Assembly (NCBI GenBank): GCA_021793155.1
Contig: JAJYTF010000007.1
Coordinates: 102,575 to 166,574, forward strand
Reading direction: 5' to 3'
Length of the DNA stretch: 64,000 nucleotides
Origin: Pseudomonadota bacterium
Lineage (GTDB): Bacteria > Pseudomonadota > Alphaproteobacteria > Rhodospirillales > Magnetospirillaceae
The notes beneath the pieces were generated by a model. The model made no database searches, had not been told where the DNA came from, and saw only the letters and a list, made by a program, of their open reading frames with translations. Positions 1 to 64,000 of the stretch are shown here, piece after piece. How positions within the stretch are numbered: position 1 is the first letter of the stretch; each line of letters starts with the position of its first letter. The translations under genes and the position numbers were made by a program.

Positions 1-1154
1 CGCTGACCGGCGTGCGCGAGATGAGCGTCATCGCCACCCCCCCGGTGGACCGACTGGCCGTCCGTACCTTCGTCCTGCCGTTCGACGGGGTGGTGATCCG
101 CGAGGCCATCCTCCGCGAGCGCTACCGCGGCGGGCAGATCTTCTACGTCTGCCCGCGGCTGGCCGACATGGACCGCGTGCTGGACCGTCTGCGCCACCTG
201 GTGCCCGAGGTACGCACCGCCGTCGCCCATGGGCGGATGGCGCCGACCGAATTGGAAGAGGTGATGACCGCCTTCGCCGACGGCGCCTATGACGTGCTGC
301 TTTCGACCAACATCATCGAGAGTGGCTTGGACATGCCGCGGGTCAACACGATCGTCATCCACCGGGCCGACATGTTCGGGCTATCCCAGCTTTACCAGCT
401 GCGCGGCCGGGTGGGTCGGGGCAAGGCGCGCGGCTATGCCTATCTGACCCTGCCGCCAAACCAGGCGCTGTCCAAGGCCGCCGAAAAGCGGCTGCAGGTG
501 ATGCAGACCCTGGACAGCCTGGGCGCCGGCTTCACCCTGGCGAGCCACGACCTGGACATCCGCGGTGCCGGCAACCTGCTGGGCGAGGAGCAGTCCGGCC
601 ATATCAAGGAAGTGGGCATCGAGCTTTACCAGACGCTCATCGAAGAGGCGGTGGCGGCGGCGCGTGGTGGCCTGACCGAGGACCAGGCGGCGGCCGAGGA
701 ATGGTCGCCGCAGATCTCTCTGGGCATGCCGGTGCTCATCCCCGACACCTATGTGGCCGACTTGGCGGTGCGGCTGGGCCTCTACCGCCGCATCGGCACC
801 CTGACCAGCCGGGACGAGATCGAGGCCCTGGCGGCAGAACTCATAGATCGCTTCGGCAAACTGCCGCAAGAGGTGGAAAACCTTTTGGAAATCGTCGCCA
901 TCAAGGTGCTGTGCAAAAGCGCCGGGGTGGAAAAGGTGGACGCCGGGCCGAAGGGCGCGGTACTCAGCTTCCGCAACAACACCTTCAGCAACCCGGCCGG
1001 CCTCGTGCAGTTCATCAGCCGGCAGCTGGGAACGGTGAAGCTTCGGCCCGACCACAAGCTGGTGCTGCAACGGGCCTGGGACGACGCCCCGGCCCGGGTC
1101 AAGGGCGTGCAGGCGCTGATCGAAGGGCTCGCCAAGCTGACCGCGACGGTGTGA
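1..1154 (+). CDS. mfd: Transcription-repair coupling factor Mfd, C-terminal part (5' end outside window)
   Basis: This is the 3' part of a gene that enters the window already open: the reading frame runs in from base 3 with no start codon needed. Mfd is a DNA translocase that removes RNA polymerase stalled at DNA lesions and recruits UvrA. The visible 380 residues hold the second RecA-like helicase lobe, with a TNIIESGLDMPRVNT stretch (motif V region) and a QLYQLRGRVGRG stretch (motif VI with the arginine finger), followed by the C-terminal D7/TRCF domain. Full Mfd is about 1150 residues, so roughly the last third is present. No frameshift is seen and the stop is TGA. Identity is secure; only the missing N terminus limits confidence. 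Confidence 0.96.
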   Translation, partial: LTGVREMSVIATPPVDRLAVRTFVLPFDGVVIREAILRERYRGGQIFYVCPRLADMDRVLDRLRHLVPEVRTAVAHGRMAPTELEEVMTAFADGAYDVLLSTNIIESGLDMPRVNTIVIHRADMFGLSQLYQLRGRVGRGKARGYAYLTLPPNQALSKAAEKRLQVMQTLDSLGAGFTLASHDLDIRGAGNLLGEEQSGHIKEVGIELYQTLIEEAVAAARGGLTEDQAAAEEWSPQISLGMPVLIPDTYVADLAVRLGLYRRIGTLTSRDEIEALAAELIDRFGKLPQEVENLLEIVAIKVLCKSAGVEKVDAGPKGAVLSFRNNTFSNPAGLVQFISRQLGTVKLRPDHKLVLQRAWDDAPARVKGVQALIEGLAKLTATV

Positions 1155-1468
1155 GCGGATGATGACTTGATCCTCGACGCGCGGCATCGACCAGCTGTCC
1201 GCGCGGCCTCGTTGAAATGCCTGCAAACCCACATTTCCTGCAGGCGTAACAAGCGGATAGGTGCCCCCGATCAAGGCCAAAAATGCGCACTCCCATGGCG
1301 CCGGCAGACCGGTTTCTGCTATTGTCTCTCGCCGCCTTCGGCGAGGAAGCCATCGCGCTGGGCGGCATTCGGTTCGGGTTCGGATCGCGGTCGCGGTCCG
1401 GCCTGCGGCGCCCGCCGCCGACCGGAGCACGGCCCGATGCCGGACCTCCACCCGCAATGGAGGTCGCC
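1155..1468. other. Intergenic region with two short hairpins
   Basis: This 314-base gap between mfd and the CBS-pair gene shows no convincing gene. It holds a stem GCCTGCA/TGCAGGC (1219-1245, 13-base loop), which could be a weak mfd terminator although it has no T run. A perfect stem CTCGCCG/CGGCGAG lies at 1328-1345. An open frame continues upstream of the CBS gene from 1283, but its predicted residues are low-complexity Arg/Gly/Pro and are best read as leader. Confidence 0.5.
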
Positions 1469-1909
1469 ATGAAAGTCAAAGAACTGATGACCGTCAACGC
1501 CGCCTGGGTCGACGCCGACACATCGCTGGCGAAAGTTGCCGAGACTCTGCGCGACAATGACATTGGCTGCCTACCGGTCGGCGACAACGACCGGCTGGTC
1601 GGCATGATCACCGACCGCGATATCGCCTGCCGCGCCGTCGCGGAAGGCCGCGACCCCAACAAGACCATGGCCCGCGAAGTGATGTCCCAAGGCATAATTT
1701 ATTGCTTCGAGGACCAGACCGACGCCGAAGCGCTGCAAGTGATGGAAAGCAAATCGATTCATCACCTTCCCGTGCTGAGCCGGGAAAAGCGGATCGTCGG
1801 CATGCTGTCACTGAGCGATTTTGCGCTGAAGGGAGACCGCGCACTCAAGGCCGAGGTTCCGCATCTGGCGTCACGCGACGCCGCCCGCCACAGGGACCGC
1901 TTACACTGA
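1469..1909 (+). CDS. CBS-domain pair protein
   Basis: A 146-residue soluble protein made of two CBS motifs: one from about residue 7 to 62 (MTVNAAWVDADTSL through GMITDRDIA) and one from about 71 to 125 (VMSQGIIYCFEDQT through GMLSLSDFAL). Bateman modules of this kind usually bind adenine nucleotides and regulate a partner. No catalytic domain is attached, so the target is unknown. The frame is open further upstream to 1283. The ATG at 1469 is chosen because GGAGG at 1459-1463 is a good ribosome-binding site and because the family normally begins MKVKELM. The gene is monocistronic by context. Confidence 0.88.
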   Translation: MKVKELMTVNAAWVDADTSLAKVAETLRDNDIGCLPVGDNDRLVGMITDRDIACRAVAEGRDPNKTMAREVMSQGIIYCFEDQTDAEALQVMESKSIHHLPVLSREKRIVGMLSLSDFALKGDRALKAEVPHLASRDAARHRDRLH

Positions 1910-1980
1910 AGCGCTGATCGCCCGTCATCCCGCGCTACGGTGTCACGCGATTTTGCGGGCCCGTCCGTCTCACGGGCATA

Positions 1981-2032
1981 GCCGGACTTGACCCGGCAAT
2001 CCATGGATCCCCGGGTTAAGCCCGGGAAGACG
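1981..2032. repeat. REP-like intergenic palindrome
   Basis: An imperfect inverted repeat built from a CCGGACTTGACCCGG half and a CCCCGGGTTAAGCCCGGG half around ATCCATGGAT. Elements with the theme 'gacttgacccggcaatcc' are widely dispersed between genes in alphaproteobacteria. It is preceded at 1924 by a GTCATCC motif, the usual outer end of such repeats. Confidence 0.6.
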
Positions 2033-2056
2033 AAAACGAGAGGAGCACAACCCGCC

Positions 2057-2092
2057 ATCGCAACCTGCGTCGAGTCTGACGCAGGTTGCGAT
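2057..2092 (-). terminator. Strong stem-loop, likely terminator of the FrnE-like gene
   Basis: A perfect 15-bp stem, ATCGCAACCTGCGTC paired with GACGCAGGTTGCGAT around a 6-base loop, lies 28 bases beyond the stop of the minus-strand oxidoreductase gene. Read on the minus strand it is followed within about 20 bases by a T-rich stretch. The long stem suggests an intrinsic terminator, although the T tract is not adjacent. Confidence 0.55.
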
Positions 2093-2120
2093 CAGCAGCA
2101 TTGAACCGTGACCTGCCCCC

Positions 2121-2768
2121 TCAGCTCGACGCCGCCTCCAACTGCGACTCCCGCGCGATGTCAATGAGGCGGACCAGGATATCGGGCTCCTGCGCGCCGG
2201 AGATGGCATAGCGTTCGTCGAAGATGTAGCAGGGCACGCCGCTGACCCCCAGCCGCTGCATCCGGCCATGTTCCGCCTGTACGGCGACCGTCCCCGTGCC
2301 GCCGCGCAGATAGTCTGCGGCCTCGTTGCCGGGCAGCCCGCAGGATTTGGCGACCCGCCGCAAAACCGCAACATCTCCGATGTCCAGGCCTTCGACGAAA
2401 TAGGCGCGGAATATGGCCTCCACCACCTCGCCCTGATGGCCCGAGCCAATGGCGTATTGGATCAGCTGGTGGGACAGGATGCTGCTGGGCGTCCGCGTCA
2501 TGGCCTCGAAATCGAAGGCGATTCCTTCGGGCTGCCCGGCCAGCATCGCGGCCCCGTGGACCCTGTGGATGCGATAGGTGCTGCCGAACTTCCGCTCCAG
2601 GTATTGCTGCCGATCCAGCCCCTCATGCGGGATTTCCGGGTTCAACAGGAAGGACCGCCAACGGATGTCGGGCACCACGTCGGGACGCGCCGCCAGCGCG
2701 CGGTCCAGGCGGCGCTTGCCGATGTAGCACCAGGGGCAGACCGTATCGAAGATGACGTCGATTCTCAC
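2121..2768 (-). CDS. DsbA-family oxidoreductase, FrnE-like
   Basis: A 215-residue thioredoxin-fold protein of the FrnE/2-hydroxychromene-2-carboxylate isomerase type. The active-site CPWC (Cys11, Cys14) sits in the first strand-helix unit, and the cis-proline loop GVSGVPCYIFD is at about residue 174-184. There is no signal peptide, so it should act in the cytoplasm as a disulfide oxidoreductase/isomerase, unlike periplasmic DsbA. Length matches the family. It starts 6 bases after the stop of the PleD-like gene on the same strand, so the two may be co-transcribed, and a strong hairpin lies downstream. The substrate cannot be told from sequence. Confidence 0.88.
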   Translation of the reverse strand: MRIDVIFDTVCPWCYIGKRRLDRALAARPDVVPDIRWRSFLLNPEIPHEGLDRQQYLERKFGSTYRIHRVHGAAMLAGQPEGIAFDFEAMTRTPSSILSHQLIQYAIGSGHQGEVVEAIFRAYFVEGLDIGDVAVLRRVAKSCGLPGNEAADYLRGGTGTVAVQAEHGRMQRLGVSGVPCYIFDERYAISGAQEPDILVRLIDIARESQLEAASS

Positions 2769-2774
2769 GGCGGA

Positions 2775-4136
2775 TCAGGAAACGATATCACGGCGGGCAC
2801 GGGAGATCAGAGTATCGACACCATCGTCGGCCTGCAAGTTGGCTGCCCCGACGCGCACCCACACTTTCACCGGCTGATATACGTCCTTCACGGCGAAATC
2901 GGTATAGGCGAGAACACCGGCAATGCGGTGCATGACGATCTCGGCCTCTTCCTTCGGTGTATCGGGAAGCAGCACACAGAATTCATTTTCCTCGTATTGC
3001 GCGGTCAAGTCTTCGGCCCGTAGAAGTCCGGTGATCCACTGCGCCACCTGAAGACGCAAATGCTTGGCCTGCTCCTCGCCAAAATGCTGGCGGACACCCT
3101 CGATGTCGGGCACGCGGAAGAATGCGATGGACAGATGCCGTGCATGGGCGGCACAGAAAGGAACGCGATCGGCCAGATAGGTGTCGAGAAAGGCCCGGTT
3201 ATAGAGGCCGGTGGCGACGTCACGGGTACCCGGCTGAAGTGTCCGGCCAAGTGCTTCGCGGATCATCCAGCGCTGGCGCTGCCGCCGCACCAGGGTGTTG
3301 ACCGCGCTTTGAAGCTCTGCCGGATCAACGGGACGAACGAAAAAGCCGCTCGCTCCATGGCGATAGGCTACCGCTTCGCCCAATCGGTGCGGCTCCGCAA
3401 CGACCAATACGGGCAGGTTGAACAGGCGCGGGTTGTTGCGCAGATGGGCGCAGAGGTCGAGATAGGTCGACGGATCTTCCGCCGGCAGCACCAACGCTGC
3501 GTCGAAGTTGTTGCGTTCCAGCAGATCATTGGCCTCGAAGGGATCAGCGGCAAGGCTGACCTGATGCCCGCTCAAGGACGCCGCCAGGTCGGGCCCGCCG
3601 GGGCCGACCACCAGGATGGGGAAACCGCCGTCCAGCGTGGCCGGCGGCAGTCTTTCATCGATCTCGATGCCCAAGCGCCGGGCTACTGCCGCCCGGCGGT
3701 GCAGTTCCGCGTGCATGATGGCAAGACGCGCCAGCGGACGCAGGCGCGCCATCAGTTTCGTTTCGTCGAGCGGCGGCGACAGTACGTCGTCAAGCCCAGC
3801 CGCGAAGGCCCGGGCCTTCAGGGAAGGCGAGCGGGCCGCGGCCAGGAGGCATACCGGAATTTCCGCACAGTCCGGCTGCGCCTTCAGCCGCTCGGCCAGG
3901 GCCAGTGCATCGGCGCCGTCCACGTCGGCGCCGACCAGGACCATGTCGGGGCGTTCTTGCCGGACCGCGGCCAAGGCCGCATCCAGGCTGGCCGCCGTCC
4001 TCCCCTCATAGCCGTGGCGGCGGATCTGTCGGAGAAGTTCCTGGGCGAGAGTCGGGTCCTCGGCTGCGATGAGAATATTGGCTAAATGGACCATCCGACG
4101 CAGCACTTTCATCCCCGTGGCACGATCATTAAGCAT
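2775..4136 (-). CDS. PleD-like REC-REC-GGDEF protein with degenerate domains
   Basis: The order of domains matches the cyclic-di-GMP synthase PleD: a receiver (about residues 20-135), a second receiver (about 165-285) and a GGDEF domain (about 290-453). All three look inactive. Receiver 1 has LVGADVDG where a phospho-accepting Asp is expected and PP where the conserved Lys-Pro should be. Receiver 2 has ALVLPAEDP at the equivalent site. The GGDEF signature is EENEF (residues 382-386), although the entry motif GLYNRAF is kept. The start is uncertain: the frame is open to 4289, but ATG 4136 (MLNDRATG) removes a composition-biased leader, and ATGs at 4112 and 4094 are alternatives. A scaffold or ligand-sensing role is inferred, not shown. 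Confidence 0.8.
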   Translation of the reverse strand: MLNDRATGMKVLRRMVHLANILIAAEDPTLAQELLRQIRRHGYEGRTAASLDAALAAVRQERPDMVLVGADVDGADALALAERLKAQPDCAEIPVCLLAAARSPSLKARAFAAGLDDVLSPPLDETKLMARLRPLARLAIMHAELHRRAAVARRLGIEIDERLPPATLDGGFPILVVGPGGPDLAASLSGHQVSLAADPFEANDLLERNNFDAALVLPAEDPSTYLDLCAHLRNNPRLFNLPVLVVAEPHRLGEAVAYRHGASGFFVRPVDPAELQSAVNTLVRRQRQRWMIREALGRTLQPGTRDVATGLYNRAFLDTYLADRVPFCAAHARHLSIAFFRVPDIEGVRQHFGEEQAKHLRLQVAQWITGLLRAEDLTAQYEENEFCVLLPDTPKEEAEIVMHRIAGVLAYTDFAVKDVYQPVKVWVRVGAANLQADDGVDTLISRARRDIVS

Positions 4137-4269
4137 AATACGAATTCTTTCATACCGGTAGGCCCCTGGGAACCGGCTGGGCAGGAGGGCAGGGGGTCGA
4201 TTGGCGCGGCCCATGCTACAAGTTGATGAAATATATCTTTTGTCATGATTGGCTGGCACAATTGTGATA

Positions 4270-4284
4270 CAAGTTAACAACTTG
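4270..4284. promoter_or_regulatory. Palindrome CAAGTT-AAC-AACTTG in a divergent promoter region
   Basis: A perfect 6-bp inverted repeat with a 3-base centre in the AT-rich 259-base gap between the minus-strand PleD-like gene and the plus-strand PAS gene. A partial copy (ACAAGTTGAT) lies about 55 bases away at 4218. It could be an operator for either gene; no regulator is identified. Confidence 0.35.
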
Positions 4285-4395
4285 ACCAATTCGGCTATTT
4301 GTCAATACTTACAATCTCAATGAAAATACGTCATTGCCCGTCGTCAGCGTTGGCGAGGCGATAATTTGAAATGATAACGATGAGGATGACCGGAC

Positions 4396-4917
4396 ATGGT
4401 GAAAGAGAAGATCTTGACGGGAGTCGAGCGCGATCTCCGTGACGACGAGATCATTGTGAGCAAGACCGATTTGAATGGCAACATTCTGTACTGCAATGAT
4501 ATATTTATGACGTTTGCCGATTATTCGGAAGAGGAACTGGTCGGTCGCCCACACAACATCATCAGGCACCCGCAGATGCCGAGATGTGTCTTCAAACTAT
4601 TATGGGACACCGTGCAATCCGGCAAGGAACTTTTCGCATATGTGATCAACCGCTCACGGCGCGGCGATCATTATTGGGTATTCGCCCATGTCACTCCGGA
4701 TTTCGACATGAGCGGCAACATCTGCGGCTATCACTCGTTCCGCCGTGCCGTCGACCGCCGGGCTCTCGCGGTGATCGAACCGCTCTATGGCCGTCTTAGG
4801 GCCGAGGAGGCCCGCCATGCCGATCGCCACGCGGGAATTCGGGCCGGCATGGAATTGCTGGAGAAGGCGCTGGTCGACAAAGGAAGCACTTATGAAGAGT
4901 TTGTCTTCGGTCTCTAA
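4396..4917 (+). CDS. Aer-type PAS sensor protein (CetB-like)
   Basis: A 173-residue cytoplasmic protein with one PAS domain (about residues 18-125) of the Aer kind. The stretch [22 protein letters not shown] is followed by [23 protein letters not shown], the FAD-binding PAS signature of aerotaxis receptors, and then [13 protein letters not shown] helical tail follows. There is no transmembrane segment and no signalling domain. Its last 26 bases overlap the start of a chemoreceptor gene, which supplies the missing membrane and signalling parts, so the pair resembles CetB/CetA of Campylobacter or a split Aer. Redox or FAD sensing is inferred from the family. Confidence 0.85.
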
Positions 4918-6601
4918 AGCCCTGGCCGCCAGCCTCGGCATATTGATGCTTTCGCTGGGCGCCGCGGCATGGGCAGTCGTCCAGGGAACCCTTTCGCAGG
5001 TGGCCTTCGCCGCCGCAATGGCGCTGCTGGCGGCAACCGCGGCAACCTTGCTGACGCGCGCCACGGCGAGCATCGACAAGGCAGTCGGCGTGCTCGCGGA
5101 CGCCGCCGAAGGCCGGCTGAAATCGCGGGCGATGGATATCCGCGGCCGCGGCAATATCGGGCGGATGCTGGCGAATATCAACCGCCTGCTCGACCAGATC
5201 GAAGCATTTGCCAAGGAAACCGACGCGGCGATGAAGGCGACCGGGGAAAGGCGCTTCCATCGCCGGATCCTGTCTCGCGGCCTGCACGGCGAGTTCGCCC
5301 GCTATGCCGACAGTGTCAACGCCACCCTGGCGCAGATGGATGGCACGGGCCGGCAGGTCCGCATCTTCGAAGAACGGATGCTTCAGAATGCCGTCGCCAT
5401 CACGGTGACGGTCAACGAAGGAGCGATCGCCAACGCCCGTGTCGTCGGCAGCATCCACGCGGCGGCGGCCGAAGCCCAGGAGATGTTGACGGCGACCGAA
5501 GGTCTGCTTTCCGGCATCCGGGAGATCAGTGGCAGCAGCGAGGCGGCCGCCGGCTATTCCGCAGAAGCTCACGCCCAGACCGACGATGCGCGAAACGTGG
5601 TTGCCGCCGCCATGAGCGAATTCGCGGCCATCGAGCGGGCGGTAACCGGGGCGGCGGAGCGAGTGGCCGGCCTGTCTCAGGCATCGGAGGCCATCGCGGA
5701 AATCCTATCCTCGATCGAGGACATCGCCAGCCAGACCAATCTCCTGGCGCTGAACGCTACCATCGAGGCGGCGCGGGCGGGCGAGGCGGGCAAAGGCTTC
5801 GCCGTTGTCGCAAACGAGGTCAAAAGCCTGTCCAACCAGACGGCGAAGGCCACTGAGGACATCGCCTTGCGCATCGCCAATCTGCGTCAGGAGATGACCG
5901 CAATCGGCATCACCATGCGCCAGGGAACCGAGGCCATGGCGAAGGGGCGCGAAGTCATGGAGTCCATGGGGGCGCGGATGGAGGCGGTGGGCGGGATGGT
6001 GGCGGACACCGCCGCCCGTATGACCGACATGGCCCGCATCCTGGTCCAGCAATCAGCCGCCGCCGGGCAAATTTCCGGGGGCGCCCAAAAGGTGTCGAAC
6101 CAGACCAGGTTGAACGCCGAGGCAATCGAAGCCAGTTCGAAGGCGCTTTTCGGGCTGGAGGCGGAAATGGCCTCGCTGCTCGCCGTCCTTGCGGACCGCG
6201 ATATTCCCAATAAAATCATCATATTGGGAAAGTCGGATCACATCTTGTGGAAAAAGCGCCTTTACGACATGGTCACCGGACAGGCAGAGCTGACCGTCGA
6301 GGGCATGCTCGATGAGCGCGGCTGCCGGCTGGGCCGGTGGTATTACGGGCCTGCCTCGATGCTGTTCCGCGACCATCCGGCCTATCGCGACCTGGAAGAG
6401 CCGCACCGGGCTGTCCACCGGAACGGCATCGAAGCCGTGCGCAGCTTCAACCAAGGCCGCATCGCCGATGCCATGCGGCAGGTGGAACTGGTGGAAGAAG
6501 CCTCGGACCGGGTTCTGGCCTGCCTGGATCGCCTGTTGGCAGAGACAGGGAAGGGCACCGCCGCCCCGGCCTCCGGGCAGCTGACCGCGAAATTGGCTTA
6601 A
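4892..6601 (+). CDS. Methyl-accepting chemotaxis protein with C-terminal CZB domain (CetA-like partner)
   Basis: A 569-residue chemoreceptor with two closely spaced N-terminal membrane helices (about residues 7-28 and 33-52) and almost no periplasmic sensor, then a HAMP-like linker, a long coiled coil and the signalling tip ([33 protein letters not shown] shortened here to its core). The C terminus is a zinc-binding CZB domain with His450, Cys478 in [10 protein letters not shown], and His495, His505 and His509. The start at 4892 has AAGGAAG seven bases upstream. The frame is open to 4787, but that part reads out of the PAS gene. Lack of an own sensor and overlap with the PAS gene suggest it reports the PAS protein's state to CheA. 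Confidence 0.9.
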
Positions 6602-6663
6602 GGGAACCCGGCCCGCGTCCTCTTGTTGCCTGCTCGTAGGCGTATTTCCAAAGAGGTGGGCCG

Positions 6664-8178
6664 ATGGTCTGGGCGAAGCGGTTGGTGCCGCTGCTCAGCG
6701 TGGTGATCTTTGCGGGCGCATTGCTGGTCCTGCATCACCTGCTGCGGCACATCCATGTCGCCGAGGTGGCACGGCAGCTTGCCTCGACGCCACCCCGGGC
6801 GCTGTTGTCCAGCCTGGCCCTGACCGCCGCCAGCTACCTGGCGCTGGCCGGCTTCGACGGGCTGGGCGCCACCTATATCGGCCGCCGCCTGCCGCCGGCC
6901 CGCATCATCCTCATTTCGTTCGTCAGCCACGCCGTCAGCCACAGCGCCGGCTTCGCCACCTTGACCGGCGGCGCAATCCGCTACCGGATGTATTCGGCGG
7001 TCGGCCTGACGGCGGCAGAAGTCGCGACCGTGGTCGCGTTCTGCGGCATTACCTTCGGCCTGGGCGCCTCCAGCCTGGCCGCGCTGGCCATGCTGACCGA
7101 GCCCCACCTGCTGTCGGCCGTATTGCGCCTGCCGGCCGGCACATTGCGGGCCGTGGGTGGCGCCCTTACCCTGCCGGCAGCAAGCTATCTGGGGTGGGCC
7201 GGCCTGTCGCGCCGGCCGCTGCGGCTGTTCCATCACAGCTATCCGGTGCCACCCCCGCACATCGCCGCCCTGCAGATCGCCGTGGCCGCGACAGACCTGG
7301 CCTTTGCTTCGGCCGCCCTGTTCGTTCTGCTGCCCGCCACCGGGCACTCCAGCTACCCGTCCTTCGTCGGAGCCTATGTAGTGGCCAATCTTCTCGGCCT
7401 GCTGGCCCATGTACCGGGAGGCCTTGGGGTATTCGATGCCGCCATTCTGGTCCTGAGCCCCGGCGCGCCGGCGGAAAGCGTCCTTGGAGCGCTGCTGCTG
7501 TTCCGCGGACTATACAACCTTCTGCCATTGGCTCTGGCCGCCGTGCTGCTGCTGGCGTACGAAATTATGGAACGCATTCCCGGCGCCAGCCGGCGGATCG
7601 GCGGACTGTTCGACGAAGTCGGGCCGCCGGTCCTGGCCGTCACGGCCTTCGCCACCGGCGCGGTCACGGTCCTTGCCCATGCGGTGCCGAAGCCCGGTCC
7701 GCCGGCCGCGCTGATCGCCGGCACGGTGGAAGCCGCTGCGGGGTGCCTGGTCATGGTGATGGCCCGCGGACTCAACCGGCAAAGCCGATCCGCCCGCCTG
7801 GTCAGCCTGGCCGCACTGGTCTTGATGGCCGCACTGGTCCTGGCCCAGGACCCGTTCGCCCCGCGGGCCATCGCGTTGGGCTTGCTGGCGGCGCTGCTCG
7901 GCCTGTCGGACGGACGTTCCGACCATCCGCGCTCATCCTGGCCGCCGCCTCTGTCGCCCCCTTGGATCCTGGCTGTGGGGGCGATCCTGGCCGGCTCCTG
8001 CGGGGTGACCTGGTGGGAAGCGCACAGCCCGGCAGTCGATCCCGCCGCATTGCCGTCAGCCCTGATCGCCGACGCCGCGGCCCTGTCCATCTACGGCGCC
8101 GCCTTGGTGGTGGGAGCCGTATCTTTCGGTCATCGGCATCGGCGACCGGTGGCCAAATCGGCGCAACCTAAGCGATAA
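6664..8178 (+). CDS. Integral membrane protein, MprF/YbhN flippase-like
   Basis: A 504-residue polytopic membrane protein with about a dozen hydrophobic helices. The first 310 residues carry the lysylphosphatidylglycerol-synthase transmembrane/UPF0104 fold: FVSHAVSHSAGFATLTGGAIRYRMY is the family's recognisable core, and PGGLGVFDAAILVL is the second conserved block. The cytoplasmic aminoacyl-transferase domain of MprF is absent; the second half is more membrane helices. It is therefore a lipid flippase-like protein without the synthase. It begins 62 bases after the chemoreceptor stop, with GAGGTGGG upstream of ATG. A terminator-like hairpin follows. The lipid substrate is unknown. Confidence 0.78.
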   Translation: MVWAKRLVPLLSVVIFAGALLVLHHLLRHIHVAEVARQLASTPPRALLSSLALTAASYLALAGFDGLGATYIGRRLPPARIILISFVSHAVSHSAGFATLTGGAIRYRMYSAVGLTAAEVATVVAFCGITFGLGASSLAALAMLTEPHLLSAVLRLPAGTLRAVGGALTLPAASYLGWAGLSRRPLRLFHHSYPVPPPHIAALQIAVAATDLAFASAALFVLLPATGHSSYPSFVGAYVVANLLGLLAHVPGGLGVFDAAILVLSPGAPAESVLGALLLFRGLYNLLPLALAAVLLLAYEIMERIPGASRRIGGLFDEVGPPVLAVTAFATGAVTVLAHAVPKPGPPAALIAGTVEAAAGCLVMVMARGLNRQSRSARLVSLAALVLMAALVLAQDPFAPRAIALGLLAALLGLSDGRSDHPRSSWPPPLSPPWILAVGAILAGSCGVTWWEAHSPAVDPAALPSALIADAAALSIYGAALVVGAVSFGHRHRRPVAKSAQPKR

Positions 8179-8234
8179 GGGATACACCTTCCGTGAGGCT
8201 CTGGAATCCGTCCCGCCAACAGAATACCTATGCC

Positions 8235-8272
8235 GACGGCCTTACCGTTCGCGCCGCTTCGGCCGTCTTTTT
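8235..8272 (+). terminator. Rho-independent terminator
   Basis: A GACGGCC stem pairs with GGCCGTC across a 19-base loop and is followed directly by TTTTT. It lies 57 bases after the stop of the flippase-like membrane protein. Confidence 0.65.
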
Positions 8273-8399
8273 ATGGCATTCGGACTCGGAATTCTCGATG
8301 GAGCCTTGCCCCACTGACGGCTAACACCCCTGGAAGCAATTGACCGAGAGCGGGTGGCCGCCAAGATGGTCAACAGTTGCCGCTGTTCGGGAAAGCACC

Positions 8400-8972
8400 A
8401 TGCTGGCCGGTCCTTCGGTCTCGATCGGGCCATTGGTCCCCAATGACTTCGCGCCAATGTTCCGGTGGAGCAACGATATCGAAGCCGCACGTTTCAACGG
8501 AACCTATCGCCCCGTCGACTGGGTCGCCCATAAAGCTTGGTGCGACAATGTGGGCCGCGATCCGAACCGCGTGGTCTTCGCCATCCGGCGGCACAACGAC
8601 CCCGCACTGGTCGGCTATCTCGAACTCGTCAACATCAATCCGGTGCACCGCTCGGCCCAGCTCGGCATCAGGGTCGGCGAGGAGATCGACCGCGGCCATG
8701 GCATCGGCCGCGAAGCGCTTCGCCTGGTCCTCCATTACGGCTGGAACCAGCTCAACTTGAACCGGCTCTATCTTACGACCTTCAAGCATAACGAACGAGC
8801 CATCCGGGCCTTCACCGCCGCCGGATTCCGTCGCGAGGGACTGCTGCGCCGCGCCGAGTTCATCGACGGCGGGTGGGTCGATGTCGTCCTCATGGCGGCG
8901 CTGCGGCCGCGCACCAAGGCGGAGCGGTGGACCCAGGCCGCGCAACTGGCGGCAGCGGAGATCAGGGGGTGA
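8400..8972 (+). CDS. GNAT-family N-acetyltransferase (RimJ/RimL-like)
   Basis: A 190-residue acetyltransferase of the RimJ/RimL/SpeG-like GNAT group. Visible features are the N-terminal VSIGPLVPNDFAPMFRWSND block, the acetyl-CoA-binding region around HRSAQLGIRVGEEIDRGHGIGRE (the R/Q-x-x-G-x-G/A loop is RGHGIG) and the C-terminal NERAIRAFTAAGFRREGLLRR block. The frame is open back to a TTG at 8340, but ATG 8400 is preferred because GGGAAAG precedes it and the fold begins there. It stands alone between a terminator and an MFS gene. Substrate unknown. Confidence 0.85.
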   Translation: MLAGPSVSIGPLVPNDFAPMFRWSNDIEAARFNGTYRPVDWVAHKAWCDNVGRDPNRVVFAIRRHNDPALVGYLELVNINPVHRSAQLGIRVGEEIDRGHGIGREALRLVLHYGWNQLNLNRLYLTTFKHNERAIRAFTAAGFRREGLLRRAEFIDGGWVDVVLMAALRPRTKAERWTQAAQLAAAEIRG

Positions 8973-9072
8973 TTCCCGGCAGGGAAGCAAAACCGATGCT
9001 TGCCAGACACCGCCGATGATGCCGTCATAGGACGTGACGGCAGGAAGCCGGATCCATCGGGGGGGAGGAGCG

Positions 9073-10368
9073 ATGGCCGCGGTCCAGAATCGCCGCGCCA
9101 AGGTCATGACCGTGCTGCGCGTGGCCGGCGGCAATTTCCTGGAAATGTACGATTTCATGGTGTTCGGCTATTACGCCTCGGGCATCGCGCGGACTTATTT
9201 TCCGAGCGAAAGTGAATTCGCCTCGTTGATGCTGTCGCTGATGACCTTTGGGGCGGGGTTTCTGATGCGCCCTCTGGGCGCCATCCTCCTCGGGGCCTAT
9301 GTCGACCACCATGGCCGACGCCGCGGCCTGCTATTGACCCTGGGATTGATGTCGGTGGGCACCCTCGGCATCGCGGTCACGCCGGGATATGCCAGCATCG
9401 GCCTTGCCGCCCCTGTGCTGGTGGTGGCCGGACGGCTGCTGCAGGGATTCTCGGCCGGCGTCGAACTGGGGGGTGTATCAGTCTATCTGGCGGAAATTGC
9501 CACATCGGGCCGCAGGGGGTTTTACGTCTCGTGGCAATCCGCGAGCCAGCAGGTGGCCGTCGTATTCGCTGCTTTCCTGGGCGTCACGCTGGCATCAGCG
9601 TTGCCGCCCGAGCAGATGGCCGACTGGGGTTGGCGGATCCCGATCCTGGCCGGCTGCCTGATCATTCCGGTTGTGTTCATGCTGCGCCGGGCATTGGCGG
9701 AGACCCAAGAATTCCTGGCCCGCCGCCAACACCCGACGGCCCGCGAGGTCTTGCGCTCGGTCGCGGTGAACTGGCGACTGGTGGCAATCGGCCTGTTGAT
9801 GGTGACCATGACCACGGTGTCGTTCTATATGATCACCGCGTTCACCCCCACTTTCGGCAAGTCGGCGCTGAACCTGGCCGCCACCGACAATCTGCTCGTC
9901 ACCCTCTGTGTCGGCCTGTCCAACCTGTTCTGGCTGCCGGTCATGGGCACCCTGGCCGACAGGCTGGGGCGTCGACCGCCGCTTGTCTTCTTCGCCGGGC
10001 TGGCGCTGCTCACCGCCTATCCGGCCATGGCCTGGCTGGCCGGCCAACCTTCGTTTCCACGCCTGCTCGCGGTCGAGCTGTGGCTGTCGTTCCTCTATGC
10101 CGGCTACAATGGAGCAATGGTCGTCTGCCTGATCGAGATCATGCCTCCGCAAGTACGCACCGCCGGCTTCTCCATGGCCTACAGCCTGGCAACAGCCATA
10201 TTCGGCGGCTTCACGCCGGCCATCTGCAGCTATTTGATCCACCGCACCGGCAACCCGGCGATGCCGGGACTATGGCTGTCCTTCGCCGCCCTGTGTGGCC
10301 TTGCCGCCGCTTTCGCCCTAGGTCGCCGGCCGGAAGCGAAACCGATCGCGGCCGAATTCCCCGGCTGA
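9073..10368 (+). CDS. MFS transporter, citrate/tricarballylate (metabolite:H+ symporter) type
   Basis: A 431-residue, twelve-helix major facilitator of the metabolite:H+ symporter group. NFLEMYDFMVFGYYASGI at the first helix and LMRPLGAILLGAYVDHHGRRRG (the loop 2-3 signature) resemble CitA/TcuC citrate and tricarballylate carriers. RLLQGFSAGVELGGVSVYLAE is the helix 4-5 signature of the same group. The start is ATG 9073, with GGGGGAGGAG just upstream; the frame is open to 9034. Citrate as substrate is a family-based guess. The gene is followed 23 bases later by the convergent VOC gene. Confidence 0.85.
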   Translation: MAAVQNRRAKVMTVLRVAGGNFLEMYDFMVFGYYASGIARTYFPSESEFASLMLSLMTFGAGFLMRPLGAILLGAYVDHHGRRRGLLLTLGLMSVGTLGIAVTPGYASIGLAAPVLVVAGRLLQGFSAGVELGGVSVYLAEIATSGRRGFYVSWQSASQQVAVVFAAFLGVTLASALPPEQMADWGWRIPILAGCLIIPVVFMLRRALAETQEFLARRQHPTAREVLRSVAVNWRLVAIGLLMVTMTTVSFYMITAFTPTFGKSALNLAATDNLLVTLCVGLSNLFWLPVMGTLADRLGRRPPLVFFAGLALLTAYPAMAWLAGQPSFPRLLAVELWLSFLYAGYNGAMVVCLIEIMPPQVRTAGFSMAYSLATAIFGGFTPAICSYLIHRTGNPAMPGLWLSFAALCGLAAAFALGRRPEAKPIAAEFPG

Positions 10369-10391
10369 CCGGGCAGGTGGTGAAAACCGCC

Positions 10392-10865
10392 TCAGCCGCA
10401 GAAACTGGGCTCCGCCTCGGCGTATTGCGACAGTTCAACGATGGCACCGTCCGGATCGCGCAGATAAGCCATCCGTTTTCCCCCACGCACGATATCGGCG
10501 GGAACCTCGATAACCTCGGCGCCAATGCCAAGCAGTTCACGCGCAGCTTCAAGGATGGGGTCGATCGCCTTGACCCGAATGGCGAAATGCCTCAGCCCCG
10601 GCGTAGCTGGCACCGTGTTGGCGTCCAATGGCCGATCGTCGCGCCCCAGATATTGCAGCAATTCGACCCGGCAACCACCGCCGGCGCTTTGCAGGATCAC
10701 GCAGCGGGCGCGAGCTTCCGGCAAGCCGGTGAGGCGCTGGAACCATGCGCCTTCCAGGACCCGGTCCATCAATGGCTGCAAGCCCAGGCAATCGCTATAG
10801 AATGTGAGCGAGCGCCGCATATCGAGGACTACGACGTTGACGTGGTCGAGGTGAAGGTCGGTCAT
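10392..10865 (-). CDS. VOC (glyoxalase/bleomycin-resistance superfamily) protein
   Basis: A 157-residue protein with two beta-alpha-beta-beta-beta modules of the vicinal-oxygen-chelate fold. HLDHVNVVVLDMRRSLTFYSDCLGL opens the first module and GLRHFAIRVKAIDPI opens the second; the last strand is AYLRDPDGAIVELSQY, with Glu as the probable last metal ligand. His in HLDHV, Glu in CRVELLQY, His in LRHFAI and this Glu are the likely metal ligands. The frame is open to 10952. ATG 10865 (MTDLHLDHV) is chosen because it starts just before the fold; ATG 10895 is possible. Substrate unknown. Confidence 0.8.
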   Translation of the reverse strand: MTDLHLDHVNVVVLDMRRSLTFYSDCLGLQPLMDRVLEGAWFQRLTGLPEARARCVILQSAGGGCRVELLQYLGRDDRPLDANTVPATPGLRHFAIRVKAIDPILEAARELLGIGAEVIEVPADIVRGGKRMAYLRDPDGAIVELSQYAEAEPSFCG

Positions 10866-11052
10866 CTGAGGCTCGGAACTAACGGGTAGGGGCATCGGGT
10901 TCGAAGAACTGGGGCGGCCACCATAGCCCAAGGGCCACACGGCCCTCAACAAGGCTGCCTGGGCAACACGCGATTGGCACGCGACACGCCCCCTACGTCA
11001 TCTACCCCGGATGGTCAATGTTGCCGGGGTCCATGCCACCTATCATTGCAGA

Positions 11053-12101
11053 ATGACGCCGCTACGGAAATTCGTTGCTCCCGAGTTCGTCTTCGGCCGC
11101 GGGGCCCGTCAGCTTGCGGGCCGCTATGCCGCCAATTTCGGCGGGTATCGTGTTCTGCTGGTCAGCGACCCGGGGGCTCTGTCCCAGCAGAACCCGCTTC
11201 TCGATTCGGTCGTCGGATTCGGACCAGCGTCGATGCGCAAGAGCTATTACCCCGAACTCCGCCGCCGTCTCCAGGAACTTGAGCATTTCCGCACCCGGTT
11301 CGACGCCGGGAACGATCTCATCCTGCTCGCCGAGTTGCCCGCCGGAACCCTCATCGACGCCACCCTCCCGGCGTGCCAATGCCTTGGCTGGCCGCGGGAG
11401 GAGTTGCTGGGCCGCCCGATGGCGGAAGTTCTCGACGGCGGCGACCTCGACGCGCTCGCGGCGGGGGAGGCGGAACGGGCCCCGACCCAGCTCGAAATGT
11501 ATTTCCGCCGCCGCGACGGCAGCCGCTTTCCGGTGGAGTTGACCTGCCGCGTCGCGCCCGCGATGCCCCCCGGCCGGCCGCGATGGTTCCCGCCGCGCAA
11601 CGTTCGTTTCTCATCGTGGCGCGCGACATCACCGACCGACACTGCTTCCAATGCGCCCTGCACGCCGCCAAGGAACAGGCGGAAAAAGCCAACCTGGCCA
11701 AGACCAGATTCCTGGCCGCAGCCAGCCACGACCTGCGCCAGCCGGCCCAGTCGCTGACCCTCTTGACCACGCTGCTGAGCAGCAAGCTGGCCGGGCATCC
11801 GGCGGCTCCGATCATCGAGCATCTCCAGACTTCGGTGGATGCGCTGCGGCTTCTACTCGACGGCATCCTCGATGTATCCCGGCTCGATGCCGGCCTGGTG
11901 GTCGCCGCCCCGCGAAATTTCGCCATCGCCGCTCTGCTCGGCCATCAGGTACGGGTGAGGTCCCGGGTGGGGCGGGGATCGTGCTTCTCGATTTCGATCC
12001 CCCTTGCCGAAAACGGCGGCGGCGCCCCTTGCCGTACCCGCGGCCCGCCGCCCGGTACCAGCCGCAAAGCCCGGAGCGCCGGTTCTGCCCAGGCGAATTA
12101 A
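11053..12101 (+). pseudogene. Decayed fusion of an iron alcohol dehydrogenase N terminus and a PAS sensor kinase (ErcA/ErcS-like)
   Basis: Two broken genes run together. Bases 11053 to about 11175 encode an iron-containing alcohol dehydrogenase start (TPLRKFVAPEFVFGRGARQL through YRVLLVSDPG), as in ErcA. The dehydrogenase then stops abruptly and kinase sequence follows in the same frame: SMRKSYYPELRRRLQELEHF and a PAS core ending REELLGRPMAEVL. Around 11560-11605 the frame shifts by one; the other frame then continues with FLIVARDITDR and the H-box FLAAASHDLRQPAQS. At about 11940 the kinase jumps from FAIAALL straight to GHQVRVRSRVGRGSCFSISIP, losing nearly the whole ATPase domain. Neither enzyme can be functional. 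ErcA and ErcS regulate ethanol oxidation in pseudomonads. Confidence 0.82.
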
Positions 12102-12249
12102 CCGCTTGTTTGAGCGCAGGACGCAACCCACGTCCAACGTCGAGTACCTTTTGCCCGGGTCGGCCGGCGGAAGGTCGTGCCCAACCGCTGAATCTCACCG
12201 CCAGCGTCCAGCACATCCCCTTGTGCCCGGATGACTAAGGAGGGATCCG

Positions 12250-13128
12250 ATGAGTGATGCCGTTCCATTTGCGGCCGCGCCAAGGCGGGAAGGGAGCGAT
12301 CAAGCCGGACCGGTCCGACTCGGCAGCGCCGAGCACTTGGCGTTGTTCAGCCGCATGCTGCTCGACACCTTCAATCCCTATGACCCGGAAGCGATCCGGT
12401 GGCCCCAACTCGAAGAGGCGGCACAGACCCGCCTGCGCACCCTGCCGATCTGGGACATCGCGGTGGATACCGAGGAAAAGGCCAGTCGACGGGTCAAGGC
12501 CTATGCCGAGACCATCGCCGATCCGCTGCTCCGTCAAGCAACGGAACTCAACGCCTTCGAGGAAGGGCGGCATAAGGCCGTTCTGGCCAGGCTTGTCCGG
12601 GCCTACGGCATAGAGATCGCTCAGCCGGCGCGCTGTCCCCCGCCGCGCGACGCAGAATGGGCGTTCATGGTTACCGGCTACAGCGAATGCATCGACAGCT
12701 TCTTCGCCTTCGGTTTGTTCGAACTCGCGAAACGATCCGGCTATTTTCCGGTCGCACTGGTCGACACCTTCGAGCCGGTAATCCAGGAGGAGGGCCGCCA
12801 CATCACCTTCTTCGTCAACTGGGTTGCCTGGCACCAGCGCAACCTTCCCTGGTGGCGTCGGCCGCTGTTCCGGGTCAAAATCCTGGCCGTATGGGTCTTC
12901 CTGCTATGGGAACGCATGGCCATCGCCCGCGAAATGGGCGGCCCGCCGTCGGACAACAATTTTACCCTGACCGGCAGCAAGTCGGTCGGCGCCGAGGTGA
13001 CTCCGGGCGCGCTTCTGGATGTCTGCCTGGCAGAGAACGAGCGGCGGCTCGGCCTATACGATCGCCGGCTGGTCCGGCCGCGTTTCGTGCCGGGAATGGT
13101 CCGCCTGCTCCGGCGTTTTCTGGCGTGA
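12250..13128 (+). CDS. Ferritin-like di-iron protein, neighbour of hpnL
   Basis: A 292-residue protein with a four-helix ferritin-like core. Two ExxH motifs, E105-G-R-H108 and E181-G-R-H184, with further carboxylates Glu75/76, Glu146 and Glu175, give the pattern of a carboxylate-bridged di-iron site. A hydrophobic stretch (KILAVWVFLLWERMAIA, about residues 209-225) could be a membrane anchor. Start ATG 12250 has AAGGAGGG upstream, a very strong ribosome-binding site. It lies six bases before hpnL and is surely co-transcribed, which suggests a role in lipid or hopanoid chemistry, for example an oxygenase or desaturase-type step. That role is inference; no enzyme activity can be assigned. Confidence 0.72.
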   Translation: MSDAVPFAAAPRREGSDQAGPVRLGSAEHLALFSRMLLDTFNPYDPEAIRWPQLEEAAQTRLRTLPIWDIAVDTEEKASRRVKAYAETIADPLLRQATELNAFEEGRHKAVLARLVRAYGIEIAQPARCPPPRDAEWAFMVTGYSECIDSFFAFGLFELAKRSGYFPVALVDTFEPVIQEEGRHITFFVNWVAWHQRNLPWWRRPLFRVKILAVWVFLLWERMAIAREMGGPPSDNNFTLTGSKSVGAEVTPGALLDVCLAENERRLGLYDRRLVRPRFVPGMVRLLRRFLA

Positions 13129-13134
13129 CCGGCA

Positions 13135-14154
13135 ATGCGACGCTTCACCATCCTGGCTGGCATCGGCGGACTGCTGGCGGGCACGGTGGTCATCGCCTAT
13201 TTCGGCTTCGGCCAGGTCACGCGAGCACTGCTGGCCATCGGTTGGGGTGGTTTCGCCGCCATCCTCGTCTATCGCCTGGCGGCAACCTCGCTCCTCGGTT
13301 TTTGCTGGTCGCTGTTAGCCAGGCCGCCGGTGCGGCGTGCCGCCTTCGTCTGGGGCCGCCTGATCCGCGACTCGGCGGCCGAAGTCTTGCCGCTGTCGCA
13401 GGTCGGCGGGTTCGTCATGGGCGCCAGGGCGGCCACGCTGATGGGTGTTTCCGGAACCGTCGCCATCGCCTCGACCGTCGTCGACGTCACGCTCGAGGCC
13501 CTTGGCCAGATGGGCTACACGGCCCTCGGCCTGAGCATCATGGCCGCAAGGCAGCCGACCAATCGCTTCATCGCCTGGACGATTTTCGGCCTTTGCCTGG
13601 CGGTGTTGGCGCTTGTCGCCTTCGCCGCCATGCAGCGGCATGGTTTCGGCCGGTTGGGGCGCCTGCTGGCGCTGATCGCCAGCCACTGCTTCAGCGACGC
13701 GGTCGGCCGCCTGGCCCCGGTCGGTGAGGCGTTGCGCGACATCTGGAACCGCAGCGGCGCCTTGTGGCTGGCCGGGTTGCTGCATTTCGGCGCGTGGATC
13801 GTCAGCGGCGTCGAGGCTTGGCTCGCCTTGCATTTCATGGGGCTTGGAATCGGCTTGGCCTCCGTGCTTGCCATTGAGAGCCTGCTGCATGCCATCCGCA
13901 GCGTCGCTTTTGCCGTGCCCAATGCCCTGGGTGTCCAGGAAGGCGCCTACATTCTGATCGGCGGCATGTTCGGCCTGCCGCCCGAGGCGGCTCTCGCCCT
14001 GTCGCTACTGAAACGGTCCCGCGACCTGGTCATCGGCGCGCCGGCGCTGCTGAGCTGGCAGCTCGCGGAAAGCGGGCGTCTGCTGGCCGAACGTTCGGCC
14101 GCGCTCGACCCGGTGAAGGCCGGGTCGCCTCGGCGCGCAAAACCGTTTCTGTAA
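13135..14154 (+). CDS. hpnL: HpnL-type membrane protein (hopanoid-associated lysylphosphatidylglycerol synthase TM family)
   Basis: A 339-residue protein with about eight membrane helices. It belongs to the UPF0104/LPG-synthase TM superfamily, in the shorter HpnL branch often linked to hopanoid genes: the N-terminal [22 protein letters not shown], the central [18 protein letters not shown] and the C-terminal [21 protein letters not shown] are typical. It probably moves a lipid across the inner membrane. No squalene-hopene cyclase or other hpn gene is in the window, so the hopanoid link rests on family resemblance. It is paired with the ferritin-like gene. No SD is obvious in the six-base gap, consistent with coupling. 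Confidence 0.78.
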
Positions 14155-14273
14155 TTGTCGCCCTGGTTATATATTCACAATTATCCTGTGGGATAGGTGG
14201 CGGCCGCGGGGGCACAGCCAAAGCCAGCGCTAATCACATCTGCTATGTATCCATAGCATTGGGGGCAACGATT

Positions 14274-15965
14274 ATGACGTGGCTTGCCAATATCAGCCTT
14301 TTGAAGAAAGTCATCCTCCCCGTCGGCGTCTTGCTTATATTGCTGGCGATCGTTACAGCCAACGCTTACACGGGGCTGCGGCATCTTGCCGCGGCAGGGA
14401 ACCACGTTGCGGAAGTCAGCGCCAGACGGCTGGAAGCCTCGCTGACGATGGCTGCAGCGGTCAACGACGCGGCGGTCAACGAGAGGAACGTCATCCTCGA
14501 ATACAGCCAGGACAAGTTGAAGGCCTATCTGACCGACTATAAGTCGGCCATTGCCGAGGCGATGCATGCCGCGGACCAGCTCCTCGCACTGTCCGACACG
14601 CCCGAGCAGAGGGCGTTCAACCAGGCCATCAAGGACAAGCTGCTCGCCTATGACCGGATCACCCAAAAGGTGCTGGAAGCCTCCGTCGGCCATGATCACG
14701 AAGCGGCATTCAACGCCTCCTCGACCGAAGGCCGCAACGCCCGCCTTGCGCTCAACGACCAGCTGACCCAGCGGGTCGAAAGCAGCCGGGGGGAAATGGA
14801 CGATGCGACGCAAGAGATCGCCGGCGAGTTGCGCCGCGTGGTCATCCTGCTGATTTCCATCACCGTCGCCGGCGGCATCGCCTCGGCGGGATTCCTCTGG
14901 TGGATGATGACCACCAATGTGGCACGGCCGTTCGCCGGGATCACCGGCGCAATGGAACGCCTGGCCAACGGCGATCTGGATGCGCCCGTCGAAGGCACCG
15001 CCCGCAAGGACGAGGTGGGCTCGCTGGCCCGATCCCTCCAGGTGTTCAAGGACAGCGCCATCGAACGGCGCCGCATGGAGGAGCGCGAACGGGCCGCGGT
15101 CGAGGCCCGTGACGTCCGACGGCAGAGAATCGACGAGGCGACGAAACGGTTCGACGCCCGTATCAGTGCCATGCTGGCCAAGATCAATACCGCCGTACAG
15201 CATCTGCATCAGGCGGCCGACGCCCTGTCCGCCAATGCCGAGGAAACCAAGCGGGAGAGCGCCGCCGTGGCGACTGCCAGCCACCAGGCCACCGCCAATG
15301 TCGAGACCGTGTCGTCGGCCGGAACGCAATTGACCTCCTCGATTCAGGAAATTTCCCGCCAGGTCGAGCAATCTTCGGCGACCGCACGCTCGGCGGCGGA
15401 GGAAGCGGAGGCGGCAAATCGCAAGATCGACGGCCTGGCCGCGGCGGCGCAGAAGATCGGTGAGGTGGTCAGCCTGATCAACGACATCGCCTCGCAGACC
15501 AATCTGCTGGCGCTGAACGCCACCATCGAAAGCGCCCGGGCCGGCGACGCGGGCAAAGGCTTCGCCGTGGTGGCGAACGAAGTGAAGCACCTGGCCGGAC
15601 AGACCGCTCGCGCCACCGACGAGATCGCGCAGCAGATCGCCAATGTGCAGGACGAGACACGGGCTGCCGTGGCCGCCATCGGCGGCATCAGTCACACCAT
15701 CGTCGGCATAAACGAACTGGCCACCACCATTGCCGGAGCAGTCGAAGAGCAGGGCGCCGCCACCGCCGAAATCGCCCGCAACGTCGAGCAGGCCTCGCAA
15801 GGCACCCGGACGGTCGCCACGAACATCGCCAACGTCGCCCGAGCCGCGGCGGAAACCGGCCGCATGGCCCAGGACGTGTTCGCCTCGGCGAACGACCTTC
15901 TGGCCGAAAGCAAGACCCTGGAAGGTGAGGTCGAGCAATTCCTGAAAGAGGTGCGGGAAGCCTGA
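14274..15965 (+). CDS. Methyl-accepting chemotaxis protein
   Basis: A 563-residue chemoreceptor with classical layout: first membrane helix at about residues 13-33, a periplasmic four-helix-bundle ligand domain (about 34-190, rich in Ala and charged residues as in TarH-type sensors), second helix at about 192-215, HAMP ([21 protein letters not shown]), then the signalling domain with [20 protein letters not shown] at the tip. No C-terminal pentapeptide or CZB domain is seen. The ATG at 14274, with GGGGG eight bases before it, is preferred to TTG 14259. It stands alone. The ligand is unknown. Confidence 0.93.
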
Positions 15966-15970
15966 CGTAG

Positions 15971-15988
15971 CGCCCCTTCAGGGGGGCG
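15971..15988 (+). terminator. Short GC hairpin after the chemoreceptor gene
   Basis: CGCCCC pairs with GGGGCG across TTCAGG, five bases past the stop codon. There is no T run after it, so it may be a weak or Rho-assisted terminator or only a 3' end stabiliser. Confidence 0.35.
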
Positions 15989-16148
15989 TATGTGAGTTGG
16001 GGACCGGCCCGGCAGCCGCCCCGTCACGGATGAAAAACCCTTCGCTGCTTGCGATGACGGTATTTTCCTGCCCCCCGGCCGCAAAGGATAAATCCGGCAC
16101 CCGCATTGCATCCGAACAGAGCATCACGCTTTCCACGGAGAAGCCGGG

Positions 16149-16931
16149 TTGACTGGACTGAGCGTCGCCGACCTGCGGGGTTTGTGGTTCCGATCCCTCA
16201 TTTCCTGGCCGGACGGCCGTCGCGACGAAACCACCTTCGTCGCCTGGCTGCAGGGGCCGAACCTCTATGCCGATTTGCGCCAGCCGGCGGGGCGCCCCGA
16301 TTTCTCGGGAATTGAGTGCCTGCGCGATCTTGCCCCGCGCCACCTTGCCTGGCTGGCCCGGCAGGAGGGTTTCGCCGGCATCCTCGAACGCCGTAGCGAA
16401 CACTTCATCTGGCAGAGGATGATCGATTTCCAGCCTGCCGGCCCACTACCCGACGCCGCGCGGCTGCGCTTCGACGGCGGCATTCTGATCGAAGAAGGGC
16501 AGCATCTGCCTTATGTCGAGCACTGGCATCGCCGCCGGCGGTCGGCCGAGGACCGCCGCACCGCGCTACGCCTCGGCGCGCCGGACGATGGACGCGAGGC
16601 TATCCTGCTTCGCGATGGCGACTGGTTCCTGTTCGCCAGGGACCGCGCGCATTGCCTGCCGGATGGGCGATCTCTGGCCGAATGCCTTGCCGCAGCGGGC
16701 GACCTGCGGAAAGCGCAGGACATGGTGGACTGCGAGATCTCGCTGGGGCGGGTGGGCGAAGGGATCTGGACCATCAGCCGATCGACCCTGCCGTTCCGCG
16801 AGGGACGTTCGCTCGGTTTCGCGACCACCGGCAAAGGCGTAACGACAGCCGAACCGGATGCACGGGGAAGGCCAACCACACGCCGATGGAACGTTGTCTC
16901 GGCCGAAGGAATCTGGCCATCTCGCCTATGA
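16149..16931 (+). CDS. Conserved-looking protein of unknown function
   Basis: A 260-residue soluble protein that I do not recognise. It has no signal peptide or membrane segment, many Trp and Arg residues, and reads as alternating beta strands: LWFRSLISWPDG, TFVAWLQGPNLYADLRQPAG, HFIWQRMIDFQP and AILLRDGDWFLFARDR. Two similar halves (an ISWPDG...DLR block and a ILLRDGDWFLFARD block) hint at a duplicated beta-barrel, but this is only an impression. The start is the TTG at 16149 with GGAG upstream; no better start lies close by. Codon use matches the surroundings, so it is probably a real gene. The sigma-54 promoter region of the next operon follows it. Confidence 0.6.
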   Translation: MTGLSVADLRGLWFRSLISWPDGRRDETTFVAWLQGPNLYADLRQPAGRPDFSGIECLRDLAPRHLAWLARQEGFAGILERRSEHFIWQRMIDFQPAGPLPDAARLRFDGGILIEEGQHLPYVEHWHRRRRSAEDRRTALRLGAPDDGREAILLRDGDWFLFARDRAHCLPDGRSLAECLAAAGDLRKAQDMVDCEISLGRVGEGIWTISRSTLPFREGRSLGFATTGKGVTTAEPDARGRPTTRRWNVVSAEGIWPSRL

Positions 16932-17040
16932 TTTAGGCATCCACATTTGGTCGCCCATATTTTACTCACACGCCCACTAATTAAGCAGCAATTGAGGTCG
17001 ATCACGGCAATGGCACCAGGGGTTTCGCCACTCCCGGTTC

Positions 17041-17055
17041 TGGCATGGGGCTTGC
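17041..17055 (+). promoter_or_regulatory. Sigma-54 (-24/-12) promoter of the transporter/creatininase/glnT operon
   Basis: CTGGCATGGGGCTTGC matches the sigma-54 consensus YTGGCACG-N4-TTGC, with the invariant GG and GC separated by exactly ten bases. Transcription should begin about 12 bases further on, near 17067, leaving a leader of about 40 bases before the first gene at 17109. Sigma-54 promoters need an activator; NtrC would fit the nitrogen-related genes downstream, but no activator site was recognised in the AT-richer DNA at 16930-17035. Confidence 0.75.
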
Positions 17056-17108
17056 GTTAGCGTATTACGCATTCTGTTTTCAGTAATACTCTACGCAAGG
17101 AGTTTGCC

Positions 17109-18086
17109 ATGGGTAGGAAGGGAAAATTCGGCCGGATCCTCGGCGCTGTCGTCGGTCTTGCCTGCCTGGCGGCGCTTCCGGCGAAGGCCGCGCCGATCAA
17201 GATCGGATATAGCGATTGGCCGGGCTGGGTGGCCTGGCAGGTCGCCATCGACAAGGGCTGGCTGCAAAAGGCCGGCGTCGATGCGGATTTCGAGTGGTTC
17301 GATTATTCGGCGTCGATGGACGCATTCGGCGCCGGCAAGATCGACGGCGTGCTGGTGACCAACGGCGATGCCTTGGTGATGGGCGGCGGCGGCACCAAGA
17401 GCCTGATGATCATGCTGACCGACTATTCGGACGGCAACGACATGATCGTCGCCAAGCCGGGCATCAAGAGCTTGAAGGAGTTGAAGGGAAAGAAGATCGG
17501 CGTCGAGGTCGGCCTGGTCGAGCACCTGCTGCTGCTGGACGGTCTGCAGAAGGCCGGGCTTGGCGAGAAGGACGTCACACTGGTCAACACCAAGACCAAC
17601 GACACGCCACAGGTCCTGGCGTCCGGACAAGTGGACGCCATCGGCGCCTGGCAGCCCAATTCGGGGATGGCGATGAAATCCCTTCCGGGCGCCAAGCCGG
17701 TCTTCACCTCGGCCCAGGAACCCGGCTTGATCTACGACGTGCTGGTGGTCAATCCCGAATCACTGAAGGCCCACAAAGCCGAGTGGAAGAAGCTGATGGG
17801 CGTGTGGGACCAGGTGGTCCATTACATCGACGACCCCAAGACCCAGGACGACGCCGTCAGGATCATGGCCGCCCGCGTCGGCCTGACGCCCGAGGCCTAC
17901 AAGCCGTTGCTGAAGGGCACCCACCTGATCGACCTGACCGAGGGCAAGAAGGTCTTCCAGAAGGCCGGCGGTTTGCATTCGCTCTACGGTTCCTCGGAAA
18001 TTGCCAATGATTTCAATGTCAAGAATGAGGTCTACAAGGAAAAACAGGACATCGACAACTATATCGACGCCTCTCTGATGCAGTAG
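17109..18086 (+). CDS. ABC transporter substrate-binding protein, NMT1/SsuA type
   Basis: A 325-residue periplasmic binding protein. A Sec signal peptide covers about residues 1-28 (basic start, hydrophobic core, PAKAA cleavage site). The mature protein begins PIKIGYSDWPGWVAWQVA and has the NMT1/taurine/nitrate-binding fold, with DYSDGNDMIVAKPGIKSLKELKGKKIGVE as the hinge region. Members of this group bind small nitrogen or sulfur compounds. Its specificity cannot be read here. It is the first gene after the sigma-54 promoter and is followed by its permease and ATPase, a hydrolase and a glutamine synthetase, which points to an organic nitrogen compound. SD AAGGAG at 17097-17102. Confidence 0.88.
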   Translation: MGRKGKFGRILGAVVGLACLAALPAKAAPIKIGYSDWPGWVAWQVAIDKGWLQKAGVDADFEWFDYSASMDAFGAGKIDGVLVTNGDALVMGGGGTKSLMIMLTDYSDGNDMIVAKPGIKSLKELKGKKIGVEVGLVEHLLLLDGLQKAGLGEKDVTLVNTKTNDTPQVLASGQVDAIGAWQPNSGMAMKSLPGAKPVFTSAQEPGLIYDVLVVNPESLKAHKAEWKKLMGVWDQVVHYIDDPKTQDDAVRIMAARVGLTPEAYKPLLKGTHLIDLTEGKKVFQKAGGLHSLYGSSEIANDFNVKNEVYKEKQDIDNYIDASLMQ

Positions 18087-18090
18087 CACC

Positions 18091-18172
18091 CGTCATCCCG
18101 AGTGGCAAAGAGGGGTCTCCTTGTCCAAACGAGATCCCTCCGCCCTTCGGTCGCCAGGATGACAAGACCCCA
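18091..18172. repeat. REP-like palindrome between transporter genes
   Basis: An imperfect inverted repeat with outer ends GTCATCC and AGGATGACA and inner GGGGTCTCC/GAGATCCC arms, of the same type as the elements at 54835-54908 and 59424-59514. It separates the highly expressed binding-protein gene from the permease and could stabilise the upstream mRNA, as REP elements do elsewhere. Confidence 0.6.
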
Positions 18173-18197
18173 CGGCAGTGAATGAGAGGATTTCATC

Positions 18198-19139
18198 TTG
18201 CTGAAGCAGCTTTCATCCCGAGAGAAGCGGGTCCTGGGGATCTTCTCGTTCGTCCTGCCTCTCCTGATCTGGTGCGCGGTCAGCTATCTTCCCTTCGTCT
18301 GGCATCCGCAAATGCTGATCACCGAGGCGGGCGACGTCGATTATTTCCAGCCGGGCATGCGGGTCGGCCGCGATGTCTTCGAAAGCGAATATGAAGCCGC
18401 CAAATCGGCCGGCAAAGCGGTGCCGGCCGGCGTGCCGGCCAACCCCATCTACCTGCCGGCGCCCGACCAGGTGTTCACCGCCTTCTACACGGCGTTCACC
18501 ATGCCGCCGGAAGCGCGCGACGCCCCCAGGCTGCACCAGAGCCTGTGGCACAGCGTCCAGGTCATTTTCTGTGGCTTCGCCATTTCCTCGGCTATCGGGG
18601 TGCCGCTCGGCATCCTTTGCGGCGCCGTCGCCCGGGTGTCGCGCCTCTCCGAGCCCTTCATCGAGTTCTTCCGCTACCTGCCGGCGCCTGCCTTCGGCGC
18701 GCTGGCGGTGGCCATACTCGGCATCTACGACGGGCCGAAAGTGGCCATCATCGTCATCGGCACCCTGTTCCAGCAGGTGCTGATCGTCGCCAACACCACC
18801 CGCAAGCTGGACTTCGCACTGATCGAGGCGGCGCTCACCCTGGGCACCAGAAATGCCAAGCTGCTGTCGCGGGTGGTCATCCCCGGGATCCTGCCCGACC
18901 TCTATCGCGACCAGCGCATCCTGCTGGGTTGGGCCTGGACCTACCTGATCGTCGCCGAGCTGATCGGCACCACCTCGGGCATCACCTGGTTTATCACCCA
19001 GCAGGCCCGCTACCAGCATTTCCCCAACGTCTACGCCGCCATCTTCCTCATCGGCATCATCGGGCTGGGCACCGACATGGTACTGGCCGCGCTGGGCCGC
19101 CGCCTGTTCCCCTGGGACCGCCCGACTGCGAAAGGCTGA
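18198..19139 (+). CDS. ABC transporter permease (NrtB/TauC/SsuC type)
   Basis: A 313-residue inner-membrane permease. After the first helix (about residues 15-33) there is an unusually long soluble insertion (residues about 38-105, containing [18 protein letters not shown]) before the core of five helices. The EAA loop is [24 protein letters not shown]. Such an insertion is seen in permeases of 'urea-carboxylase-related' transporter sets; this is from memory of the family. The start is a TTG at 18198, chosen because AGAGGA lies seven bases upstream. The gene ends two bases before the ATPase gene. Confidence 0.88.
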
Positions 19140-19141
19140 GC

Positions 19142-20065
19142 ATGGATCAGATCGTCAACGCGCCAAAGGCCCTGCCGTCCTACCTGGACCAAACCCCAGC
19201 CGTCAGGGACCGCTTCGGCCGCCTGAAGAACCGCGAGGTCATCCTCAGGGTCGACGGCCTGGGCAAGACCTTCTCGTCACGCCAAGGCACGACGGTGGCG
19301 CTGCGCAACATCAGCTTCCAAACCCATCGGCGGGAGTTCCTGGTCATCGTCGGCCCGTCCGGCTGCGGCAAGTCCACCTTGATCCGCATCCTGGCGGGAC
19401 TCGACATGCAGACCGGCGGACAGGTTCTGCTGGAGGGCAAACCGGTGGCCGGGCCGGGCAGGGACCGCGGCATGGTGTTCCAGGGCTACACCCTGTTCCC
19501 CTGGCTGACGGTCAAGAAGAACGTCATGTTCGGCCTGGAGGTCAACGGCGCGGGCACATCGCAGGCCGAGAGCGAGGCGCTGCAATGGCTGCAGCTGATC
19601 GGCCTGGAGAAATTCACCGAGGCCTATCCGCACCAGCTGTCGGGCGGCATGAAACAGCGGGTGGCCATCGCCCGCGCACTCGCCACCCAGCCGCGCATTC
19701 TGCTGATGGACGAGCCGTTCGGCGCCCTCGACGCCCAGACGCGCTGCCGCATGCAGGCCCATCTGCTGGAAATCTGGCGAAAGATCGACGTCACCATAGT
19801 CTTCATCACCCACGACCTCGACGAAGCGATCTATCTCGCCGACCGCATCCTGGTCATGAAGGCCCATCCGGGCGAGGTGCAGGAACTGATCGAGGTGCCC
19901 GTCCCTCGGCCGCGCGACCCTGACCAGTTCATCTCCGACAGCTTCCTGGCCACCAAGGCGCGGCTCGAGGAGATGATCTACTCCGCCCACGGTGAAGCCG
20001 AAGAGGAAGAAGAAGCCTATCCCATGGTCGCTCGCCTGACCGCCGTCGGCGACGATGTGGAGTAG
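19142..20065 (+). CDS. ABC transporter ATP-binding protein (NrtD/SsuB type)
   Basis: A 307-residue ATPase with Walker [11 protein letters not shown]-loop [11 protein letters not shown], signature LSGGMKQR, Walker [14 protein letters not shown] and switch His in ITHDLDEA. An N-terminal extension of about 35 residues and a C-terminal tail rich in Glu are longer than usual for the family. The ATG at 19142 is two bases after the permease stop, and the creatininase-like gene follows after three bases, so the three are translated from one message. It powers uptake of the substrate caught by the binding protein at 17109. Confidence 0.92.
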
Positions 20066-20068
20066 GTC

Positions 20069-20854
20069 ATGCAGTGGTCGACACAGAGCTGGACCGAACT
20101 GTCCGGCGACCTACCCGCCGCCCGTTGGAGTGCGATCCTGCCGGTGGGGGCCACCGAACAGCACGGACCGCACCTGGGTTGCGGCATGGATTTCGTGCTG
20201 GCCGACCGGCTCTGCCGAGCGGTGGCCGAACGCACCGGCGTGCCCATGCTGCCGGCCTTGCCTTACGGCTGTTCGCTTGGCCACAGCCGGCGTTGGCCGG
20301 GAACGTTGGCGGTGCAGCCGGTCAGCCTGATCCAGTTCGTCAAGGATATCGGCGACTGGGCCCATCACGGTGGAGTGCGCCGTCTGTTCATCGTCAACAC
20401 CCATGTCACCAACGCCGCTCCATTGCGTTGCGCCCTGGAGATGCTGCGGGCCGAGCACGACGACATGATGGTCGCCCTGGTCAATTCGGCGACCATCTCC
20501 GACCGGGTCCGCGCCGCCCATTTCGCCGACGGCGAGGACTGGCATGCCAACGATGCCGAAACCTCACTAATGCTGGCGGTAGCCCCGGAAATTGCGCGGC
20601 CCGACCGCCTGCCCGAGGCGGACGATCCCGACCGCACCGGAGACCTGGTGTTCTCCCACCCGGTCAACCGGACCAGCCGCAACGGCGTTACCGGCAACCC
20701 CAGCCGCGCCACCGCCGACAAGGGGCGCCGGCTCTTCGACTGGATGGTCGAGGACCTGAGCGCCCTGGTGCGCAAGGGGCAGGCGGAGGAGCCGCCCCTC
20801 GACCACTCCTATTTCCAATCCTGCAACACCCCCGACACCGAGAGGACGACATGA
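20069..20854 (+). CDS. Creatininase-family amidohydrolase, divergent
   Basis: A 261-residue enzyme of the creatininase (creatinine amidohydrolase) fold, which opens cyclic or linear amides with a two-metal centre. The metal site is visible: ATEQHG gives Glu30 and His32, MDF gives Asp41, and HANDAETS gives a further His and Glu. The usual NGHGGN loop is replaced by NTHVTN (residues 110-115): the central His is kept but the glycines are gone, so the pocket probably differs from creatininase proper. It shares an ATGA overlap with glnT. Position between a transporter and a glutamine synthetase suggests it frees ammonia or an amine from the imported compound. Confidence 0.82.
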
Positions 20855-22236
20855 CGATCATCGAGCCCACCATGCCGGCGACCACCGAACAGATCAGGTT
20901 CCTGCAGGAGCAATTGCGCGCCAAGGGGGTGAAGTACTGCATCGGCGCCTATGTCGACATCCACGGCGCGCCCAAGGGCAAGGTCGTTCCCATCGACCAT
21001 CTGGAGCAGATGGCGCAAGGTTCGGAGCGCTATACCGGCTATGCGCTGGATGGGCTGGGTCAAGCCCCCAATGACGACGAGATCGTCTCGCTGCCCGACC
21101 TTGGCCGGCTGATCCAGCTGCCCTGGGAGCCCAAGATCGCCTGGATACCGGCCGACAACGGATTCCAAGGCAAGCCTTATGCGCTGAATACCCGAGTCGC
21201 CCTGAAGAACGTCCTGGCCCGCGCCGAACGGCTGGGCTTCGGCTTCAACCTGGGCATCGAATGCGAGATCTATCTGCTGAAGCAGAACGCCGACGGCAGC
21301 CTGGCCGTGCCCGACCCCGACGACAAACTGGCCAAGCCCTGCTACGACGTTCGCGGGTTTCTCAACAGCTTCGGCTGGCTGGATAAAGTAGCAAGTTGCA
21401 TCAACGACTTAGGATGGGATCTTTATTCTTTCGATCACGAGGACGGGAACGGTCAATACGAGTTCGACTTCCGCTATGCCGACGCGCTGACCATGTGCGA
21501 CCGCTTCATCTTCTTCCGCACCATGGCCAAGCACTATGCCAAGGAGCAAGGGTTGCTGGCCACCATGATGCCCAAGCCCTTCGCCGACAAGACCGGCACC
21601 GGCGCCCATTTCAATATGTCGCTGTCCTCGCTGGAGACTGGCGCCAACGCCTTTGCCTGCGATGCCTCCGAGGATCCGCGCGGGCTTGGCTTGACCCAAC
21701 TCGGCTATTGGTTCATCGGCGGCATCCTGAAACACGGAAAAGCGCTGTGCGCCGCCTTCGCGCCGACGGTCAACAGCTACAAGCGCCTGGTCCGCCAAGG
21801 GTCGATGGGCACGTTCAGCTGGGCTCCGGTGTTCAATTCCTACGGCTCCAACAACCGTACCAATTCGGTGCGCGTGCCGGCCGGCGGCGGCCGCTGCGAA
21901 TCGCGCAACGCCGACGGCGCGCTCAACCCTTATCTGGCGGCGACCCTGGCCTTGGCCGCCGGCCTCGACGGCATCGAGAACCGCATAGACCCCGGCGAAT
22001 CCAACGAGGACAACCTTTACACCATCTCGGAGGAGCAGCGGCGGGCTCGTGGCATCGAGTTCCTGCCACAGACCCTGCAAGAGGCGGTAGCCGCTTTCGC
22101 CGCCGACCCGCTGGTCGAACAGGCTCTTGGAAAGGGCTTGCGGGACGAGTTCATCGCCTATAAGACCGCCGAGTGGGAGGCGTACCACCTGTCGGTCAGC
22201 CAGTGGGAGATCGAGCGGTACAGCCATCTTTTCTAG
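20851..22236 (+). CDS. glnT: Type III-like glutamine synthetase (GlnT)
   Basis: A 461-residue glutamine synthetase of the GlnT group found in rhizobia and relatives. GIECEIYLL carries active-site glutamates, [12 protein letters not shown] is the ATP/glutamate-binding block, and [36 protein letters not shown] is the C-terminal catalytic block, given here only in part. It ligates ammonia, or in some relatives an amine, to glutamate using ATP. The tail ends [10 protein letters not shown] with no clear adenylylation Tyr loop. It is the last enzyme of the sigma-54 operon. GlnT enzymes are usually secondary to GlnA, and a gamma-glutamyl-amide ligase role is possible. Confidence 0.88.
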
Positions 22237-22325
22237 CGCCAAGGCCGGTGGCTCAAGGTCATTGGCGCCTTTGCGAGCGCGGCGACGCCATCCAGAGCGG
22301 CGCCCGCTGCCATCGGGGGCAAGGA

Positions 22326-22805
22326 ATGTCGGAGAAGCACGGCGGCGCCCGGCAAGTAAGTCGAATCAGCATGTCCCTGCCCGAGGAGTTGCTGGCGGAA
22401 CTTGACGCCATGGTGGCCGACCGGGGCTTCGCCAGCCGCTCGCAGGCCATCACCGACATGTTGCACCAGTCCCTGGTGGAGCATCGCCGCCGGTTGGGCG
22501 ACGACGTGATGGTCGGCATCATCACCCTGTTCTACGACAACACCGTCAGCGGCCTGCAGAAGCGCCTGGCAGACCTGCAGTTCACCCATATCGACGAGGT
22601 GATCAGTTCGCTGCACGTCCACCTGATTCACAACCAGACCATGGAGGCCATCCTGGTCCAGGGGCCGGCCCGCAAGCTACAGGCCATTTCCGACGAGATG
22701 ATCACCTGCCGCGGCGTCATCTCCGGCAAGATGCACCTGATCGCCGCGCTGATTCCGCCGCTGCATCCCTTCCACGACGGAACCAGTCCCGAAGGAGCCG
22801 AGTAG
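22326..22805 (+). CDS. NikR-like ribbon-helix-helix regulator lacking two nickel ligands
   Basis: A 159-residue regulator with an N-terminal ribbon-helix-helix DNA-binding domain (SRISMSLPEELLAELD, then SRSQAITDML) and a C-terminal ACT-like NikR domain (SSLHVHLIH). Aligning to E. coli NikR without gaps, the nickel ligands His87 and His89 are present as His97 and His99, but His76 is Phe86 and Cys95 is Thr105. It may therefore bind another metal, or none. It starts 90 bases after glnT on the same strand, with a close AAGGA. Autoregulation or control of the neighbouring operon is plausible but unproven. Confidence 0.82.
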   Translation: MSEKHGGARQVSRISMSLPEELLAELDAMVADRGFASRSQAITDMLHQSLVEHRRRLGDDVMVGIITLFYDNTVSGLQKRLADLQFTHIDEVISSLHVHLIHNQTMEAILVQGPARKLQAISDEMITCRGVISGKMHLIAALIPPLHPFHDGTSPEGAE

Positions 22806-22809
22806 GGCG

Positions 22810-23505
22810 TTACAGCATCTGCGCCAGCAGCGGCGCGGCCAGCACGTTCACCAGTCCGACCAGGGCCATCACCAGGCCGGCAACCGATCCTTCCTCGCGG
22901 CCGATGCCATGGGCCCGGGCGACACCGGCACCATGGGCGCCCATGCCGAACAGGGCGCCGCGGGCAAGGGCGGAGTGCAACGGCAGAACCCGCAGGATGG
23001 TTTCGCCGAAACCGGCGCCGAAGACACCGGTGAGGGCGACGAACACCGCCGTCAGGTCGGGCACACCACCGATTTGGCCGGATACCGTCATGGCGAACGG
23101 GGTGCTGATCGAACGCGGCAACAGGCTCAGCCGCAGGCTGCCGCTGAGTCCCAGCAATTCGGCCAGCCCCCAGGCCGAAGCCATCGCGGTCATACTGCCG
23201 ACGACCACCCCGGCGGCCAGCGCCGGCCAATGCCGGCGGATCAGTCCCCGCTGTTCCCAGATGGGAACAGCGAAGGCGACGGTCGCCGGTCCCAGTAACG
23301 CGACCAGCCAATGGGTTTCGCGGATATAGTCACGATAGCTCTCATGGAGCGCCAGGGCCAGGCCGATCAGGGCGGCGGGAGCGAGGACCAGCGGGCTGGA
23401 CCACCAGCGCATCAGCCGGCGATGCAGGTGCTTGGCCACGAGATACGAGGCGATGGTGGCGGCGGACCAGAACGCCACCTGCAAAAGCGGATCACTCAAT
23501 GACAT
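22810..23505 (-). CDS. lrgB: LrgB/CidB-family membrane protein
   Basis: A 231-residue membrane protein with about seven helices. The family core LLGPATVAFAVPIWEQRGLIRRHW, the PRSISTPFAMTVSGQIGG block and the FGMGAHGAGVARAHGIG block are all present. LrgB acts with LrgA in a holin/antiholin-like or metabolite (pyruvate, glycolate) export system. It starts inside the end of lrgA with a 14-base overlap. The frame is open to 23535, but ATG 23505 is the family start. It converges with the NikR-like gene, stop to stop, across only four bases. Confidence 0.9.
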   Translation of the reverse strand: MSLSDPLLQVAFWSAATIASYLVAKHLHRRLMRWWSSPLVLAPAALIGLALALHESYRDYIRETHWLVALLGPATVAFAVPIWEQRGLIRRHWPALAAGVVVGSMTAMASAWGLAELLGLSGSLRLSLLPRSISTPFAMTVSGQIGGVPDLTAVFVALTGVFGAGFGETILRVLPLHSALARGALFGMGAHGAGVARAHGIGREEGSVAGLVMALVGLVNVLAAPLLAQML

Positions 23506-23914
23506 GACCGTCCGCCTCCAGCCGCCCCATTGCACGGCAGCACAGGTCGACCACCACGGCCGTCACCCCCATGACCACCACGGTACCGCCCAGGATCACC
23601 GCCACGATCTTCAGGCCAAGGATGCCCAGGAATTCAGGATGATCGAGGATGGCCAGCACGGCGGGGATGAAAAACAGCAGCAACTCGGCGATGAACCAGT
23701 TGGCGCCGCGGCGCAGGCTGCCCTGGCCGAGCCACCCGCTGGCCAGCAACGCCAGGACGACCGACATGCCGATGATGCCGCCCGGGATGGGCAGGCCAGT
23801 CCAACGGGCCAAGGCTTCACCCAGCAACCAGAAGGCGAACAGCAGGACGATCTGAGCCGGCCGGTTGGACCGGAGGCTGCGGCGGCCGGGGATGATGATT
23901 CTTCGTAAGTCCAT
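23492..23914 (-). CDS. lrgA: LrgA/CidA-family membrane protein
   Basis: A 140-residue protein with four membrane helices: AQIVLLFAFWLLGEALARW, PGGIIGMSVVLALLASG, FIAELLLFFIPAVLAIL and IVAVILGGTVVVMGVTAVVV. The loop LPIPGGIIGM is the family hallmark. It forms the small partner of LrgB, and in other bacteria the pair controls murein hydrolase activity or exports three-carbon acids. Its basic N terminus (residues 1-20) is slightly longer than usual. It is the promoter-proximal gene of lrgAB; its own regulator (LytSR) is not in the window. Confidence 0.9.
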   Translation of the reverse strand: MDLRRIIIPGRRSLRSNRPAQIVLLFAFWLLGEALARWTGLPIPGGIIGMSVVLALLASGWLGQGSLRRGANWFIAELLLFFIPAVLAILDHPEFLGILGLKIVAVILGGTVVVMGVTAVVVDLCCRAMGRLEADGHVIE

Positions 23915-24327
23915 GATGGCATTCCTTGCGTCAGAACCGTATGCCGCCGCCGATCATGAGCAAAATGAATTATTCGAATATATATCAGTCCACATTGGAA
24001 TATCCGATGAGATCCGCATCGTCTTGCGGTCGCTGGAGCCGAGCGTCATCCCGTGAGCGGTGCCCGATTCGTAGAGATTGACTATTTCTGGCAGTTTGCT
24101 TGAATACCCCTAAAGAGTGTGGGAATGGACTCCTTGATGAGACGCATCCGTCCTCGGACGACATGTAGCCAACCACCTTTCCCGAGCCCCAAATCCTGGC
24201 CGATGGCCACGAGCGCGACAGCGCCGTTACCCATGCGGCACGCAGACAGACCAGCGGAACCACCGGGACGGCCAAAATAGATTGATCATCCCGTGCAACA
24301 GGCTTCCAGTGTCTGGGGGAGGGTTCT
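23915..24327. other. 413-base divergent intergenic region
   Basis: This gap between lrgA (minus) and the ETR1-like kinase (plus) holds no convincing gene. The part at 23955-24000 is clearly AT-richer than the surroundings (TATTCGAATATATATCAG) and suits promoters. A GTCATCC motif at 24048 is the remains of a REP-type end without its partner. The kinase's ribosome-binding site GGGGAGGG lies at the right edge. Confidence 0.5.
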
Positions 24328-25491
24328 GTGCTCAACATGATCCATGAATTCTTATCAACGGCGGCATATTTGCCACACGGATATTGTATAGGCTGGTGGT
24401 CTCCCCTCGTCTATACGTTTGTTTTTAGTGATATACTGACATTTGTTTCGTATTTTTCGATGCCTATCGCCATGCTATATTTTGCGCGGCGACGGAAAGA
24501 CTTTCCGTACCCTTGGCTTCTCTGGCTTTCCGCTGCATTCATAATGGCCTGTGGGTCGACGCATCTTATGGATGTCGTCGTCCTGTGGTATCCCCTCTAT
24601 GGGCTGAGCGCCCTCACCAAGGCGCTGACCGCGATCGTTTCGGTTGCCAGCGCAGTCATGCTCTGGCCGCTGATACCGCAGGCCTTGAGATTGCCCAGCG
24701 CGGAGCAATTGCGTCACGCCAACGAGGAGCTTCAGGCCGAAATCGCGGAACGGAGGCGCGTGGAAGAGGCGCTCCGCCTTCGCACGGCTGAATTGAGCGC
24801 GGCCAACCAGGAATTGGAGGCCTTTGCCTACGCCGTGTCCCACGATTTGCGGGCGCCCCTGCGTGCGATGCGGGGCTTTTCAAAAATATTGGAAGACGAG
24901 TTCTCTGCCGAACTGCAGCCCGAGGCAAGGGAATGCGTGGAACATATCGCGACGGCTGGCAGAAACATGGGGGAGTTGGTCGACGGCCTCCTGGTCCTGT
25001 CGCGCGTCACCAGGGGTGAACTCAAGCGGGAGGCAGTGGACCTGTCGCAGATCGCCCACCGCGTCAGGACGGAACTGGAGCTGTCGGAACCGACGCGATC
25101 GGTGACATGGGACATCGAGCCCGGCCTCGTCATGCAAGGCGACAGCCGCATGCTCGAATCGGTCATGCGTAATCTCCTCGAAAATGCCTGGAAATACACC
25201 TCCTCGACGGCGGCGCCGGTGATCCGCGTGCGGGCCTCGACCCATGACAACCAGCGCTTCATCAGCATCGAAGACAACGGCGCCGGGTTCGACATGGCCT
25301 ATGCCGATCAATTGTTCCAGCCTTTCCGCCGGCTTCACCGGCAGGATGAATTTCCGGGCCTGGGGATCGGCCTGGCGACCGTCCTGCGCATCATCCGCCG
25401 CCATGGCGGGACCCTCCTGGCCGATGCGGCGCCGGACCGGGGGGCCTCGTTCCGCTTCACCCTGCCGGAACCCGAATTGGGAGCAGCATGA
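24328..25491 (+). CDS. Histidine kinase with ethylene-receptor (ETR1-like) membrane sensor
   Basis: A 387-residue sensor kinase. Its three N-terminal membrane helices reproduce the copper/ethylene-binding domain of plant ETR1: SD at Asp35, YFS at Tyr42, and ACGSTH with Cys75 and His79. Spacing is identical to ETR1 Asp25, Tyr32, Cys65 and His69. A coiled coil (about 125-165) leads directly to HisKA with YAVSHDLRAPL (His172) and an ATPase domain with N-box MRNLLENAWKY, DNGAGF and GLGIGLAT. There is no GAF or receiver domain. GTG 24328 and ATG 24337 are both possible starts. An ATGATG junction overlaps the next gene, an Rcp1-like receiver, its probable partner. Similar bacterial proteins are known in cyanobacteria and Azospirillum. 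Confidence 0.9.
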   Translation: MLNMIHEFLSTAAYLPHGYCIGWWSPLVYTFVFSDILTFVSYFSMPIAMLYFARRRKDFPYPWLLWLSAAFIMACGSTHLMDVVVLWYPLYGLSALTKALTAIVSVASAVMLWPLIPQALRLPSAEQLRHANEELQAEIAERRRVEEALRLRTAELSAANQELEAFAYAVSHDLRAPLRAMRGFSKILEDEFSAELQPEARECVEHIATAGRNMGELVDGLLVLSRVTRGELKREAVDLSQIAHRVRTELELSEPTRSVTWDIEPGLVMQGDSRMLESVMRNLLENAWKYTSSTAAPVIRVRASTHDNQRFISIEDNGAGFDMAYADQLFQPFRRLHRQDEFPGLGIGLATVLRIIRRHGGTLLADAAPDRGASFRFTLPEPELGAA

Positions 25492-25925
25492 TGACCAAGA
25501 CCCTTCTCCTGGTGGAAGACAACCCTCAAGACGAGGCGCTTACGCTTCGCGCCTTGCGCAAGATCAACCTCGCCAACCAGATCGATGTCGTGCGGGACGG
25601 CCAGCAGGCGCTTGATTACCTGTTCCGTGAGAAAGAATTCGCGAACCGCGAGGGACCCGACTTCCCCACAGCGGTGCTGCTGGATATCGGCCTGCCGCGC
25701 ATCAACGGCCTCGATGTGTTGGCGCGCCTTCGGGCCGACCCCCGGACCCGGCTGCTTCCGGTCATCATCCTGACCTCCTCCGACGAGGAACGGGACAGGT
25801 TCGCCAGCTACGACAACGGCGCCAACAGCTTTGTCAGAAAGCCCTTGGATTTTGGCGAATTCGCCGAAGTCGTCGCCCGGCTGGGAATCTATTGGCTGGC
25901 GACCAACGAACCTCCGAACTTATAG
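25488..25925 (+). CDS. Rcp1-like single-domain response regulator
   Basis: A 145-residue receiver with no output domain. The acidic pocket is Glu10/Asp11, the phospho-acceptor is Asp66 in VLLDIGLPRING, the switch Thr is in ILTSSDEE, and Lys118 is in FVRKPLDF. The Rcp1 subgroup, partners of phytochrome-type and related kinases, has the same layout and the loop FREKEFANREGPDFP. It overlaps the ETR1-like kinase gene by four bases, which strongly suggests that this kinase phosphorylates it. It may pass phosphate on or bind the next kinase. Confidence 0.9.
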   Translation: MMTKTLLLVEDNPQDEALTLRALRKINLANQIDVVRDGQQALDYLFREKEFANREGPDFPTAVLLDIGLPRINGLDVLARLRADPRTRLLPVIILTSSDEERDRFASYDNGANSFVRKPLDFGEFAEVVARLGIYWLATNEPPNL

Positions 25926-25932
25926 GACAGCA

Positions 25933-27477
25933 ATGCCGGACGACTTGAAATGCCTGGTGATCGAGGACGGTGACGCCGATTTCAGGCTCATCGAGCATCA
26001 CCTCGGACGAACCGGTTACCCGATCCGTTGCAGCCGGATCCAGACCACGGCGGAACTCGCCGGCGCCTTGGATGACCCGGCGTGGGATCTGATTCTGTCC
26101 GATTACAACGTTCCCGGCATGCGTTTCGAGACCTGCCTGCCGATGATCGTGGCGCGCCAGCCCGACACGCCCCTGGTGCTCGTGTCGGGGGCGATCGGCG
26201 AAGAGAAGGCGGTGGCGCTGCTGAAGCAGGGAGTCTGGGACTTTGTTCTTAAGGATAGCCTGGAGCGGCTGAAGGCAGCGGTGGATTACAGTCTCCGCGA
26301 GGCCAAGACGCGCCGGCGCCTCAAGCTGACCGAAACGGCATTGCACGAGACCCTTCTGCGTTTCGAAGCGGCCAAGAAGGCCTCGGGACTCGGCATTTAC
26401 GATCACGACATCAGGACGGGCCGTCTCGATTGGGATGATCGCGTCAGAGAATTGTGGGGTGTGCCGCCGGACGAGCCGGTCACTTACGAGATGTTCCTGG
26501 CGGGATTGCATCCCGAGGACCGTGGCCGGATCGTCGCCGCACTCGCCGAGTCGTGGGATCCCCGCGGATCAGGCGAGTTTGCCGTCGAACAGCGCGTCGT
26601 CGGTCTGAAAGACGGAAAGGAACGCCGGATCGCCGCCCGGGGACAGACCAGCTTCGACGGAGAAAAGCCGATCCGGTCGATCGGTACGGTGTTCGACGTC
26701 ACCGAGCAGCGCAGGACGGAAAACGAGCTGGCCGAGGCTCTCATGGAGAAATCCAGGCTGCAGGAAGCGGCGCTGACCGCCACTATCGACCTCTATCATG
26801 CGGCGCGTCTTACTTTATTGGGCGAAATGGCGTCGACGATAGCCCATGAAGTGAACCAGCCGATCAGCGCCGCAGTCAATTTCCTCCACGCGGCCAAGTC
26901 GGTCGCCACCGACCCGATCGTCCGGGGTTTCCTCGACGACGTGGATGCCCAGCTCTTCAACGTGGCGGCCATCGTGCAGAAGGTGCGTGACTTTGCCGCC
27001 AACCGAACGGTCCATCCCGCGCCTCAACGGCTGAATTCGATCGTCGCCGAGGCGGCAACCCTTGGACTGCTCAGCAAGACGGAGCGCGATATCACGCTTT
27101 GCCTGGCGGTGCCGGAAGATCTGCCTGAAGTCCTGGTCGACATCGTGCAAATCCGCCAGGTCCTGGTGAATTTGATCCGCAACGCAGCCCAGGCCATGGC
27201 CGGTGTCGAACGCAAGGAACTGACGATCTCCGCCGCGTTCGCGGCGGAACGGGCATTGGTCGAGCTATCGGTCGCCGATACCGGGCCCGGTTTTCCCGAC
27301 GAAATACGCCAGCATTTGTTCACTCCCTTCGTTACAACCAAACCGGATGGTACCGGCCTCGGCCTGTCGACCTCTCGAGCGATCATTCAAGCCCATGGCG
27401 GCCAGCTATGGATCGAAGACGACGAGACCGGCGCGACCATTCGGATGACCTTGCCGATAGCAGCCGCCGATGCATGA
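25933..27477 (+). CDS. REC-PAS hybrid histidine kinase (FixL-like C terminus)
   Basis: A 514-residue soluble protein: an N-terminal receiver (residues 5-125; Asp57, Lys107), a PAS domain (about 140-260; ending SIGTVFDVTEQRR), HisKA with STIAHEVNQPISAAVN (His305) and an ATPase with N-box LIRNAAQAM and GTGLGLSTSRAIIQAHGG. The H-box with NQP is the FixL/DctB-like subgroup. The PAS lacks an obvious heme His, so oxygen sensing is not claimed. ATG 25933 starts seven bases after the Rcp1-like gene. The receiver at the front suggests that it is an intermediate in a relay fed by the upstream pair. Confidence 0.9.
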   Translation: MPDDLKCLVIEDGDADFRLIEHHLGRTGYPIRCSRIQTTAELAGALDDPAWDLILSDYNVPGMRFETCLPMIVARQPDTPLVLVSGAIGEEKAVALLKQGVWDFVLKDSLERLKAAVDYSLREAKTRRRLKLTETALHETLLRFEAAKKASGLGIYDHDIRTGRLDWDDRVRELWGVPPDEPVTYEMFLAGLHPEDRGRIVAALAESWDPRGSGEFAVEQRVVGLKDGKERRIAARGQTSFDGEKPIRSIGTVFDVTEQRRTENELAEALMEKSRLQEAALTATIDLYHAARLTLLGEMASTIAHEVNQPISAAVNFLHAAKSVATDPIVRGFLDDVDAQLFNVAAIVQKVRDFAANRTVHPAPQRLNSIVAEAATLGLLSKTERDITLCLAVPEDLPEVLVDIVQIRQVLVNLIRNAAQAMAGVERKELTISAAFAAERALVELSVADTGPGFPDEIRQHLFTPFVTTKPDGTGLGLSTSRAIIQAHGGQLWIEDDETGATIRMTLPIAAADA

Positions 27478-28096
27478 CATTACGATCCATGTGATTGATG
27501 ACGATGCGACGTTTCGCGCCTCGCTGAGGGCGATGCTCGAGACCAATGGATTCGTTGTCATCGAATACGGCGATGGGGATGCCTTTCTCGAGGCGATCAC
27601 CCCATCGCCGCAGGGATGCGCGCTGATCGACGTCAGGATGCCGGGAATGGACGGCTTCGCCCTCCAACGGCACTTGCACGACCAGGGCATCGAGATTCCG
27701 GTGATCGTAATCACCGGGGCCGCCGACATTCCCACCGCCGTCCGGGCCATGAAGGCCGGTGCCGTCGATTTTCTGGAAAAGCCGTTCCATCCATCGGCGC
27801 TCATCGACGCGATAAAATCGGCGCACAGCCGCAGCACCAATCAGGCCGGCAGTGAACCGGAAATCGCCGCATTCCGCGCAAGGCTGGCCCAACTGACCGA
27901 ACGTGAACGGGAAATCCTTGAGGGCATCGTGGCAGGTCTTCCGTTCAAGATCATCGCTCACCGGCTGGGGATCAGTCCCCGCACCGTCGAGGTGCACCGT
28001 GCGCATATCGGCGAAAAGCTGGGGGTGAGCGGACTGTCCAATCTGGTCAGGTTCGCACTCGCCGCCTCGGTCGTAAGCGGCCCGAAATGGCGGTAG
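27470..28096 (+). CDS. FixJ-family response regulator
   Basis: A 208-residue regulator with a receiver (Asp9-Asp12 acidic cluster, phospho-acceptor Asp54 in ALIDVRMPGMDG, Lys in FLEKPFHP) and a LuxR/FixJ HTH (LTEREREILEGIVAGLPFK, then GISPRTVEVHRAHIGEKLGV). It overlaps the REC-PAS kinase by eight bases and is the expected DNA-binding output of the four-gene relay. Target genes are unknown. A tandem repeat follows the stop after four bases. Confidence 0.93.
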   Translation: MHDITIHVIDDDATFRASLRAMLETNGFVVIEYGDGDAFLEAITPSPQGCALIDVRMPGMDGFALQRHLHDQGIEIPVIVITGAADIPTAVRAMKAGAVDFLEKPFHPSALIDAIKSAHSRSTNQAGSEPEIAAFRARLAQLTEREREILEGIVAGLPFKIIAHRLGISPRTVEVHRAHIGEKLGVSGLSNLVRFALAASVVSGPKWR

Positions 28097-28100
28097 GTCA

Positions 28101-28164
28101 CCGGCTCGCTCGAAGGCCGGCTCACTCGAAGGCCGGCTCACTCGAAGGCCGGCTCACTAGAAGG
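28101..28164. repeat. Four tandem copies of a 16-base unit
   Basis: The unit CCGGCTCACTCGAAGG occurs four times head to tail (28101, 28117, 28133, 28149). Copies 2 and 3 are identical; copy 1 has G for A at one place and copy 4 has A for C. It starts four bases after the FixJ-like stop. No spacers exist, so it is not CRISPR. It is a minisatellite that could vary in copy number. Confidence 0.9.
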
Positions 28165-28351
28165 ATCGAGCGCATCAAGGCCGAGTGGCGCTTGAGCATC
28201 GGCAGGCGCGAAAGCGCCCGACGCAACTGAAAAGCCTGTTACTATGAACCATTTGATTGGTGTATGCCACTAGGTAAATCACCTTACAGCCACGGACCGC
28301 GCGTTGCCCTAATCTTGTTTCGGTACAAACCTCGGGAGCGAAAGAGACTTC

Positions 28352-28741
28352 GTGCCGGAGACCGAGACAATTGTAGCCATCGTCGACGACGACGACGGAA
28401 TGCGGCGGTCGATCCGTGCATTATTGGAAGTCGCCGGCTTTGCCACCCGTTGCTACGAGTCAGCCGAAGCGTTTCTTGCTGACCGCGAGGCCATTGACCG
28501 CTCGTCCGTCCTGATCGTGGATCACAATCTCGGAGACATCAGCGGTCTCGAGCTGATCCGCATCGTGGCTTCGCATCCCGAGCACCCCGCCATTCTGTTG
28601 ATTTCCGCCGCCCTGACCCCGCAGATTGCCGATGCGGCGATAGCAGCAGGTGCAGCATGGGCAAGTAGCAAGCCTGTACCACCTCAGGACTTTATAACAT
28701 TCGTCACATCTGCGCCTCGACGGCGCGATACACGGATGTAA
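28352..28741 (+). CDS. Stand-alone FixJ-like receiver domain
   Basis: A 129-residue receiver resembling the N-terminal half of FixJ/TodT regulators, with no HTH. The acidic pocket is VDDDDG (Asp12-Asp15), the phospho-acceptor Asp57 is in LIVDHNLGDISG, and Lys107 is in SSKPVPP. It starts at GTG 28352 with AGAGA upstream. Being alone and following the four-gene relay by 256 bases, it could be a phosphate sink or a competitor for the FixL-like kinase. Possibly the remnant of a longer regulator; the 190 bases that follow show no HTH coding. Confidence 0.82.
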   Translation: MPETETIVAIVDDDDGMRRSIRALLEVAGFATRCYESAEAFLADREAIDRSSVLIVDHNLGDISGLELIRIVASHPEHPAILLISAALTPQIADAAIAAGAAWASSKPVPPQDFITFVTSAPRRRDTRM

Positions 28742-28894
28742 CAACGAAAGTGCCTCTACCACAGCGGAATACGGGTTTCACCTTATTGGTCTGTCAGACC
28801 CAGATTCTTCGCCATTTTTGATTCGGCGGCGGCGCCCCTAAGTAGATCATCTTATTTAGCGGAAAACTTCAAATCGGCATCCTTCATCTGGTGG

Positions 28895-28909
28895 TTGCGA
28901 CGGTCGCAA
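28895..28909. promoter_or_regulatory. Palindrome TTGCGAC-G-GTCGCAA upstream of the XRE gene
   Basis: A perfect 7-bp inverted repeat about a central G, ending 22 bases before the XRE-family start codon. Size and position fit an operator for autoregulation. Because TCCTTTT follows, a terminator for the upstream receiver gene is an alternative reading. Confidence 0.45.
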
Positions 28910-28931
28910 TCCTTTTGGATGAAGAAGAGCT

Positions 28932-29291
28932 ATGGACATCTCATACGATGGAAAGAAAGAGGCCGACCGCTTTATCGGTCAAAGGATCCGCGAAGAGCGC
29001 ATCAAAAGAGGCATGACCCAGTCCGAGTTGGCCAAGCGCATAGGAATTACCTATCAGCAGGCCCACAAGTATGAGCGAGGCGTCAATGGAACTTCAGTCT
29101 CTCGCCTTCTCCAGATCGCTTCCATCCTCGGCATCGATATTACCGAACTCTTGCCCAACATCGACGACGCCCGCACCCCCATGCCCGTCGCCCGCGCCGA
29201 CCTGGAACTGGCCCGCAACTTCAGCCGCGTCAGAGATCCTCGACGCCGTCTGGCGATTAGCCAACTGGTGCGCGCGATGGCTGCGGACTAG
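28932..29291 (+). CDS. XRE-family helix-turn-helix transcriptional regulator
   Basis: A 119-residue DNA-binding protein. The Cro/C1-type HTH spans about residues 15-70: IGQRIREERIKRGMTQSELAKRIG, then YQQAHKYERGVNGTSVSRLLQIASILGIDI. The C-terminal tail (LARNFSRVRDPRRRLAISQLVRAMA) is typical of a small alphaproteobacterial group that often sits by motility or signalling genes. The start is ATG with GAAGAAG upstream. It precedes the PAS-GGDEF-EAL gene by four bases, so it may control and be co-expressed with it. A perfect palindrome upstream may be its own operator. Confidence 0.9.
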   Translation: MDISYDGKKEADRFIGQRIREERIKRGMTQSELAKRIGITYQQAHKYERGVNGTSVSRLLQIASILGIDITELLPNIDDARTPMPVARADLELARNFSRVRDPRRRLAISQLVRAMAAD

Positions 29292-29295
29292 ATCC

Positions 29296-31116
29296 ATGAC
29301 ATACCCCCGGATCAGGGAGCGGTTGGACCAGGGCAAGGCCGATAGGCAAGATGCCCTGGGCTTGATCGCCCACGGCCACGGCCGATCCGAATTGTCCCTG
29401 GATCCGGAGACAAGCCTGCAAATCGCCGGCGAACTGTTCACCCATTCGCACAATGCCATCACGATCACCGACACCCACGGCACGATCATCGCGGTGAACG
29501 ACAGCTTTACCCGCATCACCGGCTACGGCCGGGCCGACGCCGTTGGTCAGAATCCCCGGATCCTCAAATCGGGCCGCCATGATGCCCATTTCTACGCCGC
29601 CCTATGGCAAGCCCTCGCCGACGATGGCTATTGGGCCGGAGAAATCTGGAACCGGAGAAAGGACGGCGAGGAGTATACCGAATGGCTCACCATCACCGCG
29701 ATTCGCGATTCCTTCGGCCGAACAACGCATTATGTCGGTTTGTTCACCGACGTCAGCCTGGCGGGGGATTACCAGCGGCAGGTCGAATACATCGCCTACC
29801 ACGACACATTGACCGGGCTGCCCAATCGCGCGTTGCTGGTCGACCGTCTGCGGCACTGCATCGTCCAAGCCCAACGGCACAGCGATTCCCTGGCCGTCGT
29901 CTATGTCGGGCTCGATGATTTCAAGACGGTGAACGACCTTCATGGGCGGGAAGTGGGCGACGCCCTGCTGGTCGCCCTGTCGCAGCGCATGACGGCGGCA
30001 CTCCGCGATGGCGACATCTTTGCCCGCGTCGGCGGCGACGAGTTCGTTGCCGTATTGACCGACCTCGAACTGCCGCAGGACTGGGAGGATACCGTCAGCC
30101 GTCTGATGGCGGCGGCGTCCCAGCCCATAGTGGTTCAATGCCGCACCATCCAGATCTCGGCCAGCGTCGGTGTGGCGTTGTTCCCGCAGGACGAAAGCTA
30201 TGCCGACCTGCTGCTCCGTCACGCTGATCAAGCCATGTATTCAGCCAAGCAAGCCGGCAAAAACCGCTGCAGCCTGTTCGACGTCGCACAAGACGAAGCC
30301 CTGCGAACCCAGCGCAAAGGCGTCGATCGGATCGCCAAGGCCCTGGCCCAGCGCGAGTTCGTTCTGCATTTCCAACCCAAGGTGGACCTCGGCAGCGGCG
30401 CTCTGGTCGGCGTCGAGGCCCTGATCCGCTGGCAACATCCCGAAAGAGGCCTGGTCTATCCTGCCGATTTTCTTCCCCTCATCGAAGACCATGAGCTCGA
30501 TCTCGACCTTGGCGAATGGGTGATCGACGCCGCACTCGAACAGATGACCGAATGGCGCTCGATGGGGCGGGTCATACCGGTGAGCGTGAATGTCGGGGCC
30601 GGGCATTTGCAGCGATCCGATTTCCCGGTGCGCCTGCAAAGGCTGATGGCGGCCTACCCCGCCGTTCCGCCCACCGACCTGGAACTGGAAGTCCTGGAAT
30701 CGACCGCGCTGGGTGATATCGACCTGGTCAGCGAGGTCATGCGGTCCTGCTGCGCCATGGGAATACGCTTCGCCCTCGACGATTTCGGCACCGGCTATTC
30801 ATCGCTGGCCCATCTTCGTTATCTCCCGGCGGCAAGCTTGAAAATCGACCGGCAGTTCGTCTGCAACATGCTGAACGATGCGAACGACCGGGCAATCGTC
30901 AGCGGCGTGATCGGTCTGGCCAAGGTATTCGAGCGTGGGGTCATTGCCGAAGGCGTCGAGACCGCCGCCCATGCGGAAGAATTGCGGGCGCTGGGTTGCA
31001 CGATGGCGCAGGGCTATGGCATCGCTCGCCCGATGCCGGCATCGGAGCTGCTGCGATGGGTGGATGACCGGCAGTCCCGCATGCCGGCAGCCGGCATCAT
31101 GGAAGGAATGATTTGA
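29296..31116 (+). CDS. PAS-GGDEF-EAL cyclic-di-GMP signalling protein
   Basis: A 606-residue soluble protein. The PAS domain (about residues 40-160) has NAITITDTHGTIIAVNDSFTRITGY; a PAC segment follows. The GGDEF domain (about 165-330) keeps an intact GGDEF at residues 246-250, although the entry motif is DTLTGLPNR as expected for active enzymes. The EAL domain (about 345-595) has EAL at 374-376, DDFGTGYSSLAHLRYLP and the late EGVET motif. Both cyclase and phosphodiesterase activity are possible; in such hybrids usually one dominates. There is no membrane segment. The start, ATG 29296, is four bases after the XRE gene. Confidence 0.92.
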   Translation: MTYPRIRERLDQGKADRQDALGLIAHGHGRSELSLDPETSLQIAGELFTHSHNAITITDTHGTIIAVNDSFTRITGYGRADAVGQNPRILKSGRHDAHFYAALWQALADDGYWAGEIWNRRKDGEEYTEWLTITAIRDSFGRTTHYVGLFTDVSLAGDYQRQVEYIAYHDTLTGLPNRALLVDRLRHCIVQAQRHSDSLAVVYVGLDDFKTVNDLHGREVGDALLVALSQRMTAALRDGDIFARVGGDEFVAVLTDLELPQDWEDTVSRLMAAASQPIVVQCRTIQISASVGVALFPQDESYADLLLRHADQAMYSAKQAGKNRCSLFDVAQDEALRTQRKGVDRIAKALAQREFVLHFQPKVDLGSGALVGVEALIRWQHPERGLVYPADFLPLIEDHELDLDLGEWVIDAALEQMTEWRSMGRVIPVSVNVGAGHLQRSDFPVRLQRLMAAYPAVPPTDLELEVLESTALGDIDLVSEVMRSCCAMGIRFALDDFGTGYSSLAHLRYLPAASLKIDRQFVCNMLNDANDRAIVSGVIGLAKVFERGVIAEGVETAAHAEELRALGCTMAQGYGIARPMPASELLRWVDDRQSRMPAAGIMEGMI

Positions 31117-31135
31117 CTGAATAGCAATCAGTCAA
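31113..31135. promoter_or_regulatory. Inverted repeat TTGACTG...CAGTCAA between the EAL and LysR genes
   Basis: A perfect 7-bp repeat with a nine-base spacer overlaps the stop of the EAL gene and ends 13 bases before the LysR start codon. It could be a terminator stem, but it lacks GC content and a T run, or a LysR-type binding site, although T-N11-A is not well formed. Confidence 0.35.
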
Positions 31136-31148
31136 ATATCGAATAGGG

Positions 31149-32078
31149 ATGGACCTTCGCACCCTCCGCGCTTTCGTCGAAGTCGTGCGCCAGGGAGGCT
31201 TCTCCCAGGCCGCCAAGACCGTGTTCGCCACCCAGTCGACGATCAGCAAGGCGGTCCGCCAGTTGGAAGAGGAGCTGGGCCTGCCGCTGCTGGATCGGAT
31301 CGGCCATCGCAGCAACATGACCGCCGCCGGGCAGATCGTCTTTCGCCGCGCGGTGGCGATGCTGGCCGAGCGAGACGATCTGATCGCCGAGTTGGACGAA
31401 CTGCGGGGCCTGAAGCGCGGCGTGCTGCGCCTCGGGCTGCCGGCCATCGGCTCCCATACCCTGTTCGCCCCGATGTTCACCGTCTACCGAAGCCGCTATC
31501 CCGGCATCGACATCCGGCTGGTGGAGCAGGGCAGCAAGCGGCTGGAAGAGCTGGTGCTGGACGGTGAGTTGGATCTTGCGGCATCGCTGCTGCCGGTGCC
31601 GGCGGAATTCGCCTGGCAGGAGGTGCGCCACGAGCCGCTCGACCTGCTGGTGTGCGCCGACCATCCGCTATCGGGCCGCGGGCGGGTAGCGCTGGCTGAA
31701 CTGGCCGCCGAGCCGTTCATCCTGTTCGGCGAGGGGTTCGCCCTCAACCCGATCATCCTGGAGGCTTGCCGCCGCAGCGGCTTCCAGCCGGCCGTCGTCA
31801 CCCGTTCCAGCCAGATCGATTTCATCATCGAACTGGTCGCCAGCGGCCTGGGCATCGGCTTCCTGCCGCGGATGATCGCCCGCCAGCGGCACCATGACGG
31901 CGTGCGACACATGGCCGTTGCCGATCACGGCATGGACTGGCATATCGCCCTGATCTGGCGGAAAGGCAGCTATCTGCCCCATGCAGCCCGGGCCTGGGTG
32001 GACCTGGCCGAGGAGATGCGGGCGGGGCCAGCGAGTTCCCCCTTCCGTCCGGATCCTGGCCGTTTCCGGCATCAATGA
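31149..32078 (+). CDS. LysR-family transcriptional regulator
   Basis: A 309-residue regulator with an N-terminal winged HTH (LRTLRAFVEVVRQGGFSQAAKTVFATQSTISKAVRQLEEE, shown here by its first and last parts only) and a periplasmic-binding-like effector domain from about residue 90 to 295 (LRLGLPAIGSHTLFAPMF through ASGLGIGFLPRM). It is of the CynR/CbbR-like size. There is no divergent partner gene; it follows the EAL gene by 33 bases and precedes the Sco gene, so its target cannot be inferred. SD is weak (AGGG). Confidence 0.9.
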   Translation: MDLRTLRAFVEVVRQGGFSQAAKTVFATQSTISKAVRQLEEELGLPLLDRIGHRSNMTAAGQIVFRRAVAMLAERDDLIAELDELRGLKRGVLRLGLPAIGSHTLFAPMFTVYRSRYPGIDIRLVEQGSKRLEELVLDGELDLAASLLPVPAEFAWQEVRHEPLDLLVCADHPLSGRGRVALAELAAEPFILFGEGFALNPIILEACRRSGFQPAVVTRSSQIDFIIELVASGLGIGFLPRMIARQRHHDGVRHMAVADHGMDWHIALIWRKGSYLPHAARAWVDLAEEMRAGPASSPFRPDPGRFRHQ

Positions 32079-32159
32079 TTATCTGAATGGAGTTGTGCAG
32101 GCATCAATCACGGCGTCAGCCGCTCGCAGGACTGCCGCCGGCAACCGAACTGACATCGG

Positions 32160-32825
32160 ATGAGGCACCAGGCTCGATTCCTCGCCACGACATGGCGCGT
32201 CACACTCCTCTGTGCAGGTTTGACCGCCTGCAATTCGGGCAAGCCCGGACAAGCCATCGACGTCAAGGACGCACTTCCCCCATTGTGCTTCTCCCTGACC
32301 AGGGCAAGCGACGGCAGGGCCGTCACTGCCGCGGACTTCAAGGGAAAGGTCGCTCTGCTCTACTTCGGGTATACCGGCTGCTCGGACAGCTGCCCGACGA
32401 CGCTGCTCGATCTGACGGAGGCACTGAAGCGGCTTGGCGGAGATGCCGACAAGGTGCGGATCCTGTTCGTCTCCGTCGATCCCCTGCACGACACGCTGCC
32501 TGTCCTCAAGCGGTACGGAGCGCAGTTCGGTCCCCAGGTGGTTGGCCTGAGGGGCAGCGATGATCATTTGGCGGCGGTCGCTCGGCGCTACCGGGCCGCC
32601 TATGCGGTGACGGACCCGGACCGCTGGTATGATTACCAGGTGTCCCATTCCAACTCGGTCTATGTGTTCGACGCGTCGGGGGCGGCCCGCTTGCTGATCC
32701 CGGCCCTCGACCTCTCCCACGACGCCGACGGCATCGCGCGGGAGCTGCGACGGATCATCGCGGAAACTCCGCACCCCCCTCGACAGCCTTCATCGCAGCC
32801 TCTTCATCCAGCCGCATCCAGTTGA
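32160..32825 (+). CDS. Sco1/SenC/PrrC-family copper chaperone lipoprotein
   Basis: A 221-residue lipoprotein with lipobox LTAC (Cys24) and a thioredoxin-fold Sco domain. The copper-binding CxxxC is Cys74-SDS-Cys78 and the third ligand is His163 in VSHSNSVYVFD. Sco proteins deliver copper to the CuA centre of cytochrome c oxidase or act as redox sensors. The C terminus (HPPRQPSSQPLHPAASS) overlaps, in antisense, the end of the CtaG-type gene by 71 bases and may be an extension by read-through. The neighbouring oxidase-assembly gene supports a role in terminal-oxidase copper supply, although no oxidase subunits are in the window. Confidence 0.9.
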   Translation: MRHQARFLATTWRVTLLCAGLTACNSGKPGQAIDVKDALPPLCFSLTRASDGRAVTAADFKGKVALLYFGYTGCSDSCPTTLLDLTEALKRLGGDADKVRILFVSVDPLHDTLPVLKRYGAQFGPQVVGLRGSDDHLAAVARRYRAAYAVTDPDRWYDYQVSHSNSVYVFDASGAARLLIPALDLSHDADGIARELRRIIAETPHPPRQPSSQPLHPAASS

Positions 32826-33711
32826 GGACGACGAGGATGGCGACGGCGCTCATCATGGTCATCGGAATCCAGGTGATGATGCCGCCGATGCTCTGGTCCG
32901 TCGCCGGGCTCATATCGGTGAACGCCCGCCCGCAAAACGCGTAATAGGGATAAAGGTCGCGGCCGACGAACGTGATGAACGCCCCCAGGACGATCTGCGG
33001 CACCATCACCGACAGCGCCACCAGGACGCGCACGGCATAGGAAAGGCGGGCGGGCGGGGAAGGGCGGGAATCGACCACCAGAGACCAGAACAGGATGCCG
33101 TCGAGCACCATGCTCCAGTTCATCACCCAGAACAGGCGGTCGTCCAGCATCGCCGTGAAATGGACCGACGGTATCAGCCACAGAGCCAGCAGGCCGAAGA
33201 ACAATGCCGGCGCCACGACGGGGTGCTGAAGGACGCCGACGAGCCGTGTCACCGGGCGGATCCTGGTCAGCGCCGCCAGTCTTGCCGGCATCCCGCGGCG
33301 GATCGCCTCGCCCGGCATGGCGAGTGCCATCAGGAACGGCCCCAGATGGTGCATCGCCAAGTGCTGAAGCCGATTGACGAAGAACATATGCTCGGCAAGG
33401 TACAGGTAATGGGTCTGCAGGACGCCATAGATCAGCGTCATCCCGGCCAGCAACGAGGCGATGCGCCAGGCGCCGGGGCGCTCGGCCGCCGCCAGGCGCG
33501 ACCGCCCGCGGAAGAACCATCGGAGAATGAACGCCATTCCGCAGAAGGCCAGCCAGGAAAACTCCCACGGCATGATGAAGGGGAGATGGGCCGGATGGGC
33601 CCGGCACAGCCAATCGACCACGACGCCGACGGCGATGACTCCGCCGGCGAAAAGCCATTCGCCACGCACGGCCGAAGGCTCGGGGCGGCTGGGCCATGCT
33701 ATGGATGCCAT
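32755..33711 (-). CDS. CtaG-type (caa3_CtaG family) cytochrome c oxidase assembly membrane protein
   Basis: A 318-residue protein with about nine membrane helices and several histidines in the membrane (THYLYLAEHMFFVNRLQHLAMHHLGP is the family core, with AMPGE after it). The family is the CtaG/YppC group linked to copper insertion in caa3-type oxidases, distinct from Cox11. The frame is open to 33765; ATG 33711 (MASIAWPS) is preferred because the bases upstream look like a dispersed 'attgcgagcga' intergenic motif. It converges on the Sco gene with a 71-base overlap, suggesting linked function but opposite transcription. Confidence 0.82.
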   Translation of the reverse strand: MASIAWPSRPEPSAVRGEWLFAGGVIAVGVVVDWLCRAHPAHLPFIMPWEFSWLAFCGMAFILRWFFRGRSRLAAAERPGAWRIASLLAGMTLIYGVLQTHYLYLAEHMFFVNRLQHLAMHHLGPFLMALAMPGEAIRRGMPARLAALTRIRPVTRLVGVLQHPVVAPALFFGLLALWLIPSVHFTAMLDDRLFWVMNWSMVLDGILFWSLVVDSRPSPPARLSYAVRVLVALSVMVPQIVLGAFITFVGRDLYPYYAFCGRAFTDMSPATDQSIGGIITWIPMTMMSAVAILVVLNWMRLDEEAAMKAVEGGAEFPR

Positions 33712-33822
33712 GACGTCGCTCGCAATGACTCCGCCCAGGGTACTAATGACAACCGGATGAGTCATTACATGGGGATCGCCGGCCCGCCCGCCACGGGCAT
33801 AGGGTCGGGAAGGAGTGGAGTC

Positions 33823-35727
33823 TCAGCTTCCGGCAACCGCGACTTCGGCCATGAATGGTCGATCGGGCGTTTTCCGTGCCGGGTCGCGCTTTTGCGCCTC
33901 GATCAGCACATCGCGGGCGATCGGCGCGGCGACGGCGCCACCCTCGCCACCGATCAGTCCCCCGTGTTCGACGACGACCGAGCAGACATAGCGAGGGTTG
34001 TCGAAGGGCGCAAAGGCGATGAACAGCGCATGATCGCGGTATTTCCACGGCACACTGATGCCGGTCAGGTGGCCATGTTCGCGCTCGGCCGCGGAAATAT
34101 GGTGGACTTGGGCGGTCCCGGTCTTGCCGCCCATGAGCATCGACGGATCTTCGATACGGGCGTGATAAGCGGTGCCGCCCTGCTCGTTGACCACTCCATA
34201 CATGCCGTTGAGCACAAGGTCGATATGATCCCGGTCCAGCGCCAGCGGCGTGAAACCGGCGGCAGGGGCCTTTTCCGCCGGATCGCCGGCCTTCATGACG
34301 CCGTGCGGACGGACCAACCGCGGCCGCACCTCGACCCCGGTGACCAGCCGCGCCGCATAGGTGCAGAGCTGCAGCGGGGTGACGGAAATGTAGCTCTGTC
34401 CTATGCCGCAGCTGATGGTTTCGCCGCGCTGCCACGAGACCCCCGTCGTCGCCTTCTTCCAGGCCGTCGTCGGGATCAGGCCGGCGCGTTCGCCGGGGAT
34501 CTCGATGCCCAAGGTCTCGCCCAAGCCGAACCGCCGGGCCATCGCCGCCATGCGGTCAATGCCCAGCAGGTTGGCCAGGTTGTAGAAGAAGACGTCGCAG
34601 GACTCCTTGATGGCGCGGCGCACGGAAAGATGGCCGTGCCCCCCTTTCTTCCAGCAATGGAATACGGTGTCGCCGAGATGAAAGGTCCCCGGGCAGAAGA
34701 ATTCGGTGTCGGCGGAGATTACCCCGTCCTCCAATCCGGCAACGGCCATCAGCGGCTTGAATGTCGAGCCCGGTGCATAGATACCGCTGATTGACTTGTT
34801 GCTCAGCGGCCGTTGCGGATCGGTGACCAGATCCTTCCATTCGGCCGAGCTGAGACCGGCGCTGAACGCGGTAGGGTCGTAGCTGGGCGTTGACACCAGC
34901 GCCAGGACCTCGCCCGTCCAGGCGTCCATGACCACGCAGGAGGCGCTTCCCTGAGCGGCGCAGGCCCGTTCCGCCGCATCCTGCAGCGCCATGTCGACGC
35001 CAAGCACGACATTGTGGCCGGGCGTGCCTGCCTTGCGGGCAAGCTCGCGTACCACGCGGCCGACGGCATTGACCTCGAGCTGGCTGGTTCCGGCGACGCC
35101 ACGCAATTCCAAATCATAAGCCTTCTCGATGCCGTTTCGGCCGACGCGGAAATCAGGCAATTCGAGCAGCGGGTCGTCGCCGGTCAGGTCATTTTCACCC
35201 ACCGCCGCCACATAGCCCACCAGATGGGACGCGGTCTTGCCGAAGGGGTAGGTCCGGGTCAGTCCCTGAGCGCTGGAAACGCCCGGCAACTGGAAGGTAT
35301 TGAGCTCGATGCGCGCCATTTCGTTCCAGCTCAGCTTGTCGCAGACGACCACCGGCACGAATTTGTGCTTGCGCCGCACCTCGCGCATTACCCGCCGCCG
35401 CTCGCTGTCGGTAATCGGGATGAGCTTGGCCAACGCGTCCAGCGTCGCCGAGACGTTGCCCGCCTGTTCGGCAACCACTTCCACACGATAGGTCGGCGCA
35501 TTGGTCGCCATCTCCACGCCGAAACGATCGAGGATATGGCCACGCGGCGGCGCCAGGATCCGGATGCTGATCCGATTCTTGTCCGACAGCATCGTATAGC
35601 GCCCGGCTTCCAGGACTTGCAGGTAGTAGAGCCGCCCCGCGAGGACGCCAATCAGGGCAAGCTTTCCACCGCCCAAAGCCAAGGCACGGCGAGAGATGAG
35701 TCGAGGTTTCGAAGGCTCACGCGACAT
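33823..35727 (-). CDS. mrdA: Penicillin-binding protein 2 (transpeptidase of cell elongation)
   Basis: A 634-residue class B penicillin-binding protein: one N-terminal membrane anchor (about residues 18-37), a pedestal with the PRGHILDRFG motif, and a transpeptidase domain with Ser321-TF-Lys324, Ser376-Cys-Asp378 and Lys535-Thr-Gly537. The SCD form of motif 2 is normal for PBP2. It cross-links lateral-wall peptidoglycan with RodA. Here it stands alone, with no mreBCD or rodA adjacent, so it may be a second PBP2. The start, ATG 35727, removes 18 extra residues of the open frame. A hairpin-rich gap lies upstream. Confidence 0.92.
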   Translation of the reverse strand: MSREPSKPRLISRRALALGGGKLALIGVLAGRLYYLQVLEAGRYTMLSDKNRISIRILAPPRGHILDRFGVEMATNAPTYRVEVVAEQAGNVSATLDALAKLIPITDSERRRVMREVRRKHKFVPVVVCDKLSWNEMARIELNTFQLPGVSSAQGLTRTYPFGKTASHLVGYVAAVGENDLTGDDPLLELPDFRVGRNGIEKAYDLELRGVAGTSQLEVNAVGRVVRELARKAGTPGHNVVLGVDMALQDAAERACAAQGSASCVVMDAWTGEVLALVSTPSYDPTAFSAGLSSAEWKDLVTDPQRPLSNKSISGIYAPGSTFKPLMAVAGLEDGVISADTEFFCPGTFHLGDTVFHCWKKGGHGHLSVRRAIKESCDVFFYNLANLLGIDRMAAMARRFGLGETLGIEIPGERAGLIPTTAWKKATTGVSWQRGETISCGIGQSYISVTPLQLCTYAARLVTGVEVRPRLVRPHGVMKAGDPAEKAPAAGFTPLALDRDHIDLVLNGMYGVVNEQGGTAYHARIEDPSMLMGGKTGTAQVHHISAAEREHGHLTGISVPWKYRDHALFIAFAPFDNPRYVCSVVVEHGGLIGGEGGAVAAPIARDVLIEAQKRDPARKTPDRPFMAEVAVAGS

Positions 35728-35997
35728 GGCCCACCAAATCGGTTCGCGGTCATCCCCCGGCTTCGCGGGGACAGGCACCACCCGCGACGCCCGAACGCCG
35801 CCCTGCCGGCACTCCCCATCGCAGGGCCGGGGGCCGGCGCCGCATATACTCGGCGACAGAAGTGTTCAGATGGTAAATATTCGTTCCGCGCGGTTGGGAA
35901 TCGGCAGGAAATATTGGGGGGGTGCCGCAGGTGCGAACGACGGTCAGATAGGGGACCGGCAGGTCCTCGCTTAGCCGCCGCAGCAAAGGCGGCCTGA

Positions 35998-36345
35998 AAG
36001 TTCGGCAGTTGGACCGTCGCCGGCGGCAAGGATTACGCGGGCAAACCGCACCCGGTCGTCATCGTGCAGGATGACAGCTTCGACGCCAGCAACTCGATCA
36101 CCGTCTGCGCCTTTACGACGGACGAAACCGAAGCGCCTCTGTTCCGCCTGCCCGTGGAGCCGAACGAGCGCAACGGGCTGCGCGCAGCTTGCCGGCTGAT
36201 GGTGGACAAGATCACCACCGTTCCGAAGTCTAAGGTCGGCGCGCATGTCGGCCGCTTGGACGACGAGGACATCCTACGGCTCAATCAAGCGATCCTCGTG
36301 TTCCTTGGTCTGGCCGTGTCTCCGAGGACGCAACGCGAGGCTTAG
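35998..36345 (+). pseudogene. 5'-truncated PemK/MazF-family toxin gene
   Basis: The frame encodes SWTVAGGKDYAGKPHPVVIV and continues to the normal end (ILVFLGLAVSPRTQREA), a close match to alphaproteobacterial MazF/PemK endoribonuclease toxins. The expected start (M-K-R-G-E-I) is missing: in frame, a TGA at 35995 is followed by Lys-Phe-Gly-Ser-Trp with no start codon. The only in-frame start is GTG at 36064, which would give 93 residues lacking the first strand and loop that shape the active site. No antitoxin gene is recognisable upstream. It is read as a dead remnant beside another mobile-element fragment. Confidence 0.75.
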
Positions 36346-36602
36346 ACAGTGAGGAAACTGCAGTGGACCGCACTCGCTACGCTCCGCTGCGAAGCGTGCT
36401 GTGGCGTAAAATTCGGATATTCTTGTCTCGGACCAATCGCGCGATCCTGTCGGCATGTCCCAACCGCGTGCCCTTCATCGCAAAGACCGTCGCGACTATC
36501 CGCTCGACGAGTATCAGTCCAAGAACAACGCCAAGCACGTCTTGCGGGCCTTGAAAAAGCATCACGGCCCCATCTCAATCGCCACCGCATCTTCACTCGC
36601 GA

Positions 36603-36785
36603 CGGGGACGCTGGGGGATCGGGCAGGTTCACCGCATCCTGACGCGGCGCACCTGTATCGGTGAGCACGAGTTCAACAAACGCTCCAAGGCCAAGGCGTT
36701 GAAGCCGGTCAGCGAGATCGTAGCCGTCGAAGGTCGGCCGATCATCGATCGGCCGACCTTCGACGCCGTGCAGGCGCAGTTCTGA
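36603..36785 (+). pseudogene. Fragment of a large serine recombinase
   Basis: Sixty codons in one frame read RGRWGIGQVHRILTRRTCIG, then EHEFNKRSKAKALKPVSEIV and IIDRPTFDAVQAQF before TGA. This is the recombinase-domain segment that follows the catalytic resolvase domain in large serine recombinases. The catalytic N terminus and zinc-ribbon C terminus are both absent; the 250 bases to the left show no recognisable continuation. It ends two bases before the 3' end of tRNA-Ser, the usual place for integrated elements. Confidence 0.75.
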
Positions 36786-36787
36786 GT

Positions 36788-36877
36788 TGGCGGATGGGGT
36801 GGGATTCGAACCCACGGAAGGCTTGCACCTTCGCCGGTTTTCAAGACCGGTGCCTTAAACCGCTCGGCCACCCATCC
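36788..36877 (-). tRNA. tRNA-Ser (anticodon TGA)
   Basis: A 90-base class II tRNA. The acceptor arms GGATGGG (5') and CCCATCC (3') pair perfectly, the discriminator is G and CCA is encoded. The anticodon loop CTTGAAA, between GGT- and ACC-type stem halves, gives UGA, reading UCA and related serine codons. A long variable arm (GAAGGTGCAAGCCTTC) and T-loop GGGTTCGAATCCC complete it. Its 3' end faces the decayed recombinase/mazF remnants. Confidence 0.96.
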
Positions 36878-37009
36878 AGCACATTGACGGCGGGAGGAGG
36901 CTATATACATCCATTGTCGTCGCGACGGAAGTGTGGCCGGCGGATCGTTCGGAAGCGAGTTGAATTTCGCTGAAACTGGCCGATGGGCGCTGACAAACCC
37001 CGGGGCTCG

Positions 37010-37285
37010 TCACTGCAGCATCATCACGTCGCCCTCGGGATGCGGATAGCCGCGCATCTTGCGGTAATGCTCCAGCGCTCCCAGCAATTCCATGGCGTCA
37101 TCGTCGCACAACGGTACCCGGAATGAAACGATCTTACTGCCGCCGTCAAGGTGAACAATACCCTGGATATAGACGTACGGCTCTGATTCTATTGGATATA
37201 TAATAAACGGCCCCTCGAATTGCGGCATTGAGACTGATTTTGTTGCCTCATCGGGGCTCGGGGAGCCATTTGCGTCTTTGACCAT
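37010..37285 (-). CDS. Small hypothetical protein
   Basis: A 91-residue protein that I do not recognise. The first 20 residues are polar and probably disordered; the rest alternates strand-like stretches (FIIYPIESEPYVYIQGIVHL, SKIVSFRVPL) with one helix (DDDAMELLGALEHYRKM). There is no signal peptide, HTH or metal motif. The start has GAGAAAACCC upstream, a modest SD. It is divergent from ydcF, and three TTAGAAT heptamers lie between them. Codon use looks normal for the genome, but the upstream DNA is AT-richer. Confidence 0.6.
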   Translation of the reverse strand: MVKDANGSPSPDEATKSVSMPQFEGPFIIYPIESEPYVYIQGIVHLDGGSKIVSFRVPLCDDDAMELLGALEHYRKMRGYPHPEGDVMMLQ

Positions 37286-37312
37286 GGGTTTTCTCCCACT
37301 GGACGAACTCCA

Positions 37313-37376
37313 TTAGAATAAGCTAAACCAACCCCTACGTCTAGGCCTGCTCCTATTCTAAGGATTGCGTTAGAAT
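37313..37376. repeat. Three TTAGAAT heptamers in a divergent promoter region
   Basis: TTAGAAT occurs at 37313-37319 and 37370-37376 and, inverted, as ATTCTAA at 37355-37361; the last two form an inverted repeat with an eight-base spacer. In a GC-rich genome three copies in 64 bases are unlikely by chance and may be regulator sites for the 91-residue protein, ydcF, or both. Confidence 0.45.
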
Positions 37377-37470
37377 AATCCTTTGGGATGGTCCGAGTCA
37401 TCGCCAGTCCGCTGAACGGCCGAAGGCTGGCTTGTTGCGCCCGCCGCTTGCCGGCGTATATCACCGACTG

Positions 37471-38265
37471 ATGAGCTACCTGCTGGCCAAAGCGATCGGA
37501 ACCCTTTTGACGCCCGGCGTTCTGCTGCTGGCCGGCCTGGTCATCGGCGCAGGCCTGCTGTGGACGCGGCGGCATTGGCGCATCGGCCGCCGGCTGCTGA
37601 CCGCCTGGGCGGTCGTCTTCACCCTGGCGGTGGTCAGTCCGCTGCAACCCTTTCTGACCCGGTCGCTGGAGAACCGCTTTCCGGCCAACCCGCCATTGCC
37701 GCCCCACATTCACGGCATCATCATCCTGGGCGGGGCGATCGATCAGTACATCAGCGAGGGCCGCCACCAGATAAGCCTCACCGACGCCTCCGAGCGCCTG
37801 ATCGACGGCGCGATCATGGCCAAGGCTCATCCCGAGGCGGAGGTCGTGGTTACCGGCGGCAGCGCCGACCCGAGCCGGCCGGACCCGAGCGAATCGCCGT
37901 TCGCCGCCACCCTGCTGGAAGAACTGGGAGTGGCCGCCAACCGAGTGGTGATCGAGAACCAATCGCGCAACACTTACGAAAATGCCGTATTCAGCCAGCG
38001 TCAGGTGAATCCCAAGCCGGGGCAGGCCTGGGTGCTGATAACCTCGGCCCGGCACATGCCGAGGGCGGTCGGAGTGTTCCGGCACGTCGGCTGGCGGGTG
38101 ATCCCCTGGCCGGTTGACTATACCAGCGGCGGCGGAACCGAATGGAGCAACCTCGACATCCCGGTGTTGCGATTGCGCCTGCTGGCCCAGGCGTTGCACG
38201 AATGGGTCGGCCTGGCCTTCTACCGCCTTTCCGGCTGGACCGACGCCCTGTTTCCAGGGCCTTAG
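37471..38265 (+). CDS. YdcF/DUF218-family protein
   Basis: A 264-residue protein with two N-terminal membrane helices (about residues 10-30 and 38-58) and a DUF218 domain: HIHGIIILGGAIDQYISEGR, VVVTGGSADPS, VVIENQSRNTYENAVFS and VLITSARHMPRAVGVF. These match the ElyC/SanA/YdcF superfamily, some of which act in envelope or polysaccharide (cyclic enterobacterial antigen, peptidoglycan) homeostasis. The larger ElyC-like subtype has the same two helices. The start, ATG 37471, lacks a clear SD. Followed by murein-acting genes, an envelope role is likely. Confidence 0.85.
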   Translation: MSYLLAKAIGTLLTPGVLLLAGLVIGAGLLWTRRHWRIGRRLLTAWAVVFTLAVVSPLQPFLTRSLENRFPANPPLPPHIHGIIILGGAIDQYISEGRHQISLTDASERLIDGAIMAKAHPEAEVVVTGGSADPSRPDPSESPFAATLLEELGVAANRVVIENQSRNTYENAVFSQRQVNPKPGQAWVLITSARHMPRAVGVFRHVGWRVIPWPVDYTSGGGTEWSNLDIPVLRLRLLAQALHEWVGLAFYRLSGWTDALFPGP

Positions 38266-38600
38266 CCGCGTCCCAGGAATTCTGACAGGTCGAGATCGGG
38301 CTGAGCGCGGAAGCGGCAGCCCCTTCTTCGTCATTCCCGCTCTTGCGGGAATGACGAGTTGATGGCGGTGTCGGTATCCGGGTTGCGTCATCGAAACACA
38401 GGGACGTGTTCGGGATCGATGAGGGGCCTGATGCTGCGAGGCCCTCCGCGGGCCAGTCGCGGGCTGATCACCCGCTCCAACTTTGCCCTTAGGCGCCGGT
38501 GCCCCATGTGTGCCAGGTTCGAACCGTTGCCGCGACGGAATGGATGTGGCAGAACAGCCGCACCGGCCAGAACGGCCGGCCAGCGAAAAGGATCTCGAGG
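38266..38600. other. 335-base intergenic region with a short REP-like palindrome
   Basis: No gene is supported in this gap between ydcF and the lytic transglycosylase. It contains a perfect palindrome at 38329-38356 (CGTCATTCCCGC, TCTT, GCGGGAATGACG), a form of a widely dispersed bacterial intergenic repeat, which could also serve as the ydcF transcription end. The right half has no obvious promoter elements. The transglycosylase frame is open to 38499, but this part is not like a signal peptide. Confidence 0.6.
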
Positions 38601-39605
38601 ATGGCACGGGCATGGCTTGGCGCGGTGATCGCCGGCGTCTTGGCGCTGATCGGTGGGACCACGGCCGCGTCAGCGCAGCCGCAACAGGATTTCGCCACCT
38701 GGCTGGCCGGTCTTCGATCCGAGGCTCTGCACCGCGGCATCAGCCCGGCCACCCTCGACACCGCCCTGGCCGGTGTCACGCCGATTGACCGGGTGATCGA
38801 ACTGGACCGCCGCCAGCCGGAATTCACCATGACCTTCGAGCAGTACCTGGCGCATGTGGTCTCTCCCGAACGCGTCGAAAGCGGCCGGCAGCACCTTGTC
38901 CACCAGAAGAAGGTTCTATCCGCGGTGGCGCGCCGCTACGGCGTTCCGGCACCGGTCGTGGTGGCCATGTGGGGCATCGAGTCCGATTACGGCCGGCTGA
39001 CCGGCAATTTCGGCGTGGTTCCGGCGTTGGCGACCCTGGCCTATGACGGGCGGCGAAGCCAGTATTTCCGCGGCGAGCTGATGGATGCCCTGAAGATGGT
39101 GGAGGCCGGCGTGCCACCGTCGCGGATGCGCGGCTCATGGGCCGGGGCCATGGGGCAATGCCAGTTCATGCCGTCGACCTATCTCAAATATGCCAAAGCC
39201 TGGACCGGCGCAGACCAGCCCGATATCTGGACGACCCCGCCCGACGTGTTCGCCTCGGCCGCCAACTATCTGGCGGGGATCGGCTGGAATCCCAAGCAGC
39301 GGTGGGGCAGGGCCGTGCGGTTGCCCAAGCACGGCATGGCTTCCGTTCTTTTCGGCCTCGAAACGAAGCGCAGCCTGAGGGAATGGAGGAAGCTGGGCCT
39401 GCGGCAGGCGGATGGAAAACCGCTGCCCGGGCCGGCCGGTATGCAGGCGTCGCTGGTACGGGCCGAAACCGGGAAGGGCGACGATGTCGGCCACGGTGCG
39501 CCCTATCTGGTCTACAACAATTTCCGTGTGCTGATGAGGTGGAACCGTTCGGTCTTCTTCGCATTGGCCGCCGGAACGCTTGCCGACCGGCTCTCGAATA
39601 AGTAG
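38601..39605 (+). CDS. Lytic murein transglycosylase (MltB family)
   Basis: A 334-residue periplasmic enzyme with a signal peptide (about residues 1-25, AASA cleavage) and an SLT_2/MltB domain. The catalytic Glu127 lies in AMWGIESDYGRLTGNFG, and the GAMGQCQFMPSTYLKYA block and the YNNFRVLMRWNRS block are typical. It cleaves the MurNAc-GlcNAc bond to give anhydro-muropeptides. No lipobox is present, so it is the soluble form. The start at 38601 is chosen from AAGGA at 38589-38593 and the following signal sequence. It probably forms an operon with rlpA. Confidence 0.92.
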   Translation: MARAWLGAVIAGVLALIGGTTAASAQPQQDFATWLAGLRSEALHRGISPATLDTALAGVTPIDRVIELDRRQPEFTMTFEQYLAHVVSPERVESGRQHLVHQKKVLSAVARRYGVPAPVVVAMWGIESDYGRLTGNFGVVPALATLAYDGRRSQYFRGELMDALKMVEAGVPPSRMRGSWAGAMGQCQFMPSTYLKYAKAWTGADQPDIWTTPPDVFASAANYLAGIGWNPKQRWGRAVRLPKHGMASVLFGLETKRSLREWRKLGLRQADGKPLPGPAGMQASLVRAETGKGDDVGHGAPYLVYNNFRVLMRWNRSVFFALAAGTLADRLSNK

Positions 39606-39644
39606 TCTACCACATCTGCCGTATCCCGGTGTGGGGACCACTAA

Positions 39645-40592
39645 ATGATGCGACCAGCCTTGCCGCCTGTTCGCCTGCTCGTTGTCGTAGCGGGCTGCAT
39701 CCTGCTGGCGGCCTGCGCCGGGACCAAGCCGCCCAGCTATGCAATCAAGGAACCGGCCGGCCAGGGAACCGAACGGGGCGGCTACAAGGTCGGGAAACCT
39801 TACCAAATCCAAGGCGTCTGGTACTATCCGGCCGAGGACTACGATTATGACGAGACCGGCATCGCCTCGTGGTATGGCCCTGATTTCCATGGCAAATACA
39901 CCGCCAACGGCGAAGTCTTCGACCAGAACGAGGTCACCGCCGCCCACCGCACCCTGCCGATGCCATGTTACGTTCGCGTAACAAATTTGGAGAACGGCCG
40001 TTCGTTGGTGGTACGGGTGAACGATCGCGGCCCCTTCGCCCATTCGCGCATTCTCGACCTGTCGCGCCGCGCGGCGCAGCTTCTCGGCATCGAGGGGCGG
40101 GGCACGGCCAAGGTGCGTGTGCAGATCCTGGCCGAGGAAAGCCGGGAACTGGCCATGCGGTTGAAGGCCAAGGGCGAGGAAACCCAGGTTGCCGCCGCTC
40201 CGCGCATCTCGGTCCAGGCGGAAACGCTGCCGGCTCCGGGCAGCCGCGAGGCGGCGAAGCCCATCGCCAAGCCAGCCGCGCCGCCCGAAAGCGCAGCGGC
40301 AGCTCCGCTCCCCGATGCCCAGGCGCTGGAGCACCAGCAGGTCAAGCTGGAACCGGTGCACGCCACCCACATGTTCATCCAGGCCGGCGCATTCACCCAT
40401 TTCGACAACGCCAATCGGCTCAGCGTTTCGCTTTCCACCCTGGGCAAGACCACCATCACCCAAGTCCAGACCAAGGCCGGCACCTTCTTCCGCGTGCGCA
40501 TGGGACCCATCGCCTCGGTCGACGCTGCCGATGCGCTTCTTGAGAAAGTCATCAGTTCCGGCTATCCCGAGGCCAAGCTGGTGGTCGACTGA
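39645..40592 (+). CDS. rlpA: RlpA-type septal lytic transglycosylase with SPOR domain
   Basis: A 315-residue lipoprotein (lipobox LAAC, Cys24). The double-psi beta-barrel spans about residues 75-170: TGIASWYGPDFHGKYTANGE, HRTLPMPCYVRVTNLENGR and VRVNDRGPF. A Pro/Ala-rich linker (about 185-240) leads to a C-terminal SPOR domain (MFIQAGAFTHFDNAN through RVRMGPIASV) that binds denuded septal glycan. RlpA cleaves naked glycan strands during cell separation. It lies between the MltB-type gene and dacC. A second, SPOR-less RlpA is encoded at 53199. Confidence 0.93.
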   Translation: MMRPALPPVRLLVVVAGCILLAACAGTKPPSYAIKEPAGQGTERGGYKVGKPYQIQGVWYYPAEDYDYDETGIASWYGPDFHGKYTANGEVFDQNEVTAAHRTLPMPCYVRVTNLENGRSLVVRVNDRGPFAHSRILDLSRRAAQLLGIEGRGTAKVRVQILAEESRELAMRLKAKGEETQVAAAPRISVQAETLPAPGSREAAKPIAKPAAPPESAAAAPLPDAQALEHQQVKLEPVHATHMFIQAGAFTHFDNANRLSVSLSTLGKTTITQVQTKAGTFFRVRMGPIASVDAADALLEKVISSGYPEAKLVVD

Positions 40593-40659
40593 ATCGCCCC
40601 AACTTTGGCGCATTCCTGTCATAACCCCTAAAGCACCCGTTCGCCATCAAACTGGATCC

Positions 40660-41829
40660 ATGCAGAACATGTCCCCCACCTTATTCCGCCGTCCCTTGGC
40701 CATTGCGGTCTCTGCTGCCCTGCTCGCCTGGGCGGGGGCCGCGCAAGCCGAACCCATCGAGACCGCCGCCCGCCAGGCCATCGTCGTCGATTACAACACC
40801 GGCGCGGTGCTGCTGGAGAAGAATGCCGACGATCTGATGACGCCCTCGTCGATGAGCAAGCTGATGACGGTCTACATGGTGTTCTCGCGCCTGAAGGACG
40901 GCAGTCTGAAGCTGACTGACCAGCTCCCGGTGACCGAGACCGCCTGGAAAAAGCACTACAAGACCGAGGGATCCCTGATGTTCCTGCCGGTCCATTCCAT
41001 GGTGTCCGTGTCTGACCTTTTGCGCGGCGTGATCATCCAATCGGGCAATGACGCCTGTTCGGTTCTGGCGGAAGGCCTTGCCGGCAGCGAAGAGGCGTTC
41101 GCCGAGCAGGAGACTCGCAAGTCCCGCGAAATCGGCCTGACCAAGTCGACGTTCCGCAATGCCAGCGGCTGGCCCGAGCCGGGCCACCAGATGACCGCCC
41201 GCGACCTGTCGGTGCTGGCCACCCACCTGATTCGGGATTTCCCCGAGTACTACCCGATCTTTTCCGAGAAGAGCTTCACCTTCAACAATATCAAGCAGGA
41301 CAACCGCAACCCGCTGATCTGGGAGAATATCCCCGGTGCCGATGGGTTGAAGACCGGCCACACGCAGGAGGGTGGTTTTGGTGAAGTGGGCTCGGCAATC
41401 CGCAACGACCGCCGGGTTATCGTGGTGATGAACGGCCTGTCCAGCATCAAGGCCCGAGCGGAAGAGTCCCAGCGCCTGATCGAGTGGGCGTTCCGCGAGT
41501 TCGACGACTACGCCCTGTTCAAGCCGGGCGACAACGTCACCGACGCCGAAGTCTGGCTGGGCGCGCAGAAAACCGTTCCGCTGGCCGTCGCCAACGGCCT
41601 GACCGTAACCCTGCCGCGCACCGCCCGCCACGAGATGAAGGTGACGGCGACCTATGACGGCCCGATCCCAGCGCCCGTCAAGAAGGGCACCACCGTCGGC
41701 ACTCTGACCATCAGCGCCCCGGGCATGGCCGACCAGACGATTCCGCTGGTTGCCGCCGCGGATGTGCCGAAGCTCGGATTTGTCGGCCGTATCGGCGCCG
41801 CGGTGAAACACATCTTGTGGGGAGCCTGA
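40660..41829 (+). CDS. dacC: D-alanyl-D-alanine carboxypeptidase (PBP5/6 family)
   Basis: A 389-residue low-molecular-weight penicillin-binding protein. A signal peptide (AGAAQA cleavage near residue 30), the motifs Ser64-MS-Lys67, Ser128-Gly-Asn130 and Lys231-Thr-Gly233, and a C-terminal PBP5_C beta domain (about 285-365) ending in an amphipathic helix (VGRIGAAVKHIL) that can hold the membrane. It trims the terminal D-Ala of peptidoglycan stem peptides. ATG 40660 or 40669 may be the start. The gene ends eight bases before tmk. The symbol dacC is used by family habit; dacA would be equally apt. Confidence 0.92.
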   Translation: MQNMSPTLFRRPLAIAVSAALLAWAGAAQAEPIETAARQAIVVDYNTGAVLLEKNADDLMTPSSMSKLMTVYMVFSRLKDGSLKLTDQLPVTETAWKKHYKTEGSLMFLPVHSMVSVSDLLRGVIIQSGNDACSVLAEGLAGSEEAFAEQETRKSREIGLTKSTFRNASGWPEPGHQMTARDLSVLATHLIRDFPEYYPIFSEKSFTFNNIKQDNRNPLIWENIPGADGLKTGHTQEGGFGEVGSAIRNDRRVIVVMNGLSSIKARAEESQRLIEWAFREFDDYALFKPGDNVTDAEVWLGAQKTVPLAVANGLTVTLPRTARHEMKVTATYDGPIPAPVKKGTTVGTLTISAPGMADQTIPLVAAADVPKLGFVGRIGAAVKHILWGA

Positions 41830-41837
41830 TCGCCGAC

Positions 41838-42491
41838 ATGCAGAGACCCGGCCGGTTCATCACGTTCGAGGGCGGCGAGGGCGCCGGAAAGTCGACCCAG
41901 ATCGGCCACCTGGCCGACGCCTTGCGTCGCCGCGGCCTCGAAGTGGTGACCACGCGGGAGCCCGGCGGGGCTCCCGGCGCCGAGCAGATCCGCCGCCTGC
42001 TGGTGGAGGGCGAGGTCGGGCGTTGGGATGCGTTGAGCGAGGCCCTGCTGCATTTCGCGGCCCGCCGCGACCATCTGGTGAAGACCGTCTGGCCGGCATT
42101 GGCCGCCGGAAAATGGGTGCTGTCTGACCGCTTCGCCGATTCCACGCTGGCCTATCAGGGCTACGGCCACGGTTTGGCCGTTGCCGACATCGAGGCACTC
42201 TATGCCGTCACCGTCGGCGACTTCGCTCCCGACCTCACCCTGATCCTCGACTTGCCGGTCGAGGAAGGATTGAAGCGCGCCGCCGGGCGGGGCGGAGCGG
42301 AAGACCGCTACGAGCGCATGGGCGGTGACTTCCACCAACGCCTGCGCCAGGGTTTCCTCGATATCGCCCGGCGGCACCCCGAACGCTGCGCGGTGATCTC
42401 GGCCCTCGGCAGGCGCGAGGACGTGCAGACGGCGATCCTGGCGGCGGTGGAACAGCGTCTCCTGGCGAAGGCGCAGTGTGACAGGAGTTGA
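41838..42491 (+). CDS. tmk: Thymidylate kinase
   Basis: A 217-residue kinase converting dTMP to dTDP. P-loop EGGEGAGKST (residues 11-20), TREPGG with the DR-like motif, the LSDRFADSTLAYQGYG block (thymidine binding) and the lid RGGAEDRYERM are all present. The ATG at 41838 is chosen; a GTG at 41817 overlaps dacC. GGGGAGCC upstream is at a longish 12-base distance. It sits in the dacC-tmk-holB order common in alphaproteobacteria. Confidence 0.95.
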   Translation: MQRPGRFITFEGGEGAGKSTQIGHLADALRRRGLEVVTTREPGGAPGAEQIRRLLVEGEVGRWDALSEALLHFAARRDHLVKTVWPALAAGKWVLSDRFADSTLAYQGYGHGLAVADIEALYAVTVGDFAPDLTLILDLPVEEGLKRAAGRGGAEDRYERMGGDFHQRLRQGFLDIARRHPERCAVISALGRREDVQTAILAAVEQRLLAKAQCDRS

Positions 42492-42590
42492 ACCACCAAG
42501 CCGCCAAGGCCATCGAGAATTGCCGGGGCCGTCGCAATATTGCCTGCAGCGCTAAAGCTGTCTTGGCGACTTCGCAACTTGGCGGTTCAA
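42488..42590. repeat. Dispersed inverted repeat between tmk and holB
   Basis: The ends TTGAACCACCAAG and CTTGGCGGTTCAA are near-perfect inverted repeats, with inner CGCCAAG/CTTGGCG copies. It fills most of the 135 bases between tmk and holB. Sequences with 'accaccaagacgccaag' are common dispersed elements in several phyla. Confidence 0.6.
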
Positions 42591-42626
42591 TAGTTTCCCG
42601 GGAACTGACCGCTCACGGATAGGACC

Positions 42627-43718
42627 ATGGCTTCGCAGCCCGACGACGAGGGCCCGTCCCCCCGCACCACCACCGAACTGCTCGGCCATGAAGCCGCCGA
42701 GCGGGCATTCCTCGATGCCTGGGCGTCGGGGCGGCTGGCCCATGCCTGGCTGATCTGCGGGCCGCGCGGCATCGGCAAGGCGACGCTGGCCTATCGCATC
42801 GCCCGCTTCGTCCTGGCCGGCGGCGGAAGAGGGGGAGGCCTGTTCGGCGGGCCGCCGGACAGCCTGGCCATCGGCGAGGACCATCCCGTGTTCCGTCGCA
42901 CTGCGTCGGGCGGACACGCAGATTTCAAGGTGATCGAGCGGGCCTGGACCGACGACAAGAAGACCAAGCTGAAGACCGAGATCGCCGTCGACGATGTGCG
43001 CGGCATCGGCGCCTTCCTGTCGCTGACCCCAGCCGAAGGCGGCTGGCGGGTGGTTATCGTCGACGCCGCCGACGAGATGAACCGCTCCAGCGCCAATGCC
43101 ATCCTCAAAGTGCTGGAAGAACCGCCGCGCAACGCCTTGATGCTGCTGGTTTCCCACAGCCCTGGCCGGCTTTTGCCGACGATCCGTTCGCGCTGCCGGC
43201 GGCTATCCCTGGCCCCTTTGCCCGAGGCGACGGTGATCGACCTGCTGGGCCGCCACCGGCCGGACCTGCCGCAATCCGACGCCCGCTCCATCGCCCGCCT
43301 GGCCGAGGGCAGCATCGGCAAGGCCTTGGCCTTGGCCGGGCTGGGCGGCCTCGATCTTTACCGCGAAATGGTGGGGTTGCTGTCATCCTTGCCCAGGCTG
43401 GACGTACCGGCCCTGCACTCCTTTAGCGACAAAGTGGCGCGCGGCGACGATTCCTTCCGCACCTTGAGCGAACTGTTCGCCTGGTGGGTGGCCCGGGCCG
43501 CCGCCGTCGCCGGACGCCGCGCCGAGGGCGAGGCCGAGGTGGTGGCGGGCGAAGCGGCACTGCAACGCCGCCTGGTCGACACCGCCGGCCTTGATCGTTG
43601 GGTCGAGGTATGGGAAAAAATCACGCACCTGTTCGAGCGCGCCGACGCGGTGAACCTTGACCGCAAGCAGATCGTATTGAACGCCTTTCTAGCCCTGGAA
43701 CGTCTCGGCCGCCCCTGA
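42627..43718 (+). CDS. holB: DNA polymerase III subunit delta'
   Basis: A 363-residue clamp-loader subunit. Its AAA+ domain has ICGPRGIGKATLAYRIA (a modified P-loop), VVIVDAADEMNRSSANAILKVLEEPP (Walker B-like block) and SRCRRLSLAPL (sensor/SRC motif). The zinc-module cysteines of E. coli delta' are absent, as in many alphaproteobacteria. With delta and gamma/tau it loads the sliding clamp. The gene lies between tmk and metG, as in relatives. Confidence 0.93.
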   Translation: MASQPDDEGPSPRTTTELLGHEAAERAFLDAWASGRLAHAWLICGPRGIGKATLAYRIARFVLAGGGRGGGLFGGPPDSLAIGEDHPVFRRTASGGHADFKVIERAWTDDKKTKLKTEIAVDDVRGIGAFLSLTPAEGGWRVVIVDAADEMNRSSANAILKVLEEPPRNALMLLVSHSPGRLLPTIRSRCRRLSLAPLPEATVIDLLGRHRPDLPQSDARSIARLAEGSIGKALALAGLGGLDLYREMVGLLSSLPRLDVPALHSFSDKVARGDDSFRTLSELFAWWVARAAAVAGRRAEGEAEVVAGEAALQRRLVDTAGLDRWVEVWEKITHLFERADAVNLDRKQIVLNAFLALERLGRP

Positions 43719-43768
43719 CCCCAAGGAACGTGCCCAAGGCTTCCCGGGCAATTTTCCGGAGAACGTCG

Positions 43769-45322
43769 ATGACGGGTCAGCCCCGCTACTACCTGACCAC
43801 GCCCATTTATTACGTCAACGACAGTCCCCATATCGGTCACGCGTATACGACGCTGGCTTGCGACGTTATCGCCCGGTTCAAGCGACTGGACGGATTCGAC
43901 GTGAAGTTCCTCACCGGCACCGACGAGCATGGGCAGAAAGTCGAGAAATCGGCTTTGGCGGCGGGCATCGCGCCTCAGGAATTCACTGACCGGGTGTCGC
44001 AGAACTTCCGCGACCTGGCGGCCTTCATGGGCTATTCCAACGACGATTTCATCCGCACCACCGAGCCCCGGCACATCGCTTCCTGCCAGGCCTTGTGGCG
44101 CAAGCTGGTGGAGAAGGGGGAGATTACCCTGGGCAGCTATGCCGGATGGTATTCGGTGCGCGACGAAGCGTTCTGGGGTGAGGATGAACTGACCCAGGGC
44201 CCCAACGGAACCAAGCTCGCGCCCACCGGTGCGCCGGTGGAATGGGTCGAAGAGCCCAGCTATTTCTTCCGCCTGTCGGGCTGGCAGCAGCGGCTGCTGG
44301 ACTTCTACGAGCAGAACCCTGATTTCATTGCCCCGACCTCGCGGCGCAACGAAGTGATCAGCTTCGTCAAGGGCGGACTGCAGGACCTGTCGGTATCGCG
44401 CACCAGCTTCAAATGGGGCGTGCCGGTGCCGGACGATCCGGCCCATATCATGTATGTCTGGCTGGACGCCCTGACGAACTACATCACCGCCGTCGGCTAT
44501 CCTGAAACCAGCGGCGAATATGCCCGCTACTGGCCGGCCGACCTGCATATGGTGGGCAAGGACATCCTGCGCTTCCATGCCGTCTACTGGCCGGCCTTCC
44601 TGATGGCCGCCGGGCTGGAGCCGCCGCGTCGCGTGTTCGCCCATGGCTGGTGGACCAACGAAGGCCAAAAGATCTCGAAGTCGTTGGGCAACGTCATCGA
44701 CCCGATCAAACTGGTTGAGCATTACGGCCTCGACCAGGTGCGCTATTTCCTGCTGCGCGAAGTACCGTTCGGCAACGACGGCGACTTCTCGCATCGCGCC
44801 ATGATCAACCGGATGAACGGCGAACTGGCCAACGATTTCGGCAATCTGGCGCAACGTTCGCTGTCGATGATCAACAAGAACAACGACGCGCAAGTACCTG
44901 CACCCGGCCAATTTTCCGCCGAAGATACCGAGTTGCTGGCCGCCGCCGCCGGGCTCTTGCCCAAGCTGCGCGAGGCCATCGACCGCCAGATGTTCCACGA
45001 GGGCCTGGAGGCTGTCTGGCAGGTGGTGCGGGCGGCCAACGGCTATGTGGACCGCCAAGCCCCATGGGCGCTCAAGAAGACCGACCCGGCACGCATGCGC
45101 ACGGTCCTCTACGTGCTTGCCGACACCGTACGCCAACTGGCCCTGCTGCTGCAGCCGGTAATGCCGGGGTCGACGGCGCGGCTTCTGGATCAGTTGGCCG
45201 TGCCGTCGGATCGCCGCAGCTTCGCCGCCTTTGACCAGCGTCTGGCCGCGGGCACGCCGCTGCCCAAGCCGGAAGGAGTATTCCCGCGCTTCGTCGAGAC
45301 GGAGGCGGGGGGAGCGGCGTAG
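43769..45322 (+). CDS. metG: Methionyl-tRNA synthetase
   Basis: A 517-residue class I synthetase. TTPIYYVNDSPHIGHAYT holds the HIGH motif, and NEGQKISKSLGNVI holds the KISKS motif. The zinc knuckle cysteines are lacking, as in the shorter alphaproteobacterial (MetG2-type) enzyme, and there is no C-terminal tRNA-binding (EMAP-like) domain. The anticodon-binding helices run from about residue 355. ATG 43769 follows GGAGAACG; the frame is open to 43730. The stop is one base before tatD. Confidence 0.96.
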   Translation: MTGQPRYYLTTPIYYVNDSPHIGHAYTTLACDVIARFKRLDGFDVKFLTGTDEHGQKVEKSALAAGIAPQEFTDRVSQNFRDLAAFMGYSNDDFIRTTEPRHIASCQALWRKLVEKGEITLGSYAGWYSVRDEAFWGEDELTQGPNGTKLAPTGAPVEWVEEPSYFFRLSGWQQRLLDFYEQNPDFIAPTSRRNEVISFVKGGLQDLSVSRTSFKWGVPVPDDPAHIMYVWLDALTNYITAVGYPETSGEYARYWPADLHMVGKDILRFHAVYWPAFLMAAGLEPPRRVFAHGWWTNEGQKISKSLGNVIDPIKLVEHYGLDQVRYFLLREVPFGNDGDFSHRAMINRMNGELANDFGNLAQRSLSMINKNNDAQVPAPGQFSAEDTELLAAAAGLLPKLREAIDRQMFHEGLEAVWQVVRAANGYVDRQAPWALKKTDPARMRTVLYVLADTVRQLALLLQPVMPGSTARLLDQLAVPSDRRSFAAFDQRLAAGTPLPKPEGVFPRFVETEAGGAA

Positions 45323-45323
45323 G

Positions 45324-46100
45324 ATGCTGGTCGATAGCCATTGCCACCTCGATTTTCCCGACTTTCAGGAGGACTTGGACGGCACGATGGCGCGCGCCCG
45401 CAATGCCGGGGTTGGCATGATGCTGACCATCGGCACGCGGATCAGCCATTTCGATCAGGTGAAGGCGGTGGCCGAACGTTACGACAACGTCTTCTGCACC
45501 GTTGGCGTGCACCCCCATGAGGCCGAGAAGGAAACGGGAGTCGGAGGCAACCGGCTGATCGAGCTGTCCGCCCATCCCAAGGTGGTCGGCTTCGGCGAGA
45601 CCGGCCTCGACTATTTCTACGAGCACAGCCCGCGGCCACAGCAGCAGGCGAGCTTCCGAGCGCACATCGCCGCGGCACGGCGGACCGGCCTGCCGGTGGT
45701 CGTTCACACACGCGACGCGGATGCCGACACCGCCGATATCCTCGCCGAGGAATACCGCAAGGGGCCGTTCACCGGCCTGATCCACTGTTTCAGCTCGGGC
45801 CAGGAACTCGCTGAAAAGGCGTTGGAGCTCGGCTTTTACATTTCCGTTTCCGGGATCATCACCTTCCGGAAATCGGACGCCCTGCGGGCCATCGTCCGCG
45901 ATCTGCCGCTGGATCGCCTGCTGGTCGAAACCGATGCTCCCTATCTGGCGCCGGTGCCGTTTCGCGGCAAGCGCAACGAACCGGCCTATGTCGCCAACAC
46001 GGCGGCGAAGCTCGCCGAACTGAAGGGGGTCGAGCCGGCCGCCCTGGCCGCGGCGACCACCGCCAACTTCCTGCGGCTGTTCGCCAAGGCGGGCCGATGA
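45324..46100 (+). CDS. tatD: TatD-family metal-dependent DNase
   Basis: A 258-residue TIM-barrel hydrolase. VDSHCHLDF (His6, His8), GETGLDYFY (Glu), VVHTRDAD (His), IHCFSSG (His) and ETDAPYLAPVP (Asp) form the two-metal site. TatD acts as a 3'-5' exonuclease and in DNA-damage or quality-control roles. It begins one base after metG and overlaps the MBL gene with ATGA. The operon order metG-tatD-MBL is conserved in relatives. Confidence 0.95.
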   Translation: MLVDSHCHLDFPDFQEDLDGTMARARNAGVGMMLTIGTRISHFDQVKAVAERYDNVFCTVGVHPHEAEKETGVGGNRLIELSAHPKVVGFGETGLDYFYEHSPRPQQQASFRAHIAAARRTGLPVVVHTRDADADTADILAEEYRKGPFTGLIHCFSSGQELAEKALELGFYISVSGIITFRKSDALRAIVRDLPLDRLLVETDAPYLAPVPFRGKRNEPAYVANTAAKLAELKGVEPAALAAATTANFLRLFAKAGR

Positions 46101-46864
46101 AGATCACCATCCTGGGCTGTGGCGCCGCCGGAGGCGTTCCCATGATCAGCATCGGCTGGGGGCGCTGCAACCCGGCCAATCCGCGCAACCGCCGCCGTCG
46201 CCCGTCGATCCTGGTGGAAGAAGCGGGGCAGGTGCTGTTGATCGACACCAGTCCGGATTTGCGGCAGCAGCTGCTGGATGCCGATGTCCGGCATCTCGAC
46301 GCGGTGCTGTATACCCACGCCCATGCCGATCACATCCATGGCATCGACGATCTGCGCGAGGTGAACCGCGCCATGCGGGCCCCCATCGACGTCTATGGAA
46401 CGGCCGCCACGCTGGACGAAATCGGCACGCGTTTCGATTATGTTTTCAAGCCGTTGCCGCCGGATACCAAAGTGATTTTCAAGCCGTGGCTGCAACCGCA
46501 CCCGATCCGCGACACCTTCACCGTCGGATCGGTGGGGATCACGCCGTTCGACCAGGATCACGGCTATTGCCGGACCACCGGCTATCGCATCGGAAACTTC
46601 GCATATTCCACGGACGTCCTTGATTTACCTGAGGACTCCATGGCGCTGCTGGGCGGTCTCGACCTGTGGATCGTTGGCTGCCTGGTGGATACGCCGCATG
46701 AAACCCATGCCCATGTGGACAAGGCCCTGGGCTGGGTGGAACGGCTGAAACCGAAGCAGACCTTGATAACCCATATGAGCCCAACCCTCGACTATGATGC
46801 GCTGCAAGCCAGATTGCCGGCCGGAGTCGCCCCGGCCTTCGATGGCCAGGTGATCGTCCTGTGA
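46097..46864 (+). CDS. MBL-fold metallo-hydrolase (PhnP-like)
   Basis: A 255-residue metallo-beta-lactamase-fold enzyme. THAHADHIHGID is the metal motif; KITILGCGAAGGVPMISIGWG opens the PhnP/RNase Z-like fold, and STDVLDLPEDS plus THMSPTLDYDAL supply later ligands. PhnP is a cyclic phosphodiesterase, and proteins next to tatD probably act on nucleotides or cyclic phosphates; the exact substrate is not known. It overlaps tatD and the methyltransferase gene by four bases each. Confidence 0.88.
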   Translation: MKITILGCGAAGGVPMISIGWGRCNPANPRNRRRRPSILVEEAGQVLLIDTSPDLRQQLLDADVRHLDAVLYTHAHADHIHGIDDLREVNRAMRAPIDVYGTAATLDEIGTRFDYVFKPLPPDTKVIFKPWLQPHPIRDTFTVGSVGITPFDQDHGYCRTTGYRIGNFAYSTDVLDLPEDSMALLGGLDLWIVGCLVDTPHETHAHVDKALGWVERLKPKQTLITHMSPTLDYDALQARLPAGVAPAFDGQVIVL

Positions 46865-47490
46865 CGGAGAAGCCCAGCATGGACCGCCACGCACATTGGC
46901 AGGACGTCTATCGGACGAAGCCGGAGACCGAGGTGAGCTGGTTCCAGGAGCGTCCTGAATCCTCGCTCGAATTGATCCAGCGAACGGGCGTCGGCCATAC
47001 CGCCGCGATCATCGACATCGGCGGCGGGGCGTCCCGCCTGGTCGACCATCTGCTCGACCAGGGGTTCACCCGGCTCACCGTCCTCGACATCGCCGAGGCC
47101 GCCCTGACCAGGGCACAGGAACGCCTTGGCGAACGGGCAGGACGGGTGTCCTGGGTGGCGGCCGACGTAACGCAGTGGAAGCCGGGGGCAACCTTCGACC
47201 TGTGGCATGACCGGGCGGTGTTCCATTTCCTGACCGATGCGGCGGACCGGCGCACCTATGCCGACACCATGGCGGCCGCGCTGCCCGCCGGAGGGCAGGC
47301 GATCGTCGGTACCTTCGCCGCCGACGGCCCCGAGAAATGCAGCGGCCTGCCGGTTTGCCGCTATGCCGCCGAGGCTCTGGCGGCCGAATTCGCGCCGCAG
47401 TTCCACCTGCTTGGTACCCTCACCGAGGATCATCTTACGCCGGCGGGCAAGGTGCAGAAATTCCAGTTCTGCCGAATGATCAGGACATAG
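46861..47490 (+). CDS. Class I SAM-dependent methyltransferase
   Basis: A 209-residue protein. WQDVYRTKPETEVSWFQERPESSLELI is the distinctive N-terminal start (shown short of its full length) of a group resembling thiopurine/tellurite-type methyltransferases. IIDIGGGASRLVDHLL is the SAM-binding motif I, and LTVLDIAEAAL and WHDRAVFHFL follow. The start is GTG 46861 with a GTGA overlap to the MBL gene; a second start at ATG 46879 is possible. The substrate is unknown. Confidence 0.85.
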   Translation: MTEKPSMDRHAHWQDVYRTKPETEVSWFQERPESSLELIQRTGVGHTAAIIDIGGGASRLVDHLLDQGFTRLTVLDIAEAALTRAQERLGERAGRVSWVAADVTQWKPGATFDLWHDRAVFHFLTDAADRRTYADTMAAALPAGGQAIVGTFAADGPEKCSGLPVCRYAAEALAAEFAPQFHLLGTLTEDHLTPAGKVQKFQFCRMIRT

Positions 47491-47492
47491 CC

Positions 47493-48491
47493 TTGCTGGC
47501 AACGTTTGTCCTGCTGCTGGCATCCGCCGGCATCATCTATCTTTCCTGTGAGTTGTTCGTGAACGGCGTCGAATGGCTGGGCAGGAAACTGGACGTCAGC
47601 CAGACGGCCACCGGTAGCATCCTTGCGGCCTTCGGCACCGCCCTGCCGGAAAGCGTGGTGACGCTAGTGGCCACGGCGTTCGGCGACCATCAAGCGCAGA
47701 AGCAGATTGGCGTCGGCGCCGCCCTGGGCGGCCCCTTGGCGCTCAGCACGATCGCCTATGCCGTTGTCGGCTTGTGCCTGCTGGTCTATGGGCAGCGGCT
47801 GGGCCGAGGAGACCGCGTCCTGGTCAAGGTCGACGGCAGCCGCCTCAGCCGCGACCAGGCTTGGTTCCTCGGCATCTTTGTCTTCAAGATCGCTCTCGGA
47901 CTGGTCGCCTTCAGCTTCAAGCCATGGCTGGGCATCGCCTTCCTGGCCGCCTATGCGGGCTACTTCTGGGCCGAGATGAAGGGCGAGGGTGACGACGAAG
48001 AGGGAGAGCCGGCGGCGCTGAAATTGCGCCCCCGCGACGCCAACCCGCATCTGGGCTGGGTCCTTGCACAGACGGCCGCCGCCACCTTGGCGATCTTCGC
48101 CGCATCACGGGTCTTCGTCGGCCAATTGGAGGCCGTCGGCCCGTGGCTGCGCCTGAGCCCGCAGCTGACGGCGCTGCTGCTGAGCCCGATCGCCACCGAA
48201 TTGCCGGAAACGATGAACGCATTCATCTGGGTGCGCCAAGGCAAGGAACGCCTGGCGCTGGCCAATATCAGCGGCGCGATGATGATCCAGGCCACCGTGC
48301 CGACGGCATTCGGCCTGTTCTTCACACCCTGGGTGCTCGACCGGCCGCTGCTGGCGGCGGCGGCGGTCACGGGCCTTTCCATCTGCTTCCTGTTCCTGGC
48401 GTTCCGCCGAGGCCAGGTCAGTGGCGCCATGCTGTCGCAGGTCGGATGGCTGTACGGCGTCTTTGGCATCGCCGCCATGGCTGTGCGGTAA
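47493..48491 (+). CDS. Sodium/calcium exchanger-family membrane antiporter
   Basis: A 332-residue protein with about ten helices and two inverted alpha repeats: GSILAAFGTALPESVVTLVA (first) and SPIATELPETMNAFIWVRQG (second), each with the P-E pair of the ion-binding site. It belongs to the CaCA superfamily and exports Ca2+ or a related ion against Na+ or H+. A charged cytoplasmic loop (GEGDDEEGEP) lies in the middle. The start is TTG 47493, two bases after the methyltransferase stop; AGGACA lies upstream and the first helix begins at once. The TTG choice is moderately sure. Confidence 0.85.
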   Translation: MLATFVLLLASAGIIYLSCELFVNGVEWLGRKLDVSQTATGSILAAFGTALPESVVTLVATAFGDHQAQKQIGVGAALGGPLALSTIAYAVVGLCLLVYGQRLGRGDRVLVKVDGSRLSRDQAWFLGIFVFKIALGLVAFSFKPWLGIAFLAAYAGYFWAEMKGEGDDEEGEPAALKLRPRDANPHLGWVLAQTAAATLAIFAASRVFVGQLEAVGPWLRLSPQLTALLLSPIATELPETMNAFIWVRQGKERLALANISGAMMIQATVPTAFGLFFTPWVLDRPLLAAAAVTGLSICFLFLAFRRGQVSGAMLSQVGWLYGVFGIAAMAVR

Positions 48492-48531
48492 TCCCAGGCA
48501 GCCGGCGATCGGGCCGTTGGCAACACCATCT

Positions 48532-48556
48532 GTCGCCATAATATACATTATGCGAC
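48532..48556. promoter_or_regulatory. Palindrome between convergent antiporter and glgP genes
   Basis: GTCGC-C-ATAAT...ATTATG-CGAC forms a 25-base near-perfect inverted repeat with one bulged base. It lies where two genes converge (stop at 48491, stop at 48600), so it may be a bidirectional terminator stem lacking a T run rather than an operator. Confidence 0.35.
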
Positions 48557-48599
48557 ATTTGCCTGGCGCTTCGCCACCACCGCGGCTGTTCCCCGCCTC

Positions 48600-51119
48600 T
48601 CAGCGCAAGGTGATCGGCACCGGGCTTACCCGCCAGATGTCGCGGCAATATTCGGCGATGGTTCGATCCGAGGAGAATCGCCCCATGCGGGCGGCGTTCA
48701 GGATCGACATCCGGGTCCATCGCCCGACATCGCCAAAGACCAGGCCCACTTCGTCCTGGCGGGCCACGTAGGAACTGAAATCCGCCATGAGCATGAAATT
48801 GTCATGGTCCAGCAGGTGTTCGGCCATGGGCCGGAACAAATCCCAGTCGCCCCTGGAGAATACGCCGCAGGTCAGCAGATCAACGGCGGCGCGCAGCTCC
48901 GGATCGGCTTCGTAGAAATCGCGCGGCCGGTAGCCTTCGGCAAGTCGGCGCGCCACTTCGTCGGCCGTCAGCCCGAAGAGGAAGAAATTCTCCGCGCCGA
49001 CCGCGTCACGAATCTCCACATTGGCCCCGTCCAGCGTGCCGATCGTCAGCGCACCGTTCATCGAGAACTTCATGTTGCCAGTGCCGGACGCTTCCTTGCC
49101 AGCCGTGGAAATCTGTTCGGACAGGTCGGCCGCCGGATAGATCCACTGCGCCACCTTGACGCTGAAGTTTGGCACGAACACCACCTTCAGCCGTCCGGCG
49201 ACGTCAGGGTCGCGGTTGACCACATTCCCCACCGCGTGGATCAGCTTGATGATCAGCTTGGCCATGGCATAACCCGGCGCCGCCTTGCCGCCGAAAATGA
49301 ACGTTCGCGGCTGCAGTTCGATGCCCGGCTCGTGCTTGATCCGATTATACAAGGCGATGATGTGCAGCAGGTTGAGGTGTTGGCGCTTGTACTCGTGGAT
49401 GCGCTTGGCCTGGACGTCGAAAAGGCTGGCCGGGTCGATTTCGATGCCCAGATTGTCCGCCACATAGCGGGCCAGGGCCTGCTTCCGCTCCAGCTTCACG
49501 CGCCGCCATTCCTGCTGAAACTCGCCATCGTCCACGCAGGATTCGAGGCCGCGCAGGCGGTCGAGGTCCTTCTCCCACCCCTCGCCCAGCCGCCGCGTCA
49601 GGATTGCCGACAGCCCGGGGTTGCTCAGCATGATGAAACGACGAGGCGTCACGCCGTTGGTCTTGTTCTGGAACTTCTCGGGCCACAGTTCCCAGAAGTC
49701 GCTGAGCACGGTCTCTTTCAGCAGGTTGCTGTGCAGTTCGGCGACACCGTTGACCGCGAAGCTTCCAACCACCGCCAGATGCGCCATGCGCACATAACGG
49801 GGGCCGCTTTCGTCAATGATCGAAAGGCGCGTGACGCGGGGCACGTCGTAGGGATAGCGGATTCTGACCTCGTCGAGAAAACGGGCGTTGATTTCGTAAA
49901 TGATCTCCAGATGGCGCGGCAAAAGGCTCTGGAACAGTGGGATCGGCCATTTCTCCAACGCTTCCGGCAACAGCGTATGATTGGTGTAGGCGAAGGTCCG
50001 CCGGGTGGTTTCCCAGGCGATAGCCCATTCCAGATGATGCTCGTCCACCAGCAGGCGCATCAGTTCGGCGACCGCGATGGCCGGATGCGTATCGTTCAAC
50101 TGGATCGAAAACTTTTCATGCAGCCGTTCCAGCGGCAGGCCCGTCGTCACATGGATGCGCAGGATGTCTTGGAGCGAGCATGAGACGAAGAAGTGCTGCT
50201 GCAACAGGCGCAGGCGCCGCCCGATCTCGGGCTCGTCGTTGGGATAGAGGACCTTGCTGATAGTCTCCGAACGGATTTCGCGGGTGACGGCGCCATAGTA
50301 GTCGCCCTTGTTGAACGCGCTGAAATCGAACCCCTCGGTCGCCTCGGCACTCCATAGCCGCAGCAGGTTGACGGTGTTCACCTTGCGACCTGGGATCGGC
50401 GTGTCCACCGCAACGCCGCGAAAAACCTCGTTCGGCACCCAACGGACGCGATAGCTGCCGCGATCGTCGAGATAGGACTCGGTATGCCCCCCCAAATACA
50501 CGTTGTAGGCAATCTGCGGACGACGCACTTCCCAGGGATTGCCGTAGCGGAGCCAGTTGTCGGCGACCTCGACCTGCCAGCCGTCGCGGATGTTCTGGGT
50601 GAAGATGCCGAACTGGTAGCGAATCCCATAGCCGGCCGCCGGGACTTCCAGCGTGGCCAATGAATCCATGAAACAGGCGGCCAGGCGCCCCAGGCCGCCG
50701 TTGCCAAGCCCTGGTTCATCCTCGTGGGCGATCAATTCGTCGAGGTCGATGTCCAGTCCGGCCAGGGCTTCACGAACATTGTCGACAATGTCCAGGTTCA
50801 ACAGATTGTTGCCCAGATACGGCCCCGGCAGGTATTCGGCTGAGAGGTAGCAAACCGTCCGGCAGTTGGTCTCCTTGTAGGTTTGCACAGTACTGACCCA
50901 TCGGTACAACAGGCGGTCCCGAATGGTGTAGGCCAGCGCCTTGTACTTGTCGTCGGTCGAGGCGACTTCGAGGAAGCGCCCCTGGACGAAGAACAGGTTG
51001 TCGAGGAAGGCACGCCGAATGGACTCGACCGACAGCCCGGTCCGGATTTCTTCTCGAACGATCGCCTTGTCGCTAGATTTGGGAGGCACTCCATCGACTT
51101 TCTTATCCATGGCCGCCAT
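48600..51119 (-). CDS. glgP: Glycogen/alpha-glucan phosphorylase
   Basis: An 839-residue enzyme that phosphorolyses alpha-1,4-glucans to glucose-1-phosphate. The PLP-binding Lys684 is in EASGTGNMKFSMNGALTIG; DEPGLGNGGLGRLAACFMDSLATL is the conserved N-terminal block (shown in part), and KTNGVTPRRF and QAKRIHEYKRQHLN are also seen. Length is normal for GlgP. No other glg gene is nearby. MAAMDKK offers two starts, three codons apart. A storage-polymer role is likely in a starvation-adapted spirillum. Confidence 0.96.
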   Translation of the reverse strand: MAAMDKKVDGVPPKSSDKAIVREEIRTGLSVESIRRAFLDNLFFVQGRFLEVASTDDKYKALAYTIRDRLLYRWVSTVQTYKETNCRTVCYLSAEYLPGPYLGNNLLNLDIVDNVREALAGLDIDLDELIAHEDEPGLGNGGLGRLAACFMDSLATLEVPAAGYGIRYQFGIFTQNIRDGWQVEVADNWLRYGNPWEVRRPQIAYNVYLGGHTESYLDDRGSYRVRWVPNEVFRGVAVDTPIPGRKVNTVNLLRLWSAEATEGFDFSAFNKGDYYGAVTREIRSETISKVLYPNDEPEIGRRLRLLQQHFFVSCSLQDILRIHVTTGLPLERLHEKFSIQLNDTHPAIAVAELMRLLVDEHHLEWAIAWETTRRTFAYTNHTLLPEALEKWPIPLFQSLLPRHLEIIYEINARFLDEVRIRYPYDVPRVTRLSIIDESGPRYVRMAHLAVVGSFAVNGVAELHSNLLKETVLSDFWELWPEKFQNKTNGVTPRRFIMLSNPGLSAILTRRLGEGWEKDLDRLRGLESCVDDGEFQQEWRRVKLERKQALARYVADNLGIEIDPASLFDVQAKRIHEYKRQHLNLLHIIALYNRIKHEPGIELQPRTFIFGGKAAPGYAMAKLIIKLIHAVGNVVNRDPDVAGRLKVVFVPNFSVKVAQWIYPAADLSEQISTAGKEASGTGNMKFSMNGALTIGTLDGANVEIRDAVGAENFFLFGLTADEVARRLAEGYRPRDFYEADPELRAAVDLLTCGVFSRGDWDLFRPMAEHLLDHDNFMLMADFSSYVARQDEVGLVFGDVGRWTRMSILNAARMGRFSSDRTIAEYCRDIWRVSPVPITLR

Positions 51120-51190
51120 GCATCCTTTGATCGGGATTGGACGGGATCAAGGTAGGCTGCAAGCCGCGGTTTGAAAAGATGCCGACAGCG

Positions 51191-51661
51191 TCACTCGGCC
51201 CTGCCGCTTTCGCCTCTCATCCCGCCCGCGGCGTCCAGCGCCAAGTGGATACGAAATTTCCTGCGCACCTGGGCCAGAAGCCAGTCGAGGAAATCGTCAT
51301 ATCCTGCGTCCTCGTAAGCCAAGTGCAGTCTGGCACGAATGTCCACGGGCTCCCCCCTGCCCACCAGATTGTCCACCGCCCTCCGGTTATTGCGGACCAG
51401 TGCAGACACGATGGCATCCGAAACGCGCCGGCCATCTGCCGAGCAGCGACGGACGGCGAATTCTGCGTAGTTCCGCAAAGGACCCAGCTTACCGTCGACC
51501 AGGAACTCCTGCACCGCCAGCCACAAATGCCGGTTCTTCTCCAGCGCACGCAAAAACGCCTTGATGTCACGCGCCTGTTCCAATTCGTCCGCCACTTCCA
51601 TCAGCGCCCCTGCACAAATTTCGCGCAAGGAAAAATGGACGGGTATGGAGTTGGGACACAT
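51191..51661 (-). CDS. Hypothetical helical protein, possibly FlaF-like
   Basis: A 156-residue, largely helical cytoplasmic protein. Its central part (ARDIKAFLRALEKNRHLWLAVQEFLVDGKLGPLRNYAEFAV) is reminiscent of FlaF, the alphaproteobacterial flagellin-biosynthesis activator, which has a similar 'N-x-x-L-W' helix; shown here by key features only. The resemblance is by eye and weak. No flagellar genes are nearby. The frame is open to 51709; ATG 51661 is favoured by GGAG seven bases upstream. It precedes glgP by 71 bases on the same strand. Confidence 0.55.
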   Translation of the reverse strand: MCPNSIPVHFSLREICAGALMEVADELEQARDIKAFLRALEKNRHLWLAVQEFLVDGKLGPLRNYAEFAVRRCSADGRRVSDAIVSALVRNNRRAVDNLVGRGEPVDIRARLHLAYEDAGYDDFLDWLLAQVRRKFRIHLALDAAGGMRGESGRAE

Positions 51662-51911
51662 CAGTCGTCTCCGTGGGCCGCTGCGCCAGCCAGGCAATAT
51701 CCTGCCCACGGTAATAGCGTTTCACCTATACCAATGAAGTAAATAAATCTTCACATTCGGACATGCCCGACCTATTCGTGATAAAAAATAGTTTACACCC
51801 CGCTTTTGGGGGATCCGGATCAATAACCAACATTTTAATTGATGCCAGCATGCGTCCGATTTCTTGGGCAATGCGCTCATTTGCCCGCCGGCATCACTGA
51901 ATGCCGATCAC

Positions 51912-53084
51912 CTAAGTTTCCGAGGCCAGTTCCCTGCCCAGACACAGGCTCTTGCCGCGGCGCTTTTCCTCAAGCATCCGGGTGTCCGCTACTGACAACA
52001 GCTCTTCCGTGGTACGTCCGTCCCTCGGCGCTACCGCCATGCCGATGCTGACACTGAGCCGCCGGCCGTTCAGAAACGGCGGGTCCAAGGCGGATATGGC
52101 TTGGCAGATGCGCTGGCACAAGGCGCGTTCGTCGCCTTCGGTGGCGGCCACCAGGACAGCGAACTCGTCGCCCCCCAGGCGCGCCAGGAAATCGGATTCC
52201 CGAAGCACGCTGCGCAGGGTTTTTGCCACCTCGACCAGCGTCAGGTCGCCCTTGTCATGGCCAAGTTCGTCGTTGATCGGCTTGAAGCCGTCAAGATCCA
52301 GGTAAAGGACCGCGGTCATCCGCTGTTCCCGCGCCGCCACCGCCAGCAGGTAATCCAGGGTATCGCGAAAATATCGGCGCTTGGCCAGGCCGGTCAGATC
52401 GTCGTGGCGGGATTCGTGGCGAAGCCGCCGGGCCAGGTCGTCATTGCGCACCGAAACCTGCCACAGTGCGAAAACCCCCAGCGATAGCGTGGCCAGGATC
52501 AGCACCATCGCCGTATTCCAGCTTGCCGCCGCGCTGGACGACGACTTCGCCACTTCCCTCAGGACCTCGGTCCGGGTCGAGTTCTCCTTGTCCATCACAG
52601 ACTCCAGCCGCTCGCGCAGCTGTTCCATCCGAACCTCATCCTCGCCTCGGACCACCTGCGCGTAGGCCGCTCCCCAGCCCTTCTGCTCACGCAGGCGCAC
52701 GACCTCGGCGAGATCGGCTATTTCTGTTTCGGCCCCCGACGTAATGTCGTCCAACAGCGACGATCGGCCTCCTGCGCCGAGTCCCATCGCCTGCCGCAGC
52801 GCGGGCAGGTCCTCGCCCAGATAGACCTTGGCGCGCTCGTAGGGAACCAGATACCCGCGCTCGCCGGTGATCACGTAGCCGCGTACGCTCGATTCGGCAT
52901 CCACCAGATCAATATAGACGCGCCGCAGGATCCGCAGCCGCTCGGTCGATCCTTCCGCCCGCTGCGTATAGGTGGCGAACTGGTCCGTGGTGTACCGGTA
53001 AGCCTGGCCTTCGGCCAGCACGCAAATCCCGCCGATGATCGAGATGGCGACCAGCCCCACTCGGAATCGCTTCTCCCCGCGCAT
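51912..53084 (-). CDS. CHASE3-type membrane diguanylate cyclase (GGDEF)
   Basis: A 390-residue protein: a membrane helix (about 8-27), a helical periplasmic sensor of the CHASE3 kind (RRVYIDLVDAESSVRGYVITGERGYLVPYE as core, in part), a second helix (about 190-210), and a GGDEF domain with HDDLTGLAKRRYF, DLDGFKPINDELGHDKGD and an intact GGDEF at residues 304-308. RxxD of the inhibitory site is not clearly present. It should make cyclic-di-GMP in response to an envelope signal. The start, ATG 53084, is preferred to the open-frame start at 53123. Confidence 0.9.
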   Translation of the reverse strand: MRGEKRFRVGLVAISIIGGICVLAEGQAYRYTTDQFATYTQRAEGSTERLRILRRVYIDLVDAESSVRGYVITGERGYLVPYERAKVYLGEDLPALRQAMGLGAGGRSSLLDDITSGAETEIADLAEVVRLREQKGWGAAYAQVVRGEDEVRMEQLRERLESVMDKENSTRTEVLREVAKSSSSAAASWNTAMVLILATLSLGVFALWQVSVRNDDLARRLRHESRHDDLTGLAKRRYFRDTLDYLLAVAAREQRMTAVLYLDLDGFKPINDELGHDKGDLTLVEVAKTLRSVLRESDFLARLGGDEFAVLVAATEGDERALCQRICQAISALDPPFLNGRRLSVSIGMAVAPRDGRTTEELLSVADTRMLEEKRRGKSLCLGRELASET

Positions 53085-53198
53085 CTGGATATCCCCGTAC
53101 CCTCTTGGGCCGGAGTTAAGCATATTTTAACCAGTCGCGAAATGGTTGCGCGGGCACCTCCCGGCCCACCACCCCCCACCAGGTAGCGGTCTCGCGCT

Positions 53199-53711
53199 CT
53201 AATGGCAGGCCCGCCAGAGCTTCTCGGTGCTGTCGGTCAGCAGCGTGACGCGCACACGGGCCGTTCCCGCCCGTTCGAACCCGAGCAGGCGGGCCGCCCG
53301 CCTGGAAAGTTCGATCAGGCGTCCGCGGACGAACGGCCCGCGGTCGTTCACCCGCACCACCACCGACTTCCCATTGTCGAGATTGGTCACCGATACGATG
53401 CTGGGAAGTTGCAAGGTACGATGCGCGGCTGTCAGGGCCGTCTCGTCATAGACTTCGCCGTTGGCGGTAAGATGTCCGTTCAGCGCCGGATCGTACCACG
53501 ACGCGATGCCCTGGGCCTGGTAATGCCAATCGGCTTTCGGATAATACATCCTGCCATTGATGCTGTACGGCCCCCCGACCCGGCAGACCCCGGTTTCGCC
53601 CGATGAAGCGCCGCCTGCTGCGGGCTCCGTATGGTCCGAGATCGTATTCGCGCAGGCGGCAAGACCTGCAGCCACCCCCATTGCACCAAGAATCCGTATG
53701 AACTTCCGCAC
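53199..53711 (-). CDS. Second RlpA-like double-psi beta-barrel lipoprotein
   Basis: A 170-residue lipoprotein with lipobox LAAC, followed by a DPBB domain: QGIASWYDPALNGHLTANGE, HRTLQLPSIVSVTNLDNGK and VRVNDRGPFVRGRLIELS. There is no SPOR domain, unlike the RlpA at 39645, so it may not be targeted to denuded septal glycan. The start is taken as GTG 53711, because it opens the signal peptide and has GGGGG about ten bases upstream. The frame also begins at TTG 53750. Lytic activity is inferred from the fold. Confidence 0.85.
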   Translation of the reverse strand: MRKFIRILGAMGVAAGLAACANTISDHTEPAAGGASSGETGVCRVGGPYSINGRMYYPKADWHYQAQGIASWYDPALNGHLTANGEVYDETALTAAHRTLQLPSIVSVTNLDNGKSVVVRVNDRGPFVRGRLIELSRRAARLLGFERAGTARVRVTLLTDSTEKLWRACH

Positions 53712-54019
53712 GGAACCGTTTCCCCCGCCGCTATTCGGAGACTGATGCAAAGAAGTTACCGGCGGATTACGGCTGCGCTATATTCCCGATGGCCAGGGGC
53801 GAAAGATCGACGTCGACAGCATGGGCCTTCCGCAACTCGAAAATTTCTGGCCGATGATGCGCTCTCGATGACGCGCTGGCCGGAGACGGGCGGACCCTCT
53901 GGTCCCCAATTCGCGACCATCCTGGCCAATCCCGTCAGCGTGGTAAAAACAGGTGACAGCGGCGGAAGGACCGACGACAGTGCCGCTCCCAATCGATTCT
54001 TGAAAGCAGTTCCCGGCCC

Positions 54020-54811
54020 ATGTCCCGCTCCATCGACCGTCTGCTTGCCATCATGGCCCGTCTGCGCGCCCCCAAAGGCGGCTGCCCATGGGATCTCCAG
54101 CAGACCTTCACCTCCATCGCCCCGCATACCATCGAGGAAGCCTATGAGGTGGTCGAAGCCATCGAAACCGGCGACCGGCGAAGCCTGAAGGACGAACTGG
54201 GAGACCTGCTGTTCCAGGTGGTGTTCTATGCCCAGATGGGCGCCGAGGAGGGATGTTTCGATTTTGAAGCGATCACCGCGGGCATCTGCGACAAGATGGA
54301 GCGCCGCCACCCTCATGTTTTCGGTGCGGCCAAGGTTCCCGATGCCATGGCACAGACCATCCAATGGGAAGCACAGAAGGCCGCCGAGCGTGCCGCCAAG
54401 GCGGACGGCAAGCCGCATAGCGCGCTGGACGGCGTCTCCACTGCCCTGCCCGCCCTCACCCGCGCGCTGAAGCTGCAGGCGCGGGCCGGGCGCGTCGGCT
54501 TCGACTGGCCCGACCCGGCCCAAGTGATCGACAAGATCGCCGAGGAACTCGACGAAGTCCGAGCCGAAATCGCCGAAGGGGCGGACAAGGACCGGACAGA
54601 AGATGAAATGGGCGATTTGCTGTTCGCTTGCGTAAATCTTGCCCGTAAGCTCAAGATCGATCCGGAAACGGCGTTGCGCCGTGGCAATCGCAAGTTCACG
54701 CGGCGCTTCCGCTTCATCGAGGAAGGCCTGGCGGCCGAGGGGCGTCGGCCCGAAGATGCCACCTTGGAGGAGATGGAAGCCTTATGGGTGGCGGCCAAAC
54801 GCCGGGAATAG
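54020..54811 (+). CDS. mazG: Nucleoside triphosphate pyrophosphohydrolase MazG
   Basis: A 263-residue protein with two all-alpha MazG modules: CPWDLQQTFTSIAPHTIEEAYEVVEAI with ExxE12-28ExxD-type ligands (DELGDLLFQVVFYA), and EELDEVRAEIAEGADKDRTEDEMGDLLFACVNLA (given partly). It hydrolyses canonical and damaged NTPs, and in E. coli also lowers ppGpp under starvation. Length is usual. The 269 bases upstream hold no clear gene. ATG 54020 is the family start (MSRSIDRLL). Confidence 0.95.
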   Translation: MSRSIDRLLAIMARLRAPKGGCPWDLQQTFTSIAPHTIEEAYEVVEAIETGDRRSLKDELGDLLFQVVFYAQMGAEEGCFDFEAITAGICDKMERRHPHVFGAAKVPDAMAQTIQWEAQKAAERAAKADGKPHSALDGVSTALPALTRALKLQARAGRVGFDWPDPAQVIDKIAEELDEVRAEIAEGADKDRTEDEMGDLLFACVNLARKLKIDPETALRRGNRKFTRRFRFIEEGLAAEGRRPEDATLEEMEALWVAAKRRE

Positions 54812-54834
54812 AAAGGGGGCAAGAGGATGGTCAA

Positions 54835-54908
54835 CTGTCATCCTGACGACCGGAGGGAGGAAGGATCTCGTGGAGGCGGGAGATCCTTCCCTGCCCTCAG
54901 GATGACAG
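54835..54908. repeat. REP-like palindrome overlapping the start of the lipoprotein gene
   Basis: A long inverted repeat with ends CTGTCATCCTGA and TCAGGATGACAG and inner GGAAGGATCTC/GAGATCCTTCC arms. It is of the same family as the elements at 18091 and 59424. The ATG of the downstream gene (54902) is part of the right arm, so initiation may be affected by the hairpin. Confidence 0.75.
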
Positions 54909-55519
54909 TGGCGTTCTTTGCGCTGGCCGCCCTTCTCGCCGCCTGCTACCTGCCCAACAACTTCAAGGCGGAGGTACGGCTGGGCCGCAATGGCGATTTC
55001 GGCCTGCGCTATATCGGCGAGCTGGTCTGGGCACCGCTGTACCGCGACATCCAGCAGCACCGGCTGAAAGCGGACGAAATTCCGCAAAAGGTGGCCGATA
55101 TCCAGCAGGACCTGGCCCGCGACCCCAAGTTCAAGACCATCGAATCCCTGGGTGATGGGCGCTTCAAGGTCGATTACGAACGGGAAGGCCATCTGAACGC
55201 CACCGGACTGGTAACCTTCGTCCGGCGCAACGCCATCATACTGGCGATCCATGCCACCCCCGATGGACGAATTACCATCGACGGCAATACCTTGAAGCCT
55301 AGTGACGCCCAATCGGCCACCACCATGGGCCTGGACGTCAAGGGAGAGTTCCGCGTCGTTACCGATGCGGTGGTGTTGGAACACAATGCGACCACGGTCA
55401 AACCGTTCGGCCGCTATCTCTTATATATCTGGACCATTCAGAACGCATTTTCTCCGGCGCCGCACTTCGTCATGCAACGCGAAGGAGCATGGCCCGTCAG
55501 TCCACAGGAGCACCAATGA
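54902..55519 (+). CDS. Hypothetical lipoprotein
   Basis: A 205-residue lipoprotein: AFFALAALLAAC gives a lipobox with Cys15, and the rest is soluble (FKAEVRLGRNGDFGLRYIGELVW, KTIESLGDGRFKVDYE, TGLVTFVRRN, TMGLDVKGEFRVVTDAVVLEHNA). The order of strands recalls LppM/DUF3153-like lipoproteins, by eye only. The start, ATG 54902, lies in the arm of a REP element; the frame is also open to 54827, but that part encodes the repeat. It ends in an ATGA overlap with the SDR gene. The function is not known. Confidence 0.65.
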   Translation: MTVAFFALAALLAACYLPNNFKAEVRLGRNGDFGLRYIGELVWAPLYRDIQQHRLKADEIPQKVADIQQDLARDPKFKTIESLGDGRFKVDYEREGHLNATGLVTFVRRNAIILAIHATPDGRITIDGNTLKPSDAQSATTMGLDVKGEFRVVTDAVVLEHNATTVKPFGRYLLYIWTIQNAFSPAPHFVMQREGAWPVSPQEHQ

Positions 55520-56304
55520 CCAACCTCGCCAACGCAACCGTCCTGATCACCGGCGCCACTTCGGGCTTTGGCGCCGCCGCCGCCCGGCGCTTCGCTGCCG
55601 ACGGCGCCAAGATCGTCCTCGTCGGCCGCCGCACCGAACGCCTGCAGGCAATGAAGGCCGAGTTGAACGGGCCCGTCTTTCCCCTGGCCCTCGACGTCCG
55701 GGACCGCCAGGCGGTGTCCGAGGCGATCGCCGGCCTGCCCGCCGAGTTCGCCCGCGTCGACGTTCTCGTCAACAGCGCCGGCCTTGCGCTTGGCCTGGAA
55801 ATGGCGCCCAGGACCTCGCTCGACGATTGGGACGACATGGTCGACACCAATATCAAGGGCCTGATGTACTGCACGCGGGCGGTGCTGCCCGGCATGGTCG
55901 AACGCAAGCGCGGCCATGTGATCAATCTGGGTTCGGTGGCCGGCACCTATCCCTACCCGGGCGGCAATGTCTACGGCGGCACCAAGGCCTTCGTCGAACA
56001 GTTTTCGCTGGGTCTGCGGGCAGACCTGCTGGGCAGCGGCGTCCGGGTGACCAATGTGGAACCCGGCATGTGCGACACCGAGTTCTCGGTCGTCCGCTTC
56101 AAGGGCAACGAGGGCCAGGCGGCGAAGGTCTATCAGGGCATGAAGCCGCTTTCCGCCGACGACGTGGCCGAATGCATCCACTGGGTGGCCGCCCTGCCCG
56201 AGCACGTCAACATCAACCGCATCGAGGTGATGCCGGTCCAGCAGGCGTTCAACGGTTTTGCGGTTAGCCGCGTTTCCGCCGGCACCACCGATGCGGCGAG
56301 GTAG
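55516..56304 (+). CDS. Short-chain dehydrogenase/reductase, YdfG-like
   Basis: A 262-residue Rossmann oxidoreductase. ITGATSGFGAAAARRFA is the cofactor-binding TGxxxGxG, RRTE follows strand 2 (favouring NADP), NSAGLALG is the NAG-type motif, and Ser, Tyr and Lys of the catalytic set lie in GSVAGTYPYPGGNVYGGTKAF. It resembles the 3-hydroxy acid dehydrogenase YdfG (LALGLEMA, EPGMCDTEFS). It would reduce malonic semialdehyde or oxidise L-allo-threonine and similar acids. AGGAG precedes ATG 55516. Overlap with the lipoprotein gene suggests joint translation. Confidence 0.9.
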   Translation: MTNLANATVLITGATSGFGAAAARRFAADGAKIVLVGRRTERLQAMKAELNGPVFPLALDVRDRQAVSEAIAGLPAEFARVDVLVNSAGLALGLEMAPRTSLDDWDDMVDTNIKGLMYCTRAVLPGMVERKRGHVINLGSVAGTYPYPGGNVYGGTKAFVEQFSLGLRADLLGSGVRVTNVEPGMCDTEFSVVRFKGNEGQAAKVYQGMKPLSADDVAECIHWVAALPEHVNINRIEVMPVQQAFNGFAVSRVSAGTTDAAR

Positions 56305-56316
56305 AGCTCGGCGTCC

Positions 56317-57096
56317 TCAGTCTCTCACCAGCGGCGCCAGCGCATCCCAGCTGGCGCGCCCGGGGGTCAGCAGCATACCGCCGTTGGCCGGCTGCGGGCG
56401 ATAGGGCTGGCCGTCCATGAGGGCGCTGTAGCCCCCGGCCTCCTGGTGGAGCAGAACGCCGGCGGCGTGATCCCATGGCCGCAGGCGGCGGAAATGGGCG
56501 AACTGCATGCGGCCTTCCACCAGGGCAAGGTAGTCATGGGCCGCGCTACCCTGGTTGACCAGGCGGGCCACCGCCTTGGTCAGCAGGGCGCGGGCCCGCC
56601 ATCCGGCCGAGCCGGCCATGGTTGCCAGCGGTCCCTCGGGCGATACCTTCAGCCTTCGCTCGCTCATCCAGGCCCCGTCGCCCGCTGCGGCGATGGCGGT
56701 ACGGTCAGCTAGCGGGTCGTGGATCCAGCCTTGCACGGTCCGACCGTCCACCACCAGCGCGACAATCACCGCGAACAGTTCGCTGCCTTTGGCAAAATTC
56801 GCCGTGCCGTCCACCGGGTCGATGATCCACACCGGGCCGTCGTCGGCCAGCCGGTCGAGCACCGCCGCATCAGCCGCCACCGACTCCTCGCCCACCACCA
56901 GAGACCCGGGCAGCAGGTCGCCCAGCCGGCGTGTCAGATCCCGTTCCGCTTCGGTATCGGCCACCGTCACCAGGTCGCCCGGGCGTTTTTCCCGCACCTC
57001 GCTCGCGGCCAGCCGCCGGAACCGCGGTAAAATGACCGACTGGGCCACTTCCCGAATGACGGAACCGACGCGCGACGGATCGACGATCGTCATCAC
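56317..57096 (-). CDS. Inositol monophosphatase-family phosphatase
   Basis: A 259-residue Mg2+-dependent phosphatase of the IMPase/CysQ/HisN superfamily. [16 protein letters not shown] and [17 protein letters not shown] are the metal-binding motifs. Which of inositol phosphate, PAP or histidinol phosphate is the substrate cannot be told. It overlaps the end of hflX by four bases (ATGA type), so it is the third gene of hfq-hflX-IMPase. The start is ATG 57096 or the second Met. Confidence 0.9.
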
Positions 57097-58391
57097 TGCC
57101 GCCGTTCGAAACGCGCCGCATCCGCGGCGTCGAGACGCACCACCAGATGGGCGTGGCTCTCGTCATCCTCCCGCCGCAGAACCTCGCCATGGCGGTACAG
57201 CCAGGCGATCGCGGCTCCGTCGGTCAGCGGAACGTCGACATCCACAACCTGGCGGTCGGCCGCCAGGGTTCGATCCAGCAACCCCAACAGATTTTCCAAT
57301 CCCTCGCCGGTCTTGGCCGAAACCGGCACCAGCCGGGGGTCGCGCTGCGCCTGATTGCGTACTTCGTCGGGCCGTGGGCCCGCCAGCAGATCGGTCTTGT
57401 TCAACACCTCCACCAGGCCGCGGTCCACCACCTCGGCGACGCCCAGTTCGCGCAGCACGGCTTCCACGTCGGCACGCTGTGCCTCGCTGTCCGGATGGGC
57501 GATGTCGCGGACATGCACGATGATGTCGGCCTCCAACACTTCCTCCAGGGTGGCGCGAAAGGCGGCCACCAGTTCATGCGGCAGGTCCGAGACGAAACCC
57601 ACGGTGTCCGACAGTATGACCATGCGGCCCGAAGGCAGCGCCAGAGCCCGCATGGTTGGATCGAGGGTGGCGAACAACTGGTCCCTGGCCAGCACGTCGG
57701 CCCGGGTCAGAACGTTGAACAGCGTCGATTTGCCGGCATTGGTGTAGCCGACCAGGGCGACAATCGGATAGGGCACCCGCCGTCTCGCCTTGCGATGCAA
57801 CTCGCGGGTCCGCTTGACCTCCTCCAGTTCCTTTTTCAGCCGCACGATCCGTTCGCCGATCAACCGCCGGTCCGCTTCGATCTGGGTTTCGCCCGGGCCG
57901 CCGAGGAAGCCGAAGCCGCCGCGTTGGCGTTCCAGGTGGGTCCAGGATCGGACCAGCCGCGAGCGCTGGTATGACAGCGCCGCCAGTTCCACCTGCAGGC
58001 TGCCTTCCCGGGTCCGCGCCCGGGCGCCGAAAATTTCGAGAATCAGGCCCGTGCGGTCAATGACCTTGGCATTCCAGGCTCGTTCCAGATTGCGCTGCTG
58101 CACCGGAGAGAGATGAGCGTCGACCACCACGAGCCCGATCTCTTTCTCCTTCACCAGGGTCGACAGGCGCTCCACGGTGCCCTGGCCTAGCAGGGTCGCC
58201 GGGCGCGGCTTGCCCAGCGGCACCGTCTCGGCAGCGACGATGGTCAGATCGATGGCCTCGGCCAGACCGACCGCCTCGGCCAAACGGGCCTCAGGATGCC
58301 GTCCGGCGTCGCCGGTCCGCGGCGCCGGATGAACGACCATCGCATGCGATGGCGGCGCAGCGCCGCCACCGTCACCTTGCCCCAAGGACAC
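57093..58391 (-). CDS. hflX: Ribosome-associated GTPase HflX
   Basis: A 432-residue GTPase that splits stalled 70S ribosomes under stress. The HflX N-terminal domain ([34 protein letters not shown]), the helical linker with [19 protein letters not shown] and the G domain (G1 [10 protein letters not shown]3 DTVGF, G4 NKTD) are present. It starts with GTG in TAGTG, overlapping the hfq stop by one base, so its translation depends on hfq. An acidic/basic N-terminal extension of about 30 residues is probably disordered. Confidence 0.95.
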
Positions 58392-58645
58392 TACTCTTCC
58401 ACGCCCTCTTTGATCGGTGGTTCGAACAGGCTGATGGGTGCGCCCGGCATCACGGTCGAGATGGCATGCTTATAAACCAGCTGCGTGTGGCCGTCGCGGC
58501 GCAACAAGACTGAGAAATTATCAAACCAAGTAACGATACCTTGGAGTTTTACCCCATTCACAAGGAAAATCGTCACAGGTGTCTTGTTTTTTCGGATGTA
58601 GTTCAGGAACACGTCCTGAACATTTTGATTTTTTTCCGATGACAT
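58391..58645 (-). CDS. hfq: RNA chaperone Hfq
   Basis: An 84-residue Sm-like protein. [22 protein letters not shown] is the Sm1 motif and [11 protein letters not shown] is Sm2 with the KHA motif. It forms a hexamer that pairs small RNAs with mRNAs. The short acidic tail (IKEGVEE) is typical for alphaproteobacteria. It leads the hfq-hflX-IMPase unit. The promoter should lie in the 79-base gap to the HAD gene or further upstream. Confidence 0.97.
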
Positions 58646-58724
58646 GGTTGTGGCTCGTTGTTATTGCGGTGGCCGAAGCCCGGCCAAGATTGCCGAAGTT
58701 GCCCCTAACGCCACTTCGTTAGCA

Positions 58725-59405
58725 TCAAATCGGGGATATGGGAACCAATAGTTCGCTGACAAGATCGGTGAAGTCACCGCAACAAAGGATGTGCCGGTGC
58801 GGGGGATGGAGATCGAACTCTCCGTCGCGCCACGACTCCTCCCGCATCAGGATACCGACACAGCCGGCGTTGGCCGCGCATTCCATGTCCACGGCCGCAT
58901 CGCCGACGAACCATACGCCATCGGTGTCCGTCACCCCGATGGCATCGAGCACCAGTCGCACCGGGGCGGCCGACGGCTTGTCGGCGGGGGCGTCGGTGGC
59001 GCCGATCAGGCACTCGAACAGCTTGTCCCAACCCAGGTGGCAGGCCTCCTCGCGCAGGAACCGCCCGTTCTTGTTGCTTACCACGGCCATCTTCACCCCA
59101 AGGGCCGACAGCCGCCGCAGCATGGCGTCCACCCCCGGCAAAGGACAGAGATAATCGAGGTGGATGGCGGCAAAATTCCGGTAGAACACATCGCGTGCTT
59201 CGGTCCACCGGTCACCGAACAGAGAGGGAAAGGAATCCCGCAGCGACAAGGCGACCCGCCGCTTGACCTCGTCCATGTCCCATTCGGCATGCCCCATGGC
59301 AGTCAGGGTGGCGTTCATCGCCGCCTGGATACAGGCCCAGGAATCCACCAGGGTATTGTCCCAGTCGAAAATCACCGCCCGCGGCGGGGATAATGGCTCA
59401 GTCAC
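58725..59405 (-). CDS. HAD-superfamily phosphatase (Gph-like)
   Basis: A 226-residue haloacid-dehalogenase-type phosphatase: motif I DWDNTLVDSW, motif II VVSNK, motif III Lys in ADKPSAAP and motif IV WFVGDAAVDMECA. The helical cap (about 20-85) places it near phosphoglycolate phosphatase and PgmB. DWDNT in place of DFDGT at motif I is a mild variation. The gene sits between the aminotransferase and hfq on the minus strand, overlapping the aminotransferase stop by four bases. The substrate is not known. Confidence 0.88.
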   Translation of the reverse strand: MTEPLSPPRAVIFDWDNTLVDSWACIQAAMNATLTAMGHAEWDMDEVKRRVALSLRDSFPSLFGDRWTEARDVFYRNFAAIHLDYLCPLPGVDAMLRRLSALGVKMAVVSNKNGRFLREEACHLGWDKLFECLIGATDAPADKPSAAPVRLVLDAIGVTDTDGVWFVGDAAVDMECAANAGCVGILMREESWRDGEFDLHPPHRHILCCGDFTDLVSELLVPISPI

Positions 59406-60355
59406 TTGGGCGCTCCGGCACCGTTGTCACCCCGAGCACCATTGTCCCGAGCAGAGCGAGGGATCTGGTTGCCCCACCGGTACCCGTCCTTCCTGCGGTC
59501 GTCGGAATGACAGGCCATGGCCTGCAGATACGCGTGATGCAATGCCAGGGTCACCTGTCCGGGGCGGCCGTCGGCGATCTTCTGGCCGTCAATCGAGACC
59601 ACCGGCAGCACATAGCTGGTGGTGCTGGTCAGAAACGCCTCTCGCGCCGCCTTGGCCTCGGCGACGGTGAATGGCCGCTCACCGACCTTGAGGCCGGCGC
59701 CGACGGCAAGGTGAAGCACGGCGGCCCGCGTTATGCCGCTCAGGATGGCGTTCTCCAGATTGCGGGTGACCAGTTCGCCGTCCTTGGTGACGATCCAGGC
59801 ATTGGTCGAGGTTCCCTCGGTCACCCGCCCGTCCGCGTCGACCATCCACGCCTCATAGGCGCCGCCCTGGCGCGCGATCTGCTTGCCCAGCACGTTCGGC
59901 AGCAGGCTGACGGATTTGATGTCGCACCGCTGCCAGCGGATGTCCGGAATGGTCACCACCGCCGCTCCCTTGGCCCGCACGTCCGCGGGTACCGGCCTCG
60001 CCCGGCGCACGGTCATCACCAGGCTGGGCGTCACTCCGGCGGGAAAGGCGTGTTCGCGCCGGGCCACGCCGCGGGTGATCTGCAGATAAAGCATACCGTC
60101 AGCAAGTGTGTTGCGGCGGATGAGCTCGCGCATCACCAGCTGCAAGGCGCGCCGTGCCATCGGCCAGGCGATGGACAGTTCCCGCAGCGAGCGGTCCAGC
60201 CGGTCGAGATGCGGCCCCTCATCGACCAGCCGGCCACCGACGAAACCCATCACTTCGTAAACCCCGTCGGCGAACTGATAGCCGCGGTCCTCGATATGCA
60301 CCTCGGCCTCGCGCAAAGGAACATAGCGACCGTTGACATAGGCTATGCGCGACAT
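59402..60355 (-). CDS. dat: D-amino-acid aminotransferase with a REP-derived C-terminal tail
   Basis: A 317-residue class IV PLP aminotransferase. Catalytic Lys147 lies in CDIKSVSLLPNVLGK; YVNGRYVPLREAEVHIEDRGYQF and EGTSTNAW are further class IV blocks. It interconverts D-alanine and D-glutamate for the cell wall. The last 35 residues or so (from CHSDDRRKDG) are read from a palindromic repeat and are absent from the usual 280-290-residue enzyme. It sits one base from trkA in the conserved ntrYX-trkA-dat-hfq order. Confidence 0.92.
   Translation of the reverse strand: MSRIAYVNGRYVPLREAEVHIEDRGYQFADGVYEVMGFVGGRLVDEGPHLDRLDRSLRELSIAWPMARRALQLVMRELIRRNTLADGMLYLQITRGVARREHAFPAGVTPSLVMTVRRARPVPADVRAKGAAVVTIPDIRWQRCDIKSVSLLPNVLGKQIARQGGAYEAWMVDADGRVTEGTSTNAWIVTKDGELVTRNLENAILSGITRAAVLHLAVGAGLKVGERPFTVAEAKAAREAFLTSTTSYVLPVVSIDGQKIADGRPGQVTLALHHAYLQAMACHSDDRRKDGYRWGNQIPRSARDNGARGDNGAGAPK
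59424..59514. repeat. REP-like palindrome inside the 3' end of the aminotransferase gene
   Basis: The ends GTTGTCACCCCGAGC and GTCGGAATGACAGG with inner GAGCGAGGGATCTGG and CGTCCTTCC arms form an imperfect repeat like those at 18091 and 54835. It lies inside the coding frame and adds about 30 codons before the stop. Confidence 0.65.
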
Positions 60356-60356
60356 G

Positions 60357-61733
60357 TCAGAAGAACTCCAGCCGTACCGAAAACAGCTTCTCCACCTTTT
60401 TAACCGCCTCGGCGGCAGCGAACAGCACCACCCGGTCGTTGGCCTGCACGATCGTCATGCCACGCGGACTGATCACCTTTCCATCGCGGACCAGCGCGCC
60501 GACCAGGACACCTTGCGGCAGCTTGATCTCCTTCAGCGGCTTGCCCACCAGGGGCGAGGTTTCCAGCGCGTCCACCTCCATCAGCTCGCCGAAACCCTCG
60601 TGCAGGGAATGCACCGCATGGACCCGGCCGCGGCGCACATGATGCAGGATATTGGAGACGGTAATGGCGCGCGGCGAGATCACCACGTCGATACCCAGCT
60701 GGCTCATCAAGGTCGCATAGTCGGTCTTGTTGACCAGCGCCATCACCCGCTTGCTGCCCATGCGCTTGGCCAGCAGCGCCGACAGGATGTTGGTCTCGTC
60801 GTCATTGGTCACCGCGACGACGGTCTCGGCCGAGCCGGCGCTGGCTTCCTCCAGGATGTCGGAATCCAGCACGTCGCCGTTGATCACCACCGTCTGCTCG
60901 AGGTTACGGGCCACCTCTTCGGCCCGCTCGCGATCCAATTCGATGATCTTGGCGCTGACGCCGGAAGGCAGGGCTTCAATCTGCTGGGCCAGGAACTGTC
61001 CAATATTGCCGCCGCCGAATATGACGATGCGCCGCGCCTCAGGCTCCTCATGGCCAAAGGCGGCCATGGCCCGCCCGATATGCAGGGTATCGACGACGAA
61101 CATCACCTCGTCGCCGGGCAGCATCTGGTCTTCGGCCGTCGGCACGATGGCCCGGCCGTCCCGCACGATGCCGACGATGACGATGTTGAGGTCGGGGAAC
61201 AGCACCGTCAGCTGCCGCAATGGCGTATTGACCAGCGGCGTGTCCTCGGTGCAGCGCACGCCGATCAGCCGCACCCGGTCGCCGGCCAGGGGAATGACCT
61301 CCATGGCGCCGGGCACCTGCAGGCGGCGGACGATGGCGCGCGCCACCTCGATCTCCGGCGAGATGATAACGTCGATGGGCAGGTGATCGTGGGAGAACAG
61401 GTTCGCCCAAAAGGGCTGCAGATAGCTCTGGTGCCGCACCCGGGCAATCGTGGTGGTGACGTTGAACAGTGAATGGGCCACCTGGCAGGCGACCATGTTC
61501 ACTTCGTCGGCGGCGGTCACCGCGATGATCATGTCGGCGTCGGCCGCGCCCGCCTGCTCCAGCACCGGCGGATGCGAGGCATGCCCCAGGATGCATCGCA
61601 CATCCAGACTGTCGCTGACTTTGCGCACCAGTTCCGGCCGCTGGTCGATGATGGTGACGTCGTTGTGCTCTTTGGCCAGGTAGCGGGCGATGTTGAACCC
61701 GACCTGCCCTGCCCCGCAGACGATGACTTTCAT
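60357..61733 (-). CDS. trkA: Trk system potassium uptake regulator TrkA
   Basis: A 458-residue peripheral membrane protein with two RCK modules: KVIVCGAGQVGFNIARYLA and RRIVIFGGGNIGQFLAQQI are the two NAD-binding motifs, each followed by a TrkA_C domain. It gates the TrkH potassium channel in response to nucleotide. No trkH gene is in the window. The order ntrX-trkA-dat is typical for alphaproteobacteria. A stem-loop separates it from ntrX. Confidence 0.96.
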   Translation of the reverse strand: MKVIVCGAGQVGFNIARYLAKEHNDVTIIDQRPELVRKVSDSLDVRCILGHASHPPVLEQAGAADADMIIAVTAADEVNMVACQVAHSLFNVTTTIARVRHQSYLQPFWANLFSHDHLPIDVIISPEIEVARAIVRRLQVPGAMEVIPLAGDRVRLIGVRCTEDTPLVNTPLRQLTVLFPDLNIVIVGIVRDGRAIVPTAEDQMLPGDEVMFVVDTLHIGRAMAAFGHEEPEARRIVIFGGGNIGQFLAQQIEALPSGVSAKIIELDRERAEEVARNLEQTVVINGDVLDSDILEEASAGSAETVVAVTNDDETNILSALLAKRMGSKRVMALVNKTDYATLMSQLGIDVVISPRAITVSNILHHVRRGRVHAVHSLHEGFGELMEVDALETSPLVGKPLKEIKLPQGVLVGALVRDGKVISPRGMTIVQANDRVVLFAAAEAVKKVEKLFSVRLEFF

Positions 61734-61791
61734 TGCCGCCTATCCATCATTCTTTTCACCGCCGGGTCGCCACGTCGCCAAGAAGAGATTC

Positions 61792-61813
61792 AGGCCGGCT
61801 TCGCCGGCCTTTT
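61792..61813 (-). terminator. Perfect GC hairpin between ntrX and trkA
   Basis: AGGCCGGC pairs with GCCGGCCT across a TTC loop. On the plus strand it is followed by TTT; on the minus strand, the direction of transcription here, it is followed only by a loosely T-rich stretch. It may end or dampen transcription from ntrYX into trkA. Confidence 0.45.
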
Positions 61814-61853
61814 CCCTTGGCCGCCTGGCGGCTTGACAGCTGATCAAATTCCA

Positions 61854-63231
<1,378 letters not shown>

Positions 63232-63242
<11 letters not shown>

Positions 63243-64000
63243 GGGTACCCACCGTTTCGGTCGCGCCCCCTTGGTCCGCCGCAACGCGGAAAATCAAACT
63301 GACGCGGGCGCCTGCACCTTCGAGGTCTTCCAGCGTCAACTCACCGCCATGGTCTTCCATGATTTTCTTCACGATGGCAAGGCCCAATCCCGTTCCTTTG
63401 GCCCGCGTGGTGACATATGGCTCGGTAAGACGCTCCCGCTGGTCCACCGGCAAGCCTTTGCCATTGTCCTCCACCACAATGCCGTAGCAGTCCCGCCGGC
63501 GTTCAACCCGTACGACGATGCGCCCTTCCGGCAGCGGTTCGATCGCGCCGTCGCGGCCGCGGATCGCCTCGACCGCGTTCTTCAGCAGGTTTGTCACGGC
63601 TTGGCTGACTTGGCGCGCGTCGCAGGGAATGCGCAGCGGCCCCTCGGGCAATTCGGTCTCGAAGCGCACGTCGCGATAGCCGGTGCGCGCCAGGAACACC
63701 GCCTGGAGGACCAGTTCCAGCAGGTTGTCCTCCTTCATCACCGGTGCCGGCATGCGGGCGAAGGCGGAGAACTCGTCCACCATGCGGCCGATATCGCCCA
63801 CTTGGCGAATGATGGTATCGGTGCAGGTGACGAACGTTTCGCGGTCGGAATTGATCTGCTTCAGGTATTTCCGCTTCAGCCGTTCCGCTGAAAGCTGGAT
63901 GGGCGTCAGCGGGTTCTTGATCTCGTGGGCGATGCGCCTGGCCACATCGGCCCAGGCCGCCTTGCGTTGGGCCGACAGAAGTTCCGTGATGTCGTCAATG
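63232..64000 (-). CDS. ntrY: Sensor kinase NtrY, C-terminal part (5' end outside window)
   Basis: The minus-strand frame is open to the window edge; 256 residues are seen. They contain HisKA with [20 protein letters not shown] (phospho-accepting His) and an ATPase domain with N-box [15 protein letters not shown] and [12 protein letters not shown]. NtrY is a membrane sensor of nitrogen or redox status that phosphorylates NtrX; its N-terminal helices and HAMP/PAS region lie beyond base 64000. The stop overlaps the start of ntrX. Confidence 0.95.

Follow-up and report, generated by a model that had tools for sequence, protein, structure and literature searches.

Which nitrogen compound is handled by the products of an operon that starts at a sigma-54-type promoter in a 64,000-nucleotide stretch of Magnetospirillaceae DNA (the window), and which signal controls it? 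Most likely, the gene set serves to exploit guanidine as a nitrogen source. The operon itself was confirmed. A -24/-12 promoter with GG and GC 10 bases apart had been proposed in a first-pass annotation and was found, with GG at 17042-17043 and GC at 17054-17055. The site agreed with 10 of 12 positions of the consensus used, GG-N10-GC plus flanking positions (P = 0.013 against 300 dinucleotide-shuffled versions of the 300-base upstream region). At least 10 of 12 positions also agreed in 15 of 19 homologous upstream regions, the window included; the motif was weak or absent in L031, L054, L057, and L058. No sigma-70-type promoter was found between 16000 and 24000.

The annotation had read the five tightly spaced genes behind this promoter as import and enzymatic processing of an organic nitrogen compound, and this reading agrees with the protein families and the promoter (Table 1). 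The REP element assigned to the only larger gap is not supported: three longer words of this gap occur once each within the window, and only a 7-base core, GGATGAC, recurs, with 23 copies on both strands. The hairpin in the gap had a z score of -2.1, and 6 of 200 shuffles folded equally well. A sixth gene, encoding a NikR-like regulator, and an inverted repeat (the box) spanning the predicted start site near 17067 had gone unmentioned. The six-gene order closed by the NikR-like gene is shared by 14 of the 22 loci, among them the window. No description of this gene set, for which the annotation knew of no named pathway, was found in the literature searched, which was mostly outside subscription journals.

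Table 1. Features of the operon and its upstream region (positions refer to the window)
Feature	Position	Strand	Basis or remark
-24/-12 sigma-54-type promoter, TGGCATGGGGCTTGCG	17041-17056	+	Motif, GG-N10-GC
Box, perfect inverted repeat GTATTAC-N14-GTAATAC	17062-17089		NikR-type operator architecture
SBP, periplasmic binding protein, NMT1 family	17109-18086	+	Profile match, PF09084
Gap with long hairpin, 111 bases	18087-18197		Folding
ABC permease	18198-19139	+	Profile match, BPD_transp_1; TTG start assumed
ABC ATPase	19142-20065	+	Profile match, ABC_tran; 2-base gap after permease
CRE, creatininase-family metallohydrolase	20069-20854	+	Creatininase PF02633; 3-base gap after ATPase
GS, GlnT/GMAS-like glutamate-amine ligase	20851-22236	+	TIGR03105; ATGA overlap with CRE
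NikR-like ribbon-helix-helix (RHH) regulator, sixth operon gene	22326-22805	+	PF01402, PF08753

The window was compared with 21 relatives picked by CRE similarity, many of them metagenome-assembled genomes (MAGs) and some close kin, so that counts among the 22 are not independent. This CRE clade adjoins GS in 22 of 22 loci. In an order-wide search at an E value of 1e-40, CRE was found in 1 of 297 genomes, which was the window's own, and a plasmid search returned 409 records, all below 60% and, among the 40 matches listed, below 40%.

Gene context and the riboswitches of relatives point to guanidine or a guanidino compound as the substrate. The cut-off for urea/guanidine carboxylase was reached in 18 of 21 relatives, and the gene is in pieces in G1045 and G1039. 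Guanidine carboxylase was thus present in 21 of 22 operon genomes, including the window's own (19 of 22 without the pieces), versus 32 of 299 genomes of a phylum sample (Fisher P = 1e-17 for 21 of 22, uncorrected for kinship). In 12 of the 22 cases, carboxylase genes are located within the same locus as the operon, and in L045, L046, L047, L050, and L056, they directly follow the NikR-like gene on the same strand. All 12 carboxylases with a readable motif possess Asp at the position of the Asn of Kluyveromyces lactis urea carboxylase, and urea was ruled out as their substrate on these grounds. According to PMC11410670, Asp at this position marks guanidine over urea carboxylase.

Guanidine-I or -II riboswitches reached the gathering score in 8 of the 22 operon loci, in L046 and L047 barely, and were absent from 14. 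The same five genes in L048 are preceded by a guanidine-I aptamer (95 bits), which follows the -24/-12 site and lies ahead of the binding-protein gene; this locus has no box, and its genome, a MAG, gave no NikR match. In L042, CRE-GS forms part of a guanidine carboxylase operon, and in L053, it is divergent from a TIGR03427 transporter led by a guanidine-I riboswitch. Between 14000 and 24000 of the window, no guanidine riboswitch was found at E values up to 1, and a single HgcC match far under the gathering score was rejected. Around the window's operon (L036), the genes gca, cgdAB, and atzF are absent; this genome carries them at another site.

Guanidine carboxylase operons with guanidine-I/-II riboswitches, as described in PMC12186494 and PMC11410670, resemble this operon in the NMT1-type ABC importer and the role in nitrogen assimilation, and gca, cgdAB (UAAP1/2), and atzF are near the operon in many relatives, with riboswitches in several. 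The window's copy differs from them by the addition of CRE and GS without adjoining carboxylase genes and by a sigma-54-type site, a NikR-like gene, and a box instead of a riboswitch. The window's binding protein scored 163 bits with TIGR03427 (urea-carboxylase-associated), below the cut-off of 333.9, and a canonical TIGR03427 binding protein (551 bits) is encoded elsewhere in its genome. The guanidine carboxylase of this genome is located on another contig with riboswitches and a TIGR03427 transporter of its own; therefore, the window's transporter may import something other than guanidine.

The NikR-like protein possesses the RHH and NikR_C domains and aligned with Pyrococcus horikoshii NikR at 6e-27. 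It passed NCBIfam NF003381 (118.1 versus a cut-off of 105) and NF002815 (90.6 versus 83) and failed NF002169, NF001884, and TIGR02793 (84.7 versus 175.45). At the nickel-ligand positions His-His-His-Cys, it has F, H, H, and T. None of the 18 operon- or carboxylase-linked NikRs has a complete ligand set, versus four of four other NikRs in these genomes: the Cys is gone in 18 of 18 and the first His in 15 of 18. The linked proteins form a branch apart from the other NikRs (support 100/100). Of the operon genomes, all 18 that encode the NikR-like protein have the box upstream, and all four that do not encode it lack the box. The box shares the two short arms and the spacing of a NikR-type operator, and the difference from NikR regulators lies in the incomplete ligand set and in the guanidine-linked operon instead of nickel transport. 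Because the nickel site is lost, the protein is, judged by its residues, probably not a nickel sensor and may be a former one turned guanidine switch. The two histidines of HVH, two of the four NikR ligands, are retained in 15 of 18, so that some metal may still be bound.

CRE retains the motifs EQHGPH, Asp, NxH, and HxxxxET of creatininase and ArfB/MftE-type hydrolases (PF02633). It reached neither the creatininase equivalog cut-off (TIGR04448, 116.7 versus 235 bits) nor that of MftE, and the Tyr-Glu of creatininase NGHYEN, presumably the functional residues 121 and 122, is replaced by Val-Thr (NTHVTN). All 22 operon CREs, and the fragment L060 as well, carry HVTN or HVSN; one creatininase chain has Gln for the Glu of NGHYEN. 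Of the candidates named in the annotation (creatinine, hydantoins, guanidine, and formamides), creatinine was rejected as the plain substrate because of this low score and the missing Tyr-Glu pair, and the gene context and riboswitches of relatives favor guanidine or a guanidino compound.

The annotation had also assigned the capture of released ammonia to GS. The ligase passed TIGR03105, type III glutamate-ammonia ligase (642.5 bits, cut-off 469.6). It scored 386 and 336 bits with structures of glutamate-methylamine ligases (GMAS, gamma-glutamylmethylamide synthetase; 9qur and 7cql), the best-scoring solved structures, versus 237 bits with ammonia GS. The DGSS Asp, which we take to be the ammonium site of ammonia-using glutamine synthetase, is missing from GS as it is from GMAS; GS has Thr in a motif of its own, YTGYA, and both GMAS have Ala. 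YTGYA is present in 19 of 21 operon GSs covering the site and TGAA in L053 and L059, with L044 outside the coverage. Because of the missing Asp and the likeness to methylamide synthetases, ammonia capture by GS appears unlikely.

These data would fit, with reasonable though not high confidence, a guanidine assimilation module with sigma-54 control, a NikR-derived non-nickel repressor, an importer for guanidine or a guanidino compound, and a GS-CRE pair. Under nitrogen limitation, sigma-54 RNA polymerase would initiate near 17067, the product of the last gene would repress by binding to the box, and guanidine or a product derived from it would lift this repression. The ABC transporter would take up guanidine or a small guanidino compound, on which GS and CRE would act as a working pair: GS most likely would attach glutamate to the nitrogen of an amine or of guanidine instead of free ammonium, and CRE would hydrolyze a C-N bond in the acyl-guanidine so formed or in a related one. 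The remainder would enter the guanidine carboxylase pathway in most carriers, in the window's genome by way of the copy on the other contig. Counting against this module are the missing riboswitch and adjoining carboxylase in the window, the binding-protein score under the TIGR03427 cut-off, the 14 loci without a riboswitch, and G998, which has no carboxylase. So does the lack of a good NtrC site: the best candidate upstream in the window had four mismatches (P = 0.76), and matches with P < 0.05 were found in 8 of 19 homologous upstream regions.

Alternatively, the substrate may be a larger or substituted guanidino compound, such as methylguanidine, guanylurea, a creatinine-like compound, or another acyl-guanidine, a tentative and less probable reading. 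CRE would free guanidine for the carboxylase or open a ring, and GS would ligate a by-product amine, for instance, methylamine. Creatinine is a cyclic acyl-guanidine, which matches the family of CRE, despite the CRE score under the creatininase cut-off. The best GS scores with methylamine ligases, the canonical TIGR03427 transporter already in the genome, and the methylotrophs Methylobacillus, Pseudomethylobacillus, and Hyphomicrobium among the CRE-GS carriers also argue for it, but the sulfur autotrophs Hydrogenovibrio and Thiomicrorhabdus carry CRE-GS, too. 2-Oxoglutarate dioxygenases adjoin CRE-GS in L042 and L053, and, according to PMC12508155, methylguanidine is demethylated by two products of a guanidine carboxylase operon, a dioxygenase and a lyase. 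However, no dioxygenase or desaturase was among the few scanned window ORFs near the operon, and a desaturase-like cluster recurs in only three loci. The mgdH/mgdL methylguanidine operon of Vreelandella boliviensis in the same source likewise combines a carboxylase operon with accessory enzymes for a guanidino compound; there, these are the dioxygenase and lyase, whereas the window has CRE and GS. The main text of that source does not contain the words NikR and glutamine synthetase.

That the NikR-like protein still senses a metal and that the operon provides nitrogen at a lower metal cost to cells whose urease cannot be loaded is improbable, given the lost Cys and first His and the aptamer at the position of the box in L048. 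In L088 and L089, moreover, both HVH histidines are lost, yet the box is kept, and an intact NikR is additionally present in 4 of the 18 genomes. Urease alpha over the cut-off was not seen in 12 of the 22 operon genomes, including the window's own and G1035, in which a fragment of the gene lies at a contig end. The NikR homology, the two NCBIfam cut-offs passed, the NikR-type operator, and the retained HVH point toward metal sensing, as does the carboxylase route, which is nickel-free. PMC5050338, which reportedly connects the urea metabolism of a different bacterium with limitation for metals, agrees with this. Ordinary scavenging of an unrelated small amide, with ammonia freed by CRE and assimilated by GS and with coincidental guanidine neighbors, would be compatible with the TIGR03105 score, the sigma-54-type promoter, and the lack of a guanidine riboswitch between 14000 and 24000. 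Carboxylase enrichment, riboswitches in eight loci, one of them ahead of the same five genes, and the missing DGSS Asp make it very improbable. This scavenging reading may also draw on the outer CRE-GS pairs L032 to L035 (CRE at 38 to 42%), with mixed neighbors and neither a guanidine riboswitch nor a member of the carboxylase cluster in their loci. Their neighborhoods suggest that the CRE-GS pair may be older than its tie to guanidine, which speaks against a role confined to that compound.

Beyond the guanidine assimilation module, GS may form gamma-glutamylguanidine and CRE may cleave it to glutamine and urea, which would be a third guanidine breakdown route with a first protein switch. We consider this rather unlikely. 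GS would spend ATP that the cell would anyway spend on glutamine, and the NikR-derived repressor would detect guanidine or the gamma-glutamylguanidine intermediate. This route would be the sole one in G998, which has the complete six-gene operon and urease, no guanidine carboxylase, and, in a search of five operon genomes for the nickel guanidinase (GdmH) route, no arginase-family match (one match each in G000, G576, G768, and G1006).

The operon offers a concrete candidate for a protein switch, a NikR-family protein without a full nickel site and with a likely operator, and a relative, L048, has a guanidine aptamer in place of the box. The operon would also tie CRE and GS to guanidine use. 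Proteins currently labeled "creatininase family," "type III glutamine synthetase," or "nickel-responsive regulator" would then need new annotations. The box in L041 has exactly the form GTATGA-N16-TCATAC, which we take to be the site of Escherichia coli NikR, and the CRE of this locus carries EQHGPQ instead of EQHGPH.

The first-pass annotation had placed a −24/−12 promoter before five genes, for a binding protein, permease, ATPase, creatininase-family hydrolase (CRE) and GlnT-like ligase (GS), and all these positions agree with the window sequence, with intergenic distances of 111, 2, 3 and −4 bases. A sixth, NikR-like gene starts 89 bases beyond GS and seems to be the last gene of the operon, since the next large open reading frame among those scanned, LrgB-like, points the opposite way. 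A chemotaxis gene lies upstream of the operon region and a histidine kinase gene about 1.5 kb past the operon. The ethylene-forming enzyme is one known source of guanidine, and ethylene is another of its products.

Coordinates of features in the window and in loci of relatives (L numbers)
Feature	Locus	Position	Strand	Remarks
−24/−12 element	window	17041-17056		promoter motif, TGGCATGGGGCTTGCG
Inverted repeat (box)	window	17062-17089		GTATTACGCATTCTGTTTTCAGTAATAC; two perfect 7-base arms, spacing 14; between promoter and start codon
NikR-like gene	window	22326-22805		159 aa; RHH and NikR_C domains
LrgB-like ORF	window	22810-23535	opposite to operon	
Methyl-accepting chemotaxis protein	window	14259-15965	+	4HB sensor domain
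Histidine kinase	window	24328-25491	+	ETR1_N (ethylene receptor-like) domain
−24/−12 element	L048	6850		12/12
Guanidine-I aptamer	L048	6925-7034		
CRE and GS without transporter	L041	7822-10579		NikR-like gene divergent, GTATGAC-type box in between
Second box	L056	12822-12849		two mismatches; ahead of UAAP1 gene
Desaturase-like cluster	L057	5143-8691		upstream of operon
Box	L058	4829-4856		one mismatch; ahead of desaturase-like gene
2-Oxoglutarate dioxygenase, then protein without Pfam match	L053	4213-6253	−	downstream of guanidine-I aptamer

Searches with CRE gave only the window's own match in 297 genomes of the order (E 1e-40), five in 398 of the phylum including the window (E 1e-32; the other four 65 to 71% identical) and 107 in 385 of the class (E 1e-15), where the window, one match at 69% and four at 39 to 43% stood out. 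A named genome collection yielded 18 loci (64 to 77%), from Methylobacillus, Pseudomethylobacillus, Hyphomicrobium, Aquabacterium, Thiobacillus, Hydrogenovibrio, Thiomicrorhabdus and MAGs assigned to order or class only. The 22 operon loci comprise the window, four genomes from the taxon searches and 17 of these 18 loci; left out were the four 39 to 43% loci (outer pairs L032 to L035) and L060, a 4-kb fragment ending within CRE, with the order CRE, GS, NikR-like gene, UAAP1, UAAP2 and start of a carboxylase. CRE adjoins GS in all 22, GS preceding CRE in L053 and L059, where it is only 50% like the window GS. The five genes keep their order in 16 loci, and in 14 all six genes do so on a single strand; the NikR-like gene stands divergently in front of the operon in L031 and is missing from the L048 locus. 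High identity across classes combined with patchy presence suggests that the operon may have spread horizontally.

Clustering of open reading frames showed that a protein of about 1200 aa, an amidase and proteins of about 240 aa repeatedly adjoin the operon. NCBIfam models assigned them to urea carboxylase (1771 bits versus 1303.85), allophanate hydrolase and UAAP1/UAAP2, of which the UAAP1/UAAP2 pair corresponds to the carboxyguanidine deiminase CgdAB. The first two are now termed guanidine carboxylase and AtzF, and a carboxyguanidine deiminase belongs to the same pathway, according to PMC12186494 and PMC11410670. The carboxylase gene lies within the same locus in 12 of the 22 (L031, L042, L045 to L048, L050, L052, L054 to L056, L058). 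Genome-wide, a carboxylase was above the cut-off in 18 of 21 relatives, in split pieces in G1045 and G1039, present in the genome holding the window and not found in G998. These 21 of 22 carriers (19 without the pieces) stand against a sample of 299 genomes from the phylum, where 32 had matches at E 1e-300, each above the cut-off, three of these 32 being operon genomes. The Fisher P for 21 of 22 is 1e-17, with no correction for kinship or for the somewhat less strict count among operon genomes. The residue aligned to position 1330 of K. lactis, where it is Asn, is Asp in all 12 carboxylases with a readable motif (11 loci and the own genome; L048 had no motif match). On another contig, the own genome carries a canonical set of guanidine-I, TIGR03427 binding protein (551 bits, 36% like that of the window), permease, ATPase, guanidine-II, UAAP1, UAAP2, carboxylase and allophanate hydrolase.

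A scan of the 22 operon loci, the window from 14000 to 24000, gave guanidine-I or -II riboswitches at gathering score in eight (L031, L046, L047, L048, L052 to L055) and likewise in L060, with a surplus below 1 bit in L046, L047 and L060; none appeared in the other 14, nor in L032 to L035.

GS passes TIGR03105; among solved structures it scored best against a glutamate-methylamine ligase, at 386 bits, followed at 336 bits by 7cql, which was entered as a type III ligase and is presumably GMAS, with ammonia-using GS lower (237). YTGYA replaces DGSS in 19 of the 21 operon GS covering the site (all except L044), and TGAA is found in L053 and L059. CRE retains the PF02633 metal-site motifs (variant EQHGPQ in L041) but has Val-Thr where creatininase has Tyr-Glu. 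The importers of L042 and L053 are canonical TIGR03427 types (574 and 515 bits), yet CRE-GS is present; the two are one unit even beside another transporter and are therefore placed as predicted accessory enzymes of guanidine use. G998 might be the sole operon genome where CRE and GS alone suffice, since the carboxylase is absent, no arginase-family protein was found in the genome and urease is present (970 bits). Only 10 of the 22 operon genomes passed the urease cut-off, so urea as the product would not suit all carriers.

Among mostly open-access papers, none was found that joined guanidine, riboswitch and creatininase, or guanidine carboxylase and glutamine synthetase. Excerpts of PMC2667541 mention NikR and urea carboxylase, but separately; PMC12153308 was the other match for this pair of terms. 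Among the matches listed for two further queries, 15 of 276 and 25 of 106, NikR turned up only in PMC2667541 and, with a few mentions, in PMC7156744. This gene set was not found in main-text excerpts of PMC7736828, PMC2864571, PMC9800807 and PMC12625717.

Of the five NCBIfam models for NikR, the window protein reaches the cut-off of two, so annotation pipelines may label it nickel-responsive. At what we take to be the four nickel-ligand positions of P. horikoshii NikR it has F86, H97, H99 and T105, and none of the 18 operon- or carboxylase-linked NikR-like proteins has all four ligands (Cys in none, first His in three, both HVH histidines in 15), in contrast to the four further NikRs that the search recovered from these genomes (own, L051, L052, L055), all complete. 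A midpoint-rooted tree separated both groups with 100/100 support. In the L057 and L058 genomes, where the NikR-like gene stands with the carboxylase genes, both HVH histidines are gone, which would make a nickel role hard to keep. In L048, the aptamer stands between the −24/−12 element and the same five genes, with no box in the locus and no NikR match in the genome, a MAG; from this swap we infer guanidine as the ligand of the NikR-like regulator.

The box in the window overlaps the predicted start site, placed 12 bases past the −12 C. It is perfect only once in the own genome, with one further site at one mismatch and two at two, and a reversed control pattern matched equally often, so the genome-wide scan alone is little informative. 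Support for the box is positional instead. With up to two mismatches it occurs in 18 of 19 homologous upstreams including the window (L042, L053 and L059, with a different transporter, excluded); in 300 shuffles each, as good a box arose in none or almost none for 17 upstreams, while L057 gave P 0.017. In the 14 upstreams with a box and a −24/−12 element of at least 10/12, it begins 5 to 17 positions past the −12 C. It is present in all 18 genomes with a linked NikR-like gene and absent from all four without (L042, L048, L053, L059; Fisher P 1.4e-4, kinship ignored).

The E. coli NikR operator, GTATGA-N16-TCATAC, is alike in layout, and the L041 box has exactly this form. The L041 protein has RITIS in its DNA-contact strand, as which we regard this segment; intact NikRs have RVTIS, RFTIS or RLTIS, 15 other NikR-like proteins RIS-x-S with GTATTAC- or GTAATAC-type boxes, and the two L057/L058-type proteins RTSAS. 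This covariation of box and strand, one case and short of proof, is suggestive. The second box in L056 hints that the NikR-like protein may also control carboxylase genes there.

The L057 cluster comprises desaturase-like (fatty-acid), MBL lactonase-like, TIM-barrel (a weak match below its Pfam cut-off) and EamA permease genes, and in L048 a guanidine-II aptamer precedes a desaturase-like gene; the cluster in L057, L058 and L048 is a possible oxygenase route for substituted guanidines. The dioxygenase and its neighbor in L053 (Hyphomicrobium) may form a pair similar to mgdH/mgdL.
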